From the NCBI GenBank assembly GCA_006384855.1, contig VCJN01003372.1, positions 124,001 through 188,000 of the forward strand: a stretch of DNA of 64,000 nucleotides, written 5' to 3'. The stretch comes from Tetraselmis striata (Eukaryota > Chlorophyta > Chlorodendrophyceae > Chlorodendrales > Chlorodendraceae). The notes below the pieces were generated by a model, which saw only the letters and a list, made by a program, of their open reading frames with translations, was not told where the DNA came from and made no database searches. Both the position numbers and the translations under genes were made by a program. Shown piece by piece: positions 1 to 64,000 of this stretch. Position 1 is the first letter of the stretch; each line of letters begins with the position of its first letter.

Positions 1-519
1 GGTCTCGGAGTAGATGAAGCACGCCTTGCTGTCCGAGTTCCATGTCATCCAGGTTCCATCCTCTGCATAAAGCTTAGAGTTGTCGCCCGAGACAGCTCCA
101 TCGATGATTGACATGCAGGTGTCGAAGGCGCCGTCGTAGTGCTTCGGGCAATCTCCCGGAGAGTCCCCCGAGCAACCCTCGACGCGGTCCCCTTTGTGGA
201 TTTTCACGGGCTCCTTGCCGCTCTTCGGCTTGCACCCGAGGTTGAGCGCCGCGATCCACGTGTAGTCTTGATCAGGGAATTGCGCGCAGTTGTTGTCGGG
301 CTTTTCTCCGCTCTTGTATTTGGATTCAGGAAATTCGCTGCCCTGGAACTTCACCCACTTGGCCTTGTCATGACTATGCAACAGCCCTCGGCGGTAGTGA
401 CCGCTCGCAGCAGCAGCGATATGACTGCCGTCGAGCGCAAGCACGAGGCCCAGCAGCAACACTGCCGCAGTGCAAGCAGAAGACTTTCGCCGGGACCATG
501 GCGGGTCCGAGCTGTTGAG
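1..519 (-). CDS. secreted Cys-rich protein, partial (3' end outside window)
   Basis: A minus-strand frame stays open for 173 codons from a stop just upstream (520-522) to the window edge. It begins with a basic stretch followed by a hydrophobic core (AAVLLLGLVLAL) and a small-residue cleavage-like region (AAAASG), which looks like a signal peptide. The mature part is acidic and rich in Lys, Asp and Gly, with at least six spaced cysteines (NCAQF, LGCK, EGCS, GDCP, DTCM, KACF), so disulfide bonds are likely. No ATG lies between the upstream stop and the signal peptide, and the frame opens right after CCAATTAG, so this is probably a second exon with the start codon in an exon further right. I do not recognise the family. 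An extracellular or cell-wall protein is likely. The gene runs off the left edge. Confidence 0.5.
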
Positions 520-604
520 CTAATTGGATCAGAGAAGCTGTTGTCCGACAGGGACTGAGTGAAGATGTCGAAGGCGACGAGTCCGCCGATGCCGGGACGA
601 GGGC

Positions 605-626
605 GGGGGGGGGGGGGGGGGGGGGG
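605..626. repeat. poly-G tract, one of many G/C homopolymers in the window
   Basis: An uninterrupted G run of about 22 bases. Similar G or C runs lie near 3130-3150, 3560-3594, 5930-5952, 8050-8072, 8398-8412, 10379-10399, 22247-22272, 23015-23034 (C), 24498-24519 (C), 26087-26101, 38237-38249 (C), 48272-48290 and 52602-52620. Several are in introns of RSP4/6, CLN3 and the sulfotransferase gene. Tract lengths may be unreliable because such runs are hard to sequence. Confidence 0.9.
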
Positions 627-896
627 TCGTCGGCAGGAAGCTTCGTTAACAGTGTAGTGTTCTACTGTATCTGTGGAGAGCAGCTTGGTGGAATGATGTT
701 CTGGTGATTGTGCGAAACCTTGCTACGTTTATGTGGCACCTGGAGAGCCAGCCTGCGATGCGCCAGGCCATCGGCTGGGAATGGCGACTGCCAAAACAGG
801 ACGACAAATCAAATAGGACGCTCCGACGACGACGCTGCGGGCGCGGTGCTGCTTCGCTCCGGTTCACAGCAGCAGCAGCAGCTAGCTTCCGATTCG

Positions 897-976
897 ATAC
901 TACGAGCAGGTAGTATCTACGATATCGCCTTATTCTGCTGCTAGCTCATGTAATTAATTAATACTACGAGCAGGTA
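897..976 (+). mobile_element. 48-bp LINE-type 3'-end insertion with 16-bp target duplication
   Basis: The 16-mer ATACTACGAGCAGGTA occurs at 897-912 and 961-976. The 48 bp between them contain CTGCTAGCTCATGTAA followed by TTAATTA. The same terminal motif (as TTACATGAGCTAGC on the other strand) ends the insertions at 15951, 22522, 38569 and 52858, each with its own target duplication. This fits a strongly 5'-truncated non-LTR retrotransposon copy whose 3' end points right. The insertion-plus-duplication structure is seen directly; the LINE class is inference. Confidence 0.7.
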
Positions 977-1010
977 CCGGTACCGGGTACCAGTAGTACG
1001 ATGGGGAACT

Positions 1011-1035
1011 GCCCTTTTTGTAATTCACACCAGTA
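1011..1035. repeat. 25-bp dispersed repeat, identical at 63730-63754
   Basis: A 25-bp stretch with core TTTTGTAATTCACACC is identical at 63730-63754, and a shorter version (TGTAATTCACACCGGTAG) lies at 57541-57558. All three lie in element-rich, gene-free DNA, so it is probably a fragment or terminus of a repeat family. Confidence 0.6.
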
Positions 1036-1559
1036 GTACGAGGGCATTTTTGTACGATCGAGTCACGGCTTGCTCATCATGAGTAAACCGGTACGGCGTT
1101 TTTATTCAGGATGTTCCACCGCCCGTCGCGAGTATGATATACGCTGCACTAAGTACTGAAGTCCTACGATTTTCATCGAAATTCCAAATTCCAAACTGCC
1201 TCAATGGCTCCATGACCCCGGTAATTGCGTCTAGGGCCTAAGTTTTGGCTAGTCAATGGCTTACTTCTATCCGGAGTTATCAAGCCCCCCTTTTATTTTC
1301 GAGTCTTGCGTAACATACTGTATATGCTAATGATATATCACTGCAAATGTAACGAGTGAAAGAAAGTGCAAGGACCCGCCCAGGGGGCGACCTATGGTGA
1401 CATTTTGAGAGGGGAGCCTAGTCTGAGGGGGGTCCACGGTCCAATGTAGCACAATTTTGAGTCTAGAGTACTGGTGTGAATTACCAAAAGAGCAGTAACA
1501 AATCCACCAACTACTGCTAAAAGTAGTGCTGAAAGATCGGGGTGACCGCCCAGAAGTTT

Positions 1560-2370
1560 GAATCGGCCAAGGCAACATGAACTAGGGGGGCAAACTGTAC
1601 GTGGTCGATGGAGTCAGTGGTGCAGGAGACGCGCAATGCGGTGGTGCTCCGACACCTTAAGGAGCAGTACGCGCAAGACGTCGGGACCCCGTCGACGACC
1701 AGCGCGGCCTTTCTCGCGGTACACCTGCAGGGTAATGTTGTAATCGTCGACATGCACGTCCCGCACTCGGCAGAACACGCCACTAAGTCCCCTGACAAAG
1801 AACATGAAGTTGACAACCGAGGTCACGAGCGCTCGGAAGTTGGGCTGGTAGTCTGGGATGGGAGCATACACAATCAACGATGCTTGCGTGACGAAGCTGT
1901 AAGCGACATCAGCACGCAAGGGGGACTCGCAAAGGGGCAGCCGCCAGGTGGCGTTGCTGTAGCATGAGGCCACGACGAGCCGCATTAAGATGCAAGCTGT
2001 CCTTGGCAATCGGGTCGAGGTTGTGTAACTCAAAGAACGTGTTGATTGCGTACAATCATGTAGGGCTGCAACGACTTAGCCCCAATGCGGCTGCCCCCGC
2101 TCACCAATCCAAGCAACGTACCGGACGACAGTAGCAGTGGTCGCCTCAAGCGGGCTGATGTTCTCGGAGTCATGGCAGAACTCCGTGAACTGAGACAATC
2201 TGCCGGCGTAGATCTTGAATGGCTGAGCAGTGAGGGAGCTGGAGAGTAGGTCGAGGGTCCGTTGCTTGTGCTCGTCTGAGCCGAACGCGTCCTGCAGCCG
2301 AGACCGGAGTGAAGCAGCTTAAGGGGCGACATCTTCGGGCTCGTCAATTACATCAGTGCGGCGCTTGGCC
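1560..2370 (-). mobile_element. tyrosine-recombinase (YR) gene fragment of a DIRS- or Crypton-like element
   Basis: The minus strand shows the N-terminal core-binding domain of a tyrosine recombinase, with motifs such as YAGRLSQFTEFCHD, VVRYVAWIGERG and AKSLQPYM. The start of the catalytic domain follows (FMFFVRG and VRDVHVDDYNITLQV). The C-terminal HxxR box typical of the family was not seen here, but occurs in fragments at 30660-31095 and 59180-59560. The copy is broken in several places and is treated as a fossil. A gag-like fragment on the same strand at 6270-6971 could be the upstream part of the same element, but no reverse transcriptase was recognised between them, so DIRS versus Crypton is open. 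Confidence 0.65.
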
Positions 2371-2487
2371 GACATAGTGACAGAGGGACGGTTCATGTTA
2401 GCAAAGACTCGGTGGCAGCGGTTAGGTTTTCGGAGGTCGGCCGGTAGTTGATGGACTCACGGGTTTGCAACAACACCAGTACGGGTG

Positions 2488-2878
2488 ATAGAGGCGGAGT
2501 AACCACGACAAAAGCGCTAGCGGATCTGTTGCCAGTATGCGATATTTATCACATATATATGTACGAGTATCCATTACGGGTACCCGCACATAATGATACC
2601 GCTATTCGGTATATCATACGGGATCCGCATACGAGTATACTCGTACTTGTCGCTTACACTCCTACCCCTCTCAAAGAATCCGAATCGTCCCCTTCCACGC
2701 GCGAAGTTCATACATTATCATCCGTACACTTTGGTGAATGGCACCACAATGCGGAATCGAACCTGCGCGCTTCCGGGTCAGGCTCCGAGACCAAATGATA
2801 GAGGCGGAGTAACCACGACAAAAGCGCTAGCGGATCTGTTGCCAGTAAGTATGCGATATTTATCACATATATATGTAC
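2488..2878. repeat. 80-bp direct repeat flanking a 230-bp spacer
   Basis: About 75-80 bp starting TGATAGAGGCGGAGTAACC and ending in CACATATATATGTAC occur at 2488-2563 and again at 2798-2878, nearly identical apart from a short AAGT insertion. The spacer holds a segment (about 2581-2655) that recurs at 5578-5655 and starts ACCCGCACATAATGATAC. The whole stretch looks like nested or rearranged repeat debris; no gene is seen. Confidence 0.7.
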
Positions 2879-3007
2879 TAAGCGGCGCTTCGCGCCGGGG
2901 ATTTGTGGAGGTGCCCCTACCTCTTGGGTTGAGCGTGGTGCGGGATTTGTCAGTAATTTATATTTTTCAAAAGAGACGTATTATTTTGTAAAACAGATTA
3001 AATCTGC

Positions 3008-3160
3008 AAGCCGCGTAAAAGCGGGCCGCTGACTACTGGTGTACTACTCGGGTTGTATATTATGTAGGAAACCCCGCCTGCGGCGGGGGCGAAAACCCCC
3101 GCCTGGGGCGGGGGTTGGGGGGGTGAGGGGTCTGGCGGGGGGGGGGGGGGGCCGCCCCCC
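3008..3160. repeat. G/C-rich inverted repeats beside a diverged hairpin terminus
   Basis: AAGCCGCGTAAAAGCGGGCC near 3012 resembles the hairpin terminus of the repeat family at 4517, 53403, 57378 and 58728. It is followed by back-to-back G/C inverted repeats (CCCGCCTGCGGCGGG and CCCCCGCCTGGGGCGGGGG) and a poly-G run. No coding signal. Confidence 0.4.
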
Positions 3161-3243
3161 CCCACCAGAATAAAATTCGAAAGTGCGGTCTCAAACAAGC
3201 ATTTTCGCTTTAGGTTTCGCCATTCTGGCTCCCAAAATGCAGA

Positions 3244-3406
3244 TTAAGGCATTAAGTTCGGGTTTTCAGCCAAATACGCGCGACGAATCTCGTCCCCCTC
3301 CATGCTCGCCACGAAACTGCGCTTGGCCACCTCGGCCTTGCGCGCTTTCTCCTTGCACTTGAATTTACCATTCTTGTTGAGCTTGAGATGATCCATGACC
3401 TTGTCC
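3244..3406 (-). CDS. possible 3'-terminal exon of an unrecognised gene
   Basis: On the minus strand an acceptor (TTTCTCGCAG) opens a 54-codon frame ending in TAA. The peptide is basic and hydrophilic (KVMDHLKLNKNGKFKCKEK, then SMEGDEIRRAYLAENPNLMP), unlike the low-complexity junk frames nearby, so it may be a real last exon. A G/C-rich segment and a poly-C run (sense strand) lie upstream, as in introns of the recognised genes here, but no upstream exon could be identified. Family unknown; an orphan exon or chance frame is quite possible. Confidence 0.3.
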
Positions 3407-3609
3407 CTGCGAGAAACTGGTGAGGGCAGTGGGGGAAACGCCACCGATTCGTGTCTGGATCGTGGCGAATATCCTCCAGTCGCCCAGGGCGACCGCCCCC
3501 ATCGCCCGGCATGCGCGCTGCGCCGATGAGTGGCGACGGTCTAGACAACTCGCATGCTAGAGGGGGGGCGGGGGGGGGGGGGGGGGGGGGGGGGTGCGCC
3601 AACGTGTTA

Positions 3610-4490
3610 TGATAGTATCTATTGTTCGTAGCCCCGTAGAGATCGCTGTGTGGGCGAGCTGCGACACCTGCCGGGGCCTGGGCTGCGACACGACTGCTGC
3701 TACGACGGTGGTACCCGGTACGCGGCTTATCGCGCTGCTCCCCCCCCCCAGCTGGCGCTGTTCAACATCATATATGCTAGCGCGCCCTGCTCCACCTGCA
3801 GTTGGACTGCGCCCGGGCGGTGGGACGCTGGGCAGTAAAGCAGAAAGTACTCGACCTACTCTTGGACAATGCAACTGGACTGCACGGAGGGGTCTGCAGG
3901 CGGCAGGCTCGGTCTGTAGGCCCCAAGCGCAGTCCAGTTTACAGATCCAGGGGGTTCAAATTAGTGTTCAGAGGGGTGTTCAAGGGGGCCAAAAGGCTTC
4001 GGGTGTGTATCGGTTTCATTACGCCCTTCAATGGCTGCCTGGGCCGGGGCTGGGCGTGACGGGGCGCCGGGAGGTGGGGTTCTGGGGGGCCGGGGGCCCT
4101 CGAGCGGAGTTCGTTATTGGGCGCCAAAGAAATTATTATATCATTATTAAGGATTAATTATATTATTATTGGATATATTATATAGAAATTACGTACATAT
4201 ACAGCTTAGAATGCAATATGAGCAGCGCCCGCCCCGGCGCGGGTCCTCTCGTGGACGTTCCTACATAATATACTCACTCTCGCCCCCCCGCGCCCCCCCC
4301 CCCCCCCCCGCGCCCCCCCGTCCTCGAGAACCCCCTGTTTCCCCCAAGGGTTCTGGAGGGCTCCAAAAACCCTCCTGCCCAGCGCATGCCTATACTACAT
4401 AATATACAGCCCGGGACTGTGCATTACAAAAAGGCCGGTACCCAACCCACCGCTAAAAGTTGTATTACCCCCAAAAAAAAAAAAAAAAAC
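3610..4490. other. gene-free stretch: GC-rich low complexity with a short AT-rich patch
   Basis: Mostly G/C-biased, Pro/Gly-coding low-complexity sequence with C runs (4296-4318). An AT-rich island at 4128-4200 is followed by an A run at 4472-4488. No frame with protein-like composition or recognisable motif was found. Confidence 0.5.
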
Positions 4491-4516
4491 AGCACTGCAA
4501 GATCAGCAATACAGTA

Positions 4517-4760
4517 CAAGCCGCCTACAGGCGGCCCGCATCCCGCACGAGGCCGCGCAGGTCGGGCCGGTCGTCAGGTCTACGGGGCGGGCACGCCGCG
4601 AATCGCCACGCCCGCCGCCTGTACCGGCACCGGACGCCGGACGCCGTCGTTCGACCGTCGCCCGTCCGTCGACGGACGCCGGGCCCCGGGTCGGCGGACT
4701 GCCCCCGCACCGCGGCGACCCCTTTTTACACCATCATGTTACAGCATATCCTCGGACCAC
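4517..4760 (+). repeat. GC-rich dispersed repeat with hairpin terminus
   Basis: It begins AAGCCGCCTACAGGCGGCCC, a short perfect stem-loop, and runs through about 240 bp of very CpG-rich sequence including CCGTCCGTCGACGGACGCCG. A homologous copy in the opposite orientation is at 53403-53645, and terminus-only copies are at 57378-57415 and 58728-58770. Conserved end plus dispersal suggests a non-autonomous mobile element. The superfamily is not identifiable by eye. Confidence 0.6.
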
Positions 4761-4927
4761 CGTGTATATAGTCGCTGTATAAATATAGAGGGCGAGTCTC
4801 GCTTGCTGATTCAGCAGTAAAAACGCGCTGCGGTACCGCGTTATTTTGGCGTTTTAGACGAATATATGACGTGCCTCGGCTAGAATACACGCGCATCCAT
4901 TCAGAATCTTGCCGTCTTCGGACCAGT

Positions 4928-5175
4928 GCCTAGAAATCAAACGCGCACAGATCGAACGTATGACGGTTCATTTACGAAGACGCAGCACAGGAGGACGGAC
5001 GGAGGACATTCGTGATTTTTGCAGTATGTTTCCGGTATAATTCACGATAGATCCGTCTTAGTCGCAGGATTTTTACGGACTGTGGTAGGAGTGCCTAGAA
5101 ATCAAACGAGCACAGATCGAACGTATAACGGTTCATTCACGAAGACGCAGCACACGAGGACGGAGGACGGAGGAC
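4928..5175. repeat. 75-bp direct duplication, 165-bp period
   Basis: A segment starting TGCCTAGAAATCAAACG and including CGAAGACGCAGCACA is present at about 4927-5000 and again at 5092-5168 with a few differences. Short GGACGGAGGAC tandem units follow each copy. No gene seen. Confidence 0.65.
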
Positions 5176-5285
5176 GGACGCCTAAAAATCCGTGATAAAA
5201 CCGTATTGTGACCGGTATCGATTCTCTCATATTCCAGGCGATTTCGGACGCGGCTCTCCTTTTCCGCCGCTCAACCCAATAGGGG

Positions 5286-5655
5286 AACGAGTATCCATTA
5301 CGGGTACCCGCACATAATGGCATCTTTCGCGGATGTGGCGAACGAACGTGATAGTTCACGTTATATCGTTCGGACATTAGGCGAGTGAAGTAAGCAGGTA
5401 AGTACAACGGCACTTACCTGCCAAGCCCCCGCACCGTTAACCCCGCACCCGGCATGGACACAGATATCCGAAACCCGGGGCGGAGATAGCAGTGAGGTTT
5501 ATAACCATCACCGCCGCCGGGAATCGAACACTGAGCCAACCGCATACGAAGCGAACGACTTAACGGGGTACTCGTCTAACCCGCACATAATGATACTGCT
5601 ATTCCGTATATCATACGGGATCCGCATACGAGTATACTCGTACTTGTCGCTTACA
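5286..5655. repeat. patchwork of dispersed repeat pieces
   Basis: Segment 5318-5412 (core GATGTGGCGAACGAACGTGA) recurs at 53668-53768 in the same orientation. Segment 5578-5655 recurs at 2581-2655. The short piece GAGTATCCATTACGGGTACC at 5290 also occurs at 2566. This indicates shared repeat families between 2-6 kb and 53-54 kb. Confidence 0.6.
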
Positions 5656-6269
5656 ACGGGTTTGCGGGGCTAGGTTCAGGTACGAGGGCCGCCCCGCGCG
5701 CCCTCAATGCTCGTAGCGCCTTTCACGCGCGTAACGTACACGCGCGAAGCTTGGTCGTTGCGAACCAGTTGTAACACGCAGTTTGACAACCGACTAGCGC
5801 AACGATGAGATGGTACGGGAGGCGGTTTGTTGAGCCGCCATGCGCAGGTGAGCCGCACTCGGCTGTAGTTGTAAGAAGCGCCAAACCGAGGAAGGTCTAA
5901 ATGAAGTCCGTAAGGTAGTGGGGGGGCGGGGGGGGGGGGGGGGGGGGGGGGGTCTTGTCCGGACACAAGACGCTCATCCCGTCGTTGAGCTTCTAGGGTT
6001 CGCCTTGCGGCGGCCACCGAAACGTGGCCTCGCAAAGAGCCAGCAACTCCGACGAAAGGCGCCCCACTCAGGTGGTGTACACCGTCAATCATGCTCACCT
6101 TCGCGGCCACGGCCCCCGCCCGTCACCACGCCCACGTCCACGCCCGCGTCATGCAGCCGGTGCCGCCACTCGAGCAGTAGCGGTAGCTTTTGCGCTGTTG
6201 GCAACTGTCGCCTCGAAGGCGCGACTCTTGTCGTCCTTCATTAGGTCCCCAAAAATAGCAGAACCCGTA

Positions 6270-6971
6270 TGCTATGAAGCAGGCTGAAAGTGTTGAGCTC
6301 GCAGCACGTCTAGAACGCCTTGATCACAGTGCACACGCTTGGCCTCGTTAAGCCTCCGTAAGAAGGCTAAACGAGAGCGAAACGCCTTGTCGATGGCTTC
6401 GGCGTGATTCCGAGCACGTGCGAGGTAGGGGGTGAATTATTGATTTGCAACAGGGACGTAGGGTAGCAGCTCGTCGAGAGCTACGAAAAGTGCGGCCATG
6501 TGGGCGCCGAAACACGTCGAAATCCAAAGATACTCCTCCTAGGCCGGCAGTCGCCGGTCATCCTGTTTGAGGTACTCGTTCGTTCTGTCGGTGCTCAGGG
6601 CGATGAGGCCAAGCACTCGGCTGGCCGGTCGAACGGCCTCGTAACCATACTCTGCTCGTTGGAGTAGCTCTAATACCGTGAGGTAGTCGTCCTCGTCACT
6701 CACGGATTTTGCTCCGACACGGCCGCTCTGGGGTAGCTCTAGCAAGTCGGGGCGCACTGCGGATGTCTTCCCCCGCCGCATGTCGGATGTCCTGCGATTC
6801 GCTGCCCGGAACCGGAGCCGTATGTGCTCCGTCTCCACCAACACGATCACGAGCCATCAACTGAGCCAACGCTGTCGCAAGCTCGCGCAGCAATGTAGAC
6901 TGGGCCTTCACGTCTGCTTGTAGCGATTAGAGTGTCGGCTCAACGACGGGTTCTTCTCGTCCATCTGACAT
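6270..6971 (-). mobile_element. gag-like ORF1 fragment of a retroelement (possibly YR type)
   Basis: Minus-strand reading begins MSDGREEPVVEPTL and continues with helical, charged, gag-like sequence: STLLRELATALAQLMARD, later RPASRVLGLIALSTDRTNEYLK, and finally RARNHAEAIDKAFRSRLAF. No zinc knuckle was seen. It lies on the same strand as, and about 4 kb upstream of, the YR fragment at 1560-2370, consistent with a gag-first, recombinase-last element. The reading is broken in a few places. The gag assignment is inference from position and composition. Confidence 0.4.
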
Positions 6972-6974
6972 GGT

Positions 6975-7760
6975 AACGCACGGACGTACGGATGAGAATT
7001 TCACACACGGGTGGTGAGCCGGGTGTGGCGGTCTTGAACAACCTGGGGTGACCTTGCAACAGGTTGCGAGACAGTTAATCGCTGCGTGTAACGCGGCGAA
7101 ACTGGAAGATGGCAGGCTCAGCTGTTATGGCTGCTTTTATGTCTACTAGTGCTGCTGCACCCAAAAAAGGGCGCAACGACAAGTGCCTAGTATCCCAAAC
7201 CACTGAGCAGCACGGTAGCCGAAAAGCGGTTAGGGAAAGGGAAGAAACCCCATAAACAAGTTTAGAACAGTTTTGGGTTTCCTGCTTCTCCTAGCGACTA
7301 CATTAAACCTAGGGGTGGGGCGGGGGAGGGCGTCGAGTCGGCCGCGCCGCCTCGTGCGCGCGCAATTATTCTTTATTTATTCTGGTCGCCCCCGGAAGAC
7401 CCGGACAATAATCCCGGACAAACTCCGTCACGGACGAAGACGATCCCGGAATAATAACGGAAAAATCCCGGAAAAATCCCCTCATCAAAGCGCACGGGCG
7501 GATGAAGACGAGGGATCGATCCCTTTGCCCAGACGAAGGGCGGCGGGGAAATAGACTGGGCTATTCGCAGCACCGCGCCGCGCAGCGCCGCGGCATGTGG
7601 ACATTCGCATGCCGCCCCCATCCGGCAGACTACCGAACGACGAGCAGCGGCCCGCGAGCGGCCGACACCAGACCCACCACGACGCCCGTCTCCGTTCCAA
7701 GCGACCTAACTCCTCCCTGCGCGCGTACAAAGCTTCGGGGGCGCGCGAGAGTCGGCCAAG
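6975..7760. other. spacer upstream of the RSP4/6 gene
   Basis: No gene recognised. The last 250 bp before the RSP4/6 start are GC-rich, with short repeated AAAATCCCGGA motifs near 7461-7480, and probably hold the promoter and 5' UTR. No clear TATA box was seen. Confidence 0.4.
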
Positions 7761-10041
7761 ATGGGGGGCACTATGGACGATAGCGCGATGGCGGAGGAGG
7801 CATACAACCAGGCGCTCTCCTTCCTGCAGCAGGCGAAGACCACGGAGGGCGCCTCCGTGTACGAGCACCTCACCGCCGTGCTGGGCAAGGTGAGCCCCCC
7901 TGGTCCCAGCCTGGCACCTCCCTTCCTCCGTCTTGAACGTGCCGTCCCGCCACGGATCACGCCGTACCCAGCACGGGCCGACTGCCGAGCGGGCCCGCTT
8001 TGGCGTGGTCGGCAGACGACATGCGGCGCACGAGCCCGCCGGGAGGTGGTGGGGGGGGGGGGGGGGGGGGGGAGGAGGAGGTTACTTTCGAGCCTCCGCG
8101 CACGCACGGGCAGTGCAAGGCACTGGGTACAAGTCCCCGACGCGGCGCCGCGGGCGCGGCGTTCTGAGCGCGGCGGCTGTGCGGCGCAGATTCTGGACGA
8201 GAAGCCGTCCAACGCGGTGGATGTGCTGGAGACATCCATTCTGATGAAGAAGACGGCATTCCGGGCCAAGGAAAACACGCCCCTCATCCCGCCAAAGGCA
8301 AGCCTCCCCCCCCCTTTCCCCCCCTCCCCGTGTGGCACCTGCTACTGAATGGCTGTCGTTGCGGATGAGCTGGGTAATACTGCAGGCCAAAGGGGGGAGG
8401 GGGGGGGGGGGAAGGGGGGCAATCGACAGCTGCGAGACATGTGCTGCCATACCTGGCACAGTGACACCGCGCGGGCTTCTGAGGTATGCTGCGGATGCAA
8501 CACAGGATCCTAAGGAGGCCGCCAAGACCGTGGCAGCCACCAACCTCTTTGTGTGAGTGATGGCGCCTGCCTTTGCCCCCCCCCCCCCCCACCCCCCTTC
8601 CCGCCGCTTTCCTCTCTCCTCGTGGGGGCGCCACCGGACTTGATATTTGTGTTAGTTGGATGGGTCACGCTACCCCTGACACGGCGCCCTGTCCGCGCTC
8701 CTCAGGGCCCCTGAGAACCAGATCGACCCCGAGACCGGCGAGCCTCGCGAGGCGGAAGCTCCCAACGAGGTGCGCCGCCACCGCTGCCCGCATCATGACC
8801 TGTCCTTCCCCGCAGCGCCCCCGCCGCTAGCCGCCCGTCATCCTAACCCCGCCGCCCACGCGACGCGCCGCGGGCAGTTTGAGTGCGAGGACTGCTGGCG
8901 CGACGCGCAGCTGTTTGACGCCGTGGGCACGGGCCTCGGCCTGGACGAGATGTACAACGTGATGCTGGCCGTGAAGCGGCTGGGCGAGGACCCCACCAAG
9001 GGCATCGCCACGGTGCGCTTCATGGGGAAGTTCCTGGGGCTCACGGCGGACTACTACGTCTTTGAGACGACCATGAACGAGCCGCCGGAGGAGGCGGAGG
9101 AGGGGGAGCTGCGTAAGTGCCCCCCCCCCCTTCCCCTTGCTGCGGTCGCGCTGTCTGCCATCGGCTGCAGGCGTTGCTTTCTCTTCCGATTGTGTGACGC
9201 TGAGCCGCTGTGGCTGGATGCGCTCGCCGCTGCAGCGGAGGGCGTGGCGCCGATGGAGGTCGGCACCGGCACCAACGGCTACATATACTGGGTTTGCAAC
9301 TACCTGGGCGGCCCCGTGACAATGCTGCCCAGCATCAAGCCCGCGGAGATCAAGGCGGCGCGCACCCTGAAGAAGTTTCTCACCGGCAAGCTGGACGCGC
9401 CGGTGTCCACCTTCCCGCCCTTCCCCGGCAACGAGGCCACCTTCCTGCGCGCGCAGATCGCGCGCATCGTGGCCACCACCGTCATCTGCCCCGCGGGCAT
9501 CTTCCAGGTGGGCGAGGAGGATGAGACCACGGTGGAGAAGGCGGAGGAGTACGAGCCGCTGCCCAGCACGGAGCTCCTGGTGAAGGAGAACTGGGTGCAC
9601 CGCTACCCGCACCTCAAGAAGCAGGGCCGGTGCGTGGTGTTCACCAAGGAGGTGGACGAGGAGGAGGAGGAGGAGGCGCCGGAGCCGACGGAGGAGGAGA
9701 GCGAGGAGGGGCCGGAGCTGCTGGCGACGCTGGAGGGCGATGCTCCCGTGGGCGACGGCGAGCCGTGGACGCCCGTCGCCGCCTCGTCCAACGAGAACGT
9801 CAAGTTCCAGGTGGCGGCCATGCGGAGCAACCTGTGGCCCGGCGCCGTGGCGGCCGCCAAGGGGGCGGACTTTGCCAACATCTACGTCGGCTGGGGCCTC
9901 AAGAACGCGCCCTTCACGCCGCAGCCGCCGCCGCCCGTCGCCACCGAGTTTGACATGGCGGCCATGGAATCGACCGAGCTGCCGCCCAAGCCGGAGCGCG
10001 AGGAGCCTCCCGCGGAGGATGAGGAGGAGCCGGAGGATTAA
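7761..10041 (+). CDS. RSP4/6: radial spoke head protein RSP4/6, six exons
   Basis: Radial-spoke head subunit of motile 9+2 flagella (RSP4/RSP6 family), part of the spoke head that signals between central pair and dynein arms. Exons: 7761-7889, 8190-8297, about 8484-8552, 8706-8769, 8878-9112 and 9236-10041, giving about 470 residues against roughly 460-490 for the family. Family motifs seen: an N-terminal helical region (YNQALSFLQQAK), LETSILMKKTAF, FECEDCWRDAQLFDAVGTGL, YYVFETTMNEPPEE, GYIYWVCNYLGG, FLRAQIARIVATTVICPAG and ENWVHRYPHLKKQGRCVVF, then an acidic tail (EEEPED). The start is the first ATG of the open exon; a second Met is four codons on. Intron 2 appears to use a GC donor (AAAG/GCAAGC). 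The exon 2/3 junction is off by one base in my reading, so that edge is uncertain. Introns contain G and C homopolymers. Confidence 0.93.
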
Positions 10042-10103
10042 ACTGCCCCCCTCCATTGCCCCCCTCGCCCCGCACTAGATGCCTACATAGACGCACAACT
10101 TAT

Positions 10104-10108
10104 TGTAA
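10104..10108 (+). promoter_or_regulatory. TGTAA poly(A) signal of RSP4/6
   Basis: TGTAA, the usual green-algal polyadenylation signal, lies 63 bases after the RSP4/6 stop codon in TTATTGTAATTC. Confidence 0.55.
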
Positions 10109-10161
10109 TTCTTGCCACCCGCATGAGCTAGCTGGGCGATATGCTAGCTGGAGCTGCTACC

Positions 10162-10189
10162 GAGAGAGGGAGAGAGAGAGAGAGAGAGA
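10162..10189. repeat. (GA)n microsatellite
   Basis: About 28 bp of GA dinucleotides with one GGG interruption, in or just after the RSP4/6 3' UTR. Confidence 0.9.
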
Positions 10190-10199
10190 TTGCATGAAT

Positions 10200-11160
10200 C
10201 TGTAGGTAGGCAGAGGGCATCACCGCCCCCCCGTTGGGTAAATAGCTAGGGGGCTAAGTTGAGACTGCATCTATCACCATTCTTAATCTCGGCACTTTGC
10301 TGTGGCAGGGACTCATGTGCCTGTGGTGGTACATCACCCGCAGGTCAGCTCCAATATGTGGCAACACTTCACACCCCGGGGGGGGGGGGGGGGGGGGGGA
10401 CTCGGAAACCCTAAGCATATGGTGACGGCTTTGGATGACAAGACACAACGTGCTACTGCCATGAGCAGCTATTAGAGCGCATCTGTTTGGGCGGTGATTG
10501 GCAACAAGCGATGAAGCTGTATCCGTTTTTGCAATGTTGCATGTAGACAGTTCAAAGCTCAGAAGAGTTGCCCCTTGTTATCCTCTGCAGTGTTTGCCTA
10601 TTAGGGTGGCACTGATATACTTGTGCTTATCATTGATACATGTTGCTCTCCTGTGCCTGGGGGAAATCGCAGCCGAGCAGCGCCGGGTAGGACATAGCGT
10701 ACGGCATGGTAAGGCACGTAGCACCTGCTGTGATGGTGAGCGTACAGCGCCAAAATACTCATTGCTGCCGTGCTACACCGGGTACAACCTAACGAATCCA
10801 ATTGAATGCCTCTCCGTGAGCGTCACTTCCATGACATAGCCTCAACAAACTTTAACTGATGCGCCTCAGCAGCCTCTGCTATTGACTATGCCTATTGAGT
10901 ACCATGGGCAGGCTGGCCACAATGGATGTGCCTGCCCACCCGCCTAGTACCCGTCTACGCAACACCACTGCATTGGTTGCTGCTGCCGTCCGTCCGCTCT
11001 GTGAGCAATCCTCAGCAAGAGGCCCAGCAGGTGACTACAGGTTGTAGGTGCAGGCACCGCATCACTCCACGTGAAGCCCCAGCTTGCTGAACATCATGCA
11101 GGTGTGCAGCCGCATAAAGCATGGGCGCCACTGCGGCAACCCTTACTAGTGTCTTGTCTT
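10200..11160. other. gene-free spacer
   Basis: Contains a poly-G run (10379-10399) and mixed-composition DNA. A 113-codon plus frame at 10498-10839 has no recognisable motif and is not supported as a gene. CATGAGCTAGCTG at 10122 resembles the LINE-type terminus seen elsewhere but lacks an obvious target duplication. Confidence 0.4.
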
Positions 11161-11162
11161 TC

Positions 11163-11335
11163 GCCCCCCCGGGACAGGACCGGCAACGGTGCAACCTTTG
11201 CAGCGTCTCTATCAGCCTCTTTTGGCGGTAGTCCGGTTCTTAGCCGGCCACTGTACGCGACACCTCTGTCGCATGGTCATCAAGCAAATTGCCGAGGCAT
11301 TCCGAGGCACTGCTTGGAAGTCAGTGACGGAGCTT
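11163..11335 (+). repeat. diverged dispersed repeat related to 57720-57890
   Basis: Both copies start GCCCCCGGGACAGGAC and stay alignable for about 170 bp. Both contain a similar short coding-like piece (VIKQIAEAF here, VIKRIADEL there) and end near CAGTGACG. A decayed coding mobile element is likely; the family is not recognised. Confidence 0.5.
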
Positions 11336-11428
11336 CCCGCAGGTGGGGGCTGACCGTCTGCAACACCGCCATCCAAAGGAAGTACCCCGCACTGCTCACG
11401 GAAGAGCTGCCCACCGGTCAGCTGCCGC

Positions 11429-13845
11429 TCAACCGCTGCGCACTAGTGGCAGCAGGTCCGCCTCGAGGATGCGCAGCATCGGCTCGGGCGCGCTCATGAT
11501 GTAGGAGTGCGCGCCCGGGATCCAGTGGAGCGAGAACTTGTCCGCGGAGCACGCCGCCCAGGGCTGCATTTGCTCGCGGGTGTACCGCGTGTCGTCTTCC
11601 ACGCCAAAGGCGACAATGTCAACTGGGAGACTGAGGTCCAGGGGGGGCTTGTACTGCTCGATCACCTGGAAGTCGGCCTGCGCCCATCACCACACATGAA
11701 AGCGCAAATCGAGGAGTGAGACGTCTGCTACCCAAAGCAGTCGCGCGATGAGGGGGACATTGCGGCTATATCTGCATTTATTTCTCAACGACGTGATCTA
11801 GATGGTGTGGAGCAATCAAGCAGAACCTTCGGATGAAGCTTCGTTTTCAATAATGGGAGATTTAACCGGGTTTGTTTCGGCGTTCAGAGGTACTCCTTGG
11901 GTTCTTATTGTATAAGATATATTTCAGACATCAAAAAGGTATATCAAGACAAAGTTTTATATCTGATTTCAAGGTAAACTAAGAAAAATTCAGTATCCCA
12001 TTGATACATGTTAATATCTTATTCAAATGTATACTAAGACGAAGTTGAATATTGTCTCTTACGTTGCATGACAAGGTGTACAACTAATTGTCTGCGAACG
12101 ACACATAGATATACTCGACGTGTATGAGTAACGTTTGTGTCTCTCGCAGCGCCACCCGCCAACACCCAGGCCGCCGCGTCTGTTTTCTCGCCCGCCGCGG
12201 CAGTACCCACCTGGAACAGCGGCCAGATGTACTTCCGCACCGAGGCATCCTTCAGCTCGGCGATGCGGCCATAGCGCTGCTCAAACGCCTCCCAAAACTC
12301 CGAAAACCTGCATCCAAGCGAGCACGGTGCGATCAGCCGCGCCCACACACGACATCTCATCCCTGACCCGCGCTGCATTTCCCGCCCCATTCGAATCACA
12401 GCGTCACCTCGGTGCCACCCCGAGCCCCCCTCCTTTTTCTCAGCAGAGCACCGTTACTTTGGGGTCGATCTACTACGCTATTGTTTTGGTCCCTGCGGAT
12501 CAAATCGGAATATGCCACGAATGCAGCATAGCATCTCCAATGCGATGGTCGGTCCCAAGGAATCCATCATTTTGGAGCCTATTCAATGTCGCGATATTTC
12601 ATTCCGGTGGGCATCCACTTAGATGTGCCAAGGCGGCGCGGTGACAATTGACATGCCACCACAGGTTGGGTTTCCTCGGGGTGCGGCGCGCATTTGGGAC
12701 CCGGGAGAGTTGCTCACCCGAGCTTGTGGAGCTCCACCGGGTGAACGTCATGCTCCACGCCCGCCAGCTGCGGCGCCCTGCGGGGTCAACCCAGGCGGGC
12801 GGATTCCATATTAGTCAGGTGACGTTGCCATGATGTCAAGGGCCGAAGCCCCAACGTGGCAGCCGGAACCAGGCGCGCCTGTTGGCCGACACGTAGAGCC
12901 GGAGCGGGAGCTGGACCCCGCGCCGCTGCAACTCCTGCACGAGCTCATAGCCAATCCATGCCCCCTGCCGGGAAATCGACGGCCAGCCACGCTGGTCAAT
13001 GTCCACTCACTGCTTGGGGGGGATGGCCGGAACGCCCATGCGGGTAGTGTGTAGGGCACAGACGCCGAAAAGCTCGTGAATCACAGCACCGCCCAGGGGA
13101 GCATCATCCGTCTGCAGCTGTTGAGCACCCTTACCACATGTGTAATTTGGCTCACGTGGCACCAAAGTATCGATTGGTCATGCACCGCCAAGTCAGACAT
13201 TCTGTGAAATATTCGTTATGTATTCTGATAGGTTTTCGGGTGAACAGTTTTCCCTTCTTCGCAAGCAGGGTCAAAATAAGCAGCAATCTGTGCCATTGAG
13301 CCCATGAAAGAGTGGTTGAGTTGGAATATTGCTGGAAGAAAGTCCGCCATGCACGGCAATGTCGCTGTAGCATTGTGGGAATAACCCCACGGCAGAGTGT
13401 CGCACCATGGAGTGGCCAAAGACGGCGTACGGCTTCCCTTCCTCGAGGATTGGGGCGACGCCGTCCGCTAAGGCCATCACCAACGACTTCATGTCGATGG
13501 CTTTCGGCTCCCCGAGGCGAGAGTTCCGGCCCGGCAGCTGCGAACAAGACATGCACCCCAGTGAAGTACATCAAAACAGTTCCAAAGTTGCCGGTGCTTT
13601 CAATTGATCGCTTTTGTCAGCCAGATAGCCGGCGAGTCTTGGAACAGGCGCAGCCCTGTAATACCCGTCTGCATGGCACTGATGGTCCTATGAGCTGAGT
13701 CATTGCCATAGCAGGCAGGCTGCTGCACATGTTGGCGCACCTCGATGGGCATGATGTTGATATGGGGGTCGACCTTTCCGCTCCAGTTATGGAACGCCCA
13801 GGCCCCCATTCCGGCCTGGATGTTTTGGAAAGGGAAGCCGAGCAA
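11429..13845 (-). CDS. type II (stand-alone) thioesterase, alpha/beta hydrolase, six exons
   Basis: Releases acyl chains from carrier proteins. Stand-alone type II thioesterases usually proofread or unload polyketide, nonribosomal peptide or fatty-acid synthases. Exons on the minus strand: 13741-13845, 13406-13537, 12879-12964, 12718-12777, 12211-12307 and 11429-11677. All five junctions keep frame and together give about 242 residues, the normal family size. Motifs: GFPFQNIQAGMGAWAFHNW; LPGRNSRLGEP; GHSM then GAWIGYELVQELQRRG, placing the GxSxG nucleophile serine across an intron; LYVSANR; GVEHDVHPVELHKL; FWEAFEQRYG; VDIVAFGVEDD with the probable catalytic Asp; and PGAHSYI with the catalytic His. 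Intron 3 has a GC donor (AACAG/GCGCGC). Weak point: no ATG was found before GFPF, since an in-frame stop lies three codons upstream without a clear acceptor, so the first exon is missing or the gene is 5'-truncated. No synthase gene lies nearby. Confidence 0.82.
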
Positions 13846-13849
13846 GGTT

Positions 13850-15635
13850 ATTTAAGGCACGCTCGGTTAGAGTAGCTATCAGTTTTGAAACGGCGATATC
13901 ACTGGCACTACAGCGAATCGCAAATTTTATGGTATTTCTCTCGACGAACCCCCCCTCCTACCCCCTCCCCCCCCGGAACATCATTGCGACGACGCTTTCC
14001 GAAGTATGTCTGCAATGTTTTTAAACTATACTATCAGCGAACCGGGGCGCAATGTGTTCCGATGGACTGTCGAATAAGTATACCTCAACGAGAACAGGGA
14101 CATTATATTGGACACCCAGCAGTGGATCGGCAGTTGCTTGTTCCGATAGTAGAGCAGAGAAGTGCACTAAGCACATGATTAAAGCCGGACTCGACGCATG
14201 CGCGGCTGTCCTATTGGATGCATTATTGTCGGAGCCAAAAGCTCGATCAAACGACACTGCTCTCTGGAAGGTATTGATCGTCATCTCGACGATACCGCCG
14301 TCGCGACAAGGCTGGCAGCCTGTAGGTGGCGGGCAGAGGAGGGGGGGTGTACTCGCCTGCGGGATGCAAAGTAAGCGCACGCTGTCCTCCCCTGCGGGTG
14401 CTTTCGGGTTCTGCAATACCCACAGCTTCAGGCGTCTGTCCGTAAGTGACGGCGCGGCGGGTAGTGTCGTAGCCATTATTGATGTGCAAGGCTGAGATAT
14501 GCGACGTCCAGTCGTCTCAGCGAGGAGCAAATTATGCGAGTACAATGCGTCAACTATCGCCGCAACCACGCGCCCTGCTGGTCCGACAATAAGTTGCGCC
14601 TGGCGACGGCCCACGTCGACGATGTAGTTTTACCGACGTCGACTGTGCAACAGCGCGGCGCAAGCCGTTTTTACTATTGCCAGGTGGGTATAAGTTACTT
14701 CGTCGTAAGATTACAGCACTGTGCAGCAAACTCCAGCCCGCACTGACCTATTGCAAGTTCCAAGAGAGCTTTGCTGCTGTATATGGCTCGAAACAGACTT
14801 GCAGTCTCCGTCGCTATCCGTCCGAAAGATGTTGCTCGAGTGCCCAGCTATCAAACAGCATACATCCGTCATGCGGGTGCCCGTCTAGTTCGACCCACGT
14901 GCTGAAACATCATCGCTCTGAATACGTAAAAGTGTTTACCGGTATAATCCTCAGTAGCGATATATGCGTCGTGCGCTGGCCAATCATACAGAGGACCTAC
15001 TGCTGAAACTATAACACGACGTTACTAAATCCCACCGTAACAGTATACCGGTGCCAGCAGCTAGGGCAGTAATATATGTCGTTTATCTTGTAGTATCTTC
15101 AAAGCATTCAGTGTCATTCTCATGCACATGGCGGATCATAATTTATTCCCAAAAGATGCCAGAGCCGCACAATTTAATAGTCTCGAAAGTCAACTCAGCC
15201 ACTATTTTGCGTCGGTTCGGCTCCCGCGTTCCTCGGCGACCTCGGGCTTGTAAAACTTGCGGTTTATGCTAAAGCCGATGCAGCATCGATGTGCGTGCGC
15301 ACACGTGGCGTGTGTAGGATGCACTTGCCGCCGTACATGTTAGGACTAAGACTATAGAATCTTATCACCCAGATATATGGATTATTATTTATCCTCGCCA
15401 CGGCGGTGGTTCGAAGCGGCAAGTGCCGACGCGAAGCGGGGGCCTATGATATATATTTATATCGGTATTCGCTGCTGGCGGCGAATGAGATTATTGCTCA
15501 TCTGTCCGTACATCTTATACACATCGCCGTATATATATCACCATACGGTAGCCGTTATGATGACATTCAGGCTCCTGCACCGCATGTAATGGAATAATCC
15601 TCTCTCTCGTGTGTCGGGTACCCCATTGCTCGTGT
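13850..15635. other. gene-free stretch upstream of the thioesterase gene
   Basis: No recognisable gene. A 197-codon minus frame at 14021-14614 starts MGRRQAQLIVGPAGRVV, faintly like a nucleotide-binding loop, but lacks a proper P-loop Lys-Ser/Thr and has no supporting motif. Overlapping plus frames are equally long, so neither is called. Confidence 0.35.
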
Positions 15636-15647
15636 GCGCGCGCGCGC

Positions 15648-15709
<62 letters not shown>

Positions 15710-15876
15710 GTGTGCGTGTGTGTGTGTGTCTGTGTGTGTGTGTGTCTGTGTGTCTGTGTGTGTCTGTGTGTGTCTGTGTGTGTGTGTGTCTGTGTCTGTC
15801 TGTGTCTGTGTCTGTGTGTCTCTGTGTACTAGGCCTAAGTCTGTGTCTGTGTCTTTGCCTGTGTGTCTGTGCGTGT
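15636..15876. repeat. long interrupted GT/GC microsatellite
   Basis: A (CG)n block (15636-15647) passes into about 180 bp of (GT)n with GC and CT interruptions that become regular (TGTGTC units) toward the right. A further TCTGTG patch follows at 15840-15876. All six frames read as Val/Cys or Thr/His repeats, with no coding meaning. Confidence 0.95.
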
Positions 15877-15940
15877 AATATTTTATATACATGCACCACA
15901 TGTCGCCTAGTCTGTGACTGCGCGCGTGGTAGATACCATT

Positions 15941-16022
15941 AATCCTTTATTCTATATTATAGTTACATGAGCTAGCTGCAAAAGGCGATCAGGAAACCAC
16001 CCGAATAGGCAAAATCCTTTAT
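15941..16022 (-). mobile_element. 62-bp LINE-type 3'-end insertion with 10-bp target duplication
   Basis: AATCCTTTAT occurs at 15941-15950 and 16013-16022. The insert holds TTACATGAGCTAGCTGC followed by AAAAGGCGATCAGGAAACC and CACCCGAATAGGC. The same body sequence follows the motif at 38574 and 52871, so more than the last few bases is shared. In element sense the 3' end points left. Short, 5'-truncated copy. Confidence 0.7.
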
Positions 16023-19000
16023 CCGGTTCCCACGCTTACTAGCATATTGTCACCACACACTCAAGCGGCGTAAATTGCGCCCGTTTATCCGCGCCCAGAT
16101 TATTTAGTGCGCTACTCGTACCGCCGCAGCTGCGTAATGCTATATACTCTGCTGCAAGAAAGTATGATCATCTCCGCCCAGTCCACGCTTATGGCCCCGC
16201 GCTTCGTTCCGGCAGCCTACCACCATACTATAATGATGAGAACGAGCATGATTCCAACAATTCTAATGATGATAGTGATATCATTGATATATAATGGTAA
16301 AATTAATCATTATGAATACTGTATTGCATCATACTTTAATGATAATGTAGTAATGATGATAATAATACCGCCACTAACACCAAGATATCATTGGTTTCGG
16401 AGCGTCACGCTGTGCAAGCCGATGCTACTAAGTCAGATCGAATGGGGTCACGCAGACGAACGAGAAGTCGGCGCGGAAATTGGCGACAGTGGGATAAATT
16501 GCCCGGCGGAGGGAACGACTCAAGTGTAACAATCGCGGCGACTCAAAAGAACAACCCTTGCCATATGGCAGCATTATATGTGGTACACGACACATTTCGT
16601 AATCTCAGGTACACATCGTACTAGTACTCGTGCACATAGTTTGGTACTAACTCGTATTGTATCGTAGTCGTATAACCGCCCTTGCACGACAGAAACAGGA
16701 AAATAGGTACCCGCACAACCTATGATCCTGGTACAGCTTTTACACTGCATGCTCCTCGTAGTCGCGAGCGTGTATACACGTGATCACCTACTTTCGCTCT
16801 TTGTGGGGGGGTGGGGGGGGTCGCAGAGCAGTTTTCCTCTGTGTAAATGTCCCGCGGGTGGTTTCCGTACAGCGTTCGGTCAAACCTTTCGGACACCCGA
16901 AAAGTCTACGTGCACCGTCCACGCGGGCATCTTCACTTGCCGGATCTCCCCGGCCTCGTGCGCTGGCACTATCCCGACCCGACCTCATTGTTCACTGCGG
17001 CCGAGCACAACGATAATCTGGACACGGATGAGGAGGCGAGCTCGCAGCAGCTGCCGCGCGGCGATCGCGGGCAAGGCACGCATGCCATAACAAGTTCGGC
17101 AGAGGATATTTGAATGGGCTGTCCAGAGCCCTTTGCGCAGAGCTCCGCGCGGCTACGAGGAAAATAGATACCTATTCGTCTTTCTATTTCGGTCGTGAAA
17201 GGGCGGTAACAATATATCATTGTTCGCGAAACTTGCTTTGGAGCACAAAGGCGTTGTATAAACACAATTACTTCTTAATTTACGGTAGTTAGGTCAATAT
17301 ATTACATTAGGGCTTTCACAATGCGCACTACAAACAGAACTAACAGCAACTATGAAACGTTGCCAGCAAACGAGAGACATAAGCCTGAAACCAAGGTCGA
17401 GCAGGAGGACAGGGAGCCAAGAACCAAGAAGGAGCCAAGAGAACCACGAAGTCGCTTATTTTTAGCTTCCAGGAACCAAAGGGACCCTCGCCCCGGGGTA
17501 GTTAGGTGATGTGGGACTACCCGTGCTCGATCGTGAATGGAGCGTCGAGCTTGCTCGCTCGTGCGCGTCTTCAAGCGTGCTTTACCGCGTCGTGATGGAG
17601 CGGCGCACGCGGCACGGTGACCGCGCCGCTAGATGACTCGCATAATACCATACATCTCATACATCATTTATTGCACCGGCTGTTTAGCAACGCATCACGC
17701 CAAGCCTGCGCGCACGATAGGCGACGACACCATTTTCAAGCAACTTTTGTGGTTTCGGAGCAAAAGAACATATACATAATTTGAATCTTCACGAATCGCA
17801 GTATCTCCCTACTGCTACACTCTCATCCCACTAAAGTTTAGCCCTACACGAATTTGCAAGTGGGCGCATCTCTGCGCATTAGCATATAGCCAATACCACG
17901 TATAGGCTTCAACTTATACCGAAGCTTAGCTTCCAGATTTTGGTTGCAGCGCACCCTTCGAAACGTCGCGCACATGCATCATTCTCTACAGTGCTCTTTT
18001 ACCGCTGACAGTGACAAAATGCCGCTTTTCAACAGAAAATGCAAAATGCGATTGCACGCGTTTCGACTTCATGGGGGTGCGCATGCGCCCAAGCTATTAC
18101 GCATGGGTAGCGACTGATACGATCGTAAATGAATTAATTGTGGGATTGTCGTGCCATTTGGGTGATGACGTGGCATCGCAGCCGTAGTGCACGCGCCACA
18201 TTCCCCGACAGTTGTGTCTATGGTCGAAAGGGCCTAAAATCGCAGTCCATTTGCAGCATAGACGACCGCGACGTGCTATATATGACTCAAGGTTTACCAT
18301 GTGGATAGCCCTTGTCAAAGTCCTTCCCATGCACTACTGCCACGACGCAGCGCGAGAGGTGTGAGACGAAAGATAGGCATTGTGCCAGCAAAGCACCGAT
18401 CACTGCGAAATCGCAGCAATTTCTGCGCATTGCGAGCAAAGAAATGCCTGCAAATTTGGGGAAACGCTATAATTAAGAGTTTTTTACTTGAAACCTTTAG
18501 TGGCCTCAAGTCTGAGGTACTACAGGTATGGTTGCAGCTCGGTGCCCGTTGCACCTACGGGACCTAACATTGGGCTCCAAAGTTTGAAAACGTGTTTATT
18601 TTGAGCTCGCAGAACCCTCAAAATGTCAGCAAATGGCAATATATTCTGAGCGCAAAATACGGGTCGGAAATTTATGTCCCCTGACTTTTATATAAGCGCT
18701 TTCATGTAAATTTTTTCGCCACGCGCCTTCCAAAGCGACCTCGCAAGCCTCAATCCAACACTGTTTCACGAAGATATGCCTCTTGACACACCTCCCCAAA
18801 CTGCAATCGCAACATTTTTTTCTGACACTATTGGCGCTCAGATTCATGTGCCCTCTCGAGCAGAGACTCATTTCTACTAATAAAAAACACGGGGTGGTCG
18901 CACGACACCACTATGTCGGCGATTTTGGAAGAAGATCGCACCTATACTTGCATGCCAAAACCGTTAATTATATGCTCCAAACCCGCTTACAAAATAATCA

Positions 19001-19800
19001 CTTTACCACACACATCTCCGCGCCAAAATAACCAACATGAACAAATCTAGGACGATGCACTCAGTGGCTATCGAGTGTAACTACATGCGGTTGGCTGAAT
19101 GGCATCCAATAAAATTGCCGTATACACGCGCAACGGCGAATTCCCGCGTGTTGTGTGATTTAGGGGGGGGGGGGCACACTTTTGTGGGGAGGTGTATACA
19201 TGCGCCTGTACCAGTGCCGCACCTGATGAAGCAGTATATTGTCATGCGAGTATTAGCTTGCTGCTGGGGGCCCGGGCCGACACCAGCAGCCAACTATTTA
19301 AGCTCTGACTAATTGGCAAGGCAGCAAAGTTGGTAATGCTTTGATGCTGACCACTTGTCCACCGATGCGCGATCATTGACTTCTGGGGCGACCGCGGCAT
19401 CACCGCCAGCATATATGCTGGACTATTCATCATAGGTAGGGTAATTTGCGCAGATAGGTGCTGGTATTATGCTAGTTTCGTTATTGCTGCATCATTGCGG
19501 CACACAGAAATATGCTATTGTTCGAGCGAACAGACGCTAAGCTGTTACCATGGGCAATCGTCTTCGTGCACTTACAATGTTGCTTCATATATCAGCCGCC
19601 ACACCAGTTGCGAAGTCCGGTTTGGCAGTATGCGAGGGCGACTTTGCATATTGTGATGTGATTGATCGAACATGTTGCAGTCAATCTTGAAGGCCGGGCG
19701 AGCGTCCCTCTAGATATACGAGTGGCAGAATGGGTGTGACTTGCACAGCAATTTGGCATGCCAGACTCTGCATGACGACGCCACGCTGCTTGTCACGGTA
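16023..19800. other. long gene-free stretch, AT-leaning, with small unassigned frames
   Basis: 16250-16380 is AT-rich with ATGAT-type low complexity. A plus frame at 16847-17113 (SNLSDTRKVYVHRPRGHLH, then an acidic NLDTDEEASS) could be a decayed coding piece, without recognisable family. 17390-17450 is purine-rich. 17640-19030 has stop-rich frames only. G run at 19162-19174. The 12-mer TGGTTTCGGAGC occurs at 16392 and 17750. Nothing else is supportable. Confidence 0.4.
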
Positions 19801-19817
19801 CAATGCGTCAGCATGAA

Positions 19818-19822
19818 TTACA
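19818..19822 (-). promoter_or_regulatory. TGTAA poly(A) signal of the sulfotransferase gene
   Basis: On the minus strand TGTAA follows the sulfotransferase stop codon by about nine bases (GTGATGTAATTC). Unusually close to the stop but of the normal green-algal type. Confidence 0.45.
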
Positions 19823-19830
19823 TCACCGCT

Positions 19831-22473
19831 CTATTGGAGCCTCATCACCGGGTACCCAAACTCCCGTAAATCATTGCGCAGGTACTCCGTGGCATCCGCA
19901 ATCACCTCTCTTGTCGAGTAGTACGTCCCCAGTTTCGTATGCGCATTCCGCGCGTGCGTAGTGGTCGCTTGCACCATGTACTCAGGCAGCTGCTCCCCCG
20001 CGCCCGCACCAGAGTAGCGCCGCAGATCCGGGGGCAGGCCGAGGGTGACGTTCAGCATGTGATGCGTGATGAGGGAGGCTGTCTCTTGGCAGCTCCTGCC
20101 AGCCACCCTGTAGAAGCACCTGTTTTGCTCCTATGTGCGCAATAGAGGCGCGTGCACGCGTGGCGCGGTCAGTGACATCCGGAGCAGCACCTAGGGCTTT
20201 AAGGGTTCAAGCACCGCGAGACCGTGATGCTCCCCATCCCGCACCCGCTGACTCACCTGATGCGGCCCTGGCCTGGCGTCCCCATCCAGCCCAAAGAGGC
20301 TCATCAGCTCCACGTACCACGTGTTCACCTCCTCCTCCTTCAAGTAGAAGTGGTACTTGACGCCCTCGCTCAGGCCGCACGTCTCCGTCTGCAGCTGCCA
20401 GTGCACCTCCTGCACCACGCCCCGGCTGCGCGCATCCAGCACGCCCCGCACAAAGCGCGCAAACTCGCTGGGGCTGTCCTCAAAGGGGCCGCCCAGCGCC
20501 GCGGTGATGGGGAGGTCGCGGAATTTGCCCAGGACCTTGTCTAGAAACGCTGACAGGAGCCGCGCGTATGGGTTCCGCACCCACATCATATGGATGGTGG
20601 CGCGGTCCGCCACGGCATCAAACGCCTGCTCCTTAGTGAGGTGCGGGGCCATGACGTTGATGAGATGATTGTCGATGTTGCCCGCAAACGCCGGGTAGGC
20701 CGCCCGAATGAGCATGGTCTTCCACCTGCAGCGGTGCATTTCCGTGCCAGTGAGCAGGGCGGAAGGACGGCTCACCACAGGCCTGGCGGTGCCTGAGAGG
20801 GTAACATCCCAACCCAGCACACATCCAACCCAGCTCGCACCACCCATTTGCACTACTCGTACCACGCTTTGATGGGTTCCGACAGTGTACTGTTTTTACT
20901 CCCCGCAAAGAATTTCAAAAAACTCTATATTAATTTGATTTATACCAGAACGCAACATGAACACATAACGTATACGAAATGGCTGTTAATACACGAACAT
21001 TTCACGATTTTTAGGACCCGCGAACCCAATTATTTTATCTGGCACGCTCCCGTCGAATATAAACCTTGGGTATATAAACCTTGATGAAGCAGGCGAAGGT
21101 TCCGTACCGCGTGCTGCCGTTCTTGTAAGGGAGGCACAGGAAGCTGGTCACATCTCGGCGCGCGGACGGCGGCCGAATCGCAGCGAATGACCCGCTGAAG
21201 GAGCCCCTGTAGTAGGTGTCGGCCTTGTATGCATCCGCGGTTTTCCGGGCCTCTGTTCAGGTGCAGGCACAGCAAACCACCACACACACACGCAACAGCG
21301 TGCAGTCAGACGATGCCGAAAGTTTATCGTTTCGGCGAAGAGATTTTTGTTTCTGCAGAGTATAGTCGCTACTTGATTTTCGTCTCAGAAACCGTAGCGA
21401 AGGTTTCGCAGTCGAGAATGCGTGCATTCAAGAAACGACGTGCTGGATATTTCGTCGAAGCGACGCGACGCGAACGTTTCGACGCGCGAAGGCTCCAGCA
21501 GTATGAATGGCTGTGTCGTCTGCCCTGCCGGGAACCGCACCTTCCGACACCAGCTTGTTTCCCGTGGTTTGAGTGAACAATCCGGGATAGGCGAGGGGGT
21601 CCAGAGGCTCGTCCCGCACGTACTTCCGGCGACCGCCCACCCAGGAGCCTCGACGCACATCCCAAACGTCACGCTCAGTCGGCCCGTGCTGCACATACCA
21701 CATCCGGTCGTCAGAGCGCCACAAGCTGCCGGGGCCAGTGTCACCCATCAAAGAGTAATATTGACGACAGTAGTAGTAAATGATGACCATGTCCTTTGAT
21801 AGGGATCCACAAGTCTCCTGGTCGGGTGACCTAAAAGATTGCGTGGTTTAGCACACCACCCGCGATTAGTTGTCCTACTGGTAGCCTGGTAGGGCTCGTT
21901 GGGGGTTTTGCTGTACATGATGAAATGCTAGCGATTCGCTACTGTTATCAAATTGTGTTCATATATTTTGTTGCACAGTGCTTTAATACAGCATGATTAT
22001 GGTCACTAGGACAAGTTTAAGTATGATATAAAGCTGCTGATAATTAGACGAGTAAAGTGCCCGGATTAAAGTCCGTCCTGAGTAAAGTACTAAAATGCAG
22101 TGAGGTCTAGTGTTCGGGAGGCCGCCCGGCTCAGTGCCCAAACCGCGTAGCTTTCGGGCCAGTAGGGAGTCGCGAGGTGCAAACCAGTTTCTACAGGTCC
22201 CCACTTGCTGCGAGTTCTCAATACGGATGATAAGGGAAGGGAGAGGGGGGGGGGGGGGGGGGGGGGGGGGGGCGGCGGGGGGCTCACGCGGCGCGGGAGG
22301 ATATGCGCGCCGCCCAGCTGGAAAATTAGCATAAGCGCGACGGACGCGGCCCCCAGGGTGCGCCTCTTTAGCGGCTGGGCCGCAGGACGCCGCGCGCCAT
22401 CGCCCCGCGATGCCCTGATCTGCGTGCTTGTCAGGAACGCGGCGCCTCTGGGTGCGTGCGGTTGTGACTGCAT
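19831..22473 (-). CDS. Golgi-type carbohydrate sulfotransferase (Sulfotransfer_2-like), membrane-anchored
   Basis: Transfers sulfate from PAPS to glycan hydroxyls, normally as a type II membrane protein of the Golgi. Minus-strand exons: about 22278-22473 (short basic N-terminus, then signal anchor with ASVALMLIFQLGGAHIL), 21541-21725 (DDRMWYVQHGPTERDVWDV), 21080-21252 (DAYKADTYYRGSFSG and LCLPYKNGSTRYGTFACF, at the 5'-phosphosulfate loop position), 20257-20725 (WKTMLIRAAYP, then VRNPYARLLSAFLDK, the 3'-phosphate motif, and VKYHFYLKEEEVNTWYVEL), and 19831-20107 (RNAHTKLGTYYS and YLRNDLREFGYPVM, a typical C-terminus). The 21541/21252 junction keeps frame. The other three are one base out of phase with the best-looking splice sites, so edges are approximate; a missed micro-exon or sequence error is possible. 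Intron 1 starts with a long C run in the sense strand. Confidence 0.78.
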
Positions 22474-22508
22474 GGGCGGCGATGGCCTCGCGTGGAATTG
22501 TTGGACGC

Positions 22509-22561
22509 AGTAGATTGTAATAATTACATGAGCTAGCAGCAGAAGGCGAGTAGATTGTAAT
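22509..22561 (-). mobile_element. 27-bp LINE-type 3'-end insertion with 13-bp target duplication
   Basis: AGTAGATTGTAAT occurs at 22509-22521 and 22549-22561. The 27 bp between contain ATTACATGAGCTAGCAGCAGA. This is the smallest of the five insertions sharing this terminus, and its motif (AGCAGCAGAA) matches the 913-960 copy rather than the AGCTGCAAAA form of the other three. Confidence 0.65.
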
Positions 22562-23302
22562 GGACTCGCCCAGTAGGACGCGCCGGCAACAGTACCTTCA
22601 CTTGTTTAGTGGTCAGTGATACTAAGCGGGAGGTCAGATGGTAGCAGCGCCGCGAGCTTCCCCAGTCGCTGCCCTCACTCAACGTCCTGCGGCATTTCGC
22701 TTGCAGCTGCTAGACCGGACGCTGGACCTTCTGTGCTCCCGATTTGAGTCGCCGCGTTAGGGCAAGAAGAGTGCTGTCCATCTGCTGTTCGGTCGTCGCG
22801 TCGTCGCGAGGTACGGCATGTTCCGCGGCGGGCGCGGCGGGCGCGATTTGTGATATGGCGCGCGCGCGCCGGATCGGCGACGATTCGCGACGACGCAGAA
22901 GGTGTACGGCTCGGCCTGGTGTACCCTGTACACCTCGACGACGTCCCCAGTTTCACGCGTCGACCGCACCTGAGAGCACGCACTCGCTTGACGTTGATCA
23001 ACGGACTGCCCGATCTCCCCCCCCCCCCCCCCCCCCTACCCCCGTCGGAAACGAGTACCAAGCCGACAAAAGGGTGCTGCCGGCTTCATTCCCGGGACTA
23101 CATAGTCGTCCACCTACATACCGTACTTCACACCCGGGACCAGATAAAAATCCCTACGGGAAGGGGCAGCCCGTTGCGGCTCATCAGGCTGACCGTGCGG
23201 GCTCGGCCAGCGCCCGCTCACAGTCCGTGCACACAGGTGTCCCGGCAGGCGCAAGTCCGACACTCGCGCCCGGTTGGTGAGGCTCGGCGCACGCGGGTGC
23301 CA

Positions 23303-26300
23303 ATGCGGAGGCCCGCGGCGGAGGCGGCGCCGGGGAACGGCGGCGGCGGGGGCGGGCGGGCGGAAGAGGCAGAGGAAAGCCCGCTGCTGCCGAGCGCCGA
23401 CGGGGCCGCGGGCGCGGGCGGCGGGGGCGAGGGCGGGCTAGCGGAGCTCGAGTGCGTCGGCTTCTGGGTGTGTGGGCTGCTGAACAACTTTGCGTACGTC
23501 GTCTTCCTCACGGTGCGGGCCGGGCGGGGGATTCCGGGTGCGTGGGGCGAGTGGGCCGAGAAGGGGGCTGTCGCTTTGATGGTTTCGGAGCATCTTCTTC
23601 CTGAAGCGCCGTTTGGACCCGCTTGCATCCGCCCTGGGGCGCGCTGCGCAGGCGGCGGAGGACCTGCTGACCGGCCACTCCGGCGCCGTGCTGCTGGCCA
23701 ACATCCTGCCAGGGCTGCTCACCAAGGCAGCGGCACCCTTCTGCCTGGCCGGCATGCCTTACAGCTCCCGCATCCAGGCGTTAAGCTTTGCGCTGTGCGC
23801 TGCCTTCCTGCTCGTCGCCAACCAGTCCAGCACCATCGCCAAGCTGCTGGGTGCCCCCCCCCCTCCTTGCCCGACCCCCCGCACACCCGCGCCACGGCAC
23901 GCACATCAGCACAGGCGACGGAGGCATCGCCACGGGCATTCGCTGGGATTTTACGTAAACTGTGCCGCCGCAGGCATCGCGCTCGGCAGCGCCGCGTCCG
24001 GCCTGGGCGAAGCCACCTTCCTGGCGCTCTGCGGCCGCTTCTCCCCGCGCACCGTGGGCGCCTGGAGCTCCGGCACGGGCGGCGCGGGTCTCGCGGGAGC
24101 GGGCGCCTGGATCCTGCTGCGCGGGCCCTGCAGGATGGGCACCGCCGCCGCGCTCAACCTGCTGTCACCGGTGCCGCTGGCGGTGGCGGCGGGCTACGCG
24201 GTCCTCATTGCGCCGCGCCTCCCGGACGCGCCGCCCCCACTCAGCCCAGCAGACGGCGGCATCCCGCCGCCGCCCCCAACCTGGCGCCAGCAGCTGGACA
24301 CTCTGCGCCCGCTGGCGCCCGCCTTCATGCTGCCGCTCTTCCTGGTGTACTACTTCGAGTACCTCATCAACCAGGCCATGTTCTTCCCCGCCGGCCTCGC
24401 CGTCTCCGCACCCGGCAGCCGCCACGTGCCAGACGCCTGCCACCTGTACGCACGCCTGCAGTTTCTGTACCAGGTGGGTGGGAGCGCCTCTGCCCCCCCC
24501 CCCCCCCCCCCCCCTCCCCACCCACCCCGCTTCACCCCTCTCTCCTTGCCTCCCCGCTCCCACCCCACCTGCAGAGGCCCGGCAGTCCAGGGGGCTGTTT
24601 AGGTCACACGGAGGCGGTGTTGCCGACGGGAGACTTTCCGCGACGCATTTGGCGTGGCTGCAATATATCGTTGGCAGCGCGCCTGAGCCCCCCCGGCTCG
24701 CTTCACACAGTGGTTCGTTATACAGGATCAACATCCACAGGCAGTCAGACGCAGAGAAGGGGGGGAGGGGGGGGGCATTGCGGCGCCATCACAGAACGGC
24801 CGGCACCAACGAGTATCACAGACCCGCGGAGGCGAGCCGTGATCGGTCTTGTCCAGGTTGGGCGGCCAGGCGGTGTGCACGGGGAGCGGGAGTGAGAGTG
24901 CCCGGGGGGGGGGGGTCCATATGGGATTATCTAGGTATATGAGAAGATCCTATATTTATAGGGTGTAAAATCATTTTTAGTCCGTTAGGTTCTGACCAAC
25001 ACTTTGACTTCAGTTGTTCCATGTCACTGGTGGCTTAACCAGTTTAATAATAAGATGCTATGGCAATCAGAAATAGTAAATGTGTTGAAAATTTGATTAA
25101 TCTTGCAAGAAAAATGACAGGTACATCCTAGTCGGATTGCAAGTCAACTTTGGATAGCACAAAGTACATTATTTGACTTAATATTGCCCATTTAATCAGG
25201 AAAATATTACGTGTATTGTTTCAAATTAGATAGCGATCACTGACGATTACTACACGTTAGTAGCAGCACGTACTGGAATCGGTACGGGCGTACCACTGTA
25301 CCAGGACTCCGTATCCTTTCTACCAGTACGAGTATAATACTATTGTGATATGAATACTATTATTACTTACGACATTATCTTGCGGTGCCGTACCGGTAAA
25401 CGGCAGTTAATATACGCGGTACAATATAAAGATGGAAGAATAAAAGACTAACGCGGCATAATCAAAGAGTAGAATAGCGAAATATAATAGAAGTATGAAA
25501 TGGGTAGTTTAGGGTGGCAAGTTTAAACACAGTCAGGCGCAACCGGTTTAAACTACTTGCCACCTACGCGCAAGTTACTATTCATTGGCAGGTTTTACCA
25601 ACAAGCACATCTTCAAGCATCAAGGCGTACTTCATCTGTTGCTCATATGAACTCCGTCCCTGTTGGGATGCATCCATAGTCGTGTGCACACGTCCAAAAG
25701 GTATTTTGCGGGATCGGCATCATGTATTTCGTACGCAGAGCTCAACCGCGCGTAAAGTGTCGGTGACTGCTGCGACCAGATTACATGCCGGCGGGTTTGC
25801 TTGTACATGTTTGCAGTTGCACGGAACAGCGCAAACACATGCCGTGCCTGGGTAGCCACTCCATATGTCGACACTTGTCTTGATGACGAGCCGCGCCGAT
25901 CCTGCTCTGAGTTGCGGGACGTCCGCCGGGCGCAGCACCACCCTGCAGCATCACACTGGTTGTTGGTAGCGCTGAGCAGAGCGCCAATCCATGGCAAGGC
26001 ACCCTAGTCATGCAAAAGGTGCGGGCGCGCAGGGATGGGTATGCGCGTCCCGGGTGACGGGGATTGGAGTTGAAGGAGAGGGCATGGGGGGGGGGGGGGG
26101 GTTGGGCGCGCCGCCCCTCTGCACAGCTCCTGTGTGGCTCTATCAAGGTCGCCTGTCATGATAGGTAGCCGGGCTCCTCACGGTGCAGCCCTTGCGCGGC
26201 AGCTTGAGCCACGGCATGGACACGGAAAGGCAGCGCAGATAGGTGCGGGGGGGCTGGGCATGGCCCTCACCTGAGCGGGGGCATGTACCCTGCCGCTGCC

Positions 26301-27267
26301 CAGGTGGGCGTGCTCGCGTCGCGCTCCTCCAGCGGGCTGCTCCGCCTGCGGGTGCTCTGGCCGCTGCCGGCGCTGCAGGCCCTCAACGCGGCCGCGGTCG
26401 CCGCGCTGCTGCTGTCGCTGGGGGACGCCGGCGGCGGGGAGGGCCCGGCTGCGAGCGCGGTGCTGTGCGCGCTGGTCCTGTGGGAGGGCCTCCTCGGCGG
26501 CGCCACCTACGTCAACGCCTTCACCAACCTCGCGGAGGTACGGAGCATGTCCGTCACCCCCAGTCAACCAAAAGCGACAGGCCAACCGCGCATAGGCAAC
26601 ATGCCATGATTACACAAAGTACACACCTCGCCAATAAATCCCTTGCGATTTGAATGGCCCCTCAGGTCGCTACAAACTTGAAATCCATCTGTCACAACTC
26701 AATCAAGTTTCGTCTTGAGGATCGGTGCCGAATCGATTCTCGGCTCTGTCACTTCAGGGCACTATCGGCCCGGCGTGTCCCGGGTTTGCCCGGTTGATGC
26801 ATTAGCCCTTCGGGGTTCGAATGAGGCAATGGTCTATGGGCTATGCCAGACCTACGACTGCAGTTGGCGCACGAGGTCAAGTGCTGGGGCGGCTTTGGCC
26901 GATGTCCCGGGGCGAACTTTACTTATTAATTTGACCACGAATACAGCTTGGAATATATGACTCGATGGTGCAAACCAATTAATAGAGATTTTGTGACCCG
27001 CGAGCCCGAGGTACACATCGCGGTATGGGAATGTTCAAAGGCGTCGTGTGGACGCAACCTTTGCGAATGAGGACGCGGCAGATGGGCTGACAGTCGTGCG
27101 GCTCGGCGCACTCTGATCAGGCGACGAGCAAGCAGGAGCGCGAGTTCGCGATGGGCATCACCAGCCTGGCGGACAGCGTGGGCATCTGCGTGGCGGCGCT
27201 GTCATCGCTGGCGCTGGAGGGGCTGCTCCTGACGGGGATCGGCGCGCGGGGCGACCTGCGCTGCTGA
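23303..27267 (+). CDS. CLN3: CLN3/battenin family membrane protein, five exons
   Basis: Multi-pass protein of lysosome/vacuole membranes. Human CLN3 loss causes juvenile Batten disease; yeast Btn1 affects vacuolar pH and basic amino acids. Exons 23303-23512, 23652-23850, 23974-24473, 26304-26537 and 27121-27267 all join in frame with GT-AG introns, giving 429 residues (human 438). Motifs: an N-terminal Gly/Ala/Glu-rich tail with an acidic dileucine-like ESPLL; GFWVCGLLNNFAYVVFLT (TM1); LANILPGLLTKAAAPF; SALGE-equivalent SGLGEATFLAL; PLFLVYYFEYLINQAMFFP; VGVLASRSS; LWEGLLGGATYVNAF; and KQEREFAMGITSLADSVGI before the last helix. The start is the first ATG in the open frame, close upstream of TM1. 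Intron 3 (1830 bp) is AT-rich and element-like with a G run; intron 4 carries a SINE. A large hydrophilic insert (PPPLSPADGG) sits in the central loop. Confidence 0.95.
26745..26930 (+). mobile_element. SINE copy in CLN3 intron 4
   Basis: Shares the family core with 54005-54260: GGCCCGGCGTGTCCCGGG, CGGTTGATGCATTAGCCC, TTCGGGGTTCGAATGAGGCA, GGCTATGCCAGACCTACGAC and the end GGGGCGAACTTTACTT. The head (CCGAATCGATTCTCGGC at about 26731) resembles a decayed tRNA T-arm. Same orientation as the gene. Confidence 0.7.
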
Positions 27268-27344
27268 CGGCGGGCAGCGGCTGCCTGCTCAGGGGCGGGG
27301 AGGACGGCGACCCTGGGACCACTGGGGCTCCCACTCACACCAAC

Positions 27345-27378
27345 GCCGTCTTGAAAACGGCAATTCGGGATTCGAATC
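27345..27378 (+). other. tRNA-like arm pair (not a full tRNA)
   Basis: GCCGTCTTGAAAACGGC forms a 5-bp stem with a 7-base loop CTTGAAA (Ser-type TGA position). CGGGATTCGAATCC, a T-arm/B-box-like sequence, follows. No acceptor stem, D-arm or long variable arm is visible, so it may be a tRNA-derived repeat fragment. Confidence 0.3.
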
Positions 27379-27769
27379 CTTTGTCATTGACAAATATTCC
27401 GAATTCGCATTAGTACGAAGGCGCAGCCCAGATCCGAGACTGGTCGACCTCATTCGTCCCCCTGCAGTCGTGCCGGAAGGTCGTTGGCCCTCTGAAGCAC
27501 CGCACCGGCCCACACAAGCCTGGCCAATGAGGTACTGCGTGACTGAAGGTGCAATGTATGCTCCTCCGCGAGGCTCCCAATCTGAGCAGATGTTGCCCTG
27601 TCTGTGTCACTCAGCAGCACGGCTCGAATACAACTGAAACGGCCGCGCCACTCGGCTTACAAGTGGCGCAATGTGCGCGGGGCATCAGACCTCGACTAGG
27701 ACCATGCAATTGTGTAGGCGCCGTTGCTCCCGCAGTCAAGTTCCCTAGCTAGGGTGACTGCATCACGGC

Positions 27770-28000
27770 ATATTATGCTCAGGAGGTCCCCGGATCGATT
27801 CCCGGCCCTGTCACTTCCCGGCAATATCGTCCGGGCCCGTGTCCCGGATTAACTCGGTTGATGCATTCGCCCTTCGGGGTTCGAATGAGGCAACGGTCTA
27901 TTGGCTATGCCAGACTTACGGCTGCAGAGGGCGCAAGAGGTCACGTGCTGGGGCAGCTTCGGGCGATGACCCGCGAACTTGGGCGAACTTTACTTTTACT
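27770..28000 (+). mobile_element. diverged SINE copy
   Basis: Starts with a T-arm-like CGGATCGATTCCCGGCC, continues with family core sequence (GTTGATGCATTCGCCC, TTCGGGGTTCGAATGAGGCA, GGCTATGCCAGACTTACGGC) and ends GGGCGAACTTTACTTTTACT. It is more diverged than the 26745 and 54005 copies. Confidence 0.65.
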
Positions 28001-28964
28001 TTTTGTTATGTACAGTGCACTGCCTCTTGTTGTCGTATTGTTATTTAAATTTAAAAATTCTTCAACTTTATCCCGGGGAGAATCACTCCAGCTGTCCTAC
28101 GGCCCGGTGAGTGGGGGCGGCATTCTCCCAATAGGGGCGGCATTGCCCAGAGCTTGTAGTCCTCTGAAGTCCCTACTGTCCGTACCGGATGTTGCACTGG
28201 CGTAGTCCGGCGTAGTCCCCGTCTCCGATATTGCACCACAACGGTACTAATTGTCATCAACGGCACGAGTATGTTTATTAATTCGTGGAAGGGCTATCAC
28301 ATGCGTACAAGGGCGCCATCTTGTACACGCCACCCACACCGGAGAGCACGGCGCTCGTCCGTAGAAACACTACGCGGCCACGTGACTGCCCTGATGAATT
28401 TCCAGACTAACAGGTGTGATTGCACATTGACAATAGAGACTGCAAGGTTTGGGAGGAAACAAAGCAGTGATTCCAATGTTAGGGATTCTAGAAATATCAT
28501 ACACCCCTCCACAGAAGTCCCAGGCACCTTTCCCGCCGAATTCGAGCTTACGAATAGCAGGGCATCTGAATTTACGTTTATGACCTTAAATCCTGGAGTG
28601 TTGCACATTTATGCTCAGCCTTCATCACCATAGGGTGTAAGCAAGCCCTTTGCTCCCACCAAGTGTCCTACACGAGTGGCACTTGCGCCACACTGAGCGT
28701 TTCCAGTTACCCCAGAACAACACACTGAATGCCCCGCACGTCCCGGCACGCACGCATAGATCATAGCCTGGTGGGGTGGCCATGAGTAAGCAAGGAAACA
28801 TATCAGCAAAGCGGCTCGGATATTTTTGGGTGGGGTGGGGCCATGGTGGCGTGCGCCCGTGCGCGATGTGGCGTGATACCACTGCACGGTCTCAGTGTAG
28901 CCGCGCATGGGCATGTGGACCAAATTTGCAAACCCCTTACTTCTGTGGAGAGGTCCAATTACTA

Positions 28965-30020
28965 GCTACTGCTGCACCTCATGCTCTCAGCACTCCAATT
29001 GTTGGAGGGTTGTAGATTCTAAGGCTGTATCACAGCACATGTAAGCTCATGAGATGCTGCTGTAACAAGGCTGTATCATTGTTTGATTGTGCCTTTGTTG
29101 AACAATTGTCATTACTTTCCTGCTTCACTGTAGCATAAATGTGTGTAATTTGTAATTGCTGCATATCTTTATTATGTGTCAGCTTGGGTCCCGCCCTGGA
29201 GGGGTATGTTGGGACAGTGCCTTGTACATTCATGTGGTGTGGTCCTCGGCCCGGTTCGGACCGGTATACAAGCTCTACAATATCGGATGATGACATCCAA
29301 GTCCGATTGGCACCTTTCCGAGCTTGATATGTCGACATGGTTTCGGAGCTACGGTGGTGATCCTGTATGGCAAAGGACCCGGGTTTGACTCCACCAGCAG
29401 CATTTCGAGATTTCAATGGTTCTCCTTCCCCTATATCCGGTGTAAGTCCGATTCGTAGCTTCCGGTGATGCGATCATCAATTCCCAAGATTCTCCTACAT
29501 GACGGCTTAAGTGCGATGATTATGACGACAAGACGCAGTTCCCTAGGGTGACTGCATCACGAAACATTGTGTTCAATGCACTGCCTCGTGAAAGTAAAGT
29601 AAAGTTCGCCCCGGGACATCGGCCAAAGCCGCCCCAGTACTTGACCTCTTGCGCCAATTGCACTCGCAAGTTTGGCATAGCCCTTAGTGCACTGCCTCTT
29701 GTTGTCATATTGTACTTTAAACCGAAAATTCTTCCAAATTCTTCCGAAATTCGTTCTTAGCCATTGCTGCATCTCGTGCTCTCAGCACTCCAATTCCTGG
29801 AGGGTTGTAGATTCTAAGGCTGTATCACAGCACATGTAAGCGCATGAGATTTTTTGCAACACGGCTGTATCATAGGCTGATTGTGCCTTTGTTGAACAAC
29901 TGTCATTACTTTCCTGCTTGACAGTGGCATAATTAATTTTCTGTGTAATATATGAATGCTATAGCGACTACATATATTTAGTATGTGTCGGTTGAAGTCC
30001 CGCCCTGAAGGGGCACGCCG
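28965..30020. repeat. about 240-bp direct repeat pair (28965-29215 and 29757-30020)
   Basis: The two copies share CTCTCAGCACTCCAATT, GGAGGGTTGTAGATTCTAAG, TGATTGTGCCTTTGTTGAAC and GTCATTACTTTCCTGCTT, with scattered differences. They lie beside a Copia RNase H fragment (30170-30400), so they may be LTR remnants. TGGTTTCGGAGC at 29338 directly follows CGACA, which resembles an LTR end plus primer-binding site. The fossil interpretation is tentative. Confidence 0.5.
29594..29690 (-). mobile_element. SINE fragment, inverted
   Basis: AAAGTTCGCCCCGGGACATC followed by GGCCAAAGCCGCCCCAG is the reverse complement of the SINE 3' half. About 100 bp remain, including the GTAAAGTAAAG tail. It lies between the two direct repeats of 28965-30020. 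Confidence 0.6.
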
Positions 30021-30169
30021 ATATTTATTCTGCAATGGCTACTGGGTCATTTATTACATTCATACAGAATATGACTAAGTTACTGCGACACCTCTCTTGA
30101 ATGAGGACATGATGAGGATACATGTAGAAATAAATATGTACTAATCGCACAGAGATCAGAGCTTATTCA

Positions 30170-30400
30170 CTACATAATCCTGATGGGCAGTGCCTCAAAC
30201 TGAGGATTGTTCAGCGGCATGGTGAAGATATCAGCAATCATAGAGCTGCTGAGCTCGTAGTACATCTTGATGATGCCATCCATGTGGGCGTCGCGCACAA
30301 AGTGCAGCCGGATATCCAGGTGTTTGGTGCGGTTGGATTTGCTTGTCGCAAAGGCAATGCATGCCTGGTTGTCTTCTGCATTGGAGGTTTGTATGGTGTA
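30170..30400 (-). mobile_element. Ty1/copia RNase H fragment
   Basis: The minus strand reads as the C-terminal end of a Copia RNase H: EDNQACIAFATS, RTKHLDIRLHFVRD, then MIADIFTMPL. The same block exists in the large Copia element near 46280-46480 (EDNQACITVATN, TKHPDIQLHFVRDA), but the two differ clearly, so this is another, older copy. Only a fragment was recognised. Confidence 0.7.
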
Positions 30401-30659
30401 TGGGGTGTGGGATTTATGGTTTAGGGTTTTAATTCAAAACACCCTAAACCAGTGTTTTTGGGAACCCTAACTCCTCCATCATTTTACGCAGGAGCTTGGC
30501 CTCTTGAGTAACCAAACTGAGCGCAAGGTATGCAGCCTCAACTGTGGAAAGAATTACTAGGGGCTGCAGTTTGGAGGCACAACTGACAGCTGCGCCGCAC
30601 AGGAAGAAGACATAGCCGCTGGTGGCTTTGCAACTACATGGATAAGCGGCCGGGTAGTT

Positions 30660-31095
30660 GGTTTTACTGAACTTACAACGATTGAGTGTGCTTCCGCCAA
30701 ATGTGAGACTAGTCTACTGCGGTCAGCGCGGACTGCCAGCAGCACGGTGGGCAGTGACCCACGACGAGCCGGCGGCATGGTGGACATCGGCCACCGTTAC
30801 AGACTGGCTGCAGCTAGTGGCACATAAGTTGGAGGAGTACCCGCCTCCCGGGTTCGTGTGGACGTCACACTCTCTCCCCAAAGCCGCGGCCACTGCGGCG
30901 TACACCATCGGCGTGGTGCTGCAAAAGATCAAGCACTTTGGCGGTTGGGCGCAGTTGTCCAGCGTCGTGCTCGACTACATCAATCTCGCGGCGCTGCCGT
31001 GCTGTGTGGCATCGTGGCAGCTCTTCGGCTGGCTCACCCCTAAAAACGACGGGCTGCTCGCGACCCCCGCGACGGACGGTGTGTTGCAGAAGTGA
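30660..31095 (+). mobile_element. C-terminal YR (tyrosine recombinase) fragment
   Basis: The plus frame has the C-terminal catalytic region of a DIRS/Crypton-type recombinase: WTSHSLPKAAATAAYTIGVV, FGGWAQLSSVVLDYI. The related copy at 59180-59560 has the fuller SHSLRKG box. It ends 15 bp before the gypsy LTR, so the gypsy element landed right at the end of this older element. Fossil, incomplete. Confidence 0.65.
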
Positions 31096-31109
31096 ACCGT
31101 GACCAGTTT

Positions 31110-31625
31110 TGCGACAGTCTAGGGTGCCTCACGCAGGTCAAGCAGACAAGGCTGTCGTAAACACACAGAAGGCAGCAGAGAGAGAAAGAAACAATGGTTA
31201 CAACGTTGTCACCACCCGCCGCTATTTATGCGTATGGCTAGCTCACAGCTAGCCACCACCAAGCGGCACGCGCACTGCTGAGCGCGTCACCGTGGAGAGT
31301 CGTGCCTTGAAGTGTCGAACAGGAGGTCGTCGCTTAGAGACCTCCGCACATGTAGTTGACACATCAGTTTATACACAAGTATACAACTGATGTTACAGAG
31401 GCAGGTGCATTATACATATATGCCTGCTACGGGTACGCACATGCGTATTATCCCGTAACTACTACTGAACAGTGTACCGGTACCAGTAGGACTCATCTCA
31501 TGATTCATCATCCACCAGTACTCGTATTGTGGCGCGTGACACACGCGCTCACACATACGATACAGCAGCAGGTACTGATGCTACGATCATACAGTACCCG
31601 TACAGAGTATGCCATTATTGTCACA
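31110..31625 (-). repeat. 3' LTR of the gypsy element
   Basis: 516 bp, starts TGCGACAGTCTAGGG and ends TTATTGTCACA on the plus strand. Three differences from the copy at 37528-38043. Confidence 0.95.
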
Positions 31626-31689
31626 CTACATCTCTCCCCCCTTGACAACAGTGTGAAATAGCATTCCACAGGCAGTTTAATTTGCAGTC

Positions 31690-33030
31690 GGCACACGTGC
31701 CGGGTATTTATGCATATGCTCCACAAATTCAGGTGACTTTACAAAGTCCAACCATTTGGGAGTAGCCATAAAATCCTGCAATGCTATTGTCCTTTTAACA
31801 TCAAACAAACGATGCCAAACAGGGGCAATAGACTCATCCGCAAAGTGAACAAGAAATTGCAACTGGGTACCACGTAAACCGGGCATGGAACCGATCTTAA
31901 CGCTGGTAATCTTGTCAATCTCATACTCATCATCAGAGTCGTCACCGGTACCAACAACAAGAGGTACATGCGGGCGCAACGGCGCAGTGGGACAGGGTCT
32001 CAAGTTATTAACATGAAATACTGGGTGCAACTTAACACCAGCAGGTAATTTCAGTCGATAACTATGACCGCCAATTTTCTCTACAATAGAAAATGGGCCA
32101 AGCTGCTTGTCCATCAGCTTTTTGCAAGGCTGACCTTTGACCTTAAGCAGACGGGTATCCACAGATACTCTATCTCCAACATTGAAGATAGGAGGATTGC
32201 GCTGTTGCCTAACACTAGGTCGAACAGTCAATTCATCTTTATGGACAGCCAACACTGACCGAACCAACTCGTGAATCTCCTTCATATCTTGGATACGTTG
32301 CTGAGCATCACGAGAGAATGCTATTGTTGGTCTCATACCAAACAATACATCCGGAGGCGTTTCAGGATTGAAACCATACATAACCTCAAATGGTGCATGC
32401 TCAATGCCAAGTGCTTTGTTGGAATTATACGCAAATTCCATCAATGGTAACTGGTCTACCCAGTTTGAACCATCGAAACAACAAAACGCACGAGCCAACT
32501 CAGTGACTATGGCATTAATGCGTTCGGTCAAACCATCTGTTTCAGGATGTTGGCCACTAGACATGTTCAATTTAGTGCCAAGTCTCCGCCACAGAGTTTG
32601 CCAGAATGCAGACAGGAACCGTGGATCTCTATCAGAGACGATCGCACGAGGTATTCCATGCAGCCTGAATACTTCTTTCAGAAATAATTCAGCTGCCTGT
32701 CCACCAGTCACGTTGACTGTGGTTGGAATAAAATGTGCTTGCCGGGACAGATGGCAACACACAACCAACATAGTATTATAACCATTACTCTCAGGTAACT
32801 CGGTTATAAAATCCAAACCAACCGTATGCCATGGACGTGGCGGTACTGGTAAGGGCTGTGTTGGTGCAGGTGGCTGCGGACGTGCACGAACACGCCGGCA
32901 CACCGAACATTGTTCACAATAGGTTTTCACGTCATGTCGTATGCGTGTCCACCAAAAACGGTCCAAGGCACGTGCCAAGGTGCTTGCATAAGCACGGTGA
33001 CCAACAGAATCATGTAGCTCATACAATATC
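31690..33030 (-). mobile_element. gypsy integrase with chromodomain-like tail
   Basis: An HHCC zinc-binding N-terminus (ELHDSVGHR ... CEQCSVC) and the DDE core (HTVGLDFITELP, IVSDRDPRF, HPETDGLTERIN) are visible. The C-terminal part has FHVNNLRPC and then DDEYEIDKITSVKI ... FLVHFADE, the position and pattern of a chromodomain. Chromodomains in this family guide insertion toward marked chromatin. Confidence 0.9.
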
Positions 33031-33099
33031 TTATTGATGATGTCACGATTGGTTGGTATGCAAAGACGTCCATGTCTCCAAAACTAACCATCGTGCTCT

Positions 33100-35330
33100 A
33101 CCACATGACCGGACTGCTTCCAACCCCCCCCCATAAGGAGTAGAACGCGTCCTCTGCATATCCAGCCTTAATAAGGTGGAGAATATTGTCATCAAGGCTA
33201 AGTGACGACGCACTTACAGCCGACAATACCGCAGTACATGGGCGATGTTCACTCACGAGTGATTCAGCCGCGTCCGGCACATCCCCGGTCCAATATAAGC
33301 CACCGAAACCAATCGGCTTAAAATCCGGTCTACGCGACAACGGATCGGCTTCATTCCATTTGCCCTTTCGGTATGCAAGAGATATGGACCCAACAAACGG
33401 CTGCAAGTCGCGTACATAGCGCACTTGTCGCCGGTTCAACCTTTCTGCCGGTTGCCTGAGCAGATGACGCAGGGTGTCATGATCTGAGACAACAAGGAAT
33501 CGACAGCACCCTTCAAGGTAACAACGCCAGTGCTTAATTGATTCACAGACAGCCAAAGCTTCCAAATCATAAGCACTGTAGGTATTACCACGCTCAGCTG
33601 CATTCAGCTTTCGCGCCCAGTAACTCACTGGTTGAGGACCTCCTCCTTCGTCCTGCAGTAGCACTGCAGCAAGCCCTACGTTGGACGCATCTGTCGCTAC
33701 GGTGAACGTCGCATCCGCCCCCATGGAAGGAATGGAAAGACACGGAGCGGAAATCAGTCGCAGACGAAGGGTCTCAAAGGCTTCCTGACACGCCGGTGAC
33801 CAGTCAACATGAACTGGTTTAGACTTACGCAATAAGTCAGTCAATGGTGCAGTTAAATCACTGAAATGATGAATAAACTTAGAGTAGAAATTGCAGAATT
33901 GTACAAAACTTCTGATTTCACTCTGAGTTTTAGGGACAGGCCAATCCCTAACTGCAGCTACTTTGGCCTATGAAACAGACAACTTACCATCAGCGACGGT
34001 ATACCCCAAATAATCCATAGATTGCATGCCAAAGAAACATTTCTTTAATTGCAACCTCAGATTATATTCATTCAGTTTCTCAAAAACTAAACGAAGGTGC
34101 TTTATGTGGTCATCATAATTATCTGAATATATACATATATCATCCAGATACACCACCACAAAGTCACGCAAAAATGGTCTCAAGATGTCATTCATCATGC
34201 GCTGGAAAGTGGCTGGGGCATTGCACAAACCAAATGGCATTGCAGTCCACTCCCATAGACCATCAGGTGTCTGAAACGCTGTCTTGTGGATGTCCTCCTC
34301 TGCAATGGCAACCTGCCAATAACCTGATGCTGAATCCAGATGGGTATAGCAACGGGCATTGCGGAGAGAATCCAACGTTTCATTGATTCGCGGCAAAGGA
34401 TACATATCCTTTCGAGTGACCTCGTTCAGCCCACGAAAATCGACACACAACCGAAGGGATCCATCTGCCTTCTTAACAAAAAGAATAGGCGAACCAAACT
34501 CAGATTGACTAGGACGAACAAGTCCAGCGGCAATCGCATCTTTGAGTTGGCGATCCAATTCAGCACGTTCAGCGGGAGACAAACGATTAAGTCTTTGGCG
34601 TTTCATTTTGCCAGTTAACTCAATTTTGTGATCCCATGGCCGATGAACAGGCGGCCTGTTGACTGGACGCAAAATTTCAGGAAACTCGTCATACAACAAA
34701 TGACGAATAGCATCCTTTTGCTCTGGTGTCATAGCATTGTCTAAATGCAGGTCAGGATCATCCTTTATAACCGACATTTCAACGACATAGAATTCAGTCA
34801 AAGAATTATGCTTAGACGCACGAGCAGTTTTGCGCATCAACTTTTGTACCCTAGTGGAAGTAATCATGCTACATGCAGGAGTACGACCCACTATTACAAC
34901 AGGTACATGGGTTCCATCCATTAAAGTCATGATACGTTCCGTACCATACTTAATGGTAACTTGCGCTTCATCAAGCCAAGTTAAACCCAATACAATGTCG
35001 GAGACTTTGAGTTCACGCAGTATATAAAATACTCGATTCTCAAATACATGTCCTCCAACAGACAGAGACACAACAGTTGTATGGTAACATGAGACACGTT
35101 GACCATTAGCCAAACGGACAGGTGTTCTGGCTTTCAACTTTTGTATCTGCAAGTTGTTTCTGCGCACAAAGTCCTCAGATATAAAATCTAAAGATGCCGC
35201 ATTATCAACCAGTGCATCCACAACGGCGTCATCGTTAATTGTCACATTAACTTTCAACAATGGCCTGGGGTCATCCCAACGAGTCAAAGAAGCAATCTGA
35301 GGCAAACTTTGCCTTTGCATACTCCAAAAT
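33100..35330 (-). mobile_element. gypsy protease, reverse transcriptase and RNase H region
   Basis: Retropepsin-like block near 35200 (VDALVDNAASLDFI; the usual D-S/T-G position reads DNA). RT motifs LCVDFRGLNEVT, MPFGLCNAPATFQRMM, VVVYLDDICIYS. RNase H with TVATDASNVGLAAVL and SDHDTLRHLL. Order and motifs are standard Ty3/gypsy. Confidence 0.92.
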
Positions 35331-35436
35331 GATGGATCAGTCACATTGACAGCATCACACTCATTTATAGACTCAGATGCACGTTCACCAATACCAACGC
35401 TAGAATCCGCAACTTTTGCAGAGTCCACGTTAAAAC

Positions 35437-36186
35437 TCACATTTGGACTTGTGACAGTTTTAGGTACAAAGTCATCAGAAAAGCACAGTTAGCATCAACT
35501 AACCAAATGTTAACCCCATACTTTGGCGGTCTAACATCTTCCTGGACTGTGGCATTTTTATGAGACCACCTGGTGAACAAAGGTGTCTTTGCCGGGTATT
35601 GCTGCAATAGTTTCCAATGCTTTATCAAAGCACTGAATCTATCAAATGCAGGCAATACAAACACTCCTACAGTATGTTCTTTAGCCCTACTGCGGCATTG
35701 CTCAAAATGCCTCGCAATAGACTCAGTCATATGCCATGGAGGGTGAATAAACACACGTTCATTCGACAAGTCGCGCGATAATATCGAATCTTGTTCTGAA
35801 CAGAACGGCAAGTTTCGATGGGTATTCAGACCCTCATTATCCGCACAGCCCTCCAGCGTAAACTGGAACATCTCATGTAAGGGATTGAAGACTCTATCGA
35901 CCAGTCGCCACTCGGCACTGACTGCAGTCTTTCTAGGCATACGACGCCTCAGAGCCTTTACGCGACGATGAGTCGAAACTTTCCGAGCACCCGTTACACA
36001 GGCTACTGGCAAAGTCGTACCAGACTCGCGTACACTATTCGAGTTCTCATCAGTAGGCGACTCAACATAGTCGTTACTACTCTCAGAGATGACGACATCG
36101 TCACTCGAACATGTACTCGTCACAGGTATATCGTCATTCAGACGTGCATTAGACAATAATGCGGATACCTCAGGTGCCAATGACAT
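35437..36186 (-). mobile_element. Dam-methylase-like module in the gypsy element
   Basis: Between the zinc-knuckle region and the protease. Motifs DSILSRDLSNERVFIHPPWH, HTVGVFVLPAFDRF, KLLQQYPAKTPLFTR. From memory, a similar block with an N-P-P-F core occurs in some algal and oomycete gypsy elements and resembles N6-adenine methyltransferases. Here the core reads HPPW, so enzymatic activity is doubtful. Confidence 0.5.
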
Positions 36187-36299
36187 ATCGGCAACAGTAA
36201 CTTCGCAGTCATGCGACTCGACAGTTACTGGACAGCATGATGTAACACAAACATCACTTACATCCCTATCTACTGAGCTGTCAGCAGCAGAATAAGGGC

Positions 36300-36865
36300 A
36301 CCCCTATTTCATCTTAGGGCAGTCTTTCAGAAGGTGAGCCTCACCACATTTAAAGCATGTTTTGGCAGCCATGTGCTTAGCATACTTCTCTGGCTCATGC
36401 AGTTTTGTGCCGAGGCAACTTACCGAGAGAACGGGCGCCACTAAAAGACCATAGCAAAGGTCGCCGAACAGCGTGTCGACTCGTCGACTCCGTCGTGCTT
36501 CTCCTCGGATAGCAAGCGAATGATACGCCGAGGTTCGCCGCACACTCGACGGTCATCGGCTCGTTGCTTATCTCCTGTCGAGATATCGCCGGTATGTCGA
36601 CATATTCTTGACACGTACTCAGCGGAAGTCACCGGCACTCCATCAGCACGTCCTGCTGTCATCTGTAGTAACAAACTTACATGCCTGCAAACTTTAGATG
36701 CAAATGCAGGTGCAGATGCTACTATAGATGCAAATGCAGGTGCAAATGCTACTATAGATGCAGATGCAGGTGCAGATGATACTATAGATGCAGATGCAGA
36801 TGCATATGCTGCTATAGATGATGCAAGCTTCTCGTTGAGGATCTTGTACTTGAGCCGAAACATGA
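36300..36865 (-). mobile_element. gypsy gag region with zinc knuckle and short tandem repeats
   Basis: CFKCGEAHLLKDCP (36325-36370) is a CCHC zinc knuckle. Upstream in element sense are RRIIRLLSEEKHDGVDEST and LKYKILNEKL. At 36695-36815 the DNA has units such as GATGCAAATGCAGGTGC, coding an Ala/Ser-rich repeat. Confidence 0.7.
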
Positions 36866-37004
36866 ACGGCTATACGACGAGCTCCCAGGTCGCAGTCACA
36901 GCAGGTCGTTGATCAGCATGTGCAAGTCCGGCAGTAGTCGTCGACTTCAGTCCCACTGTACCGAGCTGCTCCGGCAGTCCAGTACAGCGCAGCTACTGGT
37001 GCAG

Positions 37005-37450
37005 CTAGGTGCGATATATGACTAGAGCGAGCGACCTTTCTGGCGTGCTCATTTCAGGCGTGCGCATTTCAGGCGTGCGCATCTCACTGGCTATCTTTCT
37101 GGATGATAGCTTAGATGCATATAAGAAACATTTCATGCCATCTATGATGAGAACGTCAAACAGTTCTAAGTCGTCCTCAGAGACAAGCAGACCAGTTTCC
37201 TCGCGGAGTTTCCGCACAGCCGTGCCGCGCACAGTAATGTCAGATGCTGTCGACTTTCCGACTGGTATGAAAAGAGTCGATCTAGCATTTGGCTCAATCG
37301 TTAAGATCACTTGACGTTCGACAGAGTGACCTTTACCATAAGTGACCACTACGGCAGCACAAACCTCAGTAGTCGACAGGTCGACTGAACTTTCCTCGTT
37401 GAGCAGTTGCTCTCGGCTTTTGCCAGCAGAATTCATCGACTCAGACATGT
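37005..37450 (-). mobile_element. Nudix-hydrolase-like ORF next to the gypsy 5' LTR
   Basis: Starts MSESMNSAGKSREQLL, about 80 bp inside the element. The body has the Nudix pattern: CAAVVVTY, QVILTIEPN, TLFIPVGKSTASD, GTAVRKLREETGLL, then ELFDVLIIDGMKCFLYASKL. The REETG core of the Nudix box is clear, although the Gly-x5-Glu spacing is one residue off. Nudix enzymes cleave nucleoside diphosphates linked to other groups. A Nudix domain is not a standard gypsy part, so capture is inferred. Confidence 0.6.
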
Positions 37451-37527
37451 CGAACTGCTCAGTCGAGGTATCGCAGGTTGAGCAGTGGAAGCTAGAATAA
37501 GGAGCGCAACAACAGCTCCGAAACCAG

Positions 37528-38043
37528 TGCGACAGTCTAGGGTGCCTCACGCAGGTCAAGCAGACAAGGCTGTCGTAAACACACAGAAGGCAGCAGAGAG
37601 AGAAAGAAACAATGGTTACAACGTTGTCACCACCCGCCGCTATTTATGCGTATGGCTAGCTCACAGCTAGCCACCACCAAGCGGCACGCGCACTGCTGAG
37701 CGCGTCACCGTGGAGAGTCGTGCCTTGAAGTGTCGAACAGGAGGTCGTCGCTTAGAGACCTCCGCACATGTAATTGACACATCAGTTTATACACAAGTAT
37801 ACAACTGATGTTACAGAGGCAGGTGCATTATACATATATGCCCGCTACGGGTACGCACATGCGTATTATCCCGTAACTACTACTGAACAGTGTACCGGTA
37901 CCAGTAGGACTCATCTCATAATTCATCATCCACCAGTACTCGTATTGTGGCGCGTGACACACGCGCTCACACATACGATACAGCAGCAGGTACTGATGCT
38001 ACGATCATACAGTACCCGTACAGAGTATGCCATTATTGTCACA
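37528..38043 (-). repeat. 5' LTR of the gypsy element
   Basis: 516 bp, near-identical to 31110-31625. GTTT follows it and precedes the other LTR (target duplication). Confidence 0.95.
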
Positions 38044-38417
38044 GTTTAGTTAGGGCTGCTACTTAGTGCTTTCCGAAATCGATTCGCAATACGACGAAGA
38101 TGTAGGTCGCTATCAGTTTTCTCTCAACAAAACAAAATTATCAACACATTTTCTTTTCTATTCTGCTCTAGTCTATTATATTTCTACTTCCCGAACTTCC
38201 AACCTTATAGACTGTTAGTTCAATAACGGATATGAACCCCCCCCCCCCCATTCATTGAAGTCGCCGGGGACAACACGAGGACGCTCCACCCACGTGCGGG
38301 ATAAGCTTACCATCAGTGTGCAATACATTCAGCGCCCCCATGAACTGCCAATTGCCGCCGGCATCCTGCTTTTGGGGCCAGGGTTGCTGCCAATACATTT
38401 GCTCCGGCGGCGTTCCA

Positions 38418-39302
38418 TGTTGACGGACACTGGTCAATAAAGCAGCTGGTCAAATGGTAAACAATAGTCCACTGAGGTGTAAGTGAGCCCATATGGCTTA
38501 TAAGCAAAGAAGCCTGATGATAATATTCGTAATAGTGCAGTATAGATTAGGGCTAATGCAGAAATGATATGTAGTTACATGAGCTAGCTGCAAAAGGCGA
38601 CCAGGAAATCACCCGAAAAGGCAATATAGGAAACGTCCTACAGCAATTGCGAGGTGGAAACAACACTAGAAGAGGGTGCAGATTGACCACGGGCAGACGC
38701 ATCAAACTTGGCCGTCTGCACTCCGGCAGAGAGAATGCCGCCCAAGGTACCATGCACGCAAGCAAAGACTCGCTGCAACAACCCCCGCCGCGTGCGCGAC
38801 AAACGATGGCTGAACTCATGGCTGAACTCATGGCTGACGATGGCTGGCGACAAAGTTCCCAAGAGCCTGGACGGACTGACCAAGAAGGAAGCATGAAGTC
38901 GGGGCGGAAGGACCGCCAGGGAAGTTGTGCACAGCAAGTAACACCGCAAAGATGTAGACCACCGTTAAAGCGGATTTTCTGCAGAAATGATGGAATGTAT
39001 TAGTACTATCAAGTGAAATGTACTGGATCTGCGAAGCAAGACATGTGTAAGGCATGTGTACACTTGATCAAACATACCCCAGATTTCTGACATGTGTCTC
39101 ACTGAGCCTGAATAGCCTCTTTGATATCGGAACTAGATCAAGAAGCATGAGAAATGGACAGTTAAGCAAATGGAGCATGCCCCAAGCAAGGGCATCTTGC
39201 AGATGAGAATATAATAGGACATTTCTCATCATTTCGTAATCACAATATTATGATCCCAGAGACTGTGTCCCAACAACAAGCTAGAAATTCTCCGAAAATC
39301 CA
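38418..39302 (+). repeat. left LTR of the Copia element with LINE-type insert
   Basis: Aligns with 46532-46997 on both sides of a 411-bp insertion (38569-38979). Shared stretches include GCAGCTGG, AATAGTCCACTGA, GTTAGTCCATC-like sequence and ACATACCCCAGATTTCTGAC. Without the insertion it is about 470 bp. Confidence 0.88.
38557..38991 (-). mobile_element. 411-bp LINE-type insertion inside the Copia LTR
   Basis: TGCAGAAATGAT is duplicated at 38557-38568 and 38980-38991. The insert begins on its left with ATGTAGTTACATGAGCTAGC and the family body (GAAATCACCCGAAAAGGCAA), which in element sense is the 3' end. It is the longest of the five copies. Reading toward its 5' side on the minus strand shows a frame ending SSSVVSTSQLL and a tripled 12-mer (GCTGAACTCATG on plus). 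No reverse transcriptase was recognised, so it may be a truncated LINE tail, a SINE, or a retroposed transcript. Confidence 0.75.
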
Positions 39303-39659
39303 GAGGTTACTACTAGCTACACGACTCGAAGCTTCCTCTGCTTCTAGCTCTGCTGTTCAGTTCTTCGTGCATGTGTGCATGTGGGCGTTGAGATGTGTGC
39401 TCGCTTACTTCATGCCAGCAGCTTCGCCGGTGAGGAAGGGAGCATGTGTGCCTCTCTCGACGTTTTCTGCCCACCTGTCGACCGATGTCAAGCTCTCTCT
39501 CGGCGAAACTCGACCTTTCCCTACCTGAGAAGCGACCCACCTCTCAGCCCTTCTGCCCATTGTTCAGCCCCACTCAGCTCGACTCTCTGATCGTGGCCGT
39601 GACAATCGATCTTCTCAACTTTGGCAAGCTACCCGTGTCAGCCTCTCCGACCGCATACA

Positions 39660-40590
39660 TGGCTTCCTGGCATCAAGCATGCCCCTGCCAAACTCAAGCC
39701 CAAGGAGCCCAAATACCTGGAATTTCAGGAGGTCCGTGATGCTTGCCTCCTCGTGATATGGTGCATCTCTGTGAAGCGCTGCAACCGTTGCGTTCCTGGC
39801 TACTGCGACATCTCCAGCGCCAATTACACCACTGCTGATGACGCGCATCACAATGAAGCTGTCACCTTTGTGGTTTTCCTGCTGCAAGATGATCAGACCA
39901 AGGGCATTGTGCTCAAGGCCGCTGACCGCGCCGGTGAGACAGCAGGCGGGCGCGCGGCGCTCAAAGCCTTGGAGGAACTCCGTGCTTCATACATTCCACA
40001 TGAACGTACCCTTCTCACTCTAATGAAAGCGTCACTGACTCCTGGCCAGAGTCCTCATGAAAATCTCCTTGACTTCATGACCCGGCTGGAGGACCTGCAG
40101 ATTGTCATCAAGGACTGCGATGCGACGGTCTCAGATGACGACATGCTCGTATCCCGGCTAAATAGCACGCGCGCTGAGGAGGCCACTGTCCGAGCAGTGG
40201 TAAAGGGGGACCCCACTGTCATCACCTTCAAGCTGGCCAAGGCAAAGATCAGGACTATCCAAGACCACAACATCGGTATGGAGCAACCTGGCGTTGCCTT
40301 TGCTGCCTTTGCGCCAGCTGGGGCGACATCTTACGTCGCCCTCCATGCCCGCGCGACTGAGTTGGAAGCTGAGAAGGCAACAGCCGAGGCTGCAACCCGC
40401 AAGACGAGGTGGACGAAGCGAACTGAAGGCCATAATAGCAGCTGCAATGCAGTCCCAGCACAACGCTGGAGGCGCCGGCAGTGCACCGCGCTTCAATCCG
40501 CAGAACCGCCGTTGCTACAACTGCAATGCCATCGGACATCTGGCCCGTGACTGTCCCAAGCCCGACAAGAGGAAGACAGCATAAAGAGAC
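39660..40590 (+). mobile_element. Copia gag with zinc knuckle
   Basis: Copia-type gag helices: TKGIVLKAADRAGETAGG, ELRASYIPHERTLLTLM, FMTRLEDLQIVIKDCDA. It ends in the CCHC knuckle CYNCNAIGHLARDCPKP at about 40511-40562. Confidence 0.85.
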
Positions 40591-42119
40591 CGCCCAAGAC
40601 TCGCACCTGGCTCAGAGGAGCTGCCCGCCAAGGAGTTTGGAGTACTGTCGTTCCACATGGCGCTGTTTGCGAGCGCCATACTTGAGCTCCCACCATGCCG
40701 GCTGACGCTTGGTCCGTGATGCCTACCAGCCATCGCACCATGATCACGGCGGTGCCGTCACCCCCGCTTAGCTCCCACAACCCGTTCGGCTCCCTCACCT
40801 TCTCCGATGACAACGCCGGCCCAGATGATAAACCCACCCTCCTGGAGAAGCGCGAAATGCGAGACGCTATCGCCGTCGTGCCGGCTGAAGAACAAGCTAT
40901 GGCCGTCGCCGTTGCGGCAGTCGCTGAGGAGGAAGCTGCGGAGCGCGCCGCCATTGCTGACGTTGCAACCTTCATCGCAGCCGATCCCTTGGCCATGACC
41001 GTGGCCCGCAGTCACTAGCAAGGCGACCATTCTGCCCAACGACGTTGCCATGCGCCGAGCTGTCATCACAAATGATCCCACCCCATGGCCTGCTGACTGG
41101 CTGCACTCAGCCGCCCGCCTCACGGACAAGGCACCAGCCCAAATGCTGACATTTATGCGCGTCATACCCGCTTATTGCTTCAATGCGTCCACCGGCAGTG
41201 ACATGGTTTCTGGCTGCAGCCGCCCGAGCGATTGTGATCTCGCATACAACAGCGCCGACGATAAAAAAGCCATGCTGGTAAATTTTCAGCGTCAATGGGC
41301 ACATGCTGCGTTTGTAGCACGTGGCTTCCCCCCTGCTGATGATCTGACACTGTCACCCGTATCCGATGACACTGGCAGCAAGAACAACAGCATCCTTGCG
41401 CTTATTAGCGACGACAGTATCAGTGACGACAACGACTTCTACGAGCACGCAAGCCCGACCGCTATGTGTGGCGTACCCTCTCAGCCGCATACGACTGGCA
41501 ACGTCTTCTTCTACTTTGACAGTGTGCCGCACTTGACCCCGGAAACCCTAAACAAAAGCGCTGATGATGACCAGACGGTTTCGATCAGTCACCGCTCCAC
41601 CTCGTTGGCTGCCCGCAGCGATGCCAACACCCGTGGATTGAGACTTCACCGCCGGGCCCCTCGTGCCGCTGACCGCATCTTCACGGCGTGGCCCAATGTC
41701 AATCTCTCTGGTACTTCATCAACCGCACCTGCTGTCATGCGCAACACATATCTGGACGATGCCGTGCACTCCTTTCGCCTCGTGCCCAGCGACGACGTGT
41801 CCATTGCGAACCCATCATGCAGCTGCTCACGAGGGGGTCTCATTTAGTTATGCCAGCCTCTTCATAACAAAAAGCGCACGTCGTCATCGCAATTGCCGTT
41901 CAGCTCGTCGCCTTCGGAAGCGCGACCCTTTTGCCATCGGAGGCACCAAGCACCTTACTTGCAGCCACCACCACCGTTGTCATCACCTCGTCCGCTCCCA
42001 ACGCTATCGACGAATTGGAGACTGCATGGCCGCTAAACAACGTTGAAATTACCTGAGAGAGGTAGCGCCGTCGCTGTCCATCCGTCACGCCCGTGCCGAC
42101 CCTGCAGCGCTAGTACCCC

Positions 42120-43050
42120 ACCATCCTCTTTATGTTGTCATCCTCTGCGCAGGAGCCACCTCTGGCGTCGTTGACGGACTCTGCGCAGCCGGACACCGCA
42201 TCGCTACCGTCACACTCATGGAGAATGATGCCGCAATACGTGCTGCCGGCATCCTAGACCTCAACAGAGTTCATGCAAAATGGACTGCGCTCATCTCACC
42301 TGATGCGACCACCAATGCCTACGACCGCCTCCCCACTCATGACGTCGAGCTCCTCACCCCAGACATGTTCGCCGCACTTCCGCTGGTGGACCTTCTCGTG
42401 GCGACAGCTCCGTGTCAGCCGTTCTCATCAGCTTGGAGGAATCAAGGCATGCATGACCATCGAGCCAAGCCTTTCTATGCCGTCTGCCGCCTCATCAAGC
42501 AGCTCAACCGCGCATAGAGCAGTATTATATACGTCATCGAGAAGTAGTCGGAGCCGGGCGCTTCCCCGCCATTCGCGTAGCGCATGTCTTGGCCCACACA
42601 CACGAGCTCGGAACGTCATGATCCCGCCGCGACACCCTCCTCTGGACCACTGCGCACAACCCGGACGCCCTGCATGCCCACTACCATCGTTCGATCTGTC
42701 GCCCAACCAGCGTGGGCGATTTGATTTCCAAGGGTGGCTTCGCACCAGAATGGCAAGCTCCCGCCCACCTGCGTCACGGGAAGTTTGGCAAGTTCGTGTC
42801 TCGCAAGGGCAGCCTCGCGCATCGGATGCATAAATCCACCCCGGGCAGCAATATGCTGCTTCACAATGGCCGCGTGTATGAGGAGGCACCCACGGACATC
42901 AAGTGCGTCTCTTTGGGCTTTGACGACAACGCCGTCGACTTCCTCGAGGTGTCCGCCCATCTAAAGCGTATCATTGGAGCTTGTGTGAACTCGAATGTGG
43001 CGCACTGGCTGATGGCGGCCATCTCCCCCGCGTCCACGGACGAGAGCGCT
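42120..43050 (+). mobile_element. DNA cytosine-5 methyltransferase domain inside the Copia element
   Basis: Motif I-like start (VVILCAGATSGVVDGLCAAG), then an E-N-D at the cofactor position (LMENDAAIRAAGIL), motif IV with the catalytic Cys (LLVATAPCQPFSSAW), a motif VIII-like RRDTLLWTTAHNP and a motif X-like end (RIIGACVNSNVAHWLMAAI). The order and spacing match 5-methylcytosine methyltransferases, with some resemblance to the DNMT3 group at the C-terminal side. It lies directly upstream of the protease motif FDSGATSHI (43090). The copy is broken, so present activity is unlikely. The domain call is by motif only. Confidence 0.75.
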
Positions 43051-43079
43051 CTTCCTACCATTCACCTTCCCTCACAAAT

Positions 43080-44395
43080 GGATCTTCGACTCCGGAGCGA
43101 CCTCACACATAGTGGCACAGTACGAGGACTACTCCAACTATCAGACCATACCGCGTCGATGGATTAGCGGTATGGGCTCCTGCGCTGTGGATACCGGTAT
43201 AGTCCGTATCAACATGCGAGCGGTCAATGGCGACACCCCTTGCAGCACCCTCCACAATGTTCTGCATGTGCCTGATCTCGCTTTGTGTACCAATAACGAG
43301 GTGCTTCGTCTCTTCAGTGCGCGACATGCGCAGGACGCCAATGCAGCCCTACATATGGTCATGACAGCGCGAAGCAGTGCCATGCATACCTCCGATGCTG
43401 TGACCATTCCTATCGAGAATGGCGGGCGCTTATTTATCCTGCGCAGCCACGTGCTCCGCCAGGGACGGCGTCAACGTCATGGTGGTCCGGTGGACACTGC
43501 CATAGCCCTCTCCGCAACACCTTCCACCGCGTTACCATGTGACAAGATGTTGCGGCATGCGCGCCTCGGTCACATCCACGAGAGCGCAATGCACCGTGTT
43601 ACTAATGGGGGACATGGTGCCGACCTACGTCATACCAGCTTTCGTTCTGCAAGTCGTGCGCGATTGTCAAATCCACAGTGGCCCCGATCGATGCCGCGCA
43701 TCTGTCATGAGAAACCAACTGCTCCGTTCTCATCTTTCGTTTGGAGCGACTTATGGGAGCTGCGCACTCGTTCGACGCTGCAAGGCCACACGTAAGACTG
43801 CTGTGGGTACGTCGACTACGCAACGTCCCCAGTGTGTTTGGTCTTCTGCAATTCCCGACAATTTGCTACCGCTACTCTGCGTTCATTCAACACAATGGTG
43901 GTCAGCTACGCCGATTCGATCGCCGCATTGCGTCTATAGACAACGATACAGCCTTCCGCAATCAAGCATACGTGTCCGCCTGCGACGCCCTAACCATCCG
44001 CCGCACATATGCAGCGCCATGCACCTTGGGCACCATCAGCCAATGGGCTCGCTGTATGCTGGACTACGCCAGCCTCCATGCCACCTACTGGGAGTTCGGT
44101 ATGTCAGTCGCAGCCTACATCTACAACCGCACCTTCCGCCGTGGAGTTCGCGGCATCCCGCTTCCCCTTGTGACTGGCGTCATCCCAGACTTGCGTCACC
44201 TGCGCGTGTTTGGCTGTGATACCTATGCGCACGTTCCCCGCAGTACCCGGCGCAAGGCTGACCCTTCCGCCCGTCAAGGTGTCCTCATTGGATACTCCAC
44301 CGACTCACCGGCATGGCTTGTGTACTTTTCCGCCACGCGGTCTGTCGTGGCCAGCCGATGCGTCGCCTTCGATGAGACTGATGGCTCTTAATAAG
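43080..44395 (+). mobile_element. Copia protease and integrase region
   Basis: Protease KWIFDSGATSHIVAQYEDY; zinc-binding pre-integrase HARLGHIHESAMH; integrase parts YSAFIQHNGGQLRRFD, YAAPCTLGTISQW and AAYIYNRTF; then the Copia-typical VFGCDTYAHVP ... GVLIGYSTDSPAWLVYF. Confidence 0.9.
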
Positions 44396-45019
44396 CGCCA
44401 TGCACTGTGGAGCACTACCCTGATTCATGACCGTCTGCAGCCTCTCAGGAGGGCATGGCTACAAAGTCAGGAGGGGCCACAGCCGCCACGACAGGAGGGG
44501 CTGCGCCCCGAGCAGTATTCCATACCTGCTCGGCATCAACTAGCTCCGTGGAACTCCCACCCGCATGGAAGCCCACTCGCGTATGTAACATGACAATACC
44601 ATCCGATGTCAGCGAAACCGACAGCGACAACGACAGCGGCAGCAAGCCGAACGAGCACCACCGTGTACGCACTCCGCCCCCGCCTCAGCGACCAGCAGTG
44701 TCACCATCAGAAGGGCCAACACCTCAGCCACCTACCGTAGCTATTCCTCCCAGAACACGCCCGCAACCCCCTTCTCAGACAACCACACCTCCCCGAAGCC
44801 ACTGCAAACCTCGACCGCACGCAGCGTAGCAGACAGTCCCCCGGCGTATACACAATACCAGCACTGATGGCAGCACCGTACCACAAGGAGCCACCTACTA
44901 CGCAGATGTGTTTCAAGACTCCATCCACAACATCGACCCGTGTAAATGGGTACTACTGGCGGGCGAAGCACTTGGTGACCCGCTGACCTACACGGAGGCC
45001 ATGAACTCACCTCTGACTG

Positions 45020-46510
45020 GTGGCTGGAGGCAAGGCACCAGGAGTACAACTCGCCGGACTCAAAGCGCACGTGGGAGCTGATGGTCATGCCCGGCGGACG
45101 CATTGCTGTCAAGTCCAAGTGGGCATGCACAACTCGGATGGCACAACTGCAAGACACAAGGCTCGCGTTGTAGCAAAGGGATTCTCGCAGGTCGAGGGCA
45201 TCGACTATACCGACACCTTCGCACCCACCGTGAAGTTCACAACCCTGCGAGTCATCTTCTCCATTGTTGCGCACCATCGATTCCAGCAGACGAAGTGGAT
45301 TGCGCGTTCTTGTACGCGGATCTGAGCGAGGAGATATACATTGATCAACCCCGCGACTTTGAGTATGGACCCAATGGCGAGAAGCTGATGTGCAGACTGA
45401 GTATGGCCGTGTACGGTATAAAGCAAGCACCCCACAACTGGCACAAGCTACGCAATTACTATATGACATCACAACACTTTCGACAACTGCGAGCTGACCC
45501 TGGCGCCTACGTCTCCCGGAGCAGCGACGGCGTCATTCTGGGCATTATCGCAATCTACGTGGACGACATCATCATTGTCAGCAACTCGCGCCCCTGGATT
45601 GCCCACTTCAAGCAGGCGCTCGGACAGCGCTTTGACATCAAAGATCTAGGCTCCTGCTCATAGCTGTTGGGAAGGTGGAGCATGACCAGACAGCCGGCGT
45701 GATCAAGATGCATCAGCCCAAGTACATCCATGACATGCTGGAGCGCTTTGGTATGAGCGACTGCACCCCTGCACATGTCCCAAGTACTGGCAACGATCCG
45801 AGGGCGTCAACCGCACTGGATGACAGCGCCAGCACCACATACCGGAGCCTCTTTGGAGCAGTGTCGTACGCAGCAGTTGCCACATGTCCTGACATCGCGG
45901 AGGCCGTCTCTCGCATATGCCGATTCATGACTGCAGCAACGCAGGCACACATGGAGGATGCACGACATTGCCTCCGATACCTGAAAGGAACTCATGACCG
46001 GGGGACTAATTTTCGGATGATAATGCGAGTTTATTCTTCATGGTCACAGTGATACCAACTTCCCAACAACGTATCCAAGTCAGTGCAAGTCGACCAGCGG
46101 TTATGTATTCTTTCTTGCAGGAGCAGCCGTCAGCTACCTATCCAAGCTTCAGCCATTGGTAGCACTCGGGACAGCAGAGGCAGAATATATAGCACTTTGC
46201 GTCACATCGCAGGACCGAGGCAAAGTTCTTGAGGCAGAAACTATCAGAACTGGGATTGACGCATGACGGCGCAACAGCAATCGGAGAGGACAACCAGGCA
46301 TGTATTACAGTCGCCACCAACGACGTGACGTCAGCCCGGACCAAGCACCCGGACATCCAACTTCACTTTGTGCGAGACGCACAAAGCTCTAAAAAAATGG
46401 TGTGGTATGTGCCCGCTGCAGACATGCTGGCTGACACCTTCACGAAACCGCTTGCGCCCTGCCAGCAGTTTGAGGCCTTGACCTCGTGCATCATGAACTA
46501 CGATTGAGCA
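45020..46510 (+). mobile_element. Copia reverse transcriptase and RNase H region
   Basis: [48 protein letters not shown]. RNase H: YRSLFGAVSYAAVATCPDI, then EDNQACITVATN and ADMLADTFTKPLAP before the polypurine tract. Confidence 0.92.
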
Positions 46511-46531
46511 CCTGCAACCACTGAGGAGGGG

Positions 46532-46997
46532 TGTTGACTGGTCAAAGCAGCTGGCCAACTTGTCAATGTAATAGTCCACTGAAGTGTAAGTGAGTCCATC
46601 TGGCTTATAGGCAACTAAGCTTGGTGATAATGTTCGTAATAGTGCAGTATAAATTATGTCTACTGCAGAAATGATGGAATGTACTAGTGAGATGTACTGG
46701 ATCTGCAGAGCAAGACAGGTGTGAGGCATGTGAAGACATGCTTCATATAACACTTGATCAAACATACCCCAGATTTCTGACACATGTCAGACTGAACGAA
46801 CCCGAATGGCCTTTTAGATATTGGAACCAGATCAAGAAGCATGAGAAATGGACAGATGAGCAGATGGAGCATGCCCCTAGCAAGGGCAACCTGCAGATGA
46901 GAATATAATGGGACATTCCTCATCATTTGTGATCACAATATTCTGATCCCACAGATTCTGTCCCAACAGCAAGCTAGAAATTCTCAGAAAATCTAGA
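46532..46997 (+). repeat. right LTR of the Copia element
   Basis: About 466 bp starting TGTTGACTGGTCAAAGC. Alignable over its length with the left LTR after leaving out the latter's insertion. Confidence 0.88.
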
Positions 46998-49900
46998 TTC
47001 CCGATGAATTCCTTGGGATGGCAACATGGCGTTGCTGTGTCGGCCAGGCCGCCGCACCCCGATGCGAGGTGAGCGAGCAGGGCGGGCGCTGGGGGCGCAC
47101 CGCCGAGGCGCAGATCCTTCACCGTGATGTTGCACACCCAGCCGCCATCTGGGGTTTCCCTGGGCCGCAAGGCCGCTGCTATTGCCTGCCATCCCACGCC
47201 TCCGATGCCATTGTCTGGAGACCACATGAGCGACCATGATCCCGGTCTTATTCCTTTTCTTTTGACAGATCAAAGAAATGTCCAAAAACAAGTCCGAAAA
47301 ATGTCCGGAAAATGAGTCCGAACAGTCCGAAAAGAACAAAATGTCGGTGCACAGCCCAGAATTAGTCGATGATGAAATGCGCGTGTCGGCAGCTCGATGC
47401 AGTGCTAGTACTGAGAGCGTAGTGACAGGAGCCACAGGATCCTCAGCGTGGAGTGTCGCTAGACTGGGGATCTTCGTGGATCATGTTGAATACAGGCAGG
47501 AAGTGTTCCAGGACTTACGGGAAAGGTGAAGAGCAGTGGTGCTGTGCCCATGGTTGAGCGCCCAAGCGCCGTCCGGGTTTTTCCGCGGCTCCACGGCAGC
47601 GGCGATGGCCTGAGCACCTGCGTCCCCAATGTAGTTCTCTGCAAAGGGATAGACAGGGGATGGGGGTTACACTGGTTGCTAAAGCTAGCGCAGCACCGAG
47701 AGAACTAACTAGAACGATCGCAGCACCACAAAATAAAGGGTATGTACAGCTGAATGCTCGCTTCGCAGTGTGCAGCTCCCGGTGTACATGGAGAAACACA
47801 CAACTCACCTACGAGCAACAACTCCAACGGCGACGTGTTGAAGCGCCAGTAGCCATTGGCATCCTGGCGCGGGGAAAGGAGCGCTTCCGCCAGTGCCGTG
47901 GCTCCTTCCGCTTTGATGTAGTTGTCTGGAGCATCGTGGACAACCCTGGTTCGTCAACCCTGTGACGTAGCCCAGAAAGCTACCCACACAGTGCGCAAAG
48001 GGTGCCGGTAGAAGGCGCACACAGAAGCGCTCTCCGAGACGCCCCGATGCAAGCTAACAAATCACAGGCCAAAACCACGCGCTTTGGATTTGCTACACAG
48101 AACTTTTCCAATCCACGACGAGAGGGAAACTATATTTATCTTGAGGTATATTGTACCATTAAATACGGTCTGCGGGGACGGAAAAATGAATTATTTTGAA
48201 CTCGCATCGTAATATTCGTGCTATATTCTGATTTATTCTCCGTTTTTAAATAGTTTTCCCCTCTTCGCGTGGGGGGGGGGGGGGGGGGGGCAAAACGTAT
48301 GTGCTTATCACAATACACCACGAACATTGCACGGAATCGCCGCGACTTTATGGTGCGATTCACTGTGACGCGCAAACATGACCAAATGATACAGGTGATA
48401 CGGTGTAGAGGGATAAGATGGCGCAAGTGCGCCCTCTCTTGCTGATAAGCATGGCCTAACGGAGCCCTCAATGGCTGTGGAACCTCACCCTGCAGCCATA
48501 GCTCCTCCAGCGCCATGTTGAAGGCCCAGCTCCCGTCGCAGTTCCGCTGGGGGGCCAGCGCTGCCGCAATCACCTTGGCTCCCTCATCCCGGATGCTGTT
48601 GCCTGCAACCAGCCCTGGATGTCATGGCGTAGTGCTCTGTTGTCGCATTCATGCGGGTGGAGAGAGAGAGAGAGACTCGATTACGCACGAGATGCTTGTC
48701 GCGAAAGGGCAATGCGGATGGTTATGAAAAAATGAAAAAACCAAAAGTACTCCAAATACCATGCACCTGCCGACTTAAATGGGGGATTCTGTTACAAATT
48801 CATCATTATCTTTCCTGCTTTGAAAATGATGTACCATCTTATACACAAGTAATAAACCCAGAGCGTGCTTTTTTTTTAATACAGAGCAATTGCATTTCAA
48901 AGATTGTTTATTGGGAATCCAAAAATCTTGTGTGTCTTATTTTTAAACGCAAATTCTAATTTCAACTCACAACAATAGCAGCAGAAAACCATAGTCTTTC
49001 TTTTTATGCATAATAGAAACCACTTAACAGAGGATGGACTATACGAAACGTAATATGAATTCTACGGCGCCACAATTCCAACTAGGGAGGCTACCACATT
49101 GTGGCTCATGCGGTGCTGGATGTGCGGCAACGCAACAACTGCGCGCATGTACATCACAAGCACATTTTGAGTAATAAGTGCCAGTGACGGATAAGCCGTC
49201 ACGGCGTCCTTATTGCATTTCCACATACTGAAGATAAAGCGGAAATGTCGCTAGATCGAACTTTTCAGCGCGCAGGGGCTTACCACACTACAGGGCACCG
49301 GAATGCTATCACTGGATGCATTGAAGCCCGATTTGAGGCCTTGAGGGCTCATATAGATGCGTCGGAACCCGTAGTTTGTTCCGCAGAGAAACATCATCCA
49401 GAAACAAGCACTCGTACAAACCCGGCCGCATGGGAATGTTCTAAAGGCATCGGAGTAAGGCGCACAAGTAAAGTTCATCAGAATGATCAGAGTTGGGAGT
49501 TTGGGCTCACCCTCCAGGTCCAGACACCTGAGCACCTTGCTGTGCTCCCAGTTGTCAAAGCAGTTCCGCCGTGGCCGCAGTGCAATGGCGGCGGCCTTGG
49601 CACCCTCGAACTGGACCTGATTGCCTGCAAAAGAGCGGCACAGCAGCGTGCATCAGGTCAGGGATGAAAATGCAAGTCCATAGTTGGGCCACGCAAAGTC
49701 CGAGCGCTGCTGAAGTATTATTTGACCTCATGTTGTACCATCGTTGGCGATGATCTCAGCTCTGACTAACGAGGTTTTGTTTTCTCGGCCGTGACACGCT
49801 TCACCCTTGCAGATGTACTGCTGCCAGGTCCAGCAGGTGCAAAGAAACAACCCGGGGACTGCAGGATGAGAGACACACCTCGGAATGAGAGCTCCGGGCA

Positions 49901-50949
49901 CTGGATGAGTGGTTGATGGCCTTGGTACTGATCGGACGCAGCTTGGGCCCCCATCAGCAGGATGGCACCATCAAGCTGAAGCCCGCTCGTCATGTTGGCC
50001 AACATGAAGCGGAAGCTCAGTGCAGGGTCTCTCCTGGCGGATCGCAGGAACTGCAGCATGACCTGCTCGTGTGCCTCGATTGCCTCCCGGTCCGCCTCAT
50101 TGAACAGGGCGCCCTGGCTGGGTCGGTGCACCTCCCCCCCAGCGACGTCGACCTTGCATGTCCTCACCACCAGCTCCTGATCCAGCCCGGTGGCGACGGC
50201 AACTATTTGATGCTGGCCTGCGACATCGCCGAGCGCTCCAGCTGTGTAGAACGCCATCGCCTCCAGGCGCGACCACGCGCGGTCGCCAAAGCCGCACGGC
50301 AAGCTGTCGACAAAGTTGGCGCCCGCTGTGAGTGGACTGCTGTGATAGACATCATGGCTAACGTCCTCGCCGCACAGCCCCGGCGACATGCCTCCAGCCC
50401 ATCCGGCAGAGGTGGCGGTTTCACTGCTGCCAAGGGAGAGCTTCGGGCAGGGCACGACCATCTCGTCGCACGCAATGACGTACCCAAGGAGCGAGGCAAT
50501 GCCGGCTTGCAAGGCGGGGGCGTTGTCCTGCTCGACGGAAAAGAAATCCATCCAGAGGTACACCTCCCGTGGGTCCCACCCTCGCTGCGTGGCCAGCGCC
50601 TTCACCCCTTGGCACAATGTGCTGTGCTTGCTGTTGTCCGCGGCGTCCGGGTGCGGCCCGCCAGCCCACACATGCTGGTGGGCATGGCACTCCGCCTGAG
50701 TGTGCCAGGGCCGCATCCAGCGGTGACTCACAAAGACAACCTTGGCCCGCGCTGGCAGTTGGAGGAATGGCACCGCCACCCTGTCGCTGCTCCGCGGCAC
50801 CATCCCAAAGGCCTCAAACGCCCCCAGCTGGAGGACCATCATGGGTTCCTGGGTAGTCTCCCAAATCTTTCGGAAGTAAGGGTTCCCGCATTTCTCATCG
50901 AGCTCATCCTTCTTGGATCTCATCGCCTGCAGCCGGATCAAACGAAAAC

Positions 50950-52390
50950 AGACGTGGGAAAAAATATCAAGAGCTTGAGCTGGTCACATGATGCTCAAAT
51001 CAATTCCATTAACTCCGGACTGATGTGCAATCGTAATCATATACAGTGATTGATGGCCTCGTGATATCAACTTGCAACTTTGCAGCAATTTTAGCAAGCG
51101 GCGCCGGCACCCGTATACGCTGGATTCTACCTGGTAGCGGTCAAGGCCTAAAGTCTTCACTGAGCTAGACAAGACAGTAATATGCAGATTGACACACAGG
51201 GAACGGTAGCCTGGCTACTGGCTGCCTCAGAGATAGCAGGCTGTGAAATTGCGGTCACTGCGATATGCGCTGTTGCTCTGCCCGTGACACGGTCTCGGGC
51301 ATACACACACACGTTTGTGACGCACTGGAACTCGGTTCATCGTGCATTGTGGCGCCCGGATTGCTGGGTAGCAGCTGGATGAGTGCTGCCCGCAACCATT
51401 CAGCGGGCTGCGTGATCGAGAGTTGTCCTTGAGACGGCGGTGGGCGGCTGGACGGCTGGGCGGCTTGTGGTACCTAACTGACGGCGCGGAAACGAGCAAA
51501 CGACACTTTTCCAAGTTTCGTTTTAGCCCTTCTGCCTCTTAGGGATGTTCATTACACTTCAGGGGGTATCTAATGGGCTTGGAAGTTATGGAATTGGGCT
51601 AGTGGGTGTGCAACTAATGTTGAAAGTGTGGTCGGGGCAACCTTGTGTGGGCACACATTGTGTGGAATTACGTGCCATCCCGCTATGCAACATGCGCTTC
51701 ATCTATCCAAACATGTCGTTTCCCCATAGCTTGTTGAATTTATTGGACGGCAGACCCATAGCTAGTTGATATTGTATTTGATGGTCTAGAAAAATGCCTG
51801 CCCCAAATACCAACAATAAAAGCGATAAATGAATAACGTGTCTTCAAACACCTTCATGTTGATGTAAGGTAGGTGACGCCAGCACTCATGGACCTGAAAA
51901 TTGCATAAGAGGCAGATCATGCATGTAGAATGTATCAGAAAAGGCATCAGAAACGAATACATGCATGGCATGATTGCATGGGGATAGAATGAATAAAAAA
52001 CCGTGTAGACAACGTGACGCACACCATGTGGCAACATTTTGAAAACATTTGTAAGCCATGGCATGTGGTCCGAAACGCAATGTTACATCATTAATTGTTG
52101 TCTTAGTTGGGTTTGAGATAGCTTGCATGAATTCTGGCGTTCAAAAGCAAAGCACAGGGCAATGCCTAGAAGCAACGGCATCTGGGTACATAATTAAACA
52201 GTCGCACTTCACGGCAAGATGGACACTGCCGGTTCGCAACATCAGCCATTCGCCCTCGGAAAGTCAAACCTGTTGTTGTCGGCGAGCGGTGTCAGGGAAG
52301 GGGTTTATTGCAAGTCCTGAGGCGAGGGGGCAGGTGCAGTCAGTGCCGCTGGTGGTTGGTTGAGTGAGCGAGATTAGGTACCCCATTCGA
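50950..52390. other. gene-free stretch upstream of the TIR-like/LRR gene
   Basis: Presumably holds the promoter and perhaps a first exon of the minus-strand LRR gene. A short minus frame at 50984-51172 starts MSSSVKTLGLDRYQVES but has no clear donor. No other coding signal was found. Confidence 0.4.
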
Positions 52391-52843
52391 ACCCCCACTA
52401 CACCCCCACCCGGCAGCACCGCCAACGATGCAGGCAGCACAGTCCGCCGATGCTGCTGCCCCCAGAACACAACGCAAGATGCCGAGATCCGTGCAACAAC
52501 CCATACAAAAACGTGCTGCTGTATTCGCAAATATATGGCTGTTGGCGTGAGGGTTGCTGGGCAAATATGCCAGAAATGTCGTTATTTGAAGATCTAGGCC
52601 GGGGGGGGGGGGGGGGGGGGATAGGACGTTACCCCCACCCGTGGGCACCGCAAGCGATGCAGGCAACACGGCCGACCGATGATGCTCCTGGCACTGCCCC
52701 AAAAACGCTCGCATGATGCCGCTGAGGTGGATGAGCAAGCAACAAACCCGTACAAAAAAGTGCTGTACTGTATTCACCGATACGGCTGTTGTCGGCGTGA
52801 TGAGGGTTGATGCTGGGAAAAGATGCCAGAATATTGTCGTGAC
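52391..52843. repeat. two diverged tandem copies of a 200-240 bp unit
   Basis: Copy 1 (52391-52580) and copy 2 (52625-52843) share ACCGCnAnCGATGCAGGCA, CAACAnnCCnTACAAAAA, ACGGCTGTTG-like and AGATGCCAGAATATTGTCG-like pieces in the same order, separated by a poly-G run (52602-52620). No gene seen. Confidence 0.6.
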
Positions 52844-52941
52844 ACTACCTCTACAATATAATAAAAGATTTGTTACATGAGCTAGCTGCAAAAGGAGGTA
52901 AGGAAACCACCCGAAAAGGCAATAAGAACTACCTCTACAAT
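52844..52941 (-). mobile_element. 70-bp LINE-type 3'-end insertion with 14-bp target duplication
   Basis: ACTACCTCTACAAT occurs at 52844-52857 and 52928-52941. The insert has GTTACATGAGCTAGCTGC, AAAAGGAGGTAAGGAAACC and ACCCGAAAAGGCAATA, matching the copies at 15951 and 38569. Confidence 0.72.
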
Positions 52942-52944
52942 GAA

Positions 52945-53400
52945 ATCCCCAGTATTAGTGAACCTATGGTGAACGAGTAGGGGGAGGGGCGCCCAAAACG
53001 TGCCTTAGTACTTCACTTTTTTTTTTCGCCCCCAGTACTTCACTTCTTACCCATATACTGAACGCCCCATATAGTGAACAGGGGATCGGGCTTCGAATGC
53101 TCATCATAGAGGCAGTAATTGGATGATCATCCAGGCGGGGTGTTGTGCGTCGACAGGTAGCGACTGATTGTGCTGCTTTAGTACCCGGGCTTTCCCTAAC
53201 TAGATCGCTGCCTAAATAACGGCCGTTGTAGAGACGCTTTAAGGGTTACCCGTCCCGGGGGCCGAAAAGTTTGCTGCTTATTATCAATGTGATATGCGCT
53301 CCTTTATATCAATACATCAGTACGGGTACAAGTAATCCTTACTGTAGACCTGTTGCAGGAGTGTGGAATATAGCGAGCCGCAAGGATCAATCTTACCCGG
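52945..53400. other. gene-free spacer
   Basis: Mixed sequence with a T run (53016-53026) and a doubled AGTACTTCACTT motif at 53006 and 53034. No gene or recognised element. Confidence 0.4.
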
Positions 53401-53402
53401 GT

Positions 53403-53645
53403 CATGTTCGCTACAATGTACAGCCCCGCGTCCGCCGACCCGCCGACCTGGGGGCCGGCGTCCGTCGACGGACGGGCGGCGAGGCGGACGGGCGACGGTC
53501 GTCCGGGTCCGGTCCACGCGGCGGGCTCGGCGCTTCGCGCCATGCCCGCCCCATAGACCTGACGAAAGGCGACGACCGGCCCGACCGGCCGGTATCCGTG
53601 CGGGATGCGGGCCGCCTTTTAGGCGGCTTGCTGTGCTGTTGATCT
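53403..53645 (-). repeat. hairpin-ended GC-rich repeat, inverted copy of 4517-4760
   Basis: Read on the minus strand it starts ACAGCAAGCCGCCTAAAAGG (perfect 7-bp stem) and continues through CCGTCCGTCGACGGACGCCG like the 4517 copy, with indels. A 100-bp repeat shared with 5318-5412 directly follows it (53668). Confidence 0.6.
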
Positions 53646-53667
53646 TTTGTACTGCCTTTAGCAGTAC

Positions 53668-53768
53668 AGTGGCATCTTTCGCGGATGTGGCGAACGAACG
53701 TGATAGTTCACGTTATTTATATCGTTCGGACATTAGGCGAGTGAAGTAAGAAGGTAAGTACAACGGCA
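53668..53768 (+). repeat. 100-bp repeat shared with 5318-5412
   Basis: GGCATCTTTCGCGGATGTGG ... GTAAGTACAACGGCAC in both, with a 4-bp insertion here (TTAT). Same orientation relative to the window. Confidence 0.75.
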
Positions 53769-54004
53769 CAGTATGTGGACGTGTGTAACCTTTAGCAGTA
53801 CCGTATGTGGACTTGCTGTAACCTTTACATGTAGTCAGCACGTAGTCCGCGCGCCGGGTATTTTGGCTTGCGCGGAATTATCACGGAATCTCTACCGAAT
53901 AACGAATACATTGTTTATCTATTTAATAATAATAATAATATATACGAAACTGTTTTGAACGTCGGCGACAGACGCACAGACAGACAGACAGACGACAGGT
54001 ACAT

Positions 54005-54260
54005 CCCTTGTCCGCTCGGTAGAGCGGTCGTCTCGTATGCGAGAGACCCGGGTTCGATTCCTGGCTAATGTATTTCGGCCATATCGGCCCGGCGTGTCCC
54101 GGGTTTACCCGGTTGATGCATTAGCCCTTCGGGGTTCGAATGAGGCAATGGTCTATGGGCTATGCCAGACCTACGACTGCAGTTGGCGCACGAGGTAAAG
54201 TGCTGGGGCGGCTTCGGCCGATGTCCCGGGGCGAACTTTACTTTTACTTTTACGACAGAC
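54005..54260 (+). mobile_element. full-length tRNA-derived SINE
   Basis: The head is tRNA-like: GCTCGGTAGAGCGGTCG (A-box/D-arm), GTCTCGTATGCGAGAGAC (anticodon-like stem with an 8-base loop) and CCGGGTTCGATTCCTGG (B-box/T-arm). The acceptor ends do not pair, so this is not a tRNA gene. The body matches the copies at 26745, 27770 and 29594, and the 3' end is a CTTTTA-type tail. ACGACAG before the head (53990-53996) and after the tail is a likely 7-bp target duplication. The head holds a pol III promoter typical of SINEs. Confidence 0.75.
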
Positions 54261-54386
54261 ACACCTCGTAATTAATATGGTACCGAATTTGCGCGCGAGG
54301 TGGGCATACCCGTACCTGTACCCGTACCGGCGGTCCGGCTGCTACCGCCACTACAGGGTAATAGTTTCCCGGGGGCGGGAAAAACT

Positions 54387-55733
54387 ACACCCCTCCACAT
54401 AAGTCCGGGTTTTGCATTTTCGATCGCAAAGCGCATGCATGGGCGAGGATAACGCCGGCTGCATGTGCATACATGCTAACTACAGTGGGAATAGTTCGGG
54501 CGAACGCCTATTGTGCGCTTTATACCCACCCGCGCGACAACACGACAATTTGTGGGCGCCCTTTCAAAAACGCGAAATCGGTGCATGATGCGTTGGCGCC
54601 AAAAAAATGTGGGTTGCGCCAACCGTCCAAACCTATGGAAATAGCGGCACTCGTCGCACCAAACTCGGTGGATACGGCCCTTGGCATAAGTTGCACACAC
54701 CGTGCGTGTAGGCCACTGAAAGCATGTCGCTATAGGCACGACGAGACACCCCAACGACAAGTTGGCCACTATGGGGAGCAATTTTGGGGTGAAAATGCTG
54801 CTGTTTCTGTGGCGAACGCACGTAGGAGAGGCGCTCGATGGCCCCCTTGGCGTAGGGCAATGCTCTACTATGGGGGCGCGTGGTGGAATGCCAGTTGCAC
54901 CGTTTCGTGGGCGGGGTGGCGCGGTAGGGGCGTGGACTTTAATCAATATGAAATTCCTTGAAAAATGCTGTGGAAAATGGCATTTTGGCTGGTAGATGTG
55001 TGTATCGCTAGGAGGCGGCACATGCCAAGTGTTGGTGATTCGTGGTCATCCACACATATACCGCTCTCGCACAGCCGAGTATGGGGCTTAGACACGCACT
55101 TGGCGCAAAGCCACGCGCCCGACATGGGTGGGCACACAAGGCAGTGAGGGGCAAATTGGATGATCATCTTTGGGGATTTTTTTCGGGGCCCCGAAAAATC
55201 GAATTTTGGATTTTGAAAGATTGGTTTCGACGCAGATTTGAACGAGGAATCGCGTGGTATTTTTAAAACAATTTTCCGAGCAAACCCTGAGAAGTTATAG
55301 CGTTTTAAAGCGAAGGGGGTGTTGCTGCGCGTGGCCGACACTGATGCCACGCCAGTATCGCAACGCGACATGTACTGGCCGCCGCCCACACGGCTGCACC
55401 TCAACCAAATGCACCCGAGCCCCTCGCCAATGTGTATCCTCACGCGTTCATGGCCATCCCGCCGTTTGGTTGTTTATTCACGCGCGTCGGCGTGTGCGTG
55501 ATACCGACCCTGGTTTTGGTGCAGTGGCAGGCGACGCCCATCCACGCACCAAGTGCAGCGTGACATTCTAGTCAAAGGTCTTTAAGCTTCGGTTTGAGCC
55601 ACTCGTCATGCAGGTTTTATCAAACCCTCTAAGATTCCAGGGTTTCATCTCATATACCCTACGTTCAGGTACCCTAGACTTCTGAAGTCTTGAGACTGCC
55701 GAAAAGGGACCCCAAACTTATGTGCAGGGGTGT
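54387..55733. mobile_element. 1.35-kb TIR element, copy 1 of a tandem pair
   Basis: Starts ACACCCCTCCACATAAGT and ends ACTTATGTGCAGGGGTGT, an 18-bp terminal inverted repeat with one mismatch. Inside are overlapping frames on both strands (plus 162 codons from 54473; minus 181 and 166 codons). The minus 166-codon frame has clustered cysteines (HCLVCPP, WLCAKCVSKPHTRLCESG), zinc-finger-like, but no transposase was recognised. No target duplication is visible. Probably a non-autonomous DNA transposon. Confidence 0.7.
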
Positions 55734-55907
55734 GTTGGCCATATGTCATTCGGCCATATACGGCCGACACGGCATGTTTGGATCACCCCAATGTTCCTAC
55801 TGGCTGCATATGCCTATGACGCATCCACATGCGAGCCACGGGCTCGAAAGGGCTCACTGTCCCAAGACGCCTTACTGCGACCTCGTCGAGCGCGCTTGGT
55901 GCGGCGC

Positions 55908-57254
55908 ACACCCCTCCACATAAGTCCGGGTTTTGCATTTTCGATCGCAAAGCGCATGCATGGGCGAGGATAACGCCGGCTGCATGTGCATACATGCTAA
56001 CTACAGTGGGAATAGTTCGGGCGAACGCCTATTGTGCGCTTTATACCCACCCGCGCGACAACACGACAATTTGTGGGCGCCCTTTCAAAAACGCGAAATC
56101 GGTGCATGATGCGTTGGCGCCAAAAAAATGTGGGTTGCGCCAACCGTCCAAACCTATGGAAATAGCGGCACTCGTCGCACCAAACTCGGTGGATACGGCC
56201 CTTGGCATAAGTTGCACACACCGTGCGTGTAGGCCACTGAAAGCATGTCGCTATAGGCACGACGAGACACCCCAACGACAAGTTGGCCACTATGGGGAGC
56301 AATTTTGGGGTGAAAATGCTGCTGTTTCTGTGGCGAACGCACGTAGGAGAGGCGCTCGATGGCCCCCTTGGCGTAGGGCAATGCTCTACTATGGGGGCGC
56401 GTGGTGGAATGCCAGTTGCACCGTTTCGTGGGCGGGGTGGCGCGGTAGGGGCGTGGACTTTAATCAATATGAAATTCCTTGAAAAATGCTGTGGAAAATG
56501 GCATTTTGGCTGGTAGATGTGTGTATCGCTAGGAGGCGGCACATGCCAAGTGTTGGTGATTCGTGGTCATCCACACATATACCGCTCTCGCACAGCCGAG
56601 TATGGGGCTTAGACACGCACTTGGCGCAAAGCCACGCGCCCGACATGGGTGGGCACACAAGGCAGTGAGGGGCAAATTGGATGATCATCTTTGGGGATTT
56701 TTTCCGGGGCCCCAAAAAATCGAATTTTGGATTTTGAAAGATTGGTTTCGACGCAGATTTGAACGAGGAATCGCGTGGTATTTTTAAAACAATTTTCCGA
56801 GCAAACCCTGAGAAGTTATAGCGTTTTAAAGCGAAGGGGGTGTTGCTGCGCGTGGCCGACACTGATGCCACGCCAGTATCGCAACGCGACATGTACTGGC
56901 CGCCGCCCACACGGCTGCACCTCAACCAAATGCACCCGAGCCCCTCGCCAATGTGTATCCTCACGCGTTCATGGCCATCCCGCCGTTTGGTTGTTTATTC
57001 ACGCGCGTCGGCGTGTGCGTGATACCGACCCTGGTTTTGGTGCAGTGGCAGGCGACGCCCATCCACGCACCAAGTGCAGCGTGACATTCTAGTCAAAGGT
57101 CTTTAAGCTTCGGTTTGAGCCACTCGTCATGCAGGTTTTATCAAACCCTCTAAGATTCCAGGGTTTCATCTCATATACCCTACGTTCAGGTACCCTAGAC
57201 TTCTGAAGTCTTGAGACTGCCGAAAAGGGACCCCAAACTTATGTGCAGGGGTGT
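55908..57254. mobile_element. 1.35-kb TIR element, copy 2 of a tandem pair
   Basis: The same element as 54387-55733, 1521 bp further on, in the same orientation. Only a handful of differences were noticed (for example around 55193/56714), so the duplication is very recent. A 174-bp unique spacer lies between. The same frames are intact in both copies. Confidence 0.72.
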
Positions 57255-57719
57255 AGTTCCTGGCACTACTGCTGTGAAGTATAAAAAGGACAGTAACAAA
57301 CTGGCAGCAACATGCAAACCACCTACAGTACCGCGCTAAATAAAGAAATAGTCGGTACTAATCCTTATACATCTACGATCGACAGCAAGCCGCCTAAGGG
57401 CGGCCCGCACTCGTGGTACGTGTAAAGGGTACAGTACAGGCGGTCGTAGTGGCCGCTTTATGAACTGGCTTGCTACCGCATTATCTATCATTCAGTACTA
57501 CTGCTTTTAGTAGCGGCGGATTATTTTTTACTGGCCTCTGTGTAATTCACACCGGTAGTTGTTTTTCGCCCCCGGGACAGGAACGGTAGTACTTCCTGTG
57601 GTTCGAGTGCAGGTGCCGCCCCAGGCCGGGCGGGCGCTCGGCGCTGCTGCTGCTGTTCTGCGCTCGTCGTTTGTATTTGCTTTGCTGCCCGCCGGACAGG
57701 ACAGGTGCCAGTCCTATCG

Positions 57720-57890
57720 CGCCCCCGGGACAGGACTGGCAGCCGTGAAACCCTCCACTTGCTTACTCTACGATGGCCGTTTGGGCAGCGATCCAGTTAC
57801 CGAAAGCCCTGCGGCCTGGGTAGGCGACGCTCCGTTATCAAGCGAATTGCCGATGAACTATCCAAGACTAATGGAAGGCCAGTGACGAAG
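57720..57890 (+). repeat. dispersed repeat related to 11163-11335
   Basis: GCCCCCGGGACAGGACTGGC start, VIKRIADELSKT-like coding piece, ends at CCAGTGACG. A short CGGGACAGGAAC piece at 57571 and CCGGACAGGACAGG at 57691 suggest the head is repeated locally. Confidence 0.5.
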
Positions 57891-58727
57891 AATATCCCCC
57901 GTGTAGTATCGAACAGGCACAACCCCCCCAGGCCTCGACTGAGAATTAATACTCGGCTGCACAGTAATCCTTGCGCGTTTTTCAGAGTGCTGACGGCATG
58001 GGATCATGAAGAACACTGCGATGCGATGCTCCAGCCAGTGTATCCGTACCTACGGAAGTCGCGACTACCTGGTACGCGGCAGTCTCAGCAAGCCGATGTG
58101 ATGCGGGTGTACAACTATACAATATACCGGTGGGACACCACTGCCATCCTGCTGTCTGCGACGGGCCATGCTGGGCGGTACCGGCAATAGGTATGAGTAG
58201 TGTATATGGACGACCGAACGAGCGTCGCCAGGCACATGGCGCAGCGGGTCACGGGTCACGAGGTTAATAATAGGCGACAAATATAACTCAGGTGTGTGAA
58301 AGAAGCGTCGCCACAGAGGCACCGACACCGCCGCGCATATATTGCTGCTGAGTTTGGCGGGTATTCTTGCTGGGCACTTGCTGGGCACAAGTGGATCCAT
58401 TACCGATTTTGTAGCACTATTTTGCGGCATCAACGACACCTCGATAATCAGGCTTTGGTTGCCGGCGAGCGAGGGCGGCGGCAACAGGCCGATACATACC
58501 TACTGATACTCGTCGGCTCTTTGCGTTGGCTTGAGTAGCAAACAATGGCTGGAACAGTCGTCCTTGAACCGCCAAAGCTGCCGTCAGTCTAAAGGCGTAG
58601 GGAGAAGGTGCGGGAGGTAATAGCGAATAAGGGTTTTCCAAGCCTGCTGCCACCGCCCAGTCCTGTATGTGTGCACGAACATGCGCTGTGAACTGAAGCA
58701 GCAGGCGGCAGTACCAGTACCCTTATT

Positions 58728-58800
58728 GGGCGGGATGCGGGCCGCCTCCCTATGCGGATTGCTGTGTTGATCTTTTGTACTACCGGTACTTTTAGCAAGA
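58728..58800 (-). repeat. hairpin-terminus copy of the GC-rich repeat family
   Basis: GCGGGATGCGGGCCGCCTCC, then ATTGCTGTGTTGATCTTTTG, matches the end of the 53403-53645 copy; the stem here is imperfect. Confidence 0.45.
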
Positions 58801-59179
58801 TTAGCAAAGCAGGGGGCTCGCAGTTCTGCCAAAAGGTGTCAGATCTCTTACAACATTTGGCACAGGGGCTCAGGCCCCAAAGCACGCATGAAAGGGTTGG
58901 GAAGGGTGGGTTGCGCTAGCTGGAAGCTGGCGCAAAGGTAGAAGGTGGAGACACCGCCGCGTCGCGGGGCGTCATATCGGGGTGAGGGATAGACGTGAAG
59001 ACACAACAGTAGCGTACTAGCCGCGTATGGCGGAATTGTAACGTTGGGTAACACCCGTGCAATTCAAACCTCTATAATTCTCAATATGACCATTAGCAAA
59101 GCATGGGGCTCGCAGTTTTGCCATCATGTCGCCATTTGGCGTGGCAGCCTGCCAGCCTGGCTGGTTGACCGCCCCAAGG

Positions 59180-59560
59180 GGTCATCCAGCCAAAGAGGTG
59201 CCATGCTGCCGGACACGGCAGCACTGTTGGGTCGATGTAGTCGAGCACCACGCTGGACTCAGTCCATCGCCCAGCCGCCGAAGTACTTGATCTTTTGCAT
59301 CGTCACGCCGATCACGTACGCGGCTGTTGTGGCCCCCTTGCGGAGGGAGTGGGACGTCCACGCGCACCACGGTACTTGGGTCCGTGCCCCAGGTAGGTCC
59401 CAGCTCCAGCCGTAGGGCTTTTGCCAGGGTCAGGGCTTTCAGCACCACACGCGCGGGCAATGGAGCCCGCATCAGCTCGGGGTTTAGCGTCACCTGCGAC
59501 GCCGCAAGGCCCTTGCGTACCCTGCTCACTAGATCGCCCAGAGCCATCGGCTCCCGGCCG
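59180..59560 (-). mobile_element. YR (tyrosine recombinase) fragment
   Basis: The minus strand shows LVSRVRKGLAASQVTLNPEL (N-terminal side) and the C-terminal catalytic box WTSHSLRKGATTAAYVIGVT followed by KIKYFGGWA, close to the 30660-31095 fragment. Arg and His of the box are present. Incomplete and broken; treated as a fossil. Confidence 0.65.
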
Positions 59561-61040
59561 TCACTCGTCGAAACGTGGTCCGCTTAACCGCGCTTACCAC
59601 ATAGTAAGCTCGAGTAAGCGCATGTATGTAGCAAGCTTAACTCCCGCTTAGCGTTAAGCGCCACAGTACTTTATTTCAGGTTGGAGGCATGTGTACGGCA
59701 GCGATGTCTTGCACTGAGTACGAGAGAATAGCGTGACGAGTAGCGCCACCAATAGTCGCAAGTCATCACTACAGGGCACCCGTAGTCGCGAGTCATCACT
59801 ATAGAAGGTATGGCGGGAGTAGCACGAGTACAATCTTACCGATACTCTAGAAAATCACCAAGCGCGGCGGTAAGCGCGACTACTCCGCTACGACTCGCGA
59901 GTCGTCGTGGGGGTTCAAACGTAACGGGCGGGAGCTGCAGTACTGTTCGCCACATACTGACAACGTGATAAATACAGCGCAAATGAATTTCATGCGGGCG
60001 GCGGATGGTTTGAGGTTTTATAAAAGTAGAAGCGCCAGGCTGGATGTTGCCAACCCAACAGCCAATGAAAGTGGAGCTTCTAACTGTAGTTAAGCGCGTT
60101 TAAGCGCGCTTAATCCTATCTGGCAAATTTGATGGGTGAGTTTCGGTCACTTTCAGTTTTATGCAGGTGGGATCGCACACTGTGCGAAAGTACTAAGAAA
60201 TAAACCAGAAAATTTAATTACATCGGACCGCTAGTGCCCGTGGCCGCCGCCGCCGCGCAGCCTGCTACCGCGGCGGCCTGCTGGGGCCGCGCTGCTGGGC
60301 GGGGCTGCGCTGCCGCTGGCCTCTACCGCCTGCCGCCGGCTTGTGGTGCTGAACCCGCTGGTTGACTGGCACTCCGACTAAGTTGCTGGCAGTTGCCGTT
60401 TTGACCGCGCTGCTCTCCCCCGCAGCAGCGACTAAGTCGCACCCATGGTCGAGCTCAACGGAGCTCGGTCATGGCGTGGACACGTTACCCGCCATGCACG
60501 CCGCTACCGCCACTGCCACCGCCGCCGCCAATCTCCAGCCCCTGTCCCCCAAATGTAGCACGCCGAGTCCGTAGCACTGCATGTATATGTGAATTGCGGG
60601 TCAAGCGGGAAGGTCAGCGAGCCATTATCCCTCGGATGGAAGAGAAGAGAATAAACTCAGGCGGCGGGTCCGCGGCTACCGCTCCCACCAATACCGTCAG
60701 CCCGCGAGCGACGGGTCCAGCGACTGATTACCTTTCGTACCGGTGGATGGTCGGGGGTACTGTTCCGTCGGATGTGGTGTGTTGGTAATGGTAGAAGATA
60801 TGGGGTAGGTAGAAGACGACGACGACGACGCAGCAAGAGCAGCATACCGGACTACCGGACCAGTGAGTAACGACAACATGTATTAGCAAGCTCCCCACAT
60901 ACGCACGTCACAGATACGCCCTCCACGCACGGGAATATAAAAGCGTGTGTATTCAGTAGCTCGGGCGGTCGCTCGTACCGGTACGGGGTAAGCTAGCAAT
61001 GCGATACGGGTAGCGCTGCGGCCCCGACTCCCCGATGCTC
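59561..61040. other. gene-free stretch
   Basis: Includes repeated AAGCGC/TTAAGCGCG motifs (59600-59660, 60090-60115) and near-duplicate GTAGTCGCGAGTCATCACT phrases (59752-59800). A G/C-rich Ala-coding block (60238-60420) has no clean frame. A CGA trinucleotide run lies at 60816-60830. No recognisable gene. Confidence 0.4.
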
Positions 61041-61044
61041 GTGC

Positions 61045-61117
61045 TGTAAGGATATGTACCACACAAATCCCCATGTGGGTACCCAGTGCCTGGTGCGTTT
61101 TGCGCGGTATCCTTACA
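61045..61117. mobile_element. 73-bp TIR micro-element, copy 1
   Basis: Begins TGTAAGGATA and ends TATCCTTACA (10-bp perfect TIR). Differs from 61287-61359 by one base. No clear target duplication. Confidence 0.55.
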
Positions 61118-61286
61118 GTTGGTGCTTCTACGCACACATTGGCTCCAGGTTTGATCCCGCGGAGAAACATATAATATATTAATATGATATCCCGCAATGT
61201 TGGACGACCCGGCCAATGCGGATCGCCACCGAATCCAAGCCGAAACGTGGTTGGAGGAGGTCCTCCATCCTATGGGGGGGGTGGAG

Positions 61287-61359
61287 TGTAAGGATATGTA
61301 CCACACAAATCCCCATGTGGATACCCAGTGCCTGGTGCGTTTTGCGCGGTATCCTTACA
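61287..61359. mobile_element. 73-bp TIR micro-element, copy 2
   Basis: Same length, orientation and TIR as 61045-61117, 242 bp further on. The flanks of the two copies are unrelated, which favours two insertions over a tandem duplication. Confidence 0.55.
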
Positions 61360-62250
61360 CGTGCGGTCCCGCCGGTCAACGAACGCCAAACGAGCAGCAG
61401 ACACGCGAGGGCGCAAGCGGGAGCGCGTGCGCAAATACAAAACTCGTGGGAATTAGGGAATGCTTACAGTGCGGAAAAGGCTTTGGAGAGTAGGGAGTAA
61501 ACTGCCGGCGGGTGGTGGCGTGACGTCGGACTGGCGTGATGGCGAAGGGGATGACTTGTGCGCATACGCCCGTCAGCCAGATACGCCCGCTGCGGTAGTC
61601 GCTAGCAGTCGTCGTCGCTATGACAGGTATACGTGGTAGCCGCTCCGCCGAAGCCCTCAACCTCTCCAGTGGGACCCGGCATTTCCCAAAATTGCACAGG
61701 ATATGTGATTTTCGGTTTGGATAGTCGTGTCACACATTAAATTGAAGCTATCGCCGAGGCAAGTCCGAATCTGAAGAGTTTTTCGGAATCCATTAATTTC
61801 AAATCGAGGTCGATATCTCGCCCAGTCCCAATGCTTAGTGTCGGTAGTATATATGCAAGATCATTGTTATGCATATTGGCCCCACGGTTTGCTAGCGACT
61901 ACGTGCGGCGGGATTTTATAACTTTTCAATAACAGTCACTTTCGCTTAAGAGATATACATACATCATTACGCATTTTACTGACGTCGTGATAATGGGTTA
62001 ATGACAACTAATAGTTAATGATAACTATTCGCCTAGTTTTGTAATAAAGGCGAATAGTTATCGCTCCTGTTAATTACTTCGCACGAGGTTAACAAATCTA
62101 AATCTAAAGCCATGCACAACGGTCTTTCTGCGCGTAGCTGCCTAGCCGTAGCCAGCATCATCCTGGTACTAATACCCACACAGGATGAGCAGCTCCGCGC
62201 CAAGGCTACTATGGACTGCGTGCAGCATGATCCCCAAATAGTCCAAAGCC
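61360..62250. other. gene-free stretch
   Basis: AT-leaning from 61680 on. A palindrome-like pair AACTATTCGCC (62022) / GGCGAATAGTT (62049) forms a hairpin. No gene or known element recognised. Confidence 0.4.
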
Positions 62251-63130
62251 CCCACGCAGTGGCCGCTCCAAATACATGGTGCCCACGCAGCACTATCCAC
62301 CATCCCACAGCCCCACGCATCAGCGGTTCCGCTCCTATCCCTACACTTAATCCATAAATCAGCGGTCGCTCCGCCCCTCGCCCCACACCTGCATCCATCA
62401 ACCCATAGCCCAGCGCAGCGGCCGCTCCGCCCCTTGCCTCACATCTTCATCCATCAATCATCAGACCCGCGAAGCGGCAGCTCCGCGCCTCGCCCCGCAC
62501 CTTCATCCATAAACGCATAGCCCAGCGCAGCGGCCGCTTTGCCCCTCGCTCGCCCCGCACCTTCATCTATCAATCATCAGACCCGCGCAGCGGTCGCTCC
62601 GCCCCTCGCCCCGCACCTTCATCCGTAAACCCATAATCCCGTGCAGCGGCCGCTGCGCCCCTTGCCCCACACCTTCATTCATAAGCACAAAGCCCCGCGC
62701 ATCGGCCGCTCCGCTCCTAGGCCAACTACCTTCATCCCTAAATCATCAGACCCGCGCAGTGGCCGCTCCGCCCATACCCCCACAGCTTCATTCCTAAACC
62801 AATAGCCCCGTGCAGCGGCCGCTCCTCCCTTGCCCCTACCAGCATCATCCACACATCTACAGCCCCGCACAGGGGCCGATCCATCCATAATATAGTCCCA
62901 CCATTTCCACTCACCACCCCACAGCCCCGCGCAGCGGCCACTTTGCCACCATCACTATCCGCAAACCCACAGCCCCGTTGTGTGGTCGGCATGTCCACCG
63001 CCATTTCCAAACAAACCTTTACAGCCCCGCCGCAGCGGCCGTTCCGCCTCTAGCCTCATCATCTTCCTCACCACCCCACAGTCCCGTGCAGCGGCCGATA
63101 CGCCCACGGCTCCGCTAGCCTACATCACCG
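62250..63130. repeat. GC-rich minisatellite, 56-60 bp period, about 14 units
   Basis: Units contain CCCCGCGCAGCGGCCGCTCC followed by GCCCCTCGCCCC and ACCTTCATCCATAAA. Core CGGCCGCT-type positions near 62417, 62473, 62527, 62587, 62644, 62701, 62757, 62813 and on to 63091 show the period. Units diverge toward the right. The minus strand reads as GAERPLRGA-type repeats, a by-product of the period being close to a multiple of three. Confidence 0.85.
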
Positions 63131-64000
63131 AGAAGTACTATGCACTCCCGGCAGCTTCGCCCGGCATATGCCATGCCCTGCCCCGGCGTTCCTTAGCTTA
63201 GATTCGTGGCTATGTAGCCCCGCGCAGCAACTTGCCCGGCCGCGGTCACTGCCCGCAGAAATTGCGCCACTCGCAACCGCTGACGGCTGGCAGGCCTGCG
63301 TAGCGGACAGACCCTAGCCATCGGCGAGTCAATCCCGGGGATTGGCTTTGATACACCGACCTAAAATCTAAGTTGTCGGTCACTTCAGCACTCGTGAGTG
63401 GTATCGACTGAGAGGTATCAGCGAGCCTTGCAAGAAAAAGCACGCATCCCCAGGCATCCCCAAGCCTAGGGGTGCAAAACCGAGTCAACCGATTCGCCCT
63501 CACGCACCCAGCGTCCAAGCAATCACAGCGGTCCTACCTACCAGGACCGCCCCGTGGCCGAGATCCCATGCCTACGAGGGTTATGCAGGGTCTAGGGCTC
63601 TTGTCTGGCCACGCTGGGTGGTGGGTTGGCGCTTAAGATATGCCGTCTGGCACATAGAGATATCACATTGAGCCGCGCCCTCGCAGCAATCTTAACTGCT
63701 ACCTGTACTGAGGTGGATTTGTTACTGATGCCCTTTTTGTAATTCACACCAGTACATGGATTTAGGCATCTCATCATTTGCTCGTTGCACGAGAGAACCT
63801 TTTGTTCCCTCGATGACGTTCCCTATAATATGGACTACGCTCTAAATGAGCTTCAGCTCAAGTTTTGCCCGGAACTGTTCACATACTATTGTTGGCTCCA
63901 AATGTTATGGGGTTTAGTAACATATAAAGCATTGTTAATGCTTTTTTGGACCATCGCAAGCTTAAACTGAGCAAAGATTAGCCCCTTTATCCTAAGTTTC
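63131..64000. other. gene-free right end
   Basis: No gene recognised. Contains the 25-bp repeat shared with 1011-1035 (63730-63754). Short frames here have no motif. Confidence 0.4.

Follow-up and report, generated by a model that had tools for sequence, protein, structure and literature searches.

Hosts silence parasitic DNA with cytosine DNA methyltransferases (DNMTs), and to our knowledge retrotransposons with a silencing-type enzyme of their own come from very few lineages. De Mendoza et al. (PMC5890265) report DNMTs in DIRS and LINE elements of Symbiodinium and in Gypsy elements of Klebsormidium, and describe Symbiodinium Copia elements without a DNMT. According to the same paper, DNMTs of SymbioDIRS-Dnmt3 establish CG methylation de novo when isolated and placed in yeast; SymbioLINE-Dnmt gave no methylation of yeast DNA, a result called inconclusive by its authors. 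In PMC12344493, SymbioLINE-Dnmt is termed an orphan DNMT, and a single phrase mentions some DNMT3 embedded in LTR Copia and DIRS elements of streptophytes and dinoflagellates; this phrase cites the 2018 paper (PMC5890265), whose text says Gypsy. Of two further papers, one lists Ty3/Gypsy and DIRS (PMC6338049) and the other reports, in the green alga Cymbomonas, very high-copy scaffolds with homology to, among others, cytosine DNA methyltransferase (PMC5741210). Dam-type adenine methyltransferases of DIRS elements (PMC5890265, PMC6338049) are also retroelement-borne DNA methyltransferases, but they are structurally unrelated and modify another base. DNMT-bearing retrotransposons are thus already known; what appears to be new here is their carriage by Copia elements in a chlorophyte, Tetraselmis striata, and the position of the domain between gag and protease. 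The literature we searched, which covered few subscription papers and no supplements, contained no description of a DNMT-bearing Copia element in Tetraselmis or another chlorophyte.

How do the Tetraselmis elements compare with these systems? SymbioDIRS-Dnmt3 (PMC5890265) resembles them in having a C5-methyltransferase in the Pol frame, many copies and purifying selection, but it is a DIRS element with a tyrosine recombinase and its DNMT falls within eukaryotic Dnmt3. The Tetraselmis Copia elements have a DDE integrase, direct LTRs and a PCQ motif IV that is not clearly DNMT3, and no tyrosine recombinase is found among their Pfam matches. KnitGypsy-Dnmt3 of Klebsormidium nitens (PMC5890265) is likewise an LTR element of a green-lineage alga with the DNMT in Pol; however, it is a Gypsy element of a streptophyte, whereas ours are Copia elements of a chlorophyte with the module between gag and protease. 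SymbioLINE-Dnmt, compared by description only, is like our LINE-like family F an orphan DNMT in a non-LTR element (PMC5890265, PMC12344493), but its DNMT lies in an ORF upstream of the reverse transcriptase (RT), while that of family F follows the RT in the same ORF as PCIF1_WW and RNase_H. The 'LTR Copia' DNMT3 elements of PMC12344493 are also Copia-borne, but there the hosts are streptophytes and dinoflagellates, and the section that mentions them names no Tetraselmis.

The window, that is, the whole stretch of 64,000 nucleotides analysed, contains a degenerate Ty1/Copia LTR retrotransposon on the forward strand at 38418-46997, which belongs to a family that we label A. The first-pass annotation had described an 8.6-kb Copia element; we specify its extent as these 8,580 bp, which include a 411-bp insert in the 5' LTR. 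The two LTRs are direct repeats (5', 38418-39304, 887 bp of which 411 bp are the later insert; 3', 46532-46997, 466 bp) and are flanked by a 5-bp target-site duplication, TTCCA at 38413-38417 and TTCCC at 46998-47002, with one mismatch. The combination of an LTR pair and a short target duplication, typical of Ty1/Copia, is also present in the relatives at C663 (GGATG) and C1051 (GCCGC), whose 5-bp duplications were read by eye from the flanks. With the insert omitted and 42 gap columns uncounted, the LTRs of the window element are identical at 388 of 444 columns (87.4%), which indicates an old copy; the element as a whole is 88.2% identical to its relative at C663 over 7,905 aligned nucleotide columns. 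The insert itself (38569-38979) has 12-bp direct repeats, TGCAGAAATGAT, at both flanks. Its bases 38600-38960 match 40 places among the best-scored of 2,136 first-look candidates, 39 of them (other than the window's own, with 40 candidates scored) at 84-88% identity, and it is a high-copy short element, probably of a retroposon-like kind.

The remaining parts of the element follow each other on the same strand. The gag zinc knuckle (CCHC, CYNCNAIGHLARDC) lies at 40513-40554, the Copia protease active site FDSGATSH at 43085-43108 (with Pol_BBD, PF22936, in frame 43013-43792) and an integrase fragment, DNDTAF, at 43939-43956. The SH3_retrovirus domain of the integrase C-terminus covers 44176-44382 (Pfam E 3.5e-22, residues 156-224 of frame 43711-44388), the RVT_2 reverse transcriptase 45292-45657 (Pfam E 4.2e-25, residues 71-192 of frame 45082-45660), including YVDDI at 45556-45570, and the end of RNase H (AEAEYIAL ... 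ADTFTKPL) 46174-46453, split over two frames.

Between gag and protease, the first-pass annotation had proposed a DNMT-like domain and had called for a profile search of 42.1-43.1 kb. This search confirms the proposal: frame 42047-42514 matches Pfam DNA_methylase (PF00145; profile positions 44-100 of 324) with an E-value of 1.5e-9 and 38.2 bits, against a cut-off of 22, and frame 42622-43164, which holds the second half of the domain, matched no Pfam family. A tblastn comparison with the intact 323-aa domain of a family-A relative traces the C5-cytosine methyltransferase domain over 42065-43026 (forward strand) in two frames: 42065-42598 is 76% identical to residues 1-178, and 42475-43026, in the other frame, 78% identical to residues 140-323. 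A motif I-like stretch (VILCAGATSGVVDGL, 42137-42181), motif IV with the catalytic Cys (TAPCQPFSSA, 42404-42433), a motif VIII-like SRRDTLLWT in the other frame (42622-42648) and a motif X-like stretch (IIGACVNSNVAHWLMAA, IIGACVNSNVA..., 42970-43020) follow one another in the interval from the CCHC knuckle (40513) to FDSGATSH (43085). The order claimed earlier for PCQPFS, a motif I-like start and a motif X-like end was thus correct (42137-43020). The domain is broken, however, by in-frame stops at 42515, 42545 and 42578 and by a frame change. Comparison with the intact copy at C663 shows that the motif VI site (42530-42547), YVIENV there, has become YVIEK-stop. The window copy is dead and its DNMT a pseudogene with motif VI destroyed.

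Such a broken copy could suggest that the domain resembles a methyltransferase by chance, or that it is a passenger or private insertion to which the element owes nothing. We searched the 224-Mb assembly with the family-A domain and obtained at least 128 match rows (124 of 489 candidates scored), which were merged by hand. At least 28 places, the window copy counted, carry the DNMT at 76-100% identity, so the insertion is not private to this copy. Of the two findings that the first-pass annotation named as refuting it, lack of a significant methyltransferase match and absence of the domain from all other members, neither was obtained, and its interpretation is supported. At least 308 of the 323 residues are free of stops in 17 of the 28 places, and in five of the 28 the domain lies within open frames of 2,295-2,299 aa. 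The intact elements at C663 and C1051 have LTR pairs 99.4 and 99.8% identical, and the LTR pairs of examined copies across the DNMT-bearing Copia families are 98.5-100% identical. In the intact frame at C663, Pfam domains come in the order zf-CCHC (residues 281-297), DNA_methylase (872-957), Pol_BBD (1137-1205), gag_pre-integrs, rve, SH3 and RVT_2, and the linker, DNMT and protease-integrase can be aligned through nine family-A copies. At C1051:25027-38933 (L011-L012), two family-A elements of different subfamilies adjoin each other, with LTR-sized repeats at three places that are 96-99.8% identical.

The same arrangement was found in four other Copia families. In families A to E the DNMT is part of a single ORF of 2,037-2,483 aa, in which it follows the CCHC knuckle and precedes protease and RVT_2: B at C2193 (2,483 aa, LTR pair 99.8%), C at C1086 (2,147 aa, 5' LTR truncated where the contig ends), D at C2111 (2,037 aa, LTR pair 99.8%) and E at C193 (2,164 aa, LTR pair 98.5%). 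At an E-value of 0.01, Pfam recognises CCHC in three of the families (A, B and C) and Pol_BBD in all but D; pattern matching alone identified the knuckle in D and E and the protease in D. The rve domain precedes RVT_2 in A, B, C and D, with A and D under Pfam's rve cut-off; in E, rve falls short of E 0.01, and gag_pre-integrs and SH3 precede RVT_2. An integrase placed before an RT of RVT_2 type identifies these elements as Copia and not Gypsy. PF00145 scores above 22 bits in the window, A, B, D, E and F; the domain of family C, with 18.7 bits, is below the cut-off, has PCAPFS as motif IV and is 47% identical to that of A.

Counted by hand, family D has 21 full-length copies at 95% identity or more, two of the 21 with a stop, and family E has 20 at 85% or more, four of the 20 with a stop. 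More than 200 domain match rows were obtained in the genome, at least 128 mainly from A, B, C and E and 127 nearly all from D and its derivatives. One such derivative, L185 (C1912:280201-285200), has lost an internal part but retains gag plus the N-terminal DNMT half, still in frame; PPCQ is changed to APLQ and ENV to QNC, protease and integrase are absent, and the element looks non-autonomous. Several tens of family-D places match, like L185, only about residues 5-212 of the domain.

The presence of many copies inside Copia ORFs rules out a chance match, a private insertion or prokaryotic contamination. Against a passenger without a role stand the occurrence of the domain in five Copia families whose copies reach into the tens, their intact ORFs, purifying selection on the domain and its single clade (both below), and we consider this explanation practically negligible. 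A DNMT is not needed for Copia success, though, since a DNMT-less Copia family, G (C1926, 1,561 aa), in which gag runs to the protease with no DNMT, is also common: open frames of 1,561 aa are frequent among the best 150 of 897 RVT_2 candidates.

Selection was assessed from dN/dS at nine of 13 family-A loci, after C423, C782, C2901 and C870 were dropped for stops within the stretch. Between two subfamilies, dN/dS is 0.17-0.23 for the DNMT and 0.62-0.99 for the adjoining linker in 14 pairs, all of them non-independent contrasts of this one pair of subfamilies. The protease-integrase gives 0.25-0.34 in seven pairs with C2889 and 0.65-0.71 in pairs with C1051b, a locus that carries a stop. Within one subfamily, the pair C2889-C1051b gives 0.26 for the DNMT, 0.82 for the linker and 0.75 for the protease-integrase. 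The DNMT domain is under purifying selection (dN/dS 0.17-0.26), held like an intact protease-integrase and unlike the linker.

The conserved residues are those of a C5-methyltransferase. Among 33 invariant columns across seven aligned domains are the motif IV Cys, ENV, a motif VIII Arg that precedes W-x-N, and the motif X residues G-x3-D-x-N; Cys (IV), ENV (VI), Arg (VIII) and motif X occur in this order in all seven and are partly lost in the window copy. AlphaFold gave a confident model of the family-A domain (pLDDT 91.8, pTM 0.90). Taken together, the sequence data make this almost certainly a real, selected C5-methyltransferase module of Copia elements. Could the domain now be structural or nucleic acid-binding, with catalysis no longer the selected trait? 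The half domain kept in frame in L185 with APLQ and QNC would fit such a role, as would the deviation of families C and E from PPCQ in motif IV. The catalytic Cys and ENV are, however, invariant in A-F and in the metagenomic protein P0008, and dN/dS is low, so that we find this reading quite improbable.

Assignment to a known methyltransferase group is less straightforward. Motif IV reads PxC in all 14 domains checked (14 of the 15 retroelement rows of our tree, P0006 left out), always as PxCQ, PxCA or PxCE and never as PCN. PCN in motif IV is a trait of DNMT3 and is also present in the DNMT3A alignment made here. CFTxxYxxY, the signature of DNMT2, an enzyme that methylates tRNA, occurs in 0 of the 14 retroelement domains, which speaks against membership in DNMT2. 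The best PDB profile matches are HaeIII (40.6 bits), DNMT2 chain 6fdf (40.5) and DNMT3A (39.0, in three separate stretches). In hhalign, a 12-row profile of the retroelement domains reaches 99.3% probability against seven prokaryotic methyltransferases and 96.9% against the DNMT3A pieces. Families A-F all match NCBIfam dcm (TIGR00675) at 22-47 bits (E 9.7e-5 to 2e-12), under the curated cut-off of 100.65, which marks the lineage as divergent.

These profile matches bear on whether the enzyme may methylate RNA instead, with a role in stability, packaging or priming; its target would be the genomic RNA of the element or the tRNA that primes it. The DNMT2 chain is among the best matches and the module adjoins gag, and De Mendoza et al. 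(PMC5890265) raise RNA as a substrate of SymbioLINE-Dnmt. Yet the DNMT2 signature is missing from all 14 domains, HaeIII, a DNA enzyme, scores equally and DNMT3A also matches, in its three stretches; we therefore hold an RNA substrate to be unlikely.

In a tree of 36 DNMT rows, from which P0001-P0005, P0007, P0011, P0015, P0017 and P0018 were left out (one of them a P0012-like protein, the others fragments or near-copies from Tetraselmis), all 15 retroelement DNMTs form one clade with support 100/100 on a long stem. DNMT3A, entered as the joined pieces of a single chain, falls on the retroelement side together with three rows of viral type, in a weakly supported group (82/60) with long branches. 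Family F lies within the Copia DNMT clade and groups there with P0012, P0013, P0014 and P0016 (100/99). With an AU p-value of 0.298 (10 rows against 26), a clade of Copia-borne DNMTs that excludes the LINE-borne enzymes is neither supported nor rejected. Family F is the LINE-like element L017 (C2687:13001-23000), present at four loci (C2687, C653, C2172 and C596), with RVT_1, PCIF1_WW, DNA_methylase and RNase_H in one ORF of 3,505 aa; the Pfam scan covered 3,333 of these residues, and no NPPF-type motif was found in the scanned part.

Relatives were also found in protein collections, in a search that scored the 8,000 candidates sharing most words with the query at 0.55-1.75 times its length and gave 272 matches at E 0.001, of which the best 120 were considered. 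P0001-P0003 (EukProt) are 99% identical over the DNMT region and bear the JGI label Tetstr1, in our reading Tetraselmis striata (Chlorophyta, Chlorodendrophyceae). Two metagenomic Copia polyproteins from ENA, P0129 (20-kb contig) and P0008 (7-kb contig), have the DNMT between CCHC and protease, P0010 has a DNMT followed by Pol_BBD, and the DNMT of P0012-P0016 resembles the LINE type. In P0009 the DNMT comes after an apparent Copia RNase H end, and Pfam matches the DNMT alone; in all other copies and proteins read it lies between gag and protease. After these retroelement proteins, the E-value falls from 6.6e-36 to 1.1e-9. Scans for a viral or prokaryotic donor with profile A2 (49 viral-contig loci, and at least 80 prokaryote loci among 217 confirmed) gave, among these loci, partial matches at 25-54% identity, none spanning the whole domain, and no close relative.

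Is this distribution compatible with a single capture? A comparison of the protease-integrase of A, B and C gives 38-40% identity with G and 27-32% with D and E, and an RT tree of eight rows joins G to A, B, C and a pair of Tetraselmis proteins, apart from D and E (97/95). G is a closer relative of A, B and C than either D or E is, and the presence of the DNMT does not simply track pol kinship: among the six families compared, either G would have lost the domain or it would have been gained more than once. This patchy pattern, the LINE-like family F and the C-terminal DNMT of P0009 make a module moving among retroelements plausible. We tentatively suggest a dedicated lineage of cytosine methyltransferases, long selected and proper to retroelements as opposed to any host or virus, that circulates as a module among distant retrotransposons, to which SymbioLINE-Dnmt may belong; its settings would be the Copia gag-protease interval, the Copia region after RNase H and a LINE-like element with a PCIF1-type domain. 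The shared clade suggests that the DNMT may recur in retroelements as an exchangeable component, as opposed to a one-off capture.

As to function, the best explanation, which we consider probable, is a Copia family that stably encodes a C5-methyltransferase inside its single Gag-Pol frame and acts on the DNA of the new element or of its integration site. The DNMT would be translated as part of Gag-Pol, freed by the protease and taken into the particle alongside the RT, where it would methylate cytosines of newly made element DNA, or else DNA at the integration site. New copies would then arrive pre-marked, and the host would read the mark as its own or as silent. By analogy with SymbioDIRS-Dnmt3, translation within Gag-Pol, release by the protease and proximity to the RT would bring the enzyme onto new cDNA; that the element's own cDNA is the main substrate is a real possibility, if somewhat short of a likely one. 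Alternatively, the enzyme may act in trans on host chromatin, shifting host methylation or competing with host silencing. The more than 200 match rows in the genome would favour this, and A, B and C have, upstream of the domain, patches with 11-14 R or K among 25 residues that could help the protein into the nucleus. The domain is, however, fused within Gag-Pol, and D, E, P0008 and P0129 have no such patch (3-6 of 25 residues); an action on host chromatin seems rather unlikely to us, though less remote than a structural role.

A footprint of methylation by the element on itself was not seen as CpG depletion in single copies. The observed/expected CpG ratio, from one or two copies of each family, is 0.81-0.82 in A (two copies), 0.91 in the window copy, 0.80 in B, 0.86 in C, 0.90 in D, 0.96 in E, 0.81 in F and 0.80 in the DNMT-less G, so A is no lower than G. 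Between the window copy and C663, C-to-T changes at CpG are 1.4-2.8 times those at CHG or CHH in both directions, a modest excess.

One chlorophyte genome thus holds five Copia families and a LINE-like element with related DNMTs, together with a DNMT-less Copia family as a natural control. Parasitic DNA here would bring along the very enzyme class that hosts use against it, its activity being predicted from sequence. Tetraselmis is kept in culture, and with young, near-identical copies in a cultured alga, what a retroelement gains from cytosine methylation is directly testable.

Other DNMT sequences of the genome differ from this module. One is a stand-alone ORF of roughly 325 aa (PCVGLSNANFRRR), found at L025-L030, L032-L036 and L041, whole or in part in 12 loci by match pattern, six of the 12 having been read; three of these loci share one contig with Copia frames of 1,561 aa. 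L037, L038 and L039 contain DNMT exons with FCCQSFS(K/R)AG replacing PPCQ and are apparently intron-bearing host genes. Finally, a 630-aa DNMT ORF at L040 (C2009) has a bacterial or phage look, and its contig is possibly a contaminant.
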